A stretch of DNA of 38,412 bases from a virus: positions 1 to 38,412 of IMG/VR virus record IMGVR_UViG_3300027773_000186; one strand, given 5' to 3'. The notes under the pieces were generated by a model. The model did no database searches. It was not told the DNA's origin and saw nothing but the letters and a program-made list of their open reading frames with translations. Positions 1 to 38,412 of this stretch are shown here, piece after piece. The position numbers and the translations under genes were made by a program. Numbering within the stretch: position 1 is the stretch's first letter; each line of letters opens with the position of its first letter.

Positions 1-2424
1 CTAATTGATAAGTAGGTTGCGGGCCGTGATGAATTCGCTCAGTATCTGGGCAACCACCGTGTAACCATACTGGTTTGGGTGGGTCACGTCGAACATGAGC
101 GACGATGGTGGCACATCGTTGCTGTGGTCCGTCACGTCCTGCGAGTTGTTAGGGTTATAGCTGGCCACGAGGCGCTGCCGCACATCGCGTCCTTGCGCGT
201 CCACGACGAAATATTGCGGATACGTCGTGCGCATCCAGCTGTTCAGGTTGGTGATGGCTGTCCACTTGGTCGAGCCTGAATTTTCGGTCCCATCCCGTTT
301 GTTTGTGACAGCGAGCAGGCAGATTTTCTTATTCAGCGGCTTGAGGAAGTTGATCATCGCTGTGATGTTGTTCTGCACCGTCTGGATTTCTGCAGCGCTT
401 CCGGTTTGGATATCGTTGCGTCCTACCCAAATGAATTGCCATTGCTGGTCGGTGCCCTGCGGGTCTGCGATCCACGGAGTATTTGCCGGGCAAGCTGCAC
501 CGGTTGTGCCTGCATCCGGCGTGAAGGTGTACGTCTCAGTTGTGGAAGGCGGCCCGCCCGTTGCTGTTCGCGTAAGAGTGCCGTGAATGCCCGCAAGCGT
601 CCCTTTTGCGGTGTGCGTGTAATTCTCCGCGCCGCTCGACAAGAACAAAGCGAATGCCTGCGTCCAGCCGCTGATAGTATTCCCGTCAATCGCTGTGACC
701 TGCACTGAGCCAGGCGCAGCAGGAATTGCATTGCCACTCACGGTAAGCTGCGGCACGTATGCGCCTTGCCGCGCCGCAATCATCGTGCTGGTCTGTCCGC
801 CAATGCCATTGTTGGTGAGCGTGAGAGGTACCAGCGTCGCCAGCACAGTCTCATACGTGACGCCTGAGCCATCTTCGCCGCCTTGCGTGAGACTGTCCCC
901 CCAACAAATGGCTGTGCCCGGACTCACAGGAAAAACTGGATACTCGGTACCTCCCGCAGCCGGAACGTACATCAGCCCGCGCACAAGCGGGGGATTGAGA
1001 CTGCGATCAGTGTTGAAGATCACCTTCGCGCCATCCGATGTGAAGCGCGGATTGTAGTTATTGCTTCCGGAAGACGTGACCTGCTTTGTTCCGCCTGTGC
1101 TCACTTTGTCGCGCGAGCACACCTGAAATTTTCCACTGGTATCGGTGATAGTGAAAGCTGAATAGTTGGCTGCGTCAGCAAATGCTTGCTGCACGCCGGA
1201 GAGGCCGCTCACCACGGCAACCTGCTTGCTCCCCAGCCACACGCTGCCATCTTTTTTAATGCCGAAGATGATTTTGCGCGACGCGTCTACGATTGCAGTC
1301 AGCCATCCACTGCGTCCATAGCCAGACAAATATTGCCCCGGCTGATCTCCATATGTCACTTGCGTGATAGTCAGACCGCCATTGATGGTTGCGCCCTGCT
1401 GAAAGGTCGCGGCGCGGTGGAAGGTGACCTTCGAGAAGAAATGCTGGATGCCGGCGCCGTCTATCCCGGAAAGTACCTTCTTTGCTGAGTCCAGAACGGT
1501 AGCAACCCAGCCACTACGCCGCGCGTCGCCAGCGATCGTGTATTGCTTGCGGCTCGATGTTGTGAGCGTGTCAGTCGTCAGACCGCTGGTGATGGTCGCG
1601 CCTTGCTGAAATGTCGCAGCGCGATGAAGCGTGATCTTCGAGAAGAAGTGCTGGATGCCAGCGCCGTCAATTCCGGAAAGAATCTTTTTTGCCGAGTCCA
1701 CAACAGTAGCTACCCAGCCAATGCGCTGCGTGCTGCCTGCAATTGCATATTGCTTGCGGCTCGACGTCGCGAGCGTGTCAGTCGTCAGACCACCGGTGAT
1801 GGTCGCGCCTTGCGGCGCTACCAGCGGAGCAGAAAGCGTGCCGGACAAAGTGCCGCCGGCGGCCCACAGGCTGGTGTTCGCAGTGTCTACAGAGCCAAAC
1901 GTGGACCCGCTCTGATATGACTGATTCACTATATAGCTGCTGCCCTGGTAGAAAAAATAATCGAGCTGATTGTAGAGAGTGTTGGGTGCCCAGTTGCCGC
2001 GATTATGCGGCGTTGGCACTGCCATCAGCGTAGGCAGCCCAGGCAGATTGGGAATGAAGCTATCAAAACTCCACGCGGACCCTGTGGGCTGGATGACGTA
2101 TCCGGGACCGAGCAGGTTATTGCCGCTGGTGTTGTCAATGACCGTGACTTTGTAGGCGATGTTTTTCGGATTGGTCAGCGATGTGTCAGCAAGCTGAACA
2201 GAGAATGCTCCATTGCTGACCTGCGCTGTGATCGGCGTATCAATTGCCTGCCCGCTGCCATTCACCTGAAAAGAGAGCGGCACGCCGCTGGAATTGCAGG
2301 GCTGAAAGCTGATTGTGGCGTTGCTGATCTTATTGCCGCTTGCATCGGTCAGGTTCGATGCGCTGACGGTCGTATAGCCTGCCATGAGAACATGATGCGG
2401 TTGTGGCGTGCTTTCTGCTGACAA
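1..2424 (-). CDS. Tail fibre protein with C-terminal SGNH hydrolase domain
   Basis: An 807-residue protein, probably the receptor-binding tail fibre, whose C-terminal half is an SGNH/GDSL esterase likely to deacetylate surface polysaccharide. SGNH blocks are visible: GDSLT with nucleophile Ser511, Gly in GIGG (540-543), Asn670 in GRND, and Asp779-x-x-His782 in DVTHPNQYG. Residues 1-130 look like a beta-rich fibre attachment region (YTTVSASNLTDASGNK). Residues 214-349 hold two copies of a 69-residue repeat. The stop codon TAG sits at the very edge of the window, so the gene is complete. The start is uncertain: TTG at 2424 has no clear Shine-Dalgarno, and ATG at 2385 (MAGYTTV) is an alternative. 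It is oddly placed as the last gene of the leftward early operon, 31 bp after a small HTH gene, while all other virion genes are rightward. Esterase call is firm; fibre role is inferred from architecture. Confidence 0.8.
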   Translation of the reverse strand: MSAESTPQPHHVLMAGYTTVSASNLTDASGNKISNATISFQPCNSSGVPLSFQVNGSGQAIDTPITAQVSNGAFSVQLADTSLTNPKNIAYKVTVIDNTSGNNLLGPGYVIQPTGSAWSFDSFIPNLPGLPTLMAVPTPHNRGNWAPNTLYNQLDYFFYQGSSYIVNQSYQSGSTFGSVDTANTSLWAAGGTLSGTLSAPLVAPQGATITGGLTTDTLATSSRKQYAIAGSTQRIGWVATVVDSAKKILSGIDGAGIQHFFSKITLHRAATFQQGATITSGLTTDTLTTSSRKQYTIAGDARRSGWVATVLDSAKKVLSGIDGAGIQHFFSKVTFHRAATFQQGATINGGLTITQVTYGDQPGQYLSGYGRSGWLTAIVDASRKIIFGIKKDGSVWLGSKQVAVVSGLSGVQQAFADAANYSAFTITDTSGKFQVCSRDKVSTGGTKQVTSSGSNNYNPRFTSDGAKVIFNTDRSLNPPLVRGLMYVPAAGGTEYPVFPVSPGTAICWGDSLTQGGEDGSGVTYETVLATLVPLTLTNNGIGGQTSTMIAARQGAYVPQLTVSGNAIPAAPGSVQVTAIDGNTISGWTQAFALFLSSGAENYTHTAKGTLAGIHGTLTRTATGGPPSTTETYTFTPDAGTTGAACPANTPWIADPQGTDQQWQFIWVGRNDIQTGSAAEIQTVQNNITAMINFLKPLNKKICLLAVTNKRDGTENSGSTKWTAITNLNSWMRTTYPQYFVVDAQGRDVRQRLVASYNPNNSQDVTDHSNDVPPSSLMFDVTHPNQYGYTVVAQILSEFITARNLLIN
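1378..1785 (-). repeat. Two tandem 69-codon repeats in the tail fibre gene
   Basis: Residues 214-349 of the fibre consist of two closely similar copies of about 69 residues, each containing SRKQY-IAG, GWVATV-DSAKK-LSGIDGAGIQHFF and HRAATFQQGATI. The similarity is also clear at DNA level: TATTGCTTGCGGCTCGA occurs near 1542 and near 1749, 207 bp apart. A third, diverged copy is recognisable around residues 365-395 (SGYGRSGWLTAIVDASRK). Such repeats usually build a fibre shaft and allow length change by recombination. Confidence 0.8.
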
Positions 2425-2455
2425 TGCAGCGACAGATGCAATAGCTGCAAGCTGC

Positions 2456-2713
2456 CTATTCGCTCACATAGCGCTTATCGAGTCCATTGCGCTCATGCAG
2501 AGTGTCCACGTACTTCATCAGTGAGTCGTAGTTAATGCGCCACGGGCTGTTCCACTTGTCCGGGCGGATCTTGTACGCCTGAAGAGTGCCGTCTTCGATC
2601 ATGCGGCAAATGGTGTTGATGGAAACATCGAGAATCTCCGCCGCGCGCGCAGCCGAGATGGTGCGGCGCGGGTGCCACGGTAACAGAAGCTGGTCTGGCA
2701 CGCGGAAGCTCAT
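2456..2713 (-). CDS. Small excisionase/MerR-type HTH protein
   Basis: An 85-residue protein with a central helix-turn-helix at about residues 17-60 (TISAARAAEILDVSINTICR followed by MIEDGTLQAYKI and WRINYDSL). This is the layout of HTH_17/excisionase-like DNA-binding domains, where a winged helix reads DNA through the VSINTICRMIEDG segment. Its ATG overlaps the stop of the upstream gene (ATGA at 2710-2713), so it is translationally coupled within the leftward operon. In a transposing phage it is more likely a regulator than a true excisionase. It could control the tail fibre gene directly downstream, but this is inference from position only. Confidence 0.65.
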   Translation of the reverse strand: MSFRVPDQLLLPWHPRRTISAARAAEILDVSINTICRMIEDGTLQAYKIRPDKWNSPWRINYDSLMKYVDTLHERNGLDKRYVSE

Positions 2714-2934
2714 TCGCGCACCTCGACATCGGGCACGATATGCAATTTCCGCAGGAAATCGGCATCTGACTGGATGTGTTCAGGCAGCCGCTCTATCAAC
2801 GCTTCAATCATCACTCCGTTTACGCGAATGCCAGCAGTATGTAGCTGGCGCACCACGCTGGCGGTCTTCTCGTGGGTAAGAATGGCTTCGGTTGCGGCTT
2901 CGATAAGTAATCTCGCTGCGCGTTCAAGCGTCAT
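2710..2934 (-). CDS. Hypothetical early protein
   Basis: A 74-residue, mostly helical and acidic protein (MTLERAARLLIEAATEAI at the N-terminus, ADFLRKLHIVPDVEV near the C-terminus). I recognise no family. It sits between the GemA-like gene and the small HTH gene with ATGA overlaps on both sides, which supports it being a real operon member. No membrane segment, signal peptide or cysteine cluster is visible. Confidence 0.6.
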   Translation of the reverse strand: MTLERAARLLIEAATEAILTHEKTASVVRQLHTAGIRVNGVMIEALIERLPEHIQSDADFLRKLHIVPDVEVRE

Positions 2935-3473
2935 GCGGTCCGTCTCCTGTATTCTCCTTCATCTCTCCACACGCCGCGCGATTGCGCCATGCGCTTGAGT
3001 GCCCACCAGACGCGGTTTGCGTCACCGACGGTACGGATTGCTGGATTGGAGCGCTTACCCAAAGGAGAGCGCGGTGAGCGGAGCCATGCTTCGAGTTGCT
3101 CCTGTGTCCAGCCGAGTAGGTCGAGTGCGTACTGAATTCGCGCGAGGTCGTGCGGGCCTACGAGCGTATGTTTATCAGGCGAGCCATCGCGACGGCCTTC
3201 TGTGCCCGCCTGCAGGGCGGCCTCACGGCTGAGCCGTTCCCGCTTTTTTGCCGGTGCTTTCACGCCGAGCTGCTGTTGCGTGATATCAATGAGGTGCTTC
3301 GCGTCGTTGAAAGTCAGGTCGCTGAACGAAGATATTTTCCGGCAGACAAGCTGCGAGGCCCAGGCCAGCCGCGCTTCACGGCTGCCGTCACCACCATCGA
3401 AGGTGCTGCGTACGAGCTGTGCATACAGCACCTGCAGGCGCTTCATCTGTGCGGGTGTGATCTTCGCTTCCAT
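2931..3473 (-). CDS. gemA: GemA-like (Mu gp16-type, DUF1018) early regulator
   Basis: A 180-residue protein resembling Mu GemA. GemA proteins are early Mu gene products reported to influence host gene expression and DNA supercoiling. The N-terminal part (ITPAQMKRLQVLYAQLV, then SFSDLTFNDAKHLIDITQQQ at about 50-70) matches the opening 'ITPAQ-K-I--L' and 'Lt--qA--lId' pattern of the family. The C-terminal part (GPHDLARIQYALDLLGWTQE with DANRVWWALKRMA) matches its second helical half. The middle is a charged linker. The start ATG at 3473 lies 3 bp after the stop of the zinc-finger gene at 3477. Position near the end of the early operon agrees with Mu. Family assignment rests on pattern recognition only. 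Confidence 0.6.
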   Translation of the reverse strand: MEAKITPAQMKRLQVLYAQLVRSTFDGGDGSREARLAWASQLVCRKISSFSDLTFNDAKHLIDITQQQLGVKAPAKKRERLSREAALQAGTEGRRDGSPDKHTLVGPHDLARIQYALDLLGWTQEQLEAWLRSPRSPLGKRSNPAIRTVGDANRVWWALKRMAQSRGVWRDEGEYRRRTA

Positions 3474-3476
3474 CGT

Positions 3477-3656
3477 TCAGTCCTTACTTTTCTGTTTTCG
3501 TGGTCTTCCGCGTTTGCGTTTCTTTCCGCATTGTTCGCATATCTGACTGCGAAGCTCCGCGCGGAAGTCGGCGAGCACGCACGCCTCGCTGCAAAACCTC
3601 ATTCTGGGATGTTTGACCAGATTGCTGCATCCTGGCCGCTGGCACTGAAGTGGCAT
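3477..3656 (-). CDS. 59-aa zinc-finger protein with basic tail, overlapping the next gene out of frame
   Basis: A 59-residue protein read in a different frame inside the 3' end of the 3484-3942 gene. It begins MPLQCQRPGCSNLVKHPRMR and continues RFCSEAC, then ICEQCGKK, and ends in the basic, AT-hook-like KRKRGRPRKQKSK. Two treble-clef-type cysteine pairs (CQRPGC/CSEAC and CEQC) are typical of small phage zinc-finger proteins. The ATG at 3656 is preceded by AAGGAG at ideal spacing, the strongest evidence that it is translated. The stop falls 3 bp before the GemA-like start. It probably binds nucleic acid; target unknown. Confidence 0.7.
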   Translation of the reverse strand: MPLQCQRPGCSNLVKHPRMRFCSEACVLADFRAELRSQICEQCGKKRKRGRPRKQKSKD

Positions 3657-3942
3657 CGTTCTCCTTCCCCTGTTTCACTTCATGCAGGGAGGCGCCGAGG
3701 ATGCCGTACCCTGCAATATCTCTGTATGGTGATTCGCCCAGCGCATCGCAGTCCGTGGCAATGCGCTGGAGCTTGTCAAAAATGCGCGTGATGAGCAGCG
3801 CATCATCGTACTGCTCCGGCAAAATACCGTTTGGATACAAAAGGCCGAGAAACTCACCCGTCTTGGCAAAGCTGTTGCCGTAGGCAGCGTTCTTCTGCTC
3901 GACCAGCTCGCCGATTTGTTGGGCGATGGCGCGGAAGGTCAT
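3484..3942 (-). CDS. Nucleotide-modification-associated-like (DUF1599-type) protein with overprinted tail
   Basis: A 152-residue protein whose first about 95 residues resemble the small helical domain found near phage nucleotide and DNA-modification genes: EQKNAAYGNSF, then LITRIFDKLQRIA and PYRDIAGYGIL. The family is related in layout to MazG-like helical nucleotide-handling proteins, but its reaction is not established here. From about residue 96 the sequence becomes basic and low in order (RARRLPRGASQSDMRTMRKE), and this is exactly where the zinc-finger gene runs in another frame with its own Shine-Dalgarno. The natural C-terminus was probably near residue 95 and the original stop may have been lost. 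The ATG at 3942 overlaps the receiver gene by ATGA. Confidence 0.6.
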   Translation of the reverse strand: MTFRAIAQQIGELVEQKNAAYGNSFAKTGEFLGLLYPNGILPEQYDDALLITRIFDKLQRIATDCDALGESPYRDIAGYGILGASLHEVKQGKENDATSVPAARMQQSGQTSQNEVLQRGVRARRLPRGASQSDMRTMRKETQTRKTTKTEK

Positions 3943-4364
3943 GCTGACCTCCGTAGGGCTTCACTTGATGCTACCGATTGGGCGAGGTTCTTTTTGTGTG
4001 CCCCCGGCTTGCGGGCCGTAAGCAGTTTTACGCGATAAAGCATTTCGGCAGCAGATGCACCCTTTGGCAAAAAGGAATCTGCATGGTGCGCGGCAGAATA
4101 GTTCATCGTGGCACCGCTATAAATAATTACTGGTACCTCGGCGTCTATATCCTTCAGGCGTGCTGCGAGGTCGTTGCCATTCATACCAGGCATGATGAGG
4201 TCAGTGAGCACCAGGTGAGGCCGCTGCTGCTCAAATATCAGAATGGCTTCCTCGCCACTCATTGCCGTCAGCACGCGAAAGCCGTGTGTTTCCAGCACAA
4301 TTCGGCGCAGTCCCAGGACGGTTTCGTTATCGTCCACGCATAGGATTATTTTCCGCAGCCTCAT
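3939..4364 (-). CDS. CheY-like single-domain response regulator
   Basis: A 141-residue protein that is essentially one receiver domain. All signature residues are present: acidic pair Asp11-Asp12 (VDDNE), phosphoacceptor Asp55 in VLTDLIMPGMNG, the conserved Ser83 in IIYSGA, and Lys101 in FLPKGAS. The loop following Asp55 (MPGMNG) is canonical, so phosphorylation by a histidine kinase is expected. No output domain follows; about 25 residues of polar tail end the protein. It is locked into the early operon by ATGA overlaps with both neighbours. No kinase is in the window, so it would have to be addressed by a host kinase or act as a phosphate sink. Receiver identity is very secure; function in the phage is unknown. 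Confidence 0.92.
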   Translation of the reverse strand: MRLRKIILCVDDNETVLGLRRIVLETHGFRVLTAMSGEEAILIFEQQRPHLVLTDLIMPGMNGNDLAARLKDIDAEVPVIIYSGATMNYSAAHHADSFLPKGASAAEMLYRVKLLTARKPGAHKKNLAQSVASSEALRRSA

Positions 4365-4660
4365 GCCACCACCTCGGGTTTCTTTGCTATGCGGGCCTCA
4401 ATGGCGGCGATCTCTTTTTCCAGAACCTCAATCATGCGCGTTTTCTTTTCGGCTTCTGCAACGGCGATCTGGGCGCGGACCGTGGCGAGAAGATAAGCGC
4501 GGACGCTGCCTCCCCGCTTCCATTCATCGAACGTGCGACAGGCTTCATGCTGGATGCGCAGAGGAACCTTCTTCCAATGACGGGCGCACATCAGGTATTC
4601 GCTTCGGATAACGGCATTGCAGCCGGCGACACAGCACGGCTTTGTCTTCCGCTCGTTCAT
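4361..4660 (-). CDS. Small phage zinc-binding protein (CxxxC...CxxH type)
   Basis: A 99-residue protein with an N-terminal metal site, PCCVAGCNAVIRSEYLMCARHWKK split as C10-x3-C14 and C25-x2-H28, followed by VPLRIQHEACRTFDEW. This layout (cysteine knuckle, then CxRHW, then a 'VP--LQ' segment) is familiar from small hypothetical proteins in many tailed phages. The C-terminal 50 residues form a likely helix or coiled coil (VAEAEKKTRMIEVLEKEIAA). It overlaps both neighbours by ATGA. Probably a nucleic-acid or protein adaptor; no specific role can be assigned. Confidence 0.65.
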   Translation of the reverse strand: MNERKTKPCCVAGCNAVIRSEYLMCARHWKKVPLRIQHEACRTFDEWKRGGSVRAYLLATVRAQIAVAEAEKKTRMIEVLEKEIAAIEARIAKKPEVVA

Positions 4661-5094
4661 TGCTTTGCCTCAAGTTGAAGTTGGCCGAGCAGCTCCAGCG
4701 CGGACTGGTGGCCGGCCACGGCGCGCACGACTTCGAGTTCGGCGCGTATCTGGTCGAGCGGACCTTTCAGAAAGACCGCCTGGTCTTCCGGCGTGATGAT
4801 GATGAAGTAACCGCCATCTGTGCCATGCTTCGAGCTGCCAATGGGCAGACGGAAGCTGATGCGCAGCGTGCGCACGATAAGTTTGATCTGGCGGTCACTC
4901 ATCTTCAGGCGCTGCGTCAGCTCGCGGATCGGCAAGGCATTGCCTGCGCCGCGATGGTAACGGATGGCCTGGAGCACGGCCTTTTCTTCCGGTTGGAGGC
5001 GCAGGCCCAGAGGGCCACCGCTCTCGCCCACCAGCAGGCTGGCAATGTACTGGTCAATTTCAATCACACGGTCTGGAAACAAATGCCCGTTCAT
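4657..5094 (-). CDS. Winged-helix-like early protein
   Basis: A 145-residue protein starting MNGHLFPDRVIEIDQYIASL. I chose ATG 5094 because it overlaps the upstream stop by ATGA and is preceded by a GGGGAAG Shine-Dalgarno; longer readings upstream cover another gene. A helix-turn-helix is visible at about residues 53-80 (LPIRELTQRLKMSDRQIKLIV), followed by a wing-like strand (GSSKHGTDGGYFIIITPED). The C-terminal part is a helix. It is likely a DNA-binding regulator of early or middle expression; a Mor-like role is possible by position but no Mor motif is seen. Confidence 0.6.
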   Translation of the reverse strand: MNGHLFPDRVIEIDQYIASLLVGESGGPLGLRLQPEEKAVLQAIRYHRGAGNALPIRELTQRLKMSDRQIKLIVRTLRISFRLPIGSSKHGTDGGYFIIITPEDQAVFLKGPLDQIRAELEVVRAVAGHQSALELLGQLQLEAKQ

Positions 5095-5291
5095 CGCTTC
5101 CCCGCTTTTCTTGCGCAGTCCGGGCAGAGTTCTCGCATCCGCCCGCTTTCCAGCTTGCGGCGCGACCATCCATCGCAGCGCGCGTCATCGCGCAGATCGC
5201 GGGGAGTGATGAACGCTCCGTCCCTCAGCCCTGTGCTGGGATACATCCTTTTGCACGAATCGCATTCAAGAGCAATAAAAGTGCGCAGCAT
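5091..5291 (-). CDS. Zinc-ribbon protein
   Basis: A 66-residue protein with two CxxC knuckles, ECDSCKRMY near the N-terminus and ELCPDCARK near the C-terminus, about 45 residues apart. This is the plan of a rubredoxin-like or zinc-ribbon fold. The ATG at 5291 forms a TGATG overlap with the upstream stop, which decides the start over a longer reading. Role unknown; probably nucleic-acid binding. Confidence 0.6.
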   Translation of the reverse strand: MLRTFIALECDSCKRMYPSTGLRDGAFITPRDLRDDARCDGWSRRKLESGRMRELCPDCARKAGKR

Positions 5292-5488
5292 CACTGCACC
5301 ATCTTTCTGCGCTTGATTGCTGCGCTCTTTATGGCGAGGTCGAAGCACACGGTGGCAGACATGCGTGCGCGAAACTCTTCCACTCGCTTGTGGGGAATGT
5401 CAACATACAGGCGCAATAACGTCAGTTCTTCACGCGCACGCTCGATGTTGTCATCGGCTATCTTCAACAATGTAGCCAGCGTCTTCAT
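5291..5488 (-). CDS. Hypothetical helical early protein
   Basis: A 65-residue protein (MKTLATLLKIADDNIERARE at the N-terminus) predicted to be nearly all helix, with heptad-like hydrophobic spacing and a basic end (IKRRKMVQ). ATG 5488 overlaps the upstream stop as ATGA, preceded by AGAGGG. No family recognised. It may be a small multimerising adaptor. Confidence 0.55.
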   Translation of the reverse strand: MKTLATLLKIADDNIERAREELTLLRLYVDIPHKRVEEFRARMSATVCFDLAIKSAAIKRRKMVQ

Positions 5489-5991
5489 CGTGCGGCCCTC
5501 TTGCAGAAGCTTAGCTGCATCTTGCTGGCCAGCTCGCTCTCCCATTGGCTGCTGACGACTTCGCCCTTCTGCGCCGGCGAGAGCATGTTCCACCAGGCGT
5601 CGAGGGCATCTTCGCTCAGTTGCACGTTGATGGATTGTAGCTCTTCGGTGGCGTGCTTTCGCCCGAACTCCGGATAATGCTCATCGAGGAATTTTGTGGT
5701 CTTTTCCACGAGATCGCGGAACTCACCCTTCTCATCGCGTGTTTGGATGAGATCATCCAAGCGTTGCTTGCCTGCATCCGTAATGCTCACAAGATTCATG
5801 ACCGTAATCTGGACGAGGCCGTATTGGGACAGCTCATTGATTCTTTGCCTGATCTCATCGAGCGAGATAGACCATTTGTTGTCCCAGAGCGCCTGCGCTA
5901 TTTCGATGGATGACTTGTATCCGGATGCCAGTTCCTGCAGGATGCACAATTCCTGCAATTCGCGCTCGCTGAGCGTGTGCTGCATAGTCAT
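5485..5991 (-). CDS. Winged-helix-type early protein
   Basis: A 168-residue protein starting MTMQHTLSERELQELCILQE. Residues about 8-75 look like a winged helix: SIEIAQALWDNKWSISLDEI as the recognition region, then RINELSQYGLVQITVMNLVS and ITDAGKQRLDDL, which is the usual 'wing then LT--G---L' ending. The remaining 90 residues are helical and acidic. The start at 5991 is set by the ATGA overlap with the upstream gene and by GGCAGAAAG upstream. Probably a transcriptional regulator or DNA-bound accessory factor. Confidence 0.6.
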   Translation of the reverse strand: MTMQHTLSERELQELCILQELASGYKSSIEIAQALWDNKWSISLDEIRQRINELSQYGLVQITVMNLVSITDAGKQRLDDLIQTRDEKGEFRDLVEKTTKFLDEHYPEFGRKHATEELQSINVQLSEDALDAWWNMLSPAQKGEVVSSQWESELASKMQLSFCKRAAR

Positions 5992-6488
5992 TGCTTTCTG
6001 CCTTTCTTCGCTGGCGTATTTGAGCCAGCGATCACGACTTTGAGAGATGGTTTCTTTGAACGTACGGTGATGCAGCGTCCCCACAAGTTGAGGACTTTCT
6101 CGGCCAGTCGCTTCGGCAGCGGTTCGGTCTTGAGTGCATCGGTTGCGCCCTCTACCACTTCATACTTCGAGCGCAGCGTGAACAGGCGGCCAAAGAACTC
6201 GCCCCGGCCATTGGCCTCCAGCGCTTCTTTAAGGTCTGTGACGCGATCATCATTGACGGTGAGCGTGTCGCCTTTGGTAACGGTCAGCTCTGCCAGGTGG
6301 CCGCGCAGACGCCGCGACTTCTCCGCATAGGGCGGGACCATACCATATTGCGTGACCATCGCAATCGCTTCCTGCTCGATGGACTCGAACTCGGCCTTCT
6401 TCTCGTTCAATTCCTGTTTGACTGACTCATAGCGTTCGGCCAGCGCATCAATCTGCTCCGGCGTGGGACGAATGGTTTCAGGTGTCAT
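5988..6488 (-). CDS. Early protein with N-terminal coiled coil; possible Gam-position protein
   Basis: A 166-residue protein. ATG 6488 is chosen because GGAGG lies 6 bp upstream and ATGA overlaps the previous gene. Residues about 10-45 are a strong coiled coil (ALAERYESVKQELNEKKAEF), followed by a mixed domain containing VTKGDTLTVNDDRVTDLKEA and a basic tail (TPAKKGRKQ). In Mu the nuclease-protecting protein Gam occupies a comparable early position and also starts with a long helix, but I see no decisive Gam motif. Function unassigned. Confidence 0.55.
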   Translation of the reverse strand: MTPETIRPTPEQIDALAERYESVKQELNEKKAEFESIEQEAIAMVTQYGMVPPYAEKSRRLRGHLAELTVTKGDTLTVNDDRVTDLKEALEANGRGEFFGRLFTLRSKYEVVEGATDALKTEPLPKRLAEKVLNLWGRCITVRSKKPSLKVVIAGSNTPAKKGRKQ

Positions 6489-6727
6489 ACTGCCTCCGGT
6501 GATGCAGGTGTGGTTTTGCTGTTGATATCGAGCCACTGTGAGAGCCGCTTGTGCAGGCATTCTTCGCCACAGATGTGCTGACAGTTCTCAAGACTGGAAG
6601 TCTCGACTGCTTCCTGCCAAGGCAACACTTTGAACTCCATTTCGTTGATCGCCCACACGGCAAACCAGTGGTTTGTCTCGCCTTTGTCTTTGCCGCATAC
6701 ATCGCAGCAATAGTTTGGGTATTGCAT
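6485..6727 (-). CDS. Small cysteine-rich (zinc-ribbon) protein
   Basis: An 80-residue protein, MQYPNYCCDVCGKDKGET at the start and CQHICGEECLHKRLSQWLD later, giving a CxxC knuckle plus a second C-x3-C-x3-C-x-H cluster. This is consistent with one structural zinc. ATG 6727 forms a TGATG overlap with the upstream stop and has GGAG upstream. Likely a nucleic-acid or protein-binding adaptor. Confidence 0.6.
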   Translation of the reverse strand: MQYPNYCCDVCGKDKGETNHWFAVWAINEMEFKVLPWQEAVETSSLENCQHICGEECLHKRLSQWLDINSKTTPASPEAV

Positions 6728-6984
6728 CAGCGTGTCTCCTTTTCTGCCGCGAAGAGCGATTGCTGTCTTTCGCGGTGCCGGGTGTGCAGCGGACAGTAGT
6801 CCATCTCCGGCCCGATGTTCGTAGCACAGCGGTCGCACATCGGTGCATTGCAGGTGCCGTTGAGGACTGGATGGTCGCAGAGCTTCGTGGCAACGCCGGT
6901 GTTGCAAAATTTGCATCGCGGCCTACGGCCACTTCTGCACAGAATCGCGGTGCAGGTGTCGAGTTTGACTGGTGTGCAGATCAT
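6727..6984 (-). CDS. Small multi-zinc-finger protein
   Basis: An 85-residue protein with ten cysteines plus histidines: RCKFCNTG, TKLCDHPVLNGTCNAPMCDR, then DYCPLHTRH. The pattern suggests two zinc sites in a treble-clef or B-box-like arrangement, and the CPLHTRHRE ending is common in small phage zinc-finger proteins. The ATG at 6984 lies 3 bp after the upstream stop. Function unknown. Confidence 0.6.
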   Translation of the reverse strand: MICTPVKLDTCTAILCRSGRRPRCKFCNTGVATKLCDHPVLNGTCNAPMCDRCATNIGPEMDYCPLHTRHRERQQSLFAAEKETR

Positions 6985-6987
6985 GGG

Positions 6988-7230
6988 CTACTGCACCGCC
7001 TGGGCCACGCGGCCATCAAAGAATGCCGGAACGATTTCGACCAGCAGCCAGACCACAACCGTGAGCAGAAACACAGTGCAAAGCATGTCGCCGAGGCTGC
7101 GAGGCTTACGCGGATGTACCGTGATCTCGACGTCTTCAGGCGGCACACCGCCAAGCAATGGGTCTACATGCGCAGCCTCAAAGCGAATCATGCCGTACTT
7201 GCAACGCAGAACTTCTTTGTAGGAATTCAT
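6988..7230 (-). CDS. Small single-pass membrane protein
   Basis: An 80-residue protein with a polar N-terminal half (MNSYKEVLRCKYGMIRFEAA) and one hydrophobic segment at about residues 50-70 (MLCTVFLLTVVVWLLVEIVP). It is directly coupled to the transposition ATPase gene by an ATGA overlap at 7227-7230, with GGAGG about 10 bp upstream. A membrane protein just after A and B is unusual for Mu. It could tether replication to the membrane or act in exclusion; neither is shown. Confidence 0.6.
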   Translation of the reverse strand: MNSYKEVLRCKYGMIRFEAAHVDPLLGGVPPEDVEITVHPRKPRSLGDMLCTVFLLTVVVWLLVEIVPAFFDGRVAQAVQ

Positions 7231-8273
7231 GCGACCACTGCCTCCTTCGTTTCACTGGCTTCGGTGGCTGACTGACGAATCTGGTCGAGCGCGTTGGTCA
7301 GCGTGCGGATGTTGATGTAGGTGCGGCCCCGCTCAAATGCGTCCTTCGTCACGGCCTGGTCAATGAGCTTTTCGACCAGCGCTGTGGCTTTTTCGGGCTG
7401 CATCGGCGCGAGCAGGGCGCCGATCTCACGGCGCACAATGCCGTGCGCTTCTTCCCGCAGCAGGCCGGGCAGTTTGACTTTGGCGATGATGCGCGAGTTC
7501 CACTGCTCCAGAGTGGCCGAGAAACGGTCGAATTTTTGTTTCAGGTCATGCGACCCGGCAAAGAGCAATGAAAAAAATGGCGGTTGGTCGAGCAGCTCGC
7601 GCAAAACCTCGAAGCACTCAATCTCCAGATGCTGGGCCTCATCCACTACGAGCAGCACGCGACGGTTCTGGAAATCGAAACGAATATTCGAGAGCATCCG
7701 GTCAATGTCATTCCCTGCCTGCGAGCCGCAGGCCGCGGCCACGCGCTTCATCAGATCGCGCGGGCGCAGGTTCTGCCGTGCGTAGACGTAATAGGCGCGA
7801 CGCCCATGTCCATTCTTTGCCAGCTCTTCCCGATTGAGCCGCGCAACCTCGTGCTCCAGCACAAAGCTCTTCTGCGATCCCGGAGGCGCATAGATCATAT
7901 AAGCGACCGGCTTTGGGAGGAGCTTCTGGAAGGTGTCACGGATCATGCGCACGTTCGCCGTGTCATATAGTTCGCCGACCACGCGGTGCGGCGGTTCTAT
8001 CGGGTGTGCGCGCATGTACTCATCAATGGCTTTGCGAATGCGCGCGTCATTGCCCGCGGCGGCGTGGTACATATCGCGCAGGTAGAAGCCGAGCGTGACG
8101 CCGGAATAGCCGATGCGGCGCGCGAAGTCATTCGGGTGCAGGCCCGCGCGCTGGATGTAGTCCTTGACCGCGACAATGTGATTGCGGCGCTCCCGGGCAT
8201 TTGCCTCCAGGCGCCGGCTGTTGTCGTTGTCAATCCGGCGAATACCGTATTCGCGGTGTTCCCCTTTCCTCAC
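7227..8273 (-). CDS. B: MuB-type AAA+ DNA transposition ATPase
   Basis: A 348-residue protein, close to the usual MuB length. MuB binds target DNA as an ATP-dependent filament, recruits MuA and gives target immunity. Domain order fits: N-terminal helix-turn-helix at about 36-66 (AVKDYIQRAGLHPNDFARRI), then the ATPase with Walker A APPGSQKS (129-136, Lys135) and Walker B VLLVVDEAQHL (206-216, Asp211-Glu212). The Walker A is a GxxGxGKS variant with Gln in place of the second Gly. A C-terminal helical domain follows. Translation starts at GTG 8273, overlapping the transposase stop as GTGA, so A and B are coupled as in Mu. Confidence 0.9.
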   Translation of the reverse strand: MRKGEHREYGIRRIDNDNSRRLEANARERRNHIVAVKDYIQRAGLHPNDFARRIGYSGVTLGFYLRDMYHAAAGNDARIRKAIDEYMRAHPIEPPHRVVGELYDTANVRMIRDTFQKLLPKPVAYMIYAPPGSQKSFVLEHEVARLNREELAKNGHGRRAYYVYARQNLRPRDLMKRVAAACGSQAGNDIDRMLSNIRFDFQNRRVLLVVDEAQHLEIECFEVLRELLDQPPFFSLLFAGSHDLKQKFDRFSATLEQWNSRIIAKVKLPGLLREEAHGIVRREIGALLAPMQPEKATALVEKLIDQAVTKDAFERGRTYINIRTLTNALDQIRQSATEASETKEAVVA

Positions 8274-10360
8274 TTGAGTGCCTCCAGAAAATTAGCTGCG
8301 ATATCGGCAGCCGACGGGGGCGCGGCTGCTTCAGGATCGGGTTTCAGTTTGGGAGCGCGGTGTGTCAGCGCGTTCTCTACGATGGGGGAAACCTTCGCGC
8401 GTTCAGCGAGCATCGCGACGGGGGGCCGCGCGCCATTTGCGCGCGCTGCGAGACTGATGCTGTCCAACGCATTGCGCACGGATTTTTCAAAGTGCCGGCG
8501 GTCTGCCATGCTCTCGCCAATCCGGCGCTGGATTTCTTTGTCGGCAGGATCGAATCCGATTCGCTCTTCAGCACGCGCCCAGCAAAGAAAATGCCCGCCG
8601 GCATCGAGAACTGCGACTCCGTCCGGATCGAGCGGATCGTAGGCCACGATGACCTCGCGCTCATTCATCTCGTGCAGGACATCGCGTGAGACTGCGTCGT
8701 AGTGGATGTAACGGCGTTTGTTCAGCTCGATGGCGCACTCGCGCACCTTGCGGCGCGTCTGCTCGGCAAGCAGGAGCGCAAGGGACTGGCTATCCAGACG
8801 TTGCGCGCCGCGCGCGGGATTCTGCTCCGATGCAAAGACTTCAGCCGGAGTGCGTCCGTCCATGCCTTCGCCGGAGTGCGGGCGCTGGTGATATTCTTCG
8901 ATCCATGCCATGCACAACGCGATGAAGACGCTTGCCGGGGGATGCAGCGACTCATCCACACGCCCATGCTTCATCAGCTTGCGGTGCATCTGCATTGCGG
9001 CAGATGTGGCATCCGGACGGAGGTGCGAAGCGCCTCCGGTGTAGTTCTGATAGAAACGCTTATCAAACTGCTGATGCAGGGTGCCGAAAAAGCGCTCCAC
9101 ATGCTTCGATTGCGGATGACGCACGATGCAATGCGTGACCTTGATGCCGAGCCGGGCCAGAATTCCCTGCTGTTCGATCTCGAGCATTTCGCGCTCATGC
9201 CAGCCGCGAATTTCTTCCGGGTCGGACAGATACGCAGGCAGCGCGCCTTTGGCAACCTTCAGGTAGTCCTTGCCGTTGTCGCAGTAGAAATGCTCGCATG
9301 GGCCATGCTGGGCGAATGCCCGGCGCATGGCTGTGGCAATCGAGCGCGAGCTGCCTTCCCACGCCCAGCTCGTGCCCACGACATAGCGCGAGCGGAAATC
9401 CAGCAGGCAGGTAAAGCGCAGCCGAATCGGCGCGCCATACGGCGCTTCGAAGAAGCAATCGTTCATCACCTCCACGTCATGGATCATGTGATCGCTGACC
9501 CATATCTGGTTGGCAAACACATCGCTGTAGCTGCGGCTGAGATACGGGGCCATGCGCTCCTGATATGCACGGCGGCCCTCGCGGGCATAAGTCCGGAGAG
9601 AAGGCGGCGCACTGGCCAGCCAGTTGCGGACGGTGTTGTAGCTCGGCAGTTGAGTCACGCCGAGCAGCTCCGCATCCTGAACAATCGCTTCGTGGCAGAC
9701 GCGATAACTCTGCCTGCAATTCAGGTAGAGATAGGCCGCCAGCGCAGCGGCCTTCGGGTGCTGCTGGAACCAGCGCGAAGTGTTCTTGTCCTCGCGTTGC
9801 TTGTCGGCCAGCGCTGGGAACCCACCATCGCGGTAACGCTTCAGCCAGAGTTTAACCGTGCGCTGAGAAATTCTGTGTGTCTCCGCCTGATACAGCACCA
9901 TGCGCGAGCGCGACGTGACCGCGCGGCCATCGCTGAGGCGAAGTTGCGCGTAGCGCTCCGGATTGTAATTGACGATGGGGTCGAGAACCGCAAGGCGCTG
10001 TTCTGCCTGCGCCTGGTCTTCCGGGTCGGGCAGCGTCACGCGCGCCAACGTGTCAGAGGGCTGACTGGTGAAGAGCGTAAGAGCGGCGGGTTGCGGTGCG
10101 CTCACGGATTGCTCCCCACCAGTCATCTTCCTGCGGGCCTCCGGCGGCAAGGACCCCGCAAGATATTCACGAATGCGACGGCCATTTCGCGCAAACTGGC
10201 CGGATTCACGCGAGACGATATTGCCAATCTCGGCTTGCTTCCGCAACCAACGGTCGCTCCAGCCTGTGACCGCCATCACTTGCTCAGTGGTCAGCCACTC
10301 ACCTGCCTGCTCCGGTGCCGTTGACGCAGGCAGAACGTAGATTGCCGCCTGCGCGCTCAT
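8270..10360 (-). CDS. A: MuA-type DDE transposase
   Basis: A 696-residue transposase that cuts and joins the prophage ends. The N-terminus has a MuA-like winged helix (EWLTTEQVMAVTGWSDRWLR, 21-40) followed by further end-binding helices including SQRTVKLWLKRYRDGGFPAL at 165-184. The RNase-H-like core carries the catalytic triad Asp290 (WVSDHM), Asp361 (YCDNGKDYL) and Glu422 (KHVERFFG). Spacing is 71 and 61 residues, similar to MuA (Asp269, Asp336, Glu392). The C-terminal domain should contact MuB. The ATG at 10360 has GGGGAGGA upstream and overlaps the previous stop as ATGA. Confidence 0.95.
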   Translation of the reverse strand: MSAQAAIYVLPASTAPEQAGEWLTTEQVMAVTGWSDRWLRKQAEIGNIVSRESGQFARNGRRIREYLAGSLPPEARRKMTGGEQSVSAPQPAALTLFTSQPSDTLARVTLPDPEDQAQAEQRLAVLDPIVNYNPERYAQLRLSDGRAVTSRSRMVLYQAETHRISQRTVKLWLKRYRDGGFPALADKQREDKNTSRWFQQHPKAAALAAYLYLNCRQSYRVCHEAIVQDAELLGVTQLPSYNTVRNWLASAPPSLRTYAREGRRAYQERMAPYLSRSYSDVFANQIWVSDHMIHDVEVMNDCFFEAPYGAPIRLRFTCLLDFRSRYVVGTSWAWEGSSRSIATAMRRAFAQHGPCEHFYCDNGKDYLKVAKGALPAYLSDPEEIRGWHEREMLEIEQQGILARLGIKVTHCIVRHPQSKHVERFFGTLHQQFDKRFYQNYTGGASHLRPDATSAAMQMHRKLMKHGRVDESLHPPASVFIALCMAWIEEYHQRPHSGEGMDGRTPAEVFASEQNPARGAQRLDSQSLALLLAEQTRRKVRECAIELNKRRYIHYDAVSRDVLHEMNEREVIVAYDPLDPDGVAVLDAGGHFLCWARAEERIGFDPADKEIQRRIGESMADRRHFEKSVRNALDSISLAARANGARPPVAMLAERAKVSPIVENALTHRAPKLKPDPEAAAPPSAADIAANFLEALK

Positions 10361-10731
10361 TCTTCCTCCCCGGTGACATCAACAAGGAACCGCTCGGCTT
10401 TTCGCTTTCTCGCATAAGCTATGCCTATCGCGATCAGACGAAGTTCTTTGTGTCCGACCATGCGAAAACCTGCACGGCGCACGCGATCACGCAGGAGCCT
10501 GTAGTCTCCCACGGCTTCACAGAAAGCGATGTCGTATGCCGCAGGCCAGCGGTGCGCTGATTTTGCCTCGGCAGTGAAGGCATTAAGCATATGTTCAGTT
10601 ACCCGAACACCAAGAAGCCTGCTCATGTCGTCTGCTATTTGCGCCCTGCTTTTCCCGGAGCGTTTAATCGCCCTATTCAAAACGCTGCGAATTGAAACGC
10701 CATCATTGGCGCGGTGAGTGCGTCTGGTCAC
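10357..10731 (-). CDS. Early protein, downstream member of a tandem paralogue pair
   Basis: A 124-residue protein clearly related to its upstream neighbour. Shared features are SGKSRAQIADDMS (neighbour: CKKSRAQLAEEIS), LNAFTAEA (LNKFTAES), RWPAAYDIAFCEAVGD (RWPAELDRAFCHATGD), LLR-R-RRAGFRMV (LLRCRAELAGYRLI) and a basic C-terminal helix. The GKSRAQIADDMSRLLG segment looks like the start of a lambda-type helix-turn-helix, so DNA binding is likely. The start is GTG 10731, overlapping the previous stop (GTGA). It lies directly upstream of the transposase gene. Possible roles are Ner-like early repression or assisting transposition; neither is shown. Confidence 0.6.
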   Translation of the reverse strand: MTRRTHRANDGVSIRSVLNRAIKRSGKSRAQIADDMSRLLGVRVTEHMLNAFTAEAKSAHRWPAAYDIAFCEAVGDYRLLRDRVRRAGFRMVGHKELRLIAIGIAYARKRKAERFLVDVTGEEE

Positions 10732-11222
10732 AGTTCCACCCCTTGCAGCCGTTTTTCTAAGAGCTGAACGCGTTCATTTGCCCGCTTTTGCCGAAGATAT
10801 TCGCGGCCAAGTTCCAAAAGCTCAATTTCGTCGGCGGTGATGAGCCTATAGCCGGCAAGCTCTGCCCGGCAGCGCAGCAGTGTGTCATCCCCGGTCGCAT
10901 GGCAGAAGGCCCGGTCAAGTTCTGCAGGCCAGCGGTAATCTGTTCGGCTCTCGGCGGTGAATTTGTTAAGTGATATTTCCGTTAGCTTGCGTCCGCTGAG
11001 AAAACTGATTTCTTCTGCAAGCTGTGCGCGGCTTTTCTTGCATTTCCTGATCGAGTCCGTAAGGACCTTTCGTACCAACTCGCCATCATCAAAGCAGCCA
11101 AACTGCACCTCAGAAGCCGATTGGAATAAGTTGGTCTGGTTGTTCCCGGAAAATTTCTCTGAAGAGCTAGCCGTTGCAGATAAAGCACCTTGCCTCGGAA
11201 ACTGTGCATGTGATGATTTCAT
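10728..11222 (-). CDS. Early protein, upstream member of a tandem paralogue pair
   Basis: A 164-residue protein homologous over its last about 110 residues to the following gene (see the SRAQ, FTAE, RWPA and GD-LLR blocks). It has an extra N-terminal 45 residues, polar and Ser/Gln-rich (GALSATASSSEKFSGNNQ), that the shorter copy lacks. The C-terminus is a charged helix (YLRQKRANERVQLLEKRLQ). The ATG at 11222 overlaps the Ner-like stop by ATGA. The family appears to be a phage HTH-containing protein, but I cannot name it. The pair probably arose by tandem duplication and then diverged. Confidence 0.6.
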   Translation of the reverse strand: MKSSHAQFPRQGALSATASSSEKFSGNNQTNLFQSASEVQFGCFDDGELVRKVLTDSIRKCKKSRAQLAEEISFLSGRKLTEISLNKFTAESRTDYRWPAELDRAFCHATGDDTLLRCRAELAGYRLITADEIELLELGREYLRQKRANERVQLLEKRLQGVEL

Positions 11223-11431
11223 GCAGCACGCTCCGAAACGATTTTGCTGAATTCCTGCTTGAACGCTCGCATCACTCTCACGGAGTGGCGGCGACCCATA
11301 ACAACCTCTTTAACGTGGTGGGAGGAAACGCCAAGTTGGCGAGCAACCCTGGTGTAAATCCCACGATATCGAGCGGCCTTTTCAAGTTCCGCTCTGATTC
11401 GGATAACATTAACCGTGGAATATCTCGTCAT
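11219..11431 (-). CDS. Ner-like small HTH regulator, first gene of the early operon
   Basis: A 70-residue DNA-binding protein (MTRYSTVNVIRIRAELEKAA at the start) with a clear helix-turn-helix, TRVARQLGVSSHHVKEVVMG at about 29-48, followed by RRHSVRVMRAFKQEF. As first gene leftward of the repressor it matches Mu ner, which dampens early and repressor transcription. I use ATG 11431; an in-frame ATG at 11461 would add ten residues but lies inside the predicted promoter. If the promoter at 11443-11471 is right, the transcript starts only a few bases before ATG 11431, so the message may be nearly leaderless; no Shine-Dalgarno is seen. Confidence 0.65.
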   Translation of the reverse strand: MTRYSTVNVIRIRAELEKAARYRGIYTRVARQLGVSSHHVKEVVMGRRHSVRVMRAFKQEFSKIVSERAA

Positions 11432-11437
11432 TATGAA
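11409..11437 (+). promoter_or_regulatory. Predicted repressor promoter
   Basis: TTAACC at 11409-11414 and TATGAA at 11432-11437 are separated by 17 bp, a plausible sigma-70-type promoter reading rightward toward the repressor gene. It lies inside the 5' end of the Ner-like gene and overlaps the initiation region of the early promoter on the other strand. The -35 match is moderate. Confidence 0.45.
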
Positions 11438-11462
11438 AGTGAGCATAATGCGCGCTTTCATA
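11429..11462. promoter_or_regulatory. Two interleaved inverted repeats, putative operators
   Basis: TATGAAAG (11432-11439) is a perfect inverted repeat of CTTTCATA (11455-11462), with a 15-bp centre. CATTATG (11429-11435) is a perfect inverted repeat of CATAATG (11444-11450), with an 8-bp centre. Both span the overlapping promoters between the Ner-like and repressor genes, so they are likely binding sites for one or both of these HTH proteins. Confidence 0.55.
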
Positions 11463-11471
11463 TTCCGTCAA
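11443..11471 (-). promoter_or_regulatory. Predicted early promoter
   Basis: On the minus strand TTGACG (11471-11466) and TTATGC (11448-11443) are separated by exactly 17 bp, a good sigma-70 layout for leftward early transcription into the Ner-like, MuA and MuB genes. Predicted start about 11436. The spacer contains one arm of the inverted repeat pair, so repressor binding would block it. Confidence 0.6.
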
Positions 11472-11482
11472 GGGAAAAGTGT

Positions 11483-12265
11483 GTGCCTGTGAAAAAAAAA
11501 CGCGCTGATGATATCGGGAGTAGAATTAAGGCCCTTCGGACAAAGTTGCAGATGAATCAAAGCGCGTTTGCTGTATCGCTCGGCGCGAACCAGGGGACTG
11601 TCTCCAATTGGGAAAAGGGAAAGAACCGCCCGACTCCGGATGCTTTTGTGCGGATAGCAAAGCTGGCAGAAGACCCTGAAGACAAGATGTTTTTCCTCGA
11701 CCAAGCTGGAGTGCCAGACACCTACTTTCTGGGTTCGCCCATGCCACCTGAAATTCTTATGGCGACCACTGAGGTCGTCGCCAAAGCGATTCCCACAGCC
11801 AAAGGCGCAATGCAGCCTTTACCTATCGTTAATCCGGTGCGTAAAATCCCTTTATTAAAAAACCCTAAAAAACTAGGGACGAAGGACGCTCTGGAAGCTG
11901 TGAATATAGATGATTCTCTGCCTTTGCCTGCCGGATGGTTCCCTCAAGAATCTGCCATCCACGCCGTAAAATTCTCTAACCTGAGTTCCCTGTTCACGGA
12001 AGGGGAAATTATTGGCCTGATTGATGTTCATTGGCGCGACCCCGATCGTTTAATCGGACAAATTGTTGCTGTCCGAACGGAGGAAGGTATCGAGCCAATG
12101 AAACTCCGCAAAGACGGATCGGCCTATCTTCTTTTACCTTTGCGGCCAAATGCTGAGGCGCGGTTATTGCGGCCTAGCGGAAATGGAAGTATTGTTGGCC
12201 GTCTTGTGAAGTGGATCGCTGACGCTCCCGGCCCTGATGTCACAAATAGAAAAAAAAGAATATAA
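11483..12265 (+). CDS. c: Lysogeny repressor with HTH and S24/LexA-like domain
   Basis: A 260-residue repressor transcribed divergently from the early operon, as Mu c is. Residues 10-70 form a lambda/Cro-type HTH (MNQSAFAVSLGANQGTVSNW then EKGKNRPTPDAFVRIA). Residues 147-245 look like an S24 peptidase fold: AVKFSNLSSLFTEGEIIGLI, GQIVAVRTEEGIEPMKLRK and GSAYLLLP. Ser168 and Lys207 fall where the catalytic dyad would be, but the usual GDSM motif is replaced by NLSS, and no obvious Ala-Gly cleavage site is seen, so autocleavage is doubtful. The start is GTG 11483 with AGGGA 7 bp upstream; GTG 11489 is the alternative. Base composition is more AT-rich than the late genes. Confidence 0.8.
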   Translation: MPVKKKRADDIGSRIKALRTKLQMNQSAFAVSLGANQGTVSNWEKGKNRPTPDAFVRIAKLAEDPEDKMFFLDQAGVPDTYFLGSPMPPEILMATTEVVAKAIPTAKGAMQPLPIVNPVRKIPLLKNPKKLGTKDALEAVNIDDSLPLPAGWFPQESAIHAVKFSNLSSLFTEGEIIGLIDVHWRDPDRLIGQIVAVRTEEGIEPMKLRKDGSAYLLLPLRPNAEARLLRPSGNGSIVGRLVKWIADAPGPDVTNRKKRI

Positions 12266-12321
12266 GAGCTGTACCGCTTTATCCTTGATCTGCGTTGTTG
12301 AACTCATGACAAGAAGAAAAA

Positions 12322-12705
12322 ATGCAGAAGCCTTTAAAGACTGTTTTATTACTTCTCAGCGTTGCGATTCTTGCGGGCATATCATGCGCAATTACCTACG
12401 TACTGCATCGGCGCGCTATCCGCTCGGAGATACTACAAGCCTATGGTGCAGTTGAAACTGTAGCTGATTACCAGGGTAACACGGCATTTCTGGAAGCTGA
12501 TCTGGCCGCGCGCCAACGGCTGATTGCGCTGGAATCATATGGCCTGAACACAAAAGATGAACAGATTGTGAAGTGCGTTCAGGAATATCTGGAAGCTGTG
12601 GAATCGTTAAATTCTTCCATGTCAATAGAAGACACACGGTTGCGCCAGAATATTGCTGTTGAAGCCGCTGAAAAAGCGGAAAAATGCATTAAGGACCTGC
12701 GATAA
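12322..12705 (+). CDS. Membrane-anchored protein downstream of repressor
   Basis: A 127-residue protein with an N-terminal signal anchor (KTVLLLLSVAILAGISCAIT, about residues 7-26) and a helical, mainly acidic extracytoplasmic part (YQGNTAFLEADLAARQRLIA and EYLEAVESLNSSMSIEDTRL). It is co-directional with the repressor and 56 bp after it, and so probably expressed in the lysogen. I recognise no family. Its place and topology are typical of superinfection-exclusion or lysogenic-conversion proteins, but that is inference. Confidence 0.55.
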   Translation: MQKPLKTVLLLLSVAILAGISCAITYVLHRRAIRSEILQAYGAVETVADYQGNTAFLEADLAARQRLIALESYGLNTKDEQIVKCVQEYLEAVESLNSSMSIEDTRLRQNIAVEAAEKAEKCIKDLR

Positions 12706-12739
12706 GAAAAGAATTTGGATCCCAACCGGGAGAAGAAAA

Positions 12740-13711
12740 ATGCCTATCTTTGATGATCCTCTGCCTTTATTGGAGCAAGAGCCGAAAGCGGGATTCGGCA
12801 AATGCAAGTTCTGCGGCAAGTGGGTAGGGATTTTTAAGCATGAGCATCCGGAGTGCGCAGAGGAACATGCGCGCCTTAAGCAGCAGCGTATTGAAGAAGA
12901 AAACCAGACCACTGCCATGGCGAAGGAAGCGAAGACCCTGATGGCTTCAGCTCCGGCGGGTGCTGTTTCCGTCGAAGAACTCACTTCATTGCTTGATCCC
13001 ATCGCTGACGGAAAAAATGAGGTCCTCTGGCGGGCTTTTTGCGCTTGGATCGGTGACCTGGTCGGCGGGAACCAGCCTCCGACGGCAGCCGAAGAGTCGC
13101 TTGCGGGAGCGCTTCTCAATCATTACAAGTTCGAGCGGGAGAAAATCCCGAATGCAGGGTGGAACAAGCTCGTCCGGTTCTGCGCCATGCGCGACCTGGA
13201 TGAAGGGAAAATTCCACAGCGCTGTGTAGTGGAACGCAGCCCCTTCAACCTTGAAGCCGGAGAAGTCATCGTCTGGGCCTTCCCGGATACGCAATACATG
13301 GAAGACAAAGTCGTGCGTTCTTCCATGCGCGGCTATGCAGGAATGAGCGTGCGCGTTGCGCCCGGAGTGTATCTTCATGGGGGCAACTCATCGCCGGCTT
13401 CTATCAGCGAGGGATATATTCCGGTAGATGCGGGGCTGCTCGCGCTGACGGACCGTGCCGTTCTCTTTCGCGGGAGTCACAAAGCCATCCGCTTCAAATA
13501 CAAAGATATTGCCACATTCACGCGGTATGATTATGGCTTCGCCATCTGCAAGGGAACGCAGACTGCGCGAAATATCGGGTTCGAGACAAAAGATGTCTTC
13601 GCGGGTTTTCCAGACTTCCTGCTGCGGGCACTGGCCAGGTTGCATATGGAGTCGAAGGCGAATCTTCCGAAGCGCTCACGCTCATCGAAGCCGGCTAATG
13701 AGACTCTCTGA
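12740..13711 (+). CDS. Zinc-finger protein with C-terminal PH-like domain
   Basis: A 323-residue protein. I choose ATG 12740 (MPIFDDPLPLLEQEPKAGFG) because GGGAGA sits 7 bp upstream. The N-terminus has a zinc knuckle, Cys22-x2-Cys25 with His36/Cys39 (CKFCGKWVG then HEHPEC). A charged helical linker follows (about 40-75). The C-terminal third contains a strand pattern like bacterial PH domains: LLALTDRAVLFRGSHKAIRF, KYKDIATFTRYDYGFAICKG. These domains often bind membranes or proteins. It follows the repressor and the membrane-anchored gene, suggesting a lysogeny-expressed accessory cluster. Possible immunity or exclusion gene; function not established. Confidence 0.6.
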   Translation: MPIFDDPLPLLEQEPKAGFGKCKFCGKWVGIFKHEHPECAEEHARLKQQRIEEENQTTAMAKEAKTLMASAPAGAVSVEELTSLLDPIADGKNEVLWRAFCAWIGDLVGGNQPPTAAEESLAGALLNHYKFEREKIPNAGWNKLVRFCAMRDLDEGKIPQRCVVERSPFNLEAGEVIVWAFPDTQYMEDKVVRSSMRGYAGMSVRVAPGVYLHGGNSSPASISEGYIPVDAGLLALTDRAVLFRGSHKAIRFKYKDIATFTRYDYGFAICKGTQTARNIGFETKDVFAGFPDFLLRALARLHMESKANLPKRSRSSKPANETL

Positions 13712-13936
13712 ATAGCTGAGCCCACCTATTGCATCTTTTCCTACTTCTCCTGCTTTCTCATAGCGCAGCGTTGCTGCCCTTTAGTCTCACCACAGACCTG
13801 AACGGTCGGAAGCCGCGACTTCACCGAAAGGAGAATCGCGGAGTGCCAGAGCAGAGCGTGTAACTCGCGGACCGGTTGAAGTGCTTGACTGCTCCGCGCA
13901 GCGCTCCCGGGTTGGCCGTTCGGCTGAGGTGAGACG
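13712..13936. other. Leader region of the lysis/late block
   Basis: There is no convincing gene in these 225 bp. CGCGGAG (13837-13843) pairs perfectly with CTCCGCG (13892-13898), making a possible large stem-loop, and TTGACT at 13885-13890 lacks a matching -10. The late promoter may lie here and may need an activator, but I cannot point to it. Confidence 0.35.
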
Positions 13937-14116
13937 ATGCCGAAACAAGGCCGCGCTATCAAATGTTCGCACTGCTCCCGCGTCTTTCGCGGCAAGGGTA
14001 CCTCGCGCGTCTTCTGTTTTGTCCTGTTCCACTTCTGCCCCAAATGCTGGCTGACGCGTCGCGCCGCGTGTGAAGCGCAGGCCGTGGCTGTTGCCACGCC
14101 GGAGGCGGCGGTATGA
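13937..14116 (+). CDS. 59-aa zinc-ribbon protein ahead of the endolysin
   Basis: A 59-residue protein: MPKQGRAIKCSHCSRVFRGK at the start, then CFVLFHFCPKCW. Two CxxC pairs (CSHC and CPKC) about 27 residues apart form a likely zinc ribbon, with an aromatic hydrophobic patch between them. The ATG at 13937 has GAGGTGAG just upstream, and the stop overlaps the endolysin ATG (ATGA at 14113-14116), which is strong evidence that it is expressed. It is the first gene of the lysis block; role unknown. Confidence 0.65.
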   Translation: MPKQGRAIKCSHCSRVFRGKGTSRVFCFVLFHFCPKCWLTRRAACEAQAVAVATPEAAV

Positions 14117-14619
14117 ACCAGCAGCAATCGGATTTTCTGCGCAACGTGGTGCCCGCCGCGCAATCATCGCAGCGCGTCTATGGCGTTCCGGCTTCGATCA
14201 CCATTGCGCAGGCCATTCTTGAATCTGGCTGGGGGCAGAGCGCGCTGGCGAAGCAGTGCAATAACTATTTCGGCATCAAGGCGACGGCGAATGCTTTGCC
14301 GGACAGCTATGAAGAATTTCCGACAATCGAGTTTGTGGACGGGCGCAGAACGTCTGTGATGGCCGCATTCGCCAAATACCCTTCGCCTGCAATGTGCTTT
14401 GCCGCGCACGCGCGGCTGCTGGCGCTGGCCCCGCGTTATAAAGCAGCGATGGCTGTGCGCAATGATGTGTTGGCCTTCGCCGGGCAGCTTCAGCGCTGCG
14501 GTTACTCCACCAATCCGGACTATGCGGCATTGCTGATGTCGCTGGTGAAGGAATATGACCTCACGCAGTATGACATTCAGCCGGAGCCGCCCGCGAACCA
14601 GGCAGAGGTGGCGGCATGA
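14113..14619 (+). CDS. Endolysin, glucosaminidase (FlgJ/GH73-like)
   Basis: A 168-residue peptidoglycan hydrolase. The glucosaminidase fold is recognised from VPASITIAQAILESGWGQSA with catalytic Glu37, NNYFGIKA (50-57), FAKYPSPAMCFAAHARLL and the final CGYSTNPDYAALLMSLV. It would cleave the GlcNAc-MurNAc backbone at host lysis. No signal peptide is present, so release to the periplasm needs a holin, consistent with the membrane proteins directly downstream. Overlap with the spanin-like gene is ATGA at 14616-14619. Confidence 0.85.
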   Translation: MNQQQSDFLRNVVPAAQSSQRVYGVPASITIAQAILESGWGQSALAKQCNNYFGIKATANALPDSYEEFPTIEFVDGRRTSVMAAFAKYPSPAMCFAAHARLLALAPRYKAAMAVRNDVLAFAGQLQRCGYSTNPDYAALLMSLVKEYDLTQYDIQPEPPANQAEVAA

Positions 14620-15227
14620 CCACGCGCGAAAGAATTGATGCTGCGCTGATCATCCTGCTGATTGCTGGTGTGATTTTTGCCGCGCACGAATGGCAGCGCG
14701 AGCGAAAGGCCCGCGTGCAGGCCGAAAATGTGCAGGCTGCGCAGCAGAAAGTGATTGACGCAGCCAAAGCCGACCAGGCGAAAACAGCAGCCGATTTACA
14801 GCAGAAAATTGCAGCGCTTGAAGGGCAGAAGAAACAGCCCATCACGCCGCAACAGTTCGTGGCGGGTACAGCAAAGCTCTTTCCGAAATTGCCGCAGCCG
14901 ATGACGGTGGTCGAGCGGCCTGCAATTACGACGGTGATTGACGGCAAGCAGGCGACGCTGCCGTCCGCGCCGGTGGTCGAGATTCCGGCGGCAGATCTGT
15001 CCACGCTGCGCGATTACAAGCTCTCCTGCGACGAGACACAGGCGAAGCTTGATGCCTGTGCGAAAGACAAAACTGACCTCACTGCCGAACTGAATGCCAC
15101 GAAGATGCAGCGCGACCGATGGCAGGCCACGGCCAAAGGCGGCACATGGCTGCATCGCACGCTGATTGCGGCGAAATGGATTGGGATCGGCGCGGGTGTT
15201 GGCTATGCGGCGGGACACAAGTGGTAA
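14616..15227 (+). CDS. Spanin-like (Rz-type) membrane protein
   Basis: A 203-residue protein with an N-terminal transmembrane anchor (ALIILLIAGVIFAAHEWQ, about 9-26), a long coiled-coil (ERKARVQAENVQAAQQKVID to about residue 70), a middle proline-rich part, a second helical stretch (DETQAKLDACAKDKTDLTAE), and a small hydrophobic glycine-rich C-terminus (KWIGIGAGVGYAAGHKW). Anchor plus periplasmic coiled coil next to an endolysin is the plan of an inner-membrane spanin. No separate lipoprotein o-spanin is seen, so the second hydrophobic end may matter for topology. Confidence 0.6.
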   Translation: MTTRERIDAALIILLIAGVIFAAHEWQRERKARVQAENVQAAQQKVIDAAKADQAKTAADLQQKIAALEGQKKQPITPQQFVAGTAKLFPKLPQPMTVVERPAITTVIDGKQATLPSAPVVEIPAADLSTLRDYKLSCDETQAKLDACAKDKTDLTAELNATKMQRDRWQATAKGGTWLHRTLIAAKWIGIGAGVGYAAGHKW

Positions 15228-15499
15228 GCGCAATCAAGGCATGGCTGCGCGAAGTTTTGAGCGAGGACGGCGTCGGCTCCAGTTCGCGGCTGTGCCTGTT
15301 GCTGGTTGTGGTCTTCGCCTGCGGATGGATTACGGGGCTGCTGTTTCTGGTGCGGAGTCCGTTGCGGCTCTCTGAAGTTGCGGAGTTTGTGGGAGCGCTC
15401 ACGGGTTTTGTTTCTGCCATCGCGGCGGCGACTTATGGCGTGAACCGCTTGACTGAGGCGTGGAGTAACCGGGCGGCAAACCCAAAGCCGTCCGAATAG
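15221..15499 (+). CDS. Holin-like two-pass membrane protein
   Basis: A 92-residue protein from GTG 15221 (MVSAIKAWLREVLSEDG), overlapping the previous stop by a few bases. Two hydrophobic helices are visible, RLCLLLVVVFACGWITGLLF (about 24-43) and VGALTGFVSAIAAATYGV (about 56-73), with short charged ends. Size, topology and location beside the endolysin suit a class II holin. Holins have no sequence signature, so this is positional. Confidence 0.6.
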   Translation: MVSAIKAWLREVLSEDGVGSSSRLCLLLVVVFACGWITGLLFLVRSPLRLSEVAEFVGALTGFVSAIAAATYGVNRLTEAWSNRAANPKPSE

Positions 15500-15509
15500 G
15501 AGGATGCAA

Positions 15510-15689
15510 ATGGAATTTCTGATTGGCGCAGGCGTGGGACTGGCGACCGGGCTGCTGGTGGAGCGGGTCTTCGGCAAGAACATAATCAGCGAAATCAAAA
15601 CGTATGTTGAGAAGCTCCTGCAGGGCGTGGAAGTCCGCATCAAGCAGGAGATTGCCGTCGTGAAGGACGAGCTGAGCAAAAAGGTCTAG
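15510..15689 (+). CDS. Small membrane/amphipathic protein
   Basis: A 59-residue protein starting MEFLIGAGVGLATGLLVERV. AGGAGG at 15498-15503 is 6 bp before ATG 15510 and touches the other in-frame ATG at 15504, so I choose 15510. An N-terminal hydrophobic helix is followed by an amphipathic, charged helix (EKLLQGVEVRIKQEIAVVKD). It may be a second holin or antiholin. A T8 run follows the stop, but no stem precedes it. Confidence 0.55.
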   Translation: MEFLIGAGVGLATGLLVERVFGKNIISEIKTYVEKLLQGVEVRIKQEIAVVKDELSKKV

Positions 15690-15720
15690 CGGCATTTTTT
15701 TTGATGATGAGGTCGCCGAA

Positions 15721-15757
15721 GCCCACGCCGGAAAGCCAACCAGCGTCCGGCGTGGGC
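15721..15757 (+). repeat. Perfect 12-bp hairpin before a TTG-start gene
   Basis: GCCCACGCCGGA (15721-15732) pairs perfectly with TCCGGCGTGGGC (15746-15757) around a 13-nt loop. No T-tract follows, so it is not a standard terminator; it ends 21 bp before the predicted TTG start at 15779 and could affect translation or RNA stability. Confidence 0.7.
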
Positions 15758-15778
15758 AGAGGCAAAAGGAGAGCGGAA

Positions 15779-15955
15779 TTGAAACCGGCGATTGGACGAA
15801 TTGTTCATTATCTTCCGACTGCTGCCGAGCAGGAGGCATGGGGTGGGAACCAGGCACAAGTTCTTCCTGCCGTAATTGTGGCCGTCTGGAGTGAAGGATT
15901 CGAGATCACGGGGGTCTGGAAGTGGCCGTCCCGGGCAGAGGCCGTAAGTTGTTGA
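15779..15955 (+). CDS. Small phage protein of the 'GRIVHY' type
   Basis: A 58-residue protein read from TTG 15779, preceded by AAAGGAG at good spacing: MKPAIGRIVHYLPTAAEQEA, then PAVIVAVWSEGF and GVWKWPSRAE. Small proteins beginning with 'KP-IGRIVHY', having 'AAIV--VW' in the middle and 'G-W-WP' near the end, are widespread in phages of diverse bacteria; function unknown. Here the usual segment between the two halves seems shortened. A longer ATG reading from 15701 would run through the hairpin and is not favoured. Confidence 0.55.
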   Translation: MKPAIGRIVHYLPTAAEQEAWGGNQAQVLPAVIVAVWSEGFEITGVWKWPSRAEAVSC

Positions 15956-16168
15956 TTTTTCGTAAAACGCGAAATTTCGCGTTTAAAGCCGTTTTAAGGC
16001 GTCGAAAGGCTTCGGATGGGGGTAAGGGTCATCCGGGCAGAGAAAACGCCTTAAAAAATTTTGTCAGATTTAATTTGGGTATTCCAGAACGGGTCGGGAT
16101 GGCAGATTTGGCAGTTTTCGGAAATCGGGGGTGCGATTTGGGTCCTGTTCCGGGTTTTGTGGGTGTCT
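15956..16168. promoter_or_regulatory. Palindrome-rich intergenic region before the packaging genes
   Basis: These 213 AT-richer bases hold a perfect 20-bp palindrome, AAACGCGAAA/TTTCGCGTTT at 15965-15984, and an 11-bp inverted repeat, TTTTAAGGCGT (15992-16002) with ACGCCTTAAAA (16046-16056), the latter running into AATTTT. No gene is seen. Together they could be a bidirectional terminator, a regulator site for the head genes, or a phage-specific protein-binding region. Confidence 0.5.
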
Positions 16169-16714
16169 ATGACGGGTCTTGATCTGGGTGGAAAAGGGCA
16201 TTCGACGGATGTCCGGATTGGCTTTCGCACCGGAGTGTTTCGCAGCGTGAGCATTGCGCTGGGCGGGGCCAGTGGCGCGGCGGTCATCCTGGGCGGATAT
16301 GAGCTGCTTCAGCGCCAGCCCGAAAAAGCCTTCGCCTTGCTGCAATCGTGGGGTCCTGCCTTTCTGATTGCGCTGCTGGCCATCTTCACGCTGGGTTCGT
16401 TCCTTTCCGGGGTAAATGCCACGCTGCGCGAGAGCGTAACGATGATCGCTGAAAGTGCGAAGGAAGGCGCGCAGGCATCGGCGCGGACGGCTGATGCTTT
16501 GACACGCCTGGCGGACCAGGGGAGCCGCCAGTTTGAAGAAGTACAGAGAATGAGCATTTATGTATCGCGCGAGCTGCCTCACTTGTATGAGCGGCTGGAC
16601 CGGCAGGACGAAATGCTGGAAGCGGTGGGTGACTCGCTGCGGCGGTTGCACGCAAAGATGCCTTGGGAAGGTCTGAAAAAAGATGAGCGCGGAACTGATA
16701 CAGATCAGGCGTAA
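16169..16714 (+). CDS. Membrane protein with cytoplasmic coiled coil, Mu gp25 position
   Basis: A 181-residue protein from ATG 16169 (MTGLDLGGKGHSTDVRIGFR). It has two likely transmembrane helices, VSIALGGASGAAVILGGYEL (about 27-46) and WGPAFLIALLAIFTLGSFLS (about 59-78). A long helical region follows (SAKEGAQASARTADALTRLA) and ends in ERLDRQDEMLEAVGDSLRRL. In Mu-like phages a DUF2730/gp25-type protein with an N-terminal membrane helix and coiled coil occupies this slot just before gp26 and gp27. Its role in the virion cycle is unknown. Confidence 0.55.
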   Translation: MTGLDLGGKGHSTDVRIGFRTGVFRSVSIALGGASGAAVILGGYELLQRQPEKAFALLQSWGPAFLIALLAIFTLGSFLSGVNATLRESVTMIAESAKEGAQASARTADALTRLADQGSRQFEEVQRMSIYVSRELPHLYERLDRQDEMLEAVGDSLRRLHAKMPWEGLKKDERGTDTDQA

Positions 16715-16997
16715 ACGGGGAATCATCCTCAAGATGGTGCGCTACGGCCATGAGCAGCAGATGTCGCGCATGGATGACTACGAAGTCTGGTGCATTCTGC
16801 AGGACATGGGCTACAACATGGGCCGCAATCAGGTGCTGACTATGTTGCAGGACCTCCAGATTCTTGGCTATCTGCGCTTCGAGCAGGAGACGAACGAGTA
16901 CACCGGGCGCACGGAGATCAGGCAGATTGAACTGACGCCGGCGGGCATCGGCCTGGTGACGCGGCGCAAAAGCAACGAAGATGTTTTGTTCGATTGA
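16683..16997 (+). CDS. Mu gp26-like winged-helix protein (VpaChn25_0724-type)
   Basis: A 104-residue protein, MSAELIQIRRKRGIILKMVR at the start, DYEVWCILQDMGYNMGRNQV and LQDLQILGYLRFEQET in the middle, then IELTPAGIGLVTRR. This is a winged helix in the pattern 'helix, recognition helix RNQVLTMLQ, wing, LT--G', as seen in the small protein that lies between gp25 and gp27 in Mu-like phages. The start overlaps the previous gene by 32 bp and has GAAGGT upstream. Its exact role is not known in the family. Confidence 0.65.
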   Translation: MSAELIQIRRKRGIILKMVRYGHEQQMSRMDDYEVWCILQDMGYNMGRNQVLTMLQDLQILGYLRFEQETNEYTGRTEIRQIELTPAGIGLVTRRKSNEDVLFD

Positions 16998-17003
16998 GGC
17001 GCT

Positions 17004-17696
17004 ATGGCGAAACGACCAAAGACGGGCGAAAAGCGCCGCACACGACAGCCTCTCAGGATAGACCGGCTCCCGGTCGAGGTGCGCGAGGCCATCCAGCAAT
17101 TGCGCGCACAGGGCAAGACGTGGATTGAGATCGAAGAGCTTTCCTCGCTGCCGCTGAACAAGGGCGGTTTTGTGAATTGGGACGCGCTGCCCACCTCTGT
17201 TCTTGAGCTGTTCCCGGGCCTGCGTATTCCTCACTCGAACCTGCACCGCTGGTATGACATGCGCGTGGAGCAGGTAGCGGCAGAAGTCCTGGAACGCGCT
17301 GAGCAGGCGCGCTCTATTGCGAAAGTCTTCGCATCCGCCGGACTCGACAAAACCAACGAAGCGGTGATGAATGCCGCGCGCGACATCATCTTCGGCATGT
17401 TGCAGGCGACCGACAGCAAATCGCAGAAAGACGCTGCCCGGGCGCTGCTGGCGCTGGCGGAAATTGTGCAGCAATCGCGCTCGAATGATATCCGCGAGCG
17501 CGCTGTAGCCGTGGATGAGCGCAAGATCAAAGCGCTTGAGGCCCGCGAAGAGCTGACGCGCCGCAAGCTCGAAGCCGAAACCGAAAAGGCCGCTAAGAAA
17601 CTCAGCAAAGGCGAACTTACCGTCAAAGACCTGAACCGTCTGCGCGAGCGCGTCTTCGGTCTGCCTCCGGTTGAGCAGGTGGAAGAACATGCCTGA
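17004..17696 (+). CDS. Terminase small subunit, Mu gp27-like (DUF3486)
   Basis: A 230-residue protein: basic N-terminus (AKRPKTGEKRRTRQPLRIDR), LPVEVREAIQQLRAQGKTWI with an HTH-like segment, then FPGLRIPHSNLHRWYDMRVE. A long helical C-terminus follows (ALEAREELTRRKLEAETEKA). The 'LP-EV-----L----t---I' opening and 'S-L-RW' recognition helix are typical of DUF3486. It would recognise phage DNA for headful packaging and oligomerise through the helices. The stop overlaps the large terminase start. Confidence 0.8.
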   Translation: MAKRPKTGEKRRTRQPLRIDRLPVEVREAIQQLRAQGKTWIEIEELSSLPLNKGGFVNWDALPTSVLELFPGLRIPHSNLHRWYDMRVEQVAAEVLERAEQARSIAKVFASAGLDKTNEAVMNAARDIIFGMLQATDSKSQKDAARALLALAEIVQQSRSNDIRERAVAVDERKIKALEAREELTRRKLEAETEKAAKKLSKGELTVKDLNRLRERVFGLPPVEQVEEHA

Positions 17697-19140
17697 GATG
17701 TCCCCCGCATTGCCGTTGCGTGAATATCAGAAGCGCTGGATCAATGACAAATCGCGCTTCAAGATCGCGGTGAAGTCTGCGCGTATTGGCTTCTCCTTTG
17801 CCACCGGCCTTGAAGCGGTTGAGGACTGCCTCATCACGCCTAACACCACATGGACCGTGCTCAGCGCATCAAAGGCGCAGTCGGTCGAGTTCATCGAAAC
17901 CTGCCACAAGCTCATCGAGCTGATGTATGGCGCGGCGCAGCTCTATCAGGATGAAGACTGGTGGGACGAGCTGGGCAGGATCGAAGCCATCCAGCAGCGC
18001 ATCGTGATGCCGAATGGCGCCCGGCTGATTGCGCTGCCTGCCAATCCGCGCACGGCGCGCGGATATCCCGGCAACGCCATCCTCGATGAATTTGCGCACC
18101 ATGAAGAGAGCTATGCCATCTGGGCCGCGATTACGCGGCAGGTGGCGCTGGGCCACAAAGTGCGCGTGCTCTCGACGCCGAACGGCGAACAGGGCAAGTT
18201 CTACGATCTCTGCAAAGAGCTGGGACTGATGGATGGTGTTCCTCCTGCGCACAACTTCACCACTTACAAAGGCTGGTCGGTGCATTGGATCAATGCGGAC
18301 ATGGCCATCGCAGACGGTTGCCCAATCAATATGCAGGAGATGCGCGATCTCATCAAAGACGAAGACATCATCGCGCAGGAGTTCTATTGCGTCTTCCTGA
18401 AGAGCACCGGCTCCTGGCTGCCGCTCGATCTGGTCAGTATGTGCGAAGAGCCGCAGCTTGATTGCCCGCTCATCGTGCTGGGGCCGGATTCACCGGACAC
18501 TGCGCTCGACCAAATCGTGCAGAAGATGGAAATGGGCGGCATTTATTACGCGGGCATTGACGTGGGCCGCGACCATGATGCCACGACGCTCTGGCTTGAT
18601 GAGCAGATCGGCGATGTTTCCTGGACGCGCGCCGTGGTCTGGATTTACGCGACGCCATTTCCGAAGCAGATCCGGCTGCTGAATCCAGTGGTGAAACATA
18701 CATTGCGCACGGCGATTGACCGCACGGGCATGGGTGTTGCTCTGGTGGATGGCCTCGAGGAAAAGAACGCCGGGCGCATCATGGGCGTAAGCTTTGCGGG
18801 TAGTAACGACAACGGCGTAAAGATGAAGACCGACCTTGCCGTGCGCATCAAGAAGAAATTTGAAAAGCGCGCGAGCCGGATTCCGTTCTCGCCTCAAGTG
18901 CGCACCGAGCTGATGGCCATCAAGCGAGAGTCCACGGCCAGCGGCGTGACCTTTGACGCGCCACGGATCGAGGTGGATACGGCGGTCGCGGGCGGCGTCA
19001 GGAAAAAGAAATATGCGCACGCCGATGCTTTCTGGGCAAAAGCGCTCGCCGACTTTGCTGCTGAGTCCAGTCCGATTCAGCTTGGGATACAGGCACCGCC
19101 TGTGCCCGCTTCTTATACCAGACTGGAGGGCTACTTCTGA
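17689..19140 (+). CDS. Terminase large subunit, Mu gp28-like
   Basis: A 483-residue packaging motor (ATPase plus nuclease). I use ATG 17689 because GGTGGA lies just upstream and it overlaps the gp27 stop by 8 bp. The ATPase shows a degenerate Walker A VKSARIGFS (28-36), a Walker B NAILDEFAHHE (129-139, Asp133-Glu134) and the coupling motif STPNG (162-166). The RNase-H-like nuclease begins at YYAGIDVGRDHDATT with metal-binding Asp291. Cuts concatemeric or integrated phage DNA and fills the head; docks on the portal encoded next. Confidence 0.88.
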   Translation: MPEMSPALPLREYQKRWINDKSRFKIAVKSARIGFSFATGLEAVEDCLITPNTTWTVLSASKAQSVEFIETCHKLIELMYGAAQLYQDEDWWDELGRIEAIQQRIVMPNGARLIALPANPRTARGYPGNAILDEFAHHEESYAIWAAITRQVALGHKVRVLSTPNGEQGKFYDLCKELGLMDGVPPAHNFTTYKGWSVHWINADMAIADGCPINMQEMRDLIKDEDIIAQEFYCVFLKSTGSWLPLDLVSMCEEPQLDCPLIVLGPDSPDTALDQIVQKMEMGGIYYAGIDVGRDHDATTLWLDEQIGDVSWTRAVVWIYATPFPKQIRLLNPVVKHTLRTAIDRTGMGVALVDGLEEKNAGRIMGVSFAGSNDNGVKMKTDLAVRIKKKFEKRASRIPFSPQVRTELMAIKRESTASGVTFDAPRIEVDTAVAGGVRKKKYAHADAFWAKALADFAAESSPIQLGIQAPPVPASYTRLEGYF

Positions 19141-20558
19141 TGGCCGATGAACAGACTCAGGCCGTGCCGCCGCTGCCGCAGCGAGGCGAGATCGTCTCGC
19201 TGCAGGCACTGTATGAAGCGCAGATCTCGCTCTACCGCAATTCGCTCGCCTTCGGAGGACAGCGCGACCCGAGCAGCATTTGGGCCACGATGGTCTACAA
19301 CCATCCGCAGGCCATCATGCTATATCGCGAGCTTGAAGACAAAGACGAGGACGTGGCCAATGCGCTCGACACGTTGCGACTGAGCGTGCTGGAGCGCGAC
19401 CGCAGCGTGACGCCTGGCGATGACAGCCAACAGGCGCTCGATGTCGCCAACTTCATTGAAGACCAGCTCGAAAAGTTACCGGATTTTCATTCCGTGCTCG
19501 ACTGCATTCTTGACGCGCCTGGCTATGGCTTCAGCGTGCAGGAAATGGTCTTCGACACCAGCATGGGCCAGGCTTCGCTGGTTGAGATCAATGACTGCCC
19601 GCAGGAACTTTTTCTCTTTGGGCAGCGCTATCAGCCGCAGGTGGGGCCGTTGCAGTTTCTTTCGCAGCCGTGGGCCTCGACTGGCGAACCTGTGCCGGAA
19701 GAGAAGTTCATCGTCTTCACATATCGCAAGCGCGCGCGCAACCGCATGGGCCGTCCGCTGCTCAAGAGCGTCTTCTGGCCGAGCTGGTTCAAACGCAACA
19801 TTCAACGTCTCTGGGTGCAGTTCGCCGAGAAAGGCCCCGGCACAGCAGTTGTGCGCTACAACGATCCGGACAACGTTGCCGAACGCCAGCAGGCTGCCTC
19901 CATCGCCCAGGCGATCATTGATAACGTAGCGATTGCCGTTCCGCAGAACTTCAATTACGACGCCGATCTGCTGAAGATCGCACGCACGCAGGACCCGGCA
20001 GTCTACGAGCACTTCTTCCAGGCGATGCAGTACTCCATCGCGCGCAAGATTCTCGGTGAGACGCTGACGAGCTTCGGGAATGAAGGCGGAACAGGCGCAA
20101 AAGCGCAGGGTGAAGTCCATGCAGACACGCTCGAAAAGCGCACGGTGGAGCTGTGCCGCGCTGTTGCCTCAGTCATCAATCGCCAGCTCGTGCGTCCGCT
20201 GGTGCTGTGGAACTTTGGCCCGGATGCGCCGATGCCAACGTGGAGCTTTGACCTTGAGCAGGAAGAAGACCTGGCCAAGCGGCTCGCGATTGATTCCGGC
20301 CTGCAGCGCATGGGCAAGCAATTCACTGTTGGCTACGTGGCTGACCGCTATGACGTGCCGATGGCCGTGGGCGAAGACCCGGAGCAGGTGCTGACGCCGA
20401 ACACGACCGCGCCTCAGGTCAATCTGTCGGACAAAGCATTTGCGGAAAACGAGCATGAGCTGCGCGAATTTGACAAGCTGTTTGCGCAGCTCAGGGAGGG
20501 CGCGGAACCGCTACTCGCCGAACGGACGCGCGACATTGCTGCGGCGGCCATACCATGA
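19140..20558 (+). CDS. Portal protein, Mu gp29-like (DUF935)
   Basis: A 472-residue portal that forms the dodecameric DNA entry ring. DUF935 features include YNHPQAIMLYRELEDKDEDV, the central FIVFTYRKRARNRMGRPLLK, and SVFWPSWFKRNIQRLWVQFA with EKGPG. A C-terminal part contains MGKQFTVGYVADRYDVP. The ATG at 19140 forms a TGATG overlap with the terminase stop, so the two are coupled. Length is usual for the family. Confidence 0.88.
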   Translation: MADEQTQAVPPLPQRGEIVSLQALYEAQISLYRNSLAFGGQRDPSSIWATMVYNHPQAIMLYRELEDKDEDVANALDTLRLSVLERDRSVTPGDDSQQALDVANFIEDQLEKLPDFHSVLDCILDAPGYGFSVQEMVFDTSMGQASLVEINDCPQELFLFGQRYQPQVGPLQFLSQPWASTGEPVPEEKFIVFTYRKRARNRMGRPLLKSVFWPSWFKRNIQRLWVQFAEKGPGTAVVRYNDPDNVAERQQAASIAQAIIDNVAIAVPQNFNYDADLLKIARTQDPAVYEHFFQAMQYSIARKILGETLTSFGNEGGTGAKAQGEVHADTLEKRTVELCRAVASVINRQLVRPLVLWNFGPDAPMPTWSFDLEQEEDLAKRLAIDSGLQRMGKQFTVGYVADRYDVPMAVGEDPEQVLTPNTTAPQVNLSDKAFAENEHELREFDKLFAQLREGAEPLLAERTRDIAAAAIP

Positions 20559-20572
20559 TGGAGGCGGCATAA

Positions 20573-21442
20573 GTGGAACTGCGCGTCCAATCCGGGGTCC
20601 CTAGCGACAGGTCTTCGTCGCTGGGGTGGCACGGCCTAACGCGGGACAACGCTTTTGTCCAGCGCATGAGCGAAGTGCTGGCGCGCAAACTTGCTGCCGC
20701 TGACCTGCTGGGACGGCTGCAGATTGTGCGTCATGGCTATCTCAAAACAAAACGCAAATTGCCGCTGAGCCCCGCCGCCGGCTCTGTGCGGTTCGATGAA
20801 GGCGATAACGATGCGCTGCTCTCGGCGGGCATCAGCTTCAACATCTCCAGCGACGATGTGGCGGATTACATTACGCGGCTCGTCCCTGTTACGCGCGATG
20901 TCTTCGACGGGCTGACTGCGCAGTATCGTAGAGATGCCTTCACGCTTGCCGGAGCAAGCGACGTGCGGCTGGTGCAGCAGGTACAAGAGGCGCTGGCCGA
21001 GATCGCGCGCAAAGGCGGGACAGATGCGGAATTTCGCGCGGCAGTCAAAAAGCTCACCGGTGAAGCGGGTGTGCAGCAGATCAATGCGTTCACGCTTGAC
21101 ACGGCGTTTCAGACGGCGATGCAGAAGGCATACAGCGCAGGCCGTCTTGCGCAGATGCGTGAGCCGCACATGATGGAAGCTCTTCCGTTCTGGCAATACT
21201 GGACGGTGGGCGATCTGCGCGTAAGGCCGGAACACGCGGTGCTCGATGGCTTCTGCGCGCGGGCCATTGATCCGGTATGGTTGAAAATCTATCCGCCTTC
21301 TGGATTCAACTGCCGCTGTTCGGTTATACCTATTCCTGAAGAAGACGCGCCCACAGGCAGCGATGAAAGCGGCCTGGAACGTCTGCCGCTGCTGGCCCGG
21401 TTGCTTGTCCCGCAGAAGGGCTTCCACAGCCTTATTCATTAA
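20573..21442 (+). CDS. F: Head morphogenesis protein, Mu gpF (gp30)-like
   Basis: A 289-residue minor head protein of the SPP1 gp7/MuF family. The diagnostic C-terminal motif is present: LRVRPEHAVLDGF, then WLKIYPPSGFNCRCSVIPI (about 220-262). The N-terminal half is helical. Family members are packaged in small numbers and may be ejected with DNA. The start is GTG 20573 with GGAGG 8 bp upstream. The C-terminus after about 265 is short, so no toxin-like extension of the type sometimes fused to MuF domains is seen. Confidence 0.85.
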   Translation: MELRVQSGVPSDRSSSLGWHGLTRDNAFVQRMSEVLARKLAAADLLGRLQIVRHGYLKTKRKLPLSPAAGSVRFDEGDNDALLSAGISFNISSDDVADYITRLVPVTRDVFDGLTAQYRRDAFTLAGASDVRLVQQVQEALAEIARKGGTDAEFRAAVKKLTGEAGVQQINAFTLDTAFQTAMQKAYSAGRLAQMREPHMMEALPFWQYWTVGDLRVRPEHAVLDGFCARAIDPVWLKIYPPSGFNCRCSVIPIPEEDAPTGSDESGLERLPLLARLLVPQKGFHSLIH

Positions 21443-21538
21443 TAAACGCGGCCTTTCTCTCATCTCAGCTTACGCCGCGTACCCGAAAGTATTGCACCTT
21501 TTCCGCCTCTCGCGCATCTGTCCTCTCTTGCTCAAATC

Positions 21539-22876
21539 GTGTTTTCGCCCGCATACATTGGCTTCGTGGCCGAACTTACAAAAACAGTAGATGGCAAGCC
21601 GTTGACCGCCGACCAGTTCGCTTACGTTGGCGATCCGAAGGACATCTCTACATGGCACCTGCCGATTGACAAAGACCACATCGAGTCTGCGCTGAAGCTG
21701 TTCGGACATGAGAAGCATGTTCCTGATGCTGCGATGGCGGCAACGGCGCGCAAGATCGCCGCAGCCGCAAAGCGCGCTGGTTTGGACGCAAAAGACTTTG
21801 AAGACAAATACTGCAAAAGCTCTGAGCACGCTGAGCAGCCCTCCCCCTGGATTGAAATCTTCAGGGCTGGCGATTACTCAGCGCAGGGCAAAGGCGTGAT
21901 TACGCGTAGCGATCTTGAGCGGGTCATCCGCAATTACGACCCGGCCTATCATGAGGCCCCGGTATGCGTGGGCCATCCCAAAGACAATCTCCCTGCGTAT
22001 GGATGGATTGAGCGCCTTGCGCTTGACGGCGATACGTTGCTCGCGAAAGAAAAGCAGGTTGATCCCAAATTCCATGAGGCCCGCAAGGCGGGCCGCTATA
22101 AGAAGCGTTCGGCAGCGTTCTATCAGGATGCTGGCGGCAACATCTCCGGCCTGCGGCATGTCGCCTATCTTGGCGCACAGCCTCCGGAAGTCAAAGGTCT
22201 ACAGGACGTCAAATTCAGCGACGAGGGCCGCGAGTTCATTGAGGTGAGCTTCGGCGAGGAGGAAACTTTGGATAACGATCAGAAAACTTTTAGTGAGCGT
22301 TTGGAAGCATGGTTCCGCGAGAAATTCGGTGTGGCCCCTGCGGTCAAGACGTTCAGCGAGGACGATGTGAAGCGCATCGTCGCCGAAGCCGTCGCCCCGT
22401 CTCAGGCGAAGATTGCGCAACTTGAGGAAGAGCTGAAGAAGCAGACCGCGGCTTTCAGCGAGCGCGAGCAGAAGATCGCGGGTTCGGAAGTGAAGCAGCG
22501 CAGCGTAGAGGCCATCAATCGACTGAAGTCTGCGGGCAAGTGGATTCCTGCCTATGAAAAGATGGGCCTCGGCCTTGTCTTTGACGAATTGGCGAAGACG
22601 ACCGCAACTGTGGAGTTCGGTGAAGGCAGCGATATGACGCCTCTCGAAGCGCTGCTGCAATTCATGGAAGGTCTGCCGAAGATTGTGCCAGCGGGAACGC
22701 ATTACAGCGGTGGCTCTGTTCGCGCGGGTAGCGGCTCAACGGGCGACCCGCTGACCGATGCAGCGAAGGCGCGCCAGAAGGAAAAGAACATCACCTTCTC
22801 CGAAGCACTCGACCAGATTGTGGCAGAGCGGCCCGAACTGACATTGCCCGGCGCGGCCCGCGCAGGCGCGGTCTAG
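21539..22876 (+). CDS. I: Prohead protease/scaffold, Mu gpI (gp32)-like with N-terminal extension
   Basis: A 445-residue protein. The serine protease core (about 104-240) has YHEAPVCVGHPKDNLPAYGW with His146 and GRYKKRSAAFY with Ser191, the arrangement of Mu gpI proteases that mature the capsid. The last 200 residues are scaffold-like, charged helix (ERLEAWFREKFG, AQLEEELKKQTAAFSEREQ). The first about 95 residues are an additional helical domain (PIDKDHIESALKLFGHEKHV then AATARKIAAAAKRAGLD) resembling a domain often fused to such proteases. The start is uncertain: GTG 21539 lacks a Shine-Dalgarno and GTG 21566 is possible. A nested scaffold start lies at 22268. Confidence 0.82.
   Translation: MFSPAYIGFVAELTKTVDGKPLTADQFAYVGDPKDISTWHLPIDKDHIESALKLFGHEKHVPDAAMAATARKIAAAAKRAGLDAKDFEDKYCKSSEHAEQPSPWIEIFRAGDYSAQGKGVITRSDLERVIRNYDPAYHEAPVCVGHPKDNLPAYGWIERLALDGDTLLAKEKQVDPKFHEARKAGRYKKRSAAFYQDAGGNISGLRHVAYLGAQPPEVKGLQDVKFSDEGREFIEVSFGEEETLDNDQKTFSERLEAWFREKFGVAPAVKTFSEDDVKRIVAEAVAPSQAKIAQLEEELKKQTAAFSEREQKIAGSEVKQRSVEAINRLKSAGKWIPAYEKMGLGLVFDELAKTTATVEFGEGSDMTPLEALLQFMEGLPKIVPAGTHYSGGSVRAGSGSTGDPLTDAAKARQKEKNITFSEALDQIVAERPELTLPGAARAGAV
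22268..22876 (+). CDS. Z: Predicted nested scaffold protein (Mu gpZ-like), in-frame internal start
   Basis: GAGGAGG at 22256-22262 is followed after 5 nt by TTG at 22268-22270, in frame with the protease and exactly at the protease-scaffold boundary (residue 244, LDNDQKTFSERLEAWF). Mu makes scaffold gpZ from a start inside gene I, so a separate 202-residue scaffold is expected here. The purines also encode Glu-Glu-Glu, so chance cannot be excluded. Confidence 0.55.
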   Translation: MDNDQKTFSERLEAWFREKFGVAPAVKTFSEDDVKRIVAEAVAPSQAKIAQLEEELKKQTAAFSEREQKIAGSEVKQRSVEAINRLKSAGKWIPAYEKMGLGLVFDELAKTTATVEFGEGSDMTPLEALLQFMEGLPKIVPAGTHYSGGSVRAGSGSTGDPLTDAAKARQKEKNITFSEALDQIVAERPELTLPGAARAGAV

Positions 22877-22906
22877 CTAATCGGCAAAAAGCAAAGAGAG
22901 GAAACA

Positions 22907-23308
22907 ATGACAAACATCAACGTAGAAGTGAAAGGGCCGAAAGGCCCGCAGGTCAAAGAGAGCCTGCTACCTGCCGCATTACCGCTACAGCGCGGGCTGG
23001 CTGTGGTCTACGGCTCGGATGAGTATCACGCAACGCTGGCAACAACGGCCGGCGGAGCAATTCAGGGCGTGGTCGAAGAGGACGCAGTCTCGCTGGAGTT
23101 GCCCATTGCTGTGATCGAGGAAGGGCAGACCGTATTGCAGATCGGCGCAGCCGTGACGCCGGGGCAGGACCTCGCCATCAATGCCACGGGGCAGTTTGTG
23201 CCTGCGGCTGCGGGCAACCGGATTGTGGCCCGCTCGCTGAGCGGCAATCCCAACGCCGGCGATTACGTCACCGGCTTTGTCTTTTTGTCGCAGCCGACGC
23301 ATCCTTAG
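22907..23308 (+). CDS. Capsid decoration protein (DUF2190-like)
   Basis: A 133-residue protein rich in beta strands, glycine and valine (GAIQGVVEEDAVSLELPIAV and GQTVLQIGAAVTPGQDLAIN, then GDYVTGFVFL). The pattern 'G-A-G---G----D' with alternating hydrophobics and a final 'a-aG--v-v-l' is that of DUF2190/lambda D-like capsid cement proteins. Located between protease/scaffold and major capsid genes, as in Mu-like siphoviruses. ATG 22907 has AGAGGAAA upstream. Confidence 0.7.
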   Translation: MTNINVEVKGPKGPQVKESLLPAALPLQRGLAVVYGSDEYHATLATTAGGAIQGVVEEDAVSLELPIAVIEEGQTVLQIGAAVTPGQDLAINATGQFVPAAAGNRIVARSLSGNPNAGDYVTGFVFLSQPTHP

Positions 23309-23364
23309 CCGGGGCTGAGGCAGGACTTTAGATTTGAGGCCCGCGAGGGCAGGAGGAAACATCA

Positions 23365-24414
23365 ATGGGTGCATTTGTACCTACCATGCCAGCCGGAACG
23401 CTGAATGTTGCGCTCAGCAACTTCGCCAAAGAGTTCCGCAACAATGCATTCGTGGGCGAGAGGCTCGCGCCGCGCGTGCCTGTCAACCGGCAGAGCTTCC
23501 AATACGTGGTTTGGAACCGCGATGACTGGCGCGTGCCCAGCTCCACGCTGCGCGCTCCGGGCGACCGTCCCATCACGGTCCGTCGCGGCTACAGCACGAA
23601 GCCATATATGTGCGAATCACACGCGCTGAGCGGGAACGTGCCGTATGAATCGGAGCAGTATGGCCTTGGCCTCGGCTTCTCGACTAAAAAACAGTTGACC
23701 CAGCAGCTCATCAATCAAATCAACCTCGACCGCGAAGTACGCATCGCCCAGACGCTGCTCAACGTCACAAACTTTCCCAATGGGGTCACGCTCTCCGGGA
23801 CCTCAATGTGGGACGCCTATCCTTCGACGCCGAATACCGGTACCGACGGCTCGCACCCAATTGTTGTGATTGACGCCTACAAAGCACTGCTGCGCCAGTC
23901 TGGTATTCAGGACAGCGACATGATGCTGTTGCTATCTGATCCAGTGTTCACCAAGGTGCGCAATCATCCGGATATCATTGACCGCTTCAAGTACACCAAC
24001 CCCCAGGGCGCGGTGTCGGTGGAGCAGTTGAGTGCTGCCTTTGGCGTGCAGGTCGTCGTAGCAAGCGCCATTCAGCTCGACAAAGGCAATAACGCGAGCT
24101 GGGTGTGGGGCAACAACGCGGTGCTGGCCTACGCGCAGGCCGCGCCCACCATGCAGGAAGTCTCCTGCCTGAAAACATTTGTATGGACGGGCGGCGTAGA
24201 CGAGAAGGGGAACCAGCTCCCTGGCCCTCCGGACACGGTGGACGGCTATGGCGTCATTGAGTTCCCTGATCCTTACCGCGATTCCAAGCGCGACTGGCTC
24301 TCAGTGGACTGGTACTACGGCATCGAAGTCACCGCGCCTGAGACGGCGATTCCGATCCTCAACGCTGTGACTGCGCCAACGATGGGCACGATCCCCAGCG
24401 ATATTGAGGGATAA
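23365..24414 (+). CDS. Major capsid protein
   Basis: A 349-residue head protein. It is placed right after the decoration gene, with a strong AGGAGG 8-10 bp before ATG 23365, and is followed by a terminator, as highly expressed capsid genes often are. Sequence features include FAKEFRNNAFVGERLAPRVP, GYSTKPYMCESHALSGNVPY and the HK97-like later part DMMLLLSDPVFTKVRNHPDI. A late SDRDW-type strand is also present. It is not obviously the Mu gpT type; it resembles the capsid family seen with other siphovirus-tailed Mu relatives. Assignment relies mainly on order, length and features. Confidence 0.78.
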   Translation: MGAFVPTMPAGTLNVALSNFAKEFRNNAFVGERLAPRVPVNRQSFQYVVWNRDDWRVPSSTLRAPGDRPITVRRGYSTKPYMCESHALSGNVPYESEQYGLGLGFSTKKQLTQQLINQINLDREVRIAQTLLNVTNFPNGVTLSGTSMWDAYPSTPNTGTDGSHPIVVIDAYKALLRQSGIQDSDMMLLLSDPVFTKVRNHPDIIDRFKYTNPQGAVSVEQLSAAFGVQVVVASAIQLDKGNNASWVWGNNAVLAYAQAAPTMQEVSCLKTFVWTGGVDEKGNQLPGPPDTVDGYGVIEFPDPYRDSKRDWLSVDWYYGIEVTAPETAIPILNAVTAPTMGTIPSDIEG

Positions 24415-24432
24415 TCGCGCCGCGATCAACTG

Positions 24433-24461
24433 AGGCGCGCTGAAGCATGGCGCGCCTTTTT
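24433..24461 (+). terminator. Intrinsic terminator after the major capsid gene
   Basis: AGGCGCGC (24433-24440) pairs with GCGCGCCT (24450-24457) around a 9-nt loop, and the second arm runs straight into TTTTT (24457-24461). This is a textbook rho-independent terminator 18 bp after the capsid stop and 22 bp before the next start, likely lowering downstream expression. Confidence 0.8.
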
Positions 24462-24482
24462 CACACGAACGGAGGAGAGGCA

Positions 24483-24650
24483 ATGGCAAAGCAAAAACAG
24501 AATGTCGGACCGGTGGAGGCGTATCGCGTGCTCAAGCCGCTGCGTCACAACCTTAAGCACTATATTGTGGGCGAGACCGTCGAGCTGACGAAAGAGGACG
24601 CGAAACCGCTGCTCGCCCTCAAAGTGGTGGAAGCAATCAAGGCGGAGTAA
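24483..24650 (+). CDS. Small head-region protein
   Basis: A 55-residue basic protein, MAKQKQNVGPVEAYRVLKPL then YIVGETVELTKEDAKPLLAL and KVVEAIK. The 'V-----h-g--v-L---da--Ll----v' pattern resembles the small proteins encoded just before gp36 in many phages (possibly a connector or cement accessory). ATG 24483 has GGAGGAG upstream; a longer ATG reading from 24447 would cover the terminator. Confidence 0.6.
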   Translation: MAKQKQNVGPVEAYRVLKPLRHNLKHYIVGETVELTKEDAKPLLALKVVEAIKAE

Positions 24651-24653
24651 GCG

Positions 24654-25094
24654 ATGGCCTACGCGACCCAAAGCGACCTCGTCCCGCTGCGCATGTCGCA
24701 GAAGGACCTGGTCGAGCTGACCGACGACGCCAACAGCGGGCAGGTGAACACGGCCATCGTAGATGCAGCTCTCGAAGAGGCGTCGGGCCGCGTGGACAGC
24801 TACTGCCGTGGGCGGTACGTCACGCCTTTGCAGCAGAGCGATACGGTTAAGTCGCTGACACTCGACATTGCCGTGTACCTGCTGTTCAGCCGCCGGCGCG
24901 AGACGCGCATCAGTGACACCGTACAGCAGCGCTTTGAGCAGGCAATGGCTTTTCTGAAAGACATTGCCACGGCAAAGGCATCGCTGGACCAACCTGCGAA
25001 TGCACAACCGCAAACGTCTCTTTCCGGCCCGGAGCCGTCAGAGAAAGATTGTCATCTGCGTTTTCGTGACGGGCACCTCGAAGGATATGTGTGA
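24654..25094 (+). CDS. Head-tail joining protein, Mu gp36-like (DUF1320)
   Basis: A 146-residue protein with the DUF1320 pattern: MAYATQSDLVPLRMSQKDLV at the start, then VDAALEEASGRVDSYCRGRY, LTLDIAVYLLFSRRR and RFEQAMAFLKDIATAKASL. These all-helical proteins form a head-completion ring below the portal. The stop overlaps the next ATG as TGATG. Confidence 0.85.
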   Translation: MAYATQSDLVPLRMSQKDLVELTDDANSGQVNTAIVDAALEEASGRVDSYCRGRYVTPLQQSDTVKSLTLDIAVYLLFSRRRETRISDTVQQRFEQAMAFLKDIATAKASLDQPANAQPQTSLSGPEPSEKDCHLRFRDGHLEGYV

Positions 25095-25778
25095 TGGCGA
25101 CAGAAGTCATCAAGGTGGACAGCAGCAAAGCGCTGGTTGCGCTTGGACGCTTCCGTCTCTCCCTGCAAGAGAACGATGAGCTGATGCGTCAGATCGGTGC
25201 GTCCATGCTGCTTTCTGTGCGCCGCACATTTCGCGAGCAGGGCGTGCCCGCAAATTCATGGGTGCCGCTCTCGCCGAATACGGTCAGGCGCAATCCAAAA
25301 AAAATACGGCCCTGGCCACAAGCTGCTGATTGATTCGGGCCGCCTGCTGAACTCCATCACGTTTCAGGTGCAATCGAAGGCAGTCGTCATAGGCACATCG
25401 CTCAAATATGCAGCCGTGCACCAGTTCGGCTCGCGCGACCGCGGCGGCGCAATTGGCCCGCAGGCACGCATTGCCGGACGCGATGTCCAGGTGAATCCAT
25501 ACTCGTATCTGTCTACGCGACGCGACAAATCGGGCGACAAGTTTGGCAAAGTCGAGCAGTACACGGCTTCCGGGTTCAAGATCAAGGGCCGCCGGCGCAA
25601 ACTGGTTTCCGGCATCAACATCACACAGACCAACGTGAGCGGGCACCGCCGCTTCCAGAACATCCCGGCGCGTCCCTATCTTGTCTTCCGGCCTGAAGAC
25701 CCCGCCCGTATTCGCGGCATCGTGATGCGCTATGTGAATCAGGCGCGCGAGCGCGCAGGACTCGGAGGCGCAAAATGA
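25094..25778 (+). pseudogene. Virion morphogenesis protein (Mu gpG/gp31-like) split by +1 frame break in an A8 run
   Basis: The N-terminal part (25094-25333) reads MATEVIKVDSSKALVALGRF, then QIGASMLLSVRRTFREQG and WVPLSPNTVRRNPKK. In that frame it ends at a stop 30 bp later. The continuation is in the +1 frame: YGPGHKLLIDSGRLLNSITF, AAVHQFGSRDRGG and the C-terminal RPYLVFRPEDPARI, to 25778. The family (tail-completion/virion morphogenesis) expects exactly 'W-pLs--T', 'kiLidsG-L--Si', 'Yaa-HQfG' and 'iPaRp-l', so both halves are one gene of about 227 residues. The break falls in A8 at 25297-25304; dropping one A restores the frame. It may be a sequencing error, an inactivating mutation, or polymerase or ribosome slippage. 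Confidence 0.8.
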
Positions 25779-26281
25779 GTGGCGCGCCCTCGAAGTTTCA
25801 GATTGCCGATGTGGAAGCAGCGCTGATTGCACTGCTAAACACTTCGCTGCCTACGGCCTACGGAACGAGCGTGGACATTGATTCCATCGGCGACAAGGAC
25901 TTCCTCGACGATGGCACTCTGACCCTGCAGCCACCTTCGATTCGCGTGCGCTTTGCCGGGGCAAAGTATGACAATCTGCGCGACAATCAGCGGCTGAGCT
26001 ATGAGGCTTCACTGCTGTTTGAAGTCATGTGCTTCGAGTCGTCGCTGCGCAGCAAGGCCGATGAACGGTTGCAGACACTCCAGCTCGTACAGGTAGTGCA
26101 GGACCAGCTTGCAGGCGCAAGACTTGCCCTGGCCGATGGCACCAGCACAATGCCGGTTGAACTGGACTCGGTTTCTCCGGTGATTACGGACTCCGGCCCG
26201 GTAGACCAGCTCTATGCCATCGTTTTTGCGGTGAATGGAATTGCGCAGTTCAGCGGAACAAATGCGAGGTTTGGACAATGA
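25775..26281 (+). CDS. Tail terminator-like protein, Mu gp37-like
   Basis: A 168-residue protein beginning MSGAPSKFQIADVEAALIAL, with PPSIRVRFAGAKYDNLRDNQ, LSYEASLLFEVMCFESSLRS and LALADGTSTMPVELDSVSPV. The 'P-v-V-f-g', 'Fev-v---slR' and later 'i---l' layout fits DUF1834/gp37 and tail-terminator folds that cap the tail tube below the head. ATGA overlap with both neighbours. Confidence 0.65.
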   Translation: MSGAPSKFQIADVEAALIALLNTSLPTAYGTSVDIDSIGDKDFLDDGTLTLQPPSIRVRFAGAKYDNLRDNQRLSYEASLLFEVMCFESSLRSKADERLQTLQLVQVVQDQLAGARLALADGTSTMPVELDSVSPVITDSGPVDQLYAIVFAVNGIAQFSGTNARFGQ

Positions 26282-26499
26282 GGACTGACCGTCCAGGTGA
26301 CTTTGTGAATGTGCGCCTCAGCTCTGAAGCGGTGTTTGCTGGCCTCAAATCTGTCCGCGTGTCGAATGCGCATTTTCACTATGAATTCACGGCAGAGACA
26401 ACGACGCGCGTGCTTACCAGCGAGTGGTCGCGCGTTCTGAGTAAAGAAGCCCACGTTCTTGGTATGCCGATCCTCGAGGTCGCAGAAGGAGAAGAATAA
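26278..26499 (+). CDS. Small tail-region protein, gp38 position
   Basis: A 73-residue protein (MRTDRPGDFVNVRLSSEAVF; then TTTRVLTSEWSRVLSKEAHV). It resembles in plan small proteins placed between gp37 and the tail tube genes in Mu-like phages, where an 'R-lt---W-rvl' stretch is common, but the match is weak. It overlaps the previous gene by ATGA and the next by TAATG, so it is clearly part of the operon. Confidence 0.55.
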   Translation: MRTDRPGDFVNVRLSSEAVFAGLKSVRVSNAHFHYEFTAETTTRVLTSEWSRVLSKEAHVLGMPILEVAEGEE

Positions 26500-27512
26500 T
26501 GGCCGGACCGTACAATTTTGAATCGCAGTGGAAAAGCGCGCGAAACCTCGTGCTCAGCACAAACAAACAGGCCGCATGGAATGGCGCGCTGGCCGATACG
26601 GCCCTGACACAGCGCCAGCGTTTTGATGGCGCTGCCGTCCTGCAACTCAGTACCTCGCGCCGCAGCGACCAGAGCTATGCAGGCAAAGGAACCTCGTTCG
26701 CCACCAACGGCCAGGTCACCAGCTTTGATACAAAATTTGATGGCTTCAAGGCCGAGCTGAGCGACTGGCTAGCAGGCTGGCTTTTTGCCTTTCTCATGGG
26801 CAAAGACACGGTGACCGGAGCCGGCCCTTACACGCATGTCTTTACCTTCGATGAGTCCACGCGTACCGCTGTGCCAACGACCATCTACATCGAGGACACG
26901 CAGGCCATCCACTACAAATGCCCGGACATGGCTGTTAATGATGTAACGCTGACCATCAACGACATCGGCGCAATTACCGCAGAAATGAGTATGGTGGGAA
27001 CAGGCCGCCAGACAATGGGTTCCATGTCCGCACTGCCTGCTGTCGGCCAGGAAACCTATCTGCTTGGCTCCGATGCTGCATTGCAGTTTGGCCCGGTGGG
27101 AAGCACTGCGTCTTTCGTGGGACGCCACATGAACACCACCTTTAAGCTTGACAATCAGCTCGCGGTTCATAAGGCGCCAGGCGGCGGCTTGTATGGAATC
27201 TTTATTCGCAAAGGCAATCCAAAGTTCTCCATCTCGACCACGATAGCCGCACAGGCCACCGACGACGTCTATACACTCTTTGCAAACGACACTGCATCGG
27301 CTTTCACTCTCACGGTCAACAGTGGCGCTGCGGCGCAGTTGCAGATTTCTATCCCCCAGGCGCACCTGAAGACCACCAAGCTGGGATTTGATGGCGACAT
27401 GGTGGTGTGGCAGATCGAAGCAGACGAGACAACATGCTATGACATTGGCGGTGTGCCGCCGGTTAGTGTGCAGGTCGTTAACAGTGTCCCCGCATATCTG
27501 GTCGGCGCGTAA
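26499..27512 (+). CDS. Major tail tube protein
   Basis: A 337-residue, beta-rich protein: AGPYNFESQWKSARNLVLST, RRSDQSYAGKGTSFATNGQV, FDGFKAELSDWLAGWLFAFL and later TYLLGSDAALQFGPVGSTAS with NTTFKLDNQL and a C-terminal VVWQIEADETTCYDIGGVPP. The 'G---ts-G-v---l--' opening and repeated strand-turn-strand arrangement are those of siphovirus tube proteins. Its place before the chaperone pair and tape measure fixes the role. No contractile sheath gene is present, so the tail is non-contractile. Confidence 0.75.
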   Translation: MAGPYNFESQWKSARNLVLSTNKQAAWNGALADTALTQRQRFDGAAVLQLSTSRRSDQSYAGKGTSFATNGQVTSFDTKFDGFKAELSDWLAGWLFAFLMGKDTVTGAGPYTHVFTFDESTRTAVPTTIYIEDTQAIHYKCPDMAVNDVTLTINDIGAITAEMSMVGTGRQTMGSMSALPAVGQETYLLGSDAALQFGPVGSTASFVGRHMNTTFKLDNQLAVHKAPGGGLYGIFIRKGNPKFSISTTIAAQATDDVYTLFANDTASAFTLTVNSGAAAQLQISIPQAHLKTTKLGFDGDMVVWQIEADETTCYDIGGVPPVSVQVVNSVPAYLVGA

Positions 27513-27526
27513 CCGAAGCGGTATTT

Positions 27527-27557
27527 GCTCCTGCCGGAGCGCCTCAAGGGGGCTTTT
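27527..27557 (+). terminator. Possible weak terminator after tail tube gene
   Basis: Two small stems follow the tube stop: GCTCC/GGAGC (27527-27531 with 27536-27540), then GCCTC with GGGGC (27541-27545 with 27549-27553, one G-U pair), running into TTTT at 27554-27557. A further perfect 8-bp inverted repeat, GAAGCTCC/GGAGCTTC, lies at 27616-27623 and 27637-27644. Partial termination after an abundant structural gene is plausible. Confidence 0.45.
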
Positions 27558-27709
27558 CGCAAACGGGCGTTCCGGACTTTTTTCTTCCACGATGTGGCAC
27601 CACTTCGCCGCATCCGAAGCTCCGCATGGGCTGCGTGGAGCTTCAGGCAGTACAGGGTCCTTCACCCTGCCTCGAAAAACAAAATTCCCAACACAACGGA
27701 AGGACTCTT

Positions 27710-28441
27710 ATGTCTATCGAACTCAGAAAACCACGGACCATCGTCATCGAAGACCGCGGTCAGCGCTACACGCTGACCGTGGGCGTTATCCAAAAACAGA
27801 CCTGGCTGCGCTATTTCGAGGGCATCCTCTCAACCAGCGAAAACCAGAACGGCAAGCGCGTTGACAGCTTCGATTCGAGCGCCGCGCGTTTGCAGCTCGT
27901 CGAAAGTTGTCTCACGGAGGCGCAAGGCTACCAGACTTCCGATGGATCGCCGGTGACAGCAGCGACTGACTGGCAGAAGCTCCTGCCGCTGCGTCACCGC
28001 CTGGCCGTGGCCAATACGCTCATCAGCGTTGAGCCTTCAGCGAATACAGACGAGCAGCCGCTCACGCTCGGCGTCGAAAGCGTTTATCTCGATGCCATCT
28101 GGAGCGCGGATAACAATGGTGTGATGCGCAAATATCACAACCTCTGCCATCGCTTCCGCACGCCGGCCGCTGAGCACCAGCGCCGCTTTTCGCGCGACGC
28201 CAGCCGTTCGCGCGTGATCGGCGGATCGCGCACGGGCAAAACGCAGTGGCTGGGCGCACAGGCCACGCTCGCCGAGCTTTATGACGAGCTGGTGCTGAGC
28301 GTAGACGGCTACACCGTGGACGGCGTGGATCTGGGCGACAAGCGCGACGGGATCGTGCAGCACATGGATACCTATCACAAAGTGGCCGCTGCCGACCTCT
28401 TGTTTTCACCCGCCCAGCCCAACATCAGCGAGGAAAAGTGA
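27710..28441 (+). CDS. Tail assembly protein (chaperone position)
   Basis: A 243-residue protein from ATG 27710 (MSIELRKPRTIVIEDRGQRY), with GGAAGGA upstream. It contains PVTAATDWQKLLPLRHRLAV, SVYLDAIWSADNNGVMRKYH and WLGAQATLAELYDELVLSVD. I recognise no family by sequence. It lies between tube and tape measure, where siphoviruses encode G/GT tail chaperones, and the following gene starts in an overlapping GTGA. No slippery frameshift heptamer is evident at the junction; two separate starts look more likely. Confidence 0.6.
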   Translation: MSIELRKPRTIVIEDRGQRYTLTVGVIQKQTWLRYFEGILSTSENQNGKRVDSFDSSAARLQLVESCLTEAQGYQTSDGSPVTAATDWQKLLPLRHRLAVANTLISVEPSANTDEQPLTLGVESVYLDAIWSADNNGVMRKYHNLCHRFRTPAAEHQRRFSRDASRSRVIGGSRTGKTQWLGAQATLAELYDELVLSVDGYTVDGVDLGDKRDGIVQHMDTYHKVAAADLLFSPAQPNISEEK

Positions 28442-28839
28442 TTGATGTTGCTCGCGACCCGGAAGGCGTGCGCATGGCCCTTGAAGCAATCTTCGAGGAG
28501 GACTTTGTGCGCGCCCGCATCGAACGGGAGGCTGCCGGCGCAAACCCGGAAACGCGCGCGCGGATGGAATCGCGGCTGCCTGCGCGCACGCTTTCGCCTG
28601 GCTATTACCGCTTCGCGCAGCACCTCTTCCATCTCGATGCGCAGCGCAAAGCGGGAATCGTCTTTGCGTCCGGCGATCTCGCTGCCTTTGAGGTTGAAGG
28701 GCTGCTTGCGCTCGACCGCGCGCGTGGTGAATTTGAGCGGCGGCATCCTAGCTGTTCGTCGTGCGGCACGCGGCAGGAGAACCGCTTCTCGCCTGAATGC
28801 TGCGGCTGCGGCGTCAAATTTCGCAGGAAAGGACAATAA
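28438..28839 (+). CDS. Cys-rich tail assembly protein (chaperone position)
   Basis: A 133-residue protein starting at GTG 28438, overlapping the previous stop (GTGA) with GAGGA upstream. The N-terminal helical part is MIDVARDPEGVRMALEAIFE and LPARTLSPGYYRFAQHLFHL; the C-terminus has a zinc-ribbon pattern, SCSSCGTRQ then ECCGCGVKF. It could be the second tail chaperone. Its zinc ribbon is unusual for that job. Confidence 0.6.
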   Translation: MIDVARDPEGVRMALEAIFEEDFVRARIEREAAGANPETRARMESRLPARTLSPGYYRFAQHLFHLDAQRKAGIVFASGDLAAFEVEGLLALDRARGEFERRHPSCSSCGTRQENRFSPECCGCGVKFRRKGQ

Positions 28840-28842
28840 CTG

Positions 28843-31800
28843 ATGCCTGTCGAAAGCAGTCCGGTGGAGATTCGCATCACCGTTGTAGATGCCAACAGCG
28901 GTGAAGTGATCGCCACTCTCGAACGCAATCTGACGCAGGTGGGCGCGGCGGGTGCGAGTTCAGGGCAAAAAGTTGCGGAAGGGATGGACCGGATTACAGG
29001 CCATTCGCTCACCGCTCTCGACAATGTGCGTCTTCTGCGTGACGACATCGGCATTCGCATTCCGCGCTCGATGGAGAAGGCCATCGCATCCAGTCAGATG
29101 ATGATGGCTGGAATCAACGCCATAGGTAAAGGGCTGCTGGCCCTCGGTGCGATTGATATCGGCATCCGCATTGCCGAAGGGCTGAAGCATGTGTGGGATG
29201 AATATCTGTCCCTCACCAGCGCCGCCCAGAAATACAACGAGGAGGTGCAGAAGTCCAGGCAGGAAGATTTCAGCAACACACGCTCGCTCGAAGACACGAG
29301 ATTACGCATTGATGCAGCTACTAAAAGCATGAATGCGTTGAATGCCGCAGCAAAAGAATTTGCCAGCGGAGACACGTTCTGGGGACGGGTTTCTGCCTTC
29401 ATGATGAATCCGCAGGCGGCAATCGTGAATCAGGTGGCTGCCCACCAAATGTCAAAGCAGGCCGTGCAGAGTCAGGCTGAGAGAGACAAGCTGGCAGTAC
29501 GTCAAATCGAGCAACAGCATCAGCAGAATTTACTCCAGATCGAGAAAAACCATGCGCTTGATGCTGAATTACGTGGCCACGCAAAAATTACTGCGGAAAT
29601 GGAAAAGCAGCGTGCGCTCAATTCCGAAAATCGTGACTACAACACGAGGATGAGCAAAACGCTTGGCAATCCGGTGTCCGCAGACTCCGGCGCATCAGAG
29701 GAACAGCTCAAGAACGAGATTGCCGCACGCAAAGCTCAGGCCGAGACATTCAACCTTGCGCGTGAGCAGGCGCATGAATTGATGCGTTTACATCAGGAGG
29801 CAATCCAGGCAGAACTGCATGGCGAGGCGCTCTACAAAGCACAGGAAGCGGCAGCCATCGAAGAGCTGAAGTACAAAGACATTGATTCGGTGGCGGCACG
29901 CAATGATGTTCATCAGAAATTCCATGCCGAAGAGATGAAGCGCCTCGAAGAGGAACGCGCCGAAGTAGAGAAACGCGCGCGTGAAGTCCAGGCAACAGGG
30001 CTGAGCGGAATTGCCAAAATCCAGTTCGAGGGCCAGTCACGCGACCAGGACATTCTGACCGATGTCCGTCGCGGCAAATATCTATCTTTGGAAGACGCGC
30101 AGCGCGACCGTGTTTCAAACCAGCAAGCCACAAACAACGAGATTGCCCAGACGCAGGACGAGTTCCGGCGCAAGGTTGACCAGATCGTTGATGAGAGCGC
30201 GCAGCACCAGATATCCGGCTTTGCCCGCATCCGCGCGGAAGAAAAGCGCCAGCTCGATGCGTTGCTCGACGACTTCAAAAAGACTTACGGCCAGATGAAT
30301 CCGGACTCCGCCGAATACAAGCAAGGCCAAATACAGCTTTATCGCGGAGAGCAGGCCATCCACGGCGGCGCATATCAACAGCAGGTTGACCTCGCCCGCA
30401 AAAACGAAGAAGAAACAGAGCAAATCGAGGCGCAGGCGCGCGCCAAATCGCTCGCCGCCGACAAGCAGCAAACGGCTGCGATTGAAGCCGAATACGAAGA
30501 GCGTTTGCGCAAATATCAGGAGCAGCTCCAACAGCAGGAAATCAGCGAGCAGGACTTCAACCGTCGCGTGATGGCCGCGCAGCGCGAGCGCGATGCGCAG
30601 ATGGTCGAGGAATCACGCCGCGCGCGCGAGAAGATGGCGGGCGAGTTTGCCAGTTTCTTCCGCAATCCCACCGAAGCGCTCAAAAACATCGGCGAAAAGA
30701 TGGCCGGAGAAGCTGCCGCTGCTATGGTCCAGCGCATTCAGGGACGCTTGCAGGGCAGGACTTCCACTGCGCCCGGCGCTGGCTTCGGCGGCATCTTCGA
30801 CCGCATTGCCGGAGTGCATCTGCCGGGAATGCCTGAGTATCCTCAGCATGGCACTGGCATTGGTAATGCCGCGCGCGGCATGATGACCGTCGCGCAGGCG
30901 CAGATTTACATCACCGGCACGGCTTCCATCATCGGCGGCGGAACGGCAAGCTATGGCGGCGCGACGATTGCCAGCGCAGGCACGAGCAGTATCGGCAGCA
31001 TTGGAGCCACTGAGCCAGGTGCATCTTCGCCTTCCATCACCGGCGGTCTGACACTCGGCGCGGGCGGCACGATTGTTCCGCAAGGCGCAGGCATTGGACC
31101 CGGTGGAACGGGTGGCATCGGTGCTGCGGGCATTCTGGGCAATGTGCAGCAGGGCGTGCAGGTGGCAAAGTCCACGCGCGACCTGCTGGGCAGCTTCAAA
31201 AATGGCAACGGCGGTTTTGGGCAATCCATGCTCGGCGGCGGAGGGGTTCGCTCCAACGCAGCCGGAGCTGCAGGCGGCCTACTCGGACTCTACAGCGCTT
31301 TTCAGGGCAATGGCGGATTCGGAGGCGCAGCCAGCGGCGCTCTGAGTGGAATGCAGTTCGGTATGTCCGTTGCCGGGCCGATTGGCGCAGCAGTAGGAGC
31401 AGTAGGCGGCGCAATTCTGGGGGCCATCGGATTCGGCGGACGCGAAAGGGCGCGTGTTTACTGGCTGAAACAAGGGCGTCCGCGTATGAACAATGACCTC
31501 GATTCTTTCCAGCAAGGTTCGATGGACTACCTTACTGCCTACATGGACATCGAGCAACTGGAGACCGAAGCCAAGCACACAACGAACAAAATGGGAGCGG
31601 CGGCTGAGAGCTATTACCAGGACACAATCAAGAAAGAAATTGCCACGGCAGAGCAGAAGCTCACGCGCGAGCAGAAGGCAGGCCGCAGTGAATTCGGCTT
31701 CAGTGCTGCCATGTTCGACATCGGCACGGATTACGTGCCGCGCACTGGCCTTGCCGTCATCCACGAAGGGGAGCGCATCGTGCCCAGCGACCAGAACGAG

Positions 31801-31992
31801 CGCATTACGCGCGCGATTGAGAGCGGCTCCGGCGTGATGCCCGCCGACACCGGCTCCGGCGGCGACACGCATCTGCACGTCCACGCGATTGATACCAAGT
31901 CTGCCGTGCAGTTCCTGATGAGCAATAAACAAGCTGTGCGCGCCGCGCTGAATGCGAGTTTCGCTGAATATGGAGGAATGGCGAATGTCTGA
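28843..31992 (+). CDS. Tape measure protein
   Basis: A 1049-residue protein that sets tail length and is ejected into the host. The N-terminal region contains a hydrophobic helix pair (MMMAGINAIGKGLLALGAID, about 86-105). Residues about 120-640 are long charged coiled coils rich in Gln/Glu/Lys (for example RKYQEQLQQQEISEQDFNRR). A glycine/alanine-rich hydrophobic region follows (about 690-870, e.g. SAFQGNGGFGGAASGALSGM and GPIGAAVGAVGGAILGAIGF). The C-terminus is soluble with YVPRTGLAVIHEGERIVP, a motif common at tape-measure ends. At about 0.15 nm per residue the tail would be near 150 nm, a rule-of-thumb estimate. Confidence 0.9.
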   Translation: MPVESSPVEIRITVVDANSGEVIATLERNLTQVGAAGASSGQKVAEGMDRITGHSLTALDNVRLLRDDIGIRIPRSMEKAIASSQMMMAGINAIGKGLLALGAIDIGIRIAEGLKHVWDEYLSLTSAAQKYNEEVQKSRQEDFSNTRSLEDTRLRIDAATKSMNALNAAAKEFASGDTFWGRVSAFMMNPQAAIVNQVAAHQMSKQAVQSQAERDKLAVRQIEQQHQQNLLQIEKNHALDAELRGHAKITAEMEKQRALNSENRDYNTRMSKTLGNPVSADSGASEEQLKNEIAARKAQAETFNLAREQAHELMRLHQEAIQAELHGEALYKAQEAAAIEELKYKDIDSVAARNDVHQKFHAEEMKRLEEERAEVEKRAREVQATGLSGIAKIQFEGQSRDQDILTDVRRGKYLSLEDAQRDRVSNQQATNNEIAQTQDEFRRKVDQIVDESAQHQISGFARIRAEEKRQLDALLDDFKKTYGQMNPDSAEYKQGQIQLYRGEQAIHGGAYQQQVDLARKNEEETEQIEAQARAKSLAADKQQTAAIEAEYEERLRKYQEQLQQQEISEQDFNRRVMAAQRERDAQMVEESRRAREKMAGEFASFFRNPTEALKNIGEKMAGEAAAAMVQRIQGRLQGRTSTAPGAGFGGIFDRIAGVHLPGMPEYPQHGTGIGNAARGMMTVAQAQIYITGTASIIGGGTASYGGATIASAGTSSIGSIGATEPGASSPSITGGLTLGAGGTIVPQGAGIGPGGTGGIGAAGILGNVQQGVQVAKSTRDLLGSFKNGNGGFGQSMLGGGGVRSNAAGAAGGLLGLYSAFQGNGGFGGAASGALSGMQFGMSVAGPIGAAVGAVGGAILGAIGFGGRERARVYWLKQGRPRMNNDLDSFQQGSMDYLTAYMDIEQLETEAKHTTNKMGAAAESYYQDTIKKEIATAEQKLTREQKAGRSEFGFSAAMFDIGTDYVPRTGLAVIHEGERIVPSDQNERITRAIESGSGVMPADTGSGGDTHLHVHAIDTKSAVQFLMSNKQAVRAALNASFAEYGGMANV

Positions 31993-32803
31993 GCGCGTCA
32001 TCCTCAATCCCAGCCCGCTGTGGGACGCCGACTTGCAGGACTCGATGTGCCCCGATTACGGCTTTACGCGCAAGCGCGCCACGACACGCTCGCTGAAGAA
32101 GGCAGTGGGCGGTACACCTTATACGCGGGAGATTGGTAACACGGGCCATACCTTCTCGCTCTCATGGCTGTCGCGCTCATGGGCCTGTGTGCAGCGGCTC
32201 AAATGGTTTTACGAGCAGTTTGAAGATGGCTATTTCACCATCATTGACTGGGATGGCGGAGGCCGCCATTATGTGGGCCGCTTCACCGCTGAAGTTGCGC
32301 CCGTCGAGACTGCGAACGGCAAGTGGGACGTGCAGAACGTGACCTTCGAGGAGTTGCCGCAGGTGCCGATGCTGCAATACCCAAACGACTGGGACCACGA
32401 TGCGATCTGGCACTTCGCGGTGAATGATTTCGGCGACCAGAAGCTCGCCGTGCAAGGCGCATGGACACAGACAGCGCGCAGCTACAGCGGCGTGACGCGC
32501 TACACAATGGACAATCCCGGCACGAATGCCGGCGACTGGGCGCAGTACGAATATCGCGGCTACGGCTTTGAGCTGCACATGCTGCAAGGCCCTGAATTCG
32601 GTCAGTGCGATGTGTATCTTGACGGCACGCTGTTGCAGACCATTGACCTGTATGCCGCTGCGGAGATGGGGCCGCAGATGGTGTTGCGCAAAGTGAACGC
32701 TCCGCTTGATCTGCATCGCGTGAAGGTCATCACGAAGAATGCGAAGAATGCCAACGCTACAGGCGCGAATGTGTCCTGGTATGGACTGAGGGTGATGCGA
32801 TGA
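31985..32803 (+). CDS. Distal tail protein
   Basis: A 272-residue protein from ATG 31985 (MSERVILNPSPLWDADLQDS), overlapping the tape-measure stop, with GGAGGA 8 bp upstream. It contains NTGHTFSLSWLSRSWACVQR and FYEQFEDGYFTIIDWDGGGR, then YVGRFTAEV, a layout like the distal-tail/DUF2460-type proteins that start the tail tip. The second half has a lectin- or jelly-roll-like feel (DWAQYEYRGYGFELHMLQGP, CDVYLDGTLLQTIDLYA), suggesting a carbohydrate-binding module. Placement immediately after the tape measure supports a tail-tip role. Confidence 0.65.
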   Translation: MSERVILNPSPLWDADLQDSMCPDYGFTRKRATTRSLKKAVGGTPYTREIGNTGHTFSLSWLSRSWACVQRLKWFYEQFEDGYFTIIDWDGGGRHYVGRFTAEVAPVETANGKWDVQNVTFEELPQVPMLQYPNDWDHDAIWHFAVNDFGDQKLAVQGAWTQTARSYSGVTRYTMDNPGTNAGDWAQYEYRGYGFELHMLQGPEFGQCDVYLDGTLLQTIDLYAAAEMGPQMVLRKVNAPLDLHRVKVITKNAKNANATGANVSWYGLRVMR

Positions 32804-33468
32804 GCACAGGCGTAATCGTATATCCGCAGAGTCTCCAGCAGACGATCGGCGCAAAGACAGGCATTGCGCCTGCCTTCCTGCTCGATGTTGAGGATGCAAA
32901 TGGCAATCTGTACTTCTGGGCGTCGCGCAGGATCAGCGCTCCCAGCGTGATTTCCGGCACAGTGCAGACTTATCTGCCGTGGATTCTCAGCGTGCCGCAG
33001 TGGACCTTCAACCGCTCGATCCAGACGGACATGGGCATCATCCAGATGCAGAACCTCTCCGGAGACACATTGCAGCGCGACTTTGAGAAGATCATGCAGC
33101 GCACGACGCTCGAAGGCGCGATCTTCGTCTACCGCGAATGGTTACCAGATGCAGAGTTTGCCGCGATGGAAGTACACGGTACGCTCAGCGTAGACGACAC
33201 CAATCCGGAGCTGGTGATGCTGCAATGCCGTCAACTCACCAATCCTTCGCAGGACTCGACGCCGCAATATTCCTACTCGGAGATCTGCCAATGGCGCTGG
33301 TCGAGCGTGCAGTGCGGCTCAACACAATCCATGCCTTGCCAGCAGAGTTTCCCAACGTGCCAGGTGACGGAACGGATATTCGTCATCATGAATAACTATG
33401 AAAAGAATTATGGCGAGGCGACGGCCAACGTCGCCACAAACACCATGAACCGCATTCGCCAGTTCTGA
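32800..33468 (+). CDS. Tail tip protein with four-cysteine cluster (lambda gpL/DUF2163-like)
   Basis: A 222-residue protein. The N-terminal part, FLLDVEDANGNLYFWASRRI and NRSIQTDMGIIQMQNLSGDT, fits the DUF2163/BR0599-type tail hub domain. The C-terminal part carries Cys163, Cys172, Cys180 and Cys187 (ICQWRWSSVQCG, MPCQQSFPTCQ). Lambda gpL has four conserved C-terminal cysteines that bind a [4Fe-4S] cluster; the spacing here suggests the same. ATG 32800 overlaps the preceding stop (ATGA), and the large tail-tip gene follows 2 bp after the stop. Confidence 0.7.
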   Translation: MSTGVIVYPQSLQQTIGAKTGIAPAFLLDVEDANGNLYFWASRRISAPSVISGTVQTYLPWILSVPQWTFNRSIQTDMGIIQMQNLSGDTLQRDFEKIMQRTTLEGAIFVYREWLPDAEFAAMEVHGTLSVDDTNPELVMLQCRQLTNPSQDSTPQYSYSEICQWRWSSVQCGSTQSMPCQQSFPTCQVTERIFVIMNNYEKNYGEATANVATNTMNRIRQF

Positions 33469-33470
33469 CT

Positions 33471-36400
33471 ATGCCGAACTCGTCCACCACTCCCGTCATT
33501 GATTCGAGCACAACCACCAGCTCGCCTGTGCCGCTTTCGTATGGCTATGTGTGGGCCACAGGCAAGCGCGCGGAATACTTCATGCTGCAAAACACGGGCA
33601 ACACCAGCCTCGATTTCACGCGCGTGGGCATCTGGTTGCTTGGCGAAGGCGAGTGGGACGGCTGCCATGAACTTTGGATCAATGACAACCTTGTCTGGCG
33701 CAGCGAGTGGGACGATCCGACGCAGTTTCATTTTCACCGCGGCACAGATGCGATCATCGGCTCCGGCCTCACTCCGTATTCTTCAGGGCCAGACCAGGGC
33801 GTAGACAGCTTCTTTTCATGGTTTCCTTCAGCGATTCAGCCGCTCTGCTACAGCCGCATGGCGTACTATGCGATCTTTCGCAAGCAGCCCATTCAGAACC
33901 AGACGAACAATCACCAGAACGATCCCACGCAGTGGACGGACATCAATCCGGTGGGCCTGTGGCGCGGGCTGCGCACGCGACTCTTCGACGACCAGGGCAA
34001 CATGACGGGATATGCCTTCAACACCAATCCCGCATGGCACTTTGTGGATGTGCTGCTGCGGCGGAAGCTGATGCCGGAGTTCAATATCAATTTCACAACG
34101 GGCATTGATGATCTCCCGCCTGCTGTGCGCGCCCGTTTTGACTGGGGTTCGATTTATGAATCGGCGCAGTATTTCGATCAGCTTCTCGCGAACGGACGCA
34201 GGCGCTTCACTGGCAATTATTCGTTCGCCTCGCAGACCACGCTCGCTGCCATCCTTGAGCAGATTCTGAAGTGCTGCCGCAGCTACATGCAGGAATATGC
34301 TGGCAAAATCTATCTTGTCTGCGACCAGCCGCGCCCATCGGTCTTTACCTTTTCGCGCGAGCACATCATGCCCGGATCGTTCGCGCCGAATGATAAGGCG
34401 CTCAACAGCGCTCCCAATTGTTATGTGGCGAAGTTCCGCGACCTGCTCGTGCCTGCCGCCGCCCAGATTGCCAGCATCACCTGCGCCGACCACTCAAATC
34501 CCGTCGTCAATACGGCGCAGCCGCATCCCTTCAATGCAGGCGACCGTATCGCCATCGGTGGAACAAACACCATCTACGATGGAACATGGACGGTTGCCAG
34601 CGTGCCTTCCGGCAGCGAAGCCACTTCGATGACGCTTGTCTCGAAAGGCTCGAATTATCCTGCGAACGTTGGCGCTGGTGGCAGCGTTGGCCTGCTCTAC
34701 TCGCGCTTCAAGGAACGTGCTCCACAATTCGACCATCAGTCCAACCAATACGCGCGTGGCGCAGTCGGAGTAGGGATTCCGCGTCAACGCAACCGCGTGC
34801 GCGTGGAATATGACTTTGCTGTTTCGACCTTCGATCAGGCCAGCAGAATCACAAGGTATGAGCGCGACAAGGCGCTGGGCCTTGACCAGACGCCTTACAT
34901 CACGCCTCGATTCATCACGTTGAAGGTGCCGCGCTTCGCGCGCGATGCTGCGGGCAGCGGGCGAGCTGCCGTGCAGATCATGCCCGGTGCGCGCATCACG
35001 ATTGATGACACCGCGAACTTTGCCTTTGCAGGCGATTATGAAGTGCTCAAACGAGTGGACTATCCTTACGTTGCGCAGCCATCTGGCGAAGGCGACACCA
35101 TCACGCTTACCGCAACAAACGACGGCGGCGAGATCGAGTTCGATCTCGGGCCGTACAACGAAGCGGTGATGTACGACGCGACCGACCCGAACTCAGCCGG
35201 ATGGAGCAATGTGCCTGGAAGCGATCCCGGCAACGACGGCAACTATACGGGCATTGAGCTTGCAGATAATGGCAAGCTCGCATTCCTCTCCGGCGCAATG
35301 CCCTCCGGCTCCACTTTTGATTTGCCTTCCACTGGCTTCAGTCCTGCAAATCTCATCGCGTGGGCCGGGCCGCAGGGGTACATCGAAAAGAACCATCCTA
35401 TGCACGTCATCCAGCTCTGCGATATTGACCAGAACCGTCGCGGCACGCTGAATTATGTAGACGGCAGCGGCAACATCTGGAACGGCGATATGAACGTCGC
35501 CGCCGTGACATGGATGGGCGACAGCAACGCTGCTTCGACCACGCAGGTAGGCGGGATTACCTACCTGTTGGCGACGCTCGCCGGCGGCGAGCAGATTTGC
35601 TTCGGCAAAGGCATTCTCGCAGATGGTTCCACCGTGCAATTGCCTGCGGGCTTCACTTCTTCACAGATGTTTGCCATCGCATTCCCGCACGATGCGGTGC
35701 CGAATAGCAATGACGCGCATGGCGTCGGCTCTTATGTGGACAGCTCTGGCGTGGTTCACCTGAATTATCAGGATGGCAGCGGAAACGTCTGGCACGGCAA
35801 CGCCACCGTGCTCATCTTCGCGTGGAAGAACAATTCCGGCCAGGTCACGACGCAGACAGTCGGCCCGGGCAAGTGGATGCTCTATCAAACTTCGACAGGA
35901 TTCACGCTGGGCGTTGGGATGGCGACGCTTGCGGACAGCACCTCCAATTCAAGTTCTGTATTTCAGCTTCCAAGCGCGGCAGGTGCGGCAAATTCGCTGC
36001 AACTCATCACTTCGCCCCATGACTTTCAGATTGTGGACCATCCTGCCCACGGTGTGGGGGCGTGCTATATAGATGCGAATCTCAAGCCGCACATGATGTT
36101 TGAAGATGGCGAAGGCAATGTGTGGTATGGCGATCTCGATGTCTTCGGGTTATTTTATGAGCCGACTGGCGGGAGCGGCCAAAGCGCGGGCGGCATCAGC
36201 GTGACCGTCTCGCCAGCGGGCATGACTGTGCCACTGAGTGGAACGCAGCAATATTCTGCGTATGTTTCCGGCACTTCCAATACCGTTGTGACGTGGAGCG
36301 TGGATGGCGTTGCAGGCGGCAACAGCACAGTTGGCACCATTGACTCGACGGGCCTTTACACCGCGCCATCTACCTCCGGCACACACATCATCCGCGCCAC

Positions 36401-37196
36401 CAGCCAGGCAAACACAGCGGCCTACGGTCAGCAGCTCGTGACTGTTGGCACCGGCTCATCGAGCGGCAATGGAAGCGGCATTACTGTGACTGTTTCTCCG
36501 CTGAGCGCAAGCCTGTCGCCTGGTCTACAGGAGCAATTCAGCGCATCTGTTTCCGGCACTTCCAATACCGTGGTGACGTGGAGCGTGGACGGCATTGTTG
36601 GCGGTAACAGCAGCGTCGGTACAGTAGATTCGACGGGGCTGTACACTGCGCCCAACGTCACCGGATCGCATCGGGTCATTGCGACGAGCCAAGCCAATAG
36701 CTCTGCTGCGGGTTCGGCAAGCGTGACTGTTGGGACTGGTGGTTACGGCGGCGGTGGTGGCGGCACGGACTGCACGGTCCGCGGCACGCTGCTCGACACA
36801 CCAGAAGGACGCATCTCCAATGAAGTGCTCAAAGCAAAGTTCGATGCGGGCGAGAAAATCTTCCTAAAGTCGCGCTACGGCATCGAAGAAATCGTAGCTG
36901 CGTGGTGGGTCTGGGTTGACAATTATCAGTGGGTGGAGATTGAGGGACATGAGGGCTTCGGCTCCTCTGACTCATGCACTCTGCGTCCGCGCGACGGTGA
37001 GCATCGCTGGTGCTCACTCATCGAAAACGGCACCGAAGTCGAAACCGAAAAAGGATGGCGCAGAATGCAACGGCGGCAGATCAATGAGCGTGTTGAGGTG
37101 CTGCACATCCAGCTTGCGGGGCCATCGCACGAGTACTTGGTGGGCGGCGTGTGGACGCATAATATCATCAAGCAGCAGCAGCCAAATACGCTGTAA
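33471..37196 (+). CDS. Large tail-tip protein with tandem Ig-like domains and C-terminal Hint (intein-like) domain
   Basis: A 1241-residue protein. Residues 1-560 are the tail-tip core, gpJ-like by place and size, with an inserted beta module at about 335-408 (HPFNAGDRIAIGGTNTIYDG). Residues 590-898 contain three repeats of about 105 residues marked by YVDGSGNIWNGDMNV (662), YQDGSGNVWHGNATV (766) and FEDGEGNVWYGDLDV (877). Two Ig-like (Big) domains span about 908-992 and 1003-1088. After a GGGGGG linker, residues 1101-1231 are a Hint domain: Cys1101 at block A (CTVRGTLLDTPEG), His1178 (DGEHRW), the GWRRM segment, and block F/G EVLHIQLAGPSHEYLVGG then VWTHN, ending His1230-Asn1231. Ten residues follow (IIKQQQPNTL). 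Autocleavage is therefore predicted. Confidence 0.82.
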   Translation: MPNSSTTPVIDSSTTTSSPVPLSYGYVWATGKRAEYFMLQNTGNTSLDFTRVGIWLLGEGEWDGCHELWINDNLVWRSEWDDPTQFHFHRGTDAIIGSGLTPYSSGPDQGVDSFFSWFPSAIQPLCYSRMAYYAIFRKQPIQNQTNNHQNDPTQWTDINPVGLWRGLRTRLFDDQGNMTGYAFNTNPAWHFVDVLLRRKLMPEFNINFTTGIDDLPPAVRARFDWGSIYESAQYFDQLLANGRRRFTGNYSFASQTTLAAILEQILKCCRSYMQEYAGKIYLVCDQPRPSVFTFSREHIMPGSFAPNDKALNSAPNCYVAKFRDLLVPAAAQIASITCADHSNPVVNTAQPHPFNAGDRIAIGGTNTIYDGTWTVASVPSGSEATSMTLVSKGSNYPANVGAGGSVGLLYSRFKERAPQFDHQSNQYARGAVGVGIPRQRNRVRVEYDFAVSTFDQASRITRYERDKALGLDQTPYITPRFITLKVPRFARDAAGSGRAAVQIMPGARITIDDTANFAFAGDYEVLKRVDYPYVAQPSGEGDTITLTATNDGGEIEFDLGPYNEAVMYDATDPNSAGWSNVPGSDPGNDGNYTGIELADNGKLAFLSGAMPSGSTFDLPSTGFSPANLIAWAGPQGYIEKNHPMHVIQLCDIDQNRRGTLNYVDGSGNIWNGDMNVAAVTWMGDSNAASTTQVGGITYLLATLAGGEQICFGKGILADGSTVQLPAGFTSSQMFAIAFPHDAVPNSNDAHGVGSYVDSSGVVHLNYQDGSGNVWHGNATVLIFAWKNNSGQVTTQTVGPGKWMLYQTSTGFTLGVGMATLADSTSNSSSVFQLPSAAGAANSLQLITSPHDFQIVDHPAHGVGACYIDANLKPHMMFEDGEGNVWYGDLDVFGLFYEPTGGSGQSAGGISVTVSPAGMTVPLSGTQQYSAYVSGTSNTVVTWSVDGVAGGNSTVGTIDSTGLYTAPSTSGTHIIRATSQANTAAYGQQLVTVGTGSSSGNGSGITVTVSPLSASLSPGLQEQFSASVSGTSNTVVTWSVDGIVGGNSSVGTVDSTGLYTAPNVTGSHRVIATSQANSSAAGSASVTVGTGGYGGGGGGTDCTVRGTLLDTPEGRISNEVLKAKFDAGEKIFLKSRYGIEEIVAAWWVWVDNYQWVEIEGHEGFGSSDSCTLRPRDGEHRWCSLIENGTEVETEKGWRRMQRRQINERVEVLHIQLAGPSHEYLVGGVWTHNIIKQQQPNTL
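36190..36735 (+). repeat. Tandem Ig-like domain repeat (285-bp period)
   Basis: GTTTCCGGCACTTCCAATAC begins at 36264 and again at 36549, exactly 285 bp (95 codons) apart, and both copies continue with near-identical sequence encoding VVTWSVDG, GGNS-VGT-DSTGLYTAP and RATSQAN/ATSQAN. These are bacterial Ig-like domains of a style common in Acidobacteria surface proteins, suggesting duplication after acquisition from the host pool. Confidence 0.8.
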
Positions 37197-37223
37197 AAAA
37201 ATGAAAAGTTTCGCATTTTTCTA

Positions 37224-37252
37224 TTGACACAAACTAATAAGTTTGTGATGAT
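37224..37252 (+). promoter_or_regulatory. Promoter with palindromic operator for right-end genes
   Basis: TTGACA (37224-37229) and GATGAT (37247-37252) are 17 bp apart. The spacer is almost filled by a perfect palindrome, CACAAACT (37228-37235) and AGTTTGTG (37240-37247) around AATA. A repressor bound there would block the promoter. It would drive the small genes from 37333 on, separately from the late operon. Confidence 0.6.
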
Positions 37253-37332
37253 GAATACATCAGCGGGAACGCTGAAATCGAAAGGAAGCCGGACGCTCCC
37301 GGCCAAACAAAGAGCAAAATACAGTGTCCAAT

Positions 37333-37488
37333 ATGCAGATGATTATCGCGGTCTTTCTCGCAGCCATCTTTCCTACCATTACCGCACTGGTGGGCATTAT
37401 CCTGAACCGCAGCGATGCGCGGGAGTTGCGTGGCGAAATGGCTGACGTGCGCGAGCGTCTGGCGCGGCTGGAAGCAAAGGCCGTATGA
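37333..37488 (+). CDS. 51-aa membrane protein with short coiled coil
   Basis: A 51-residue protein. MQMIIAVFLAAIFPTITALV forms one transmembrane helix and is followed by a charged helix ending ERLARLEAKAV, with heptad-like leucines. It overlaps the next gene by ATGA (37485-37488). No strong Shine-Dalgarno is visible. Holin-like or exclusion-like by size; unassigned. Confidence 0.55.
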   Translation: MQMIIAVFLAAIFPTITALVGIILNRSDARELRGEMADVRERLARLEAKAV

Positions 37489-37874
37489 CATGGCAGCAGG
37501 CTCGAAAAGACGCGGAGTTTAGGCTCCGCGCTTTTCTTGAGCGTGTTATTCGTGAAGGCCGCGATGCACGCGAAGTGCAGACCACACTTCCTCTATACGA
37601 AGAAGAGAAAATGCTGGAAGCAATGGAGCCGGGGAACAAGTGGCCGCTTCAGTACCACCAGCAGGTCACTCGTGCGGCCATGCGCATTCTGCGTACCCAC
37701 AAGTTTCCTGTGAGCATTGTGCGGCTGACAGAAGATGATTACATGCAATGGCTTGATGGACAGACAGACACGTCAGAGATGCGGCAACAATTCGTAAGAG
37801 AGAAACTGGGCCATGGTTCGATACAGCGAGAAATGGGATTTGGCGAGCATTCCGGACGACATCTGGTTTCGTGA
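37485..37874 (+). CDS. Hypothetical right-end protein
   Basis: A 129-residue soluble, helical protein: TWQQARKDAEFRLRAFLERV, REGRDAREVQTTLPLYEEEK, PLQYHQQVTRAAMRILRTHK and FPVSIVRLTEDDYMQWL. I recognise no family. The last 20 residues (SIQREMGFGEHSGRHLVS) overlap the next gene out of frame and look less protein-like, so its natural end may have been closer to 37800. It belongs to the right-end operon, the position where Mu carries mom/com, but no Mom similarity is seen. Confidence 0.5.
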   Translation: MTWQQARKDAEFRLRAFLERVIREGRDAREVQTTLPLYEEEKMLEAMEPGNKWPLQYHQQVTRAAMRILRTHKFPVSIVRLTEDDYMQWLDGQTDTSEMRQQFVREKLGHGSIQREMGFGEHSGRHLVS

Positions 37875-38025
37875 AAACGGACGCCGGATCGCCGCGCGGC
37901 GGCAACGTCACAGTGGCGGGAGACCGGCCAAACTTTCCCCATGCAAATACTGTCGGAGAGAGATGTCTGCAAGGGAGCTTCGTAGTCACCAGCCGCACTG
38001 CCAGCAACACCCCAAAAACACCTGA
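37813..38025 (+). CDS. Small zinc-finger protein at the right end
   Basis: A 70-residue protein: MVRYSEKWDLASIPDDIWFR, ENGRRIAARRQRHSGGRPAK, then SPCKYCRREMSARELRSHQP and HCQQHPKN. The CxxC-x12-H-x3-HC-type finger plus an arginine-rich stretch suggests nucleic-acid binding. It overlaps the previous gene by 62 bp in another frame; a weak GAGAGAAA precedes ATG 37813. Mu Com, also a small zinc-finger protein at the right end, controls mom translation, but this sequence is not recognisably Com. It is the last gene before the predicted prophage end. Confidence 0.55.
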   Translation: MVRYSEKWDLASIPDDIWFRENGRRIAARRQRHSGGRPAKLSPCKYCRREMSARELRSHQPHCQQHPKNT

Positions 38026-38041
38026 ATTTATACAAAAAATG

Positions 38042-38113
38042 GAATCTCAGAATTATTTTGCACTACTGGTGCAAAATAATTCTGAGATTCAGTGAAAAAT
38101 AATTCTGCGAGCC
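38042..38113. repeat. Three copies of a 22-bp motif, predicted transposase end sites
   Basis: A 22-bp motif with core AAAATAATTCTGAGA occurs inverted at 38042-38063 and direct at 38069-38090, making a perfect palindrome with a TACTG loop. A third copy, 18 of 22 identical, lies at 38092-38113, 23 bp after the second. Two direct copies about 22 bp apart next to the end resemble R1/R2 of Mu. The palindrome could also act as a terminator but has no T-tract. Confidence 0.65.
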
Positions 38114-38114
38114 A

Positions 38115-38116
38115 CA
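38115..38116. other. Predicted right terminus of the prophage
   Basis: Mu-family ends are 5'-TG...CA-3'. A CA at 38115-38116 lies 2 bp outside the outermost 22-bp motif, so read from outside the end would be TGTGGCTCGCAGAATTATTT. Beyond it no phage-like feature is seen. The 5-bp target duplication would then begin ATCGC (38117-38121), to be matched just left of the left end. Confidence 0.45.
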
Positions 38117-38295
38117 ATCGCTTATCTGATTGAAAGATAGAGGCTTAACTGGATTTATTACTTTTGTAAGGGTTGACATGCTGTCGTTGTCCGCCGAGGA
38201 CTGGTGTTCAGAGCATTTTTTGTTTCACCGTGATCTATGAAAAGGATGACCCTCATTCCGGGCGGCACGAAAATCTCAGGAATTTGGAAGGGCCT
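38117..38295. other. Chromosomal intergenic region
   Basis: About 180 bp between the predicted prophage end and the aldo/keto reductase stop. No gene is seen. TTGACA at 38173-38178 has no matching -10 at normal spacing, and TATCT/AGATA near 38122-38138 is too short to call. Confidence 0.4.
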
Positions 38296-38412
38296 TTATG
38301 CGGCAGCAATGCGCCGAATCAGGTCCTGCTGCTCCTGAATATTTTCCGCGCCGATCGTAAAAGCATCGAGTACGCCTGTTCCCAGAGCGAAGCGCAGAGC
38401 ATCGTCCTGGCG
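38296..38412 (-). CDS. Aldo/keto reductase, C-terminal end (chromosomal, partial)
   Basis: The last 38 codons of a gene that continues beyond the window. The C-terminus reads DDALRFALGTGVLDAFTIGA then ENIQEQQDLIRRIAAA, the typical end of aldo/keto reductases, where 'T-GA---EQ----I' follows the cofactor-binding strand. It is host DNA and marks the right flank; the prophage lies downstream of it, so the insertion does not break it. Confidence 0.7.
   Translation of the reverse strand, partial: RQDDALRFALGTGVLDAFTIGAENIQEQQDLIRRIAAA

Follow-up and report, generated by a model that had tools for sequence, protein, structure and literature searches.

Does the tail-tip protein encoded at this locus end in a self-processing Hint domain, and what may such a domain do at the receptor-facing end of a tail? 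The window, meaning the whole stretch of DNA that was analyzed, corresponds to a single virus record of 38,412 bases whose plus strand carries Mu-type head genes, the tape measure gene, and tail genes. The presence of a Mu-like transposase gene makes it probable that the phage is a transposable siphovirus. The last large gene of the window, located downstream of the tape measure and minor tail genes, encodes a protein weakly similar to phrog_1727 (“tail protein and host specificity”) and to the NF040662 TipJ family. An initial annotation had assigned a Hint domain to its C terminus, preceded by two Ig-like domains, and the latter were recovered as Big_2 domains. The features needed here are as follows.

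8270-10360, minus strand: Mu-like transposase (phrog_310, E=5e-94).
33471..37196, plus strand: tail-tip (TipJ/J-like) protein of 1241 aa with a C-terminal Hint domain, assigned by the ORF, its weak matches, and the gene position.
36246..36728, plus strand: two Big_2 Ig-like domains, approximately residues 926-1086 (PF02368, E=4e-8, two stretches, best 1006-1080); the limits of the first domain are approximate.
36729..36770, plus strand: Gly-rich linker, residues 1087-1100, from the translation; a Hint-less homolog, L006, ends immediately upstream of it.
36771..37163, plus strand: Hint domain of 131 residues, 1101-1231 (Cys1101 to Asn1231), the codon of Cys1101 starting at nucleotide 36771; AlphaFold2 pLDDT 73.7, VIA Z 14.4 to the VidaL intein, hhalign E=1e-8.
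36966..36977, plus strand: block B, S1166-D-S-C1169, with Cys replacing the conserved His, from the alignments of the family and of tail Hints.
37158..37163, plus strand: His1230-Asn1231 of block G with predicted cleavage after Asn1231; invariant in all members, residue 143 of the model lying on the terminal Asn of inteins.
37164..37193, plus strand: C-terminal tail IIKQQQPNTL, 10 residues, predicted to be released; 4 of 10 positions identical to the relative L002, dN/dS about 1.1 (ten codons only); the tails of the relatives vary.

Searches of the Hint region against Pfam, PHROGs, NCBIfam, and PDB sequences gave no Hint match (Pfam and NCBIfam at E<=1), and PF13403 had zero matches to the window at E<=10. 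The domain was detectable by profile-profile comparison and structure only, not by curated Hint or intein profiles. A tblastn search against phages yielded weak matches that began at the equivalent Cys, in Hint-bearing tail proteins and in the UvsX intein of an Erwinia phage, and the plasmid and phage collections returned weak matches only, those from phages pointing to tail-protein Hints. When six family members were compared with five phage Hints by hhalign, the alignment spanned Cys1 to His-Asn with E=1e-8. An AlphaFold2 model built from the window and contig sequences only had a pLDDT of 73.7 (59.9 with two input sequences) and was aligned by VIA with the VidaL intein over 132 residues at 2.6 Å (Z 14.4), followed by the Mtu RecA intein (Z 13.7), the BIL domain of C. 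thermocellum (2lwy, Z 13.2), and Hedgehog (1at0, Z 11.9). Among the structure matches listed, 50 of 50 were Hint proteins, and the predicted fold was the Hint beta horseshoe. In several inteins, the terminal Asn coincided with Asn1231 of the model. The assignment of Cys1 rests on the sequence alignments because the N terminus of the model was weak (pLDDT about 50) and its first aligned residue was off by one.

The Hint reading is supported because structure prediction, profile comparison, and homologs concur; residues 1101-1231 are a real but diverged Hint domain. A chance resemblance is countered by five further distinct homologs that share the blocks and by the predicted fold. The check by profile and fold proposed with the initial annotation came out in two halves: no curated Hint profile matched, and the predicted fold was nevertheless that of a Hint domain, with Z scores up to 14.4.

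The catalytic residues were assigned from the alignments. Block A, CTVRGTLLDTPEG, contains the nucleophile Cys1101, which was invariant in the family alignment, and block F/G, SHEYLVGGVWTHN, ends at His1230-Asn1231, exactly 10 residues before the end of the protein; both blocks had been read correctly before. Cys1, Thr2, and the terminal His-Asn were invariant in six distinct sequences, down to 39% identity to the window. Block B had been placed at DGEHRW with His1178, but this segment aligned with the strand after block B (GDEQQRWC in relatives), and the GW segment that had also been cited is not a Hint signature. The actual block B, immediately before TL, reads SDSC in the window and L002, whereas four distinct relatives have S-x-[ST]-H-TL with the His retained (SATH, SGSH); S1166-D-S-C1169-TL of the window aligned with TPEHP of canonical tail Hints. 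A TxxH motif is absent from the window protein and from L002, which have Cys1169 in place of the His.

The block-B His is the most conserved catalytic His of Hint domains and is essential in many inteins. A small subset of known inteins lacks it (PMC6333167, PMC7664689) and uses compensation (PMC7664689). In one studied intein, a bulky residue at −1, such as Leu, His, or Phe, compensates for its absence, Asp not being among the compensating −1 residues demonstrated (PMC6333167). The −1 residue of the window is Asp1100, the last residue of the linker, whereas L002 has His at this position, which is no more than suggestive of a compensation of this kind. The missing His lowers the claim of activity and not that of the fold, and its loss may weaken N-terminal cleavage in the window lineage. 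A second Cys residue, Cys1181 (window 37011-37013, in an RWC or RPC context), was invariant in six of six family members; a redox partnership with Cys1101 is conceivable.

The Hint family comprised six distinct members on seven contigs, the window included, all of them metagenomic; in two scans covering 84,980 prokaryote species genomes, zero relatives passed confirmation. The window and L002 represent one tail-tip scaffold. In L026 (=L021), L049, L050 (=L063; E=6e-24 to TipJ), and L053, the Hint is attached to a second J-like scaffold and is 39 to 51% identical to the window Hint. Outside the Hint domain, the two scaffolds were not significantly similar by blastp (best E 0.07), and a Gly-rich linker precedes the Hint in both. 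The L006 tail tip is 63% identical to that of the window and shares both of its Ig domains; it ends short of the linker and lacks the Hint. On the second scaffold, the Hint was present in 4 of 12 distinct proteins; the other eight ended in Gly-rich or Pro-rich tails or in an Ig-like domain. The tree of this scaffold needs three changes of the Hint label, with which a single gain followed by later losses would also be compatible. In the simplest reading, the Hint domain is an optional cassette, exchangeable at the C terminus and attached through a flexible linker.

This distribution also bears on the possibility of a true splicing intein near the 3' end of the tail-tip gene, which would rejoin the 10-residue tail to the protein. 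Such an intein would account for Cys1 and His-Asn, and the Erwinia UvsX intein aligned weakly from Cys1. Canonical splicing is unlikely because the residue at +1 was never Cys, Ser, or Thr: the members have I, V, K, W, M, and M, with Ile1232 in the window. The Hint-less allele in L006 lacks linker, Hint, and tail together, its flanks not being joined, and the 10-residue tail is not a conserved, functional C-extein. The window domain shares fold, Cys1, and His-Asn with class 1 inteins (VidaL, Mtu RecA, gp41-1) but has no +1 nucleophile, no C-extein, and no joined intein-free allele. Assignment to class 1 was rejected for these reasons, and a splicing intein of any kind would come as a considerable surprise. 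Class 3 inteins have no Cys1 and a Trp/Cys/Thr motif with a Cys in block F. The window Hint possesses Cys1, and its block F, VLHIQL, contains no Cys, which rejects this class as well.

Between the window and L002, dN/dS was 0.05 over the tail tip and 0.13 over the Hint, and it reached about 1.1 in the tail after Asn1231, the last value being based on ten codons only. The Hints of the second scaffold had 0.16 to 0.38 where estimable. Purifying selection acts on the Hint domain but not on the 10-residue tail, again judged from ten codons only. In the relatives, the residues after Asn amounted to 4 to 13 and varied in sequence. The tail is not entirely free to vary because a Lys residue was present within three residues after Asn in six of six members.

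These data need to be weighed against a Hint domain that is catalytically dead, either at its N-terminal junction or altogether, and kept as a structural or adhesive end domain. The replacement of the block-B His by Cys in the window and L002 would agree with this, as would the Hint-less homologs, which bear an Ig-like domain or short tails at this site and indicate that it accepts plain binding domains. The invariance of Cys1, Thr2, and His-Asn in the six distinct sequences speaks against a dead domain, relatives with an intact block B occupy the equivalent position, and the stretch following Asn differs in length and sequence between members, which is expected of a discarded piece. A dead Hint domain is regarded as rather unlikely, albeit worth keeping in view.

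The reading that is considered somewhat probable is that of a diverged BIL-like, non-splicing but self-cleaving Hint domain, fused by a linker to the C terminus of the tail tip as an optional cassette. The retained residues are, we infer, best explained by trimming of the tail or by self-release. BIL domains without a +1 nucleophile mostly cleave and do not splice (PMC7664689, PMC7765530). After folding of the Hint domain, Asn1231 would cyclize and free the 10-residue tail, while Cys1101 would convert the peptide bond between Asp1100 and Cys1101 into a thioester, which could then be hydrolyzed or thiolyzed. The N-terminal cut would possibly be slow in the window lineage, with Cys1169 at the position of the block-B His. 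Once the Hint was shed, the tail tip would be left with a Gly-rich linker end, much like the Hint-less homologs. A self-removing domain should be easily lost, and its maintenance on two scaffolds needs some benefit. By analogy, a role as a transient C-terminal cap or in a maturation step of the receptor-facing tail end appears most likely. The papers searched contained no observed cleavage for such tail-tip Hints.

The thioester might also react with a nucleophile of a second virion protein or of the host surface, resulting in a covalent bond as in a Hedgehog-like transfer. This chemistry is open to any Hint domain with Cys1, the C-terminal placement resembles that of Hedgehog, which was among the structure matches, and a Gly-rich linker would be an accessible acyl donor. 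There is, however, no adduct-recognition domain in the protein, which stops 10 residues past Asn1231 and was rejected as a Hedgehog (Hog) domain for this reason. Inspection by eye of the regions downstream revealed no partner gene that was restricted to contigs with the Hint, and the large gene 3' of the second-scaffold tail tip was present with and without the Hint. Conservation of His-Asn also argues against a transfer, because Hedgehog transfer does not require these residues, whereas C-terminal cleavage does. The covalent attachment to another molecule considered in the initial annotation found no specific support here, and a transfer of this type is improbable. Even less expected would be that the exchange of the block-B His for Cys1169 stalls the reaction at a long-lived acyl-thioester, on Cys1101 or handed over to Cys1169, giving a virion tail tip with a loaded thioester for covalent coupling to the host surface, triggered by thiols or contact. 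If this were true, the tail tip would be a covalent, chemically armed phage adhesin.

A PT-HINT domain for the release of a polymorphic toxin was also considered, since pretoxin Hint domains adjoin C-terminal toxins. A Ruminococcus phage protein does show such an arrangement (L010, 2092-3789): its Hint is internal, followed by a further domain, and pretoxin-like, unlike the C-terminal tail Hints. The window Hint is followed by just 10 residues and those of the relatives by 4 to 13, and PF07591 (pretoxin) was absent from the tail-tip protein in the Pfam search. This anatomy, with no toxin domain after the Hint, refutes a pretoxin for the window gene and leaves this explanation with next to no probability.

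A-type BIL domains share the Hint fold (CthBIL, 2lwy), Cys1, the terminal His-Asn, and the lack of a +1 nucleophile. They are sited in variable regions of variable proteins, and the window Hint is likewise present or absent on both scaffolds. In contrast to them, the window domain was not recognized by Pfam Hint models, has Cys at the block-B His in its lineage, and is located at the extreme C terminus of a phage tail tip with only a short tail; its autocleavage is a prediction. The survey of phage tail proteins suggested with the initial annotation revealed the same C-terminal fusion in the metagenomic relatives and in more than 50 annotated phage records, mostly from Erwinia jumbo phages but also from Dickeya and Yersinia phages, Alcaligenes phage Afa-NA1, and phage NCTB (“contains intein domain”). 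The virion or tail proteins of these phages also end in a Hint domain with His-Asn and about 8 to 14 further residues. Their profile is similar to that of the window family (E=1e-8) at only about 17 to 24% identity, and they differ by a canonical TxxH block B, a position after collagen-like and PKD-like fiber parts, and often Thr at +1. The jumbo-phage tail Hints L029-L044 had Thr at +1 and the conserved tail TDIVAKAEK-; they could be capable of splicing, unlike the window family. In phage NCTB, a stand-alone gene for a 153-aa Hint-like protein with no obvious Cys1 (L009, 3429-3890) adjoins the Hint-ended tail protein.

A removable C-terminal domain has a precedent in the T5 pb1 tail fiber, which possesses a self-cleaved C-terminal chaperone domain (PMC4690869). 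The proposed role, autocatalytic removal of a C-terminal domain from a receptor-binding tail part, would be the same, whereas the pb1-type domains are trimeric and unrelated in fold and chemistry, and no such Pfam match was present in the window protein.

Tail proteins ending in a Hint are already known in databases; the window family adds a new variant, altered in block B, that profile searches miss. The literature searched, with subscription journals and preprints mostly outside its coverage, contained no paper on the function of phage tail C-terminal Hints and none describing siphophage tail-tip Hints. The Hint would be an exchangeable end cassette of tail-tip receptor-binding proteins that was overlooked by the profile libraries searched. 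If cleavage is real, Hint chemistry would represent a route of tail-tip maturation beside self-cleaved chaperone domains. The natural exchange of the block-B His for Cys, with close relatives that bear the His, provides a clean test of how Hint domains cope without this residue.

Two further observations concern the right end of the window. A small protein with a CxxC...H...H pattern is encoded at 37813-38025 and is kept in L002 (7313-7525). At 38042-38110, a 22-nt perfect inverted repeat is accompanied by a third copy of the motif TCAGAATTATTTTGCAC, for which 0.08 chance matches were expected; these repeats are possibly transposase-binding end sites or a terminator.
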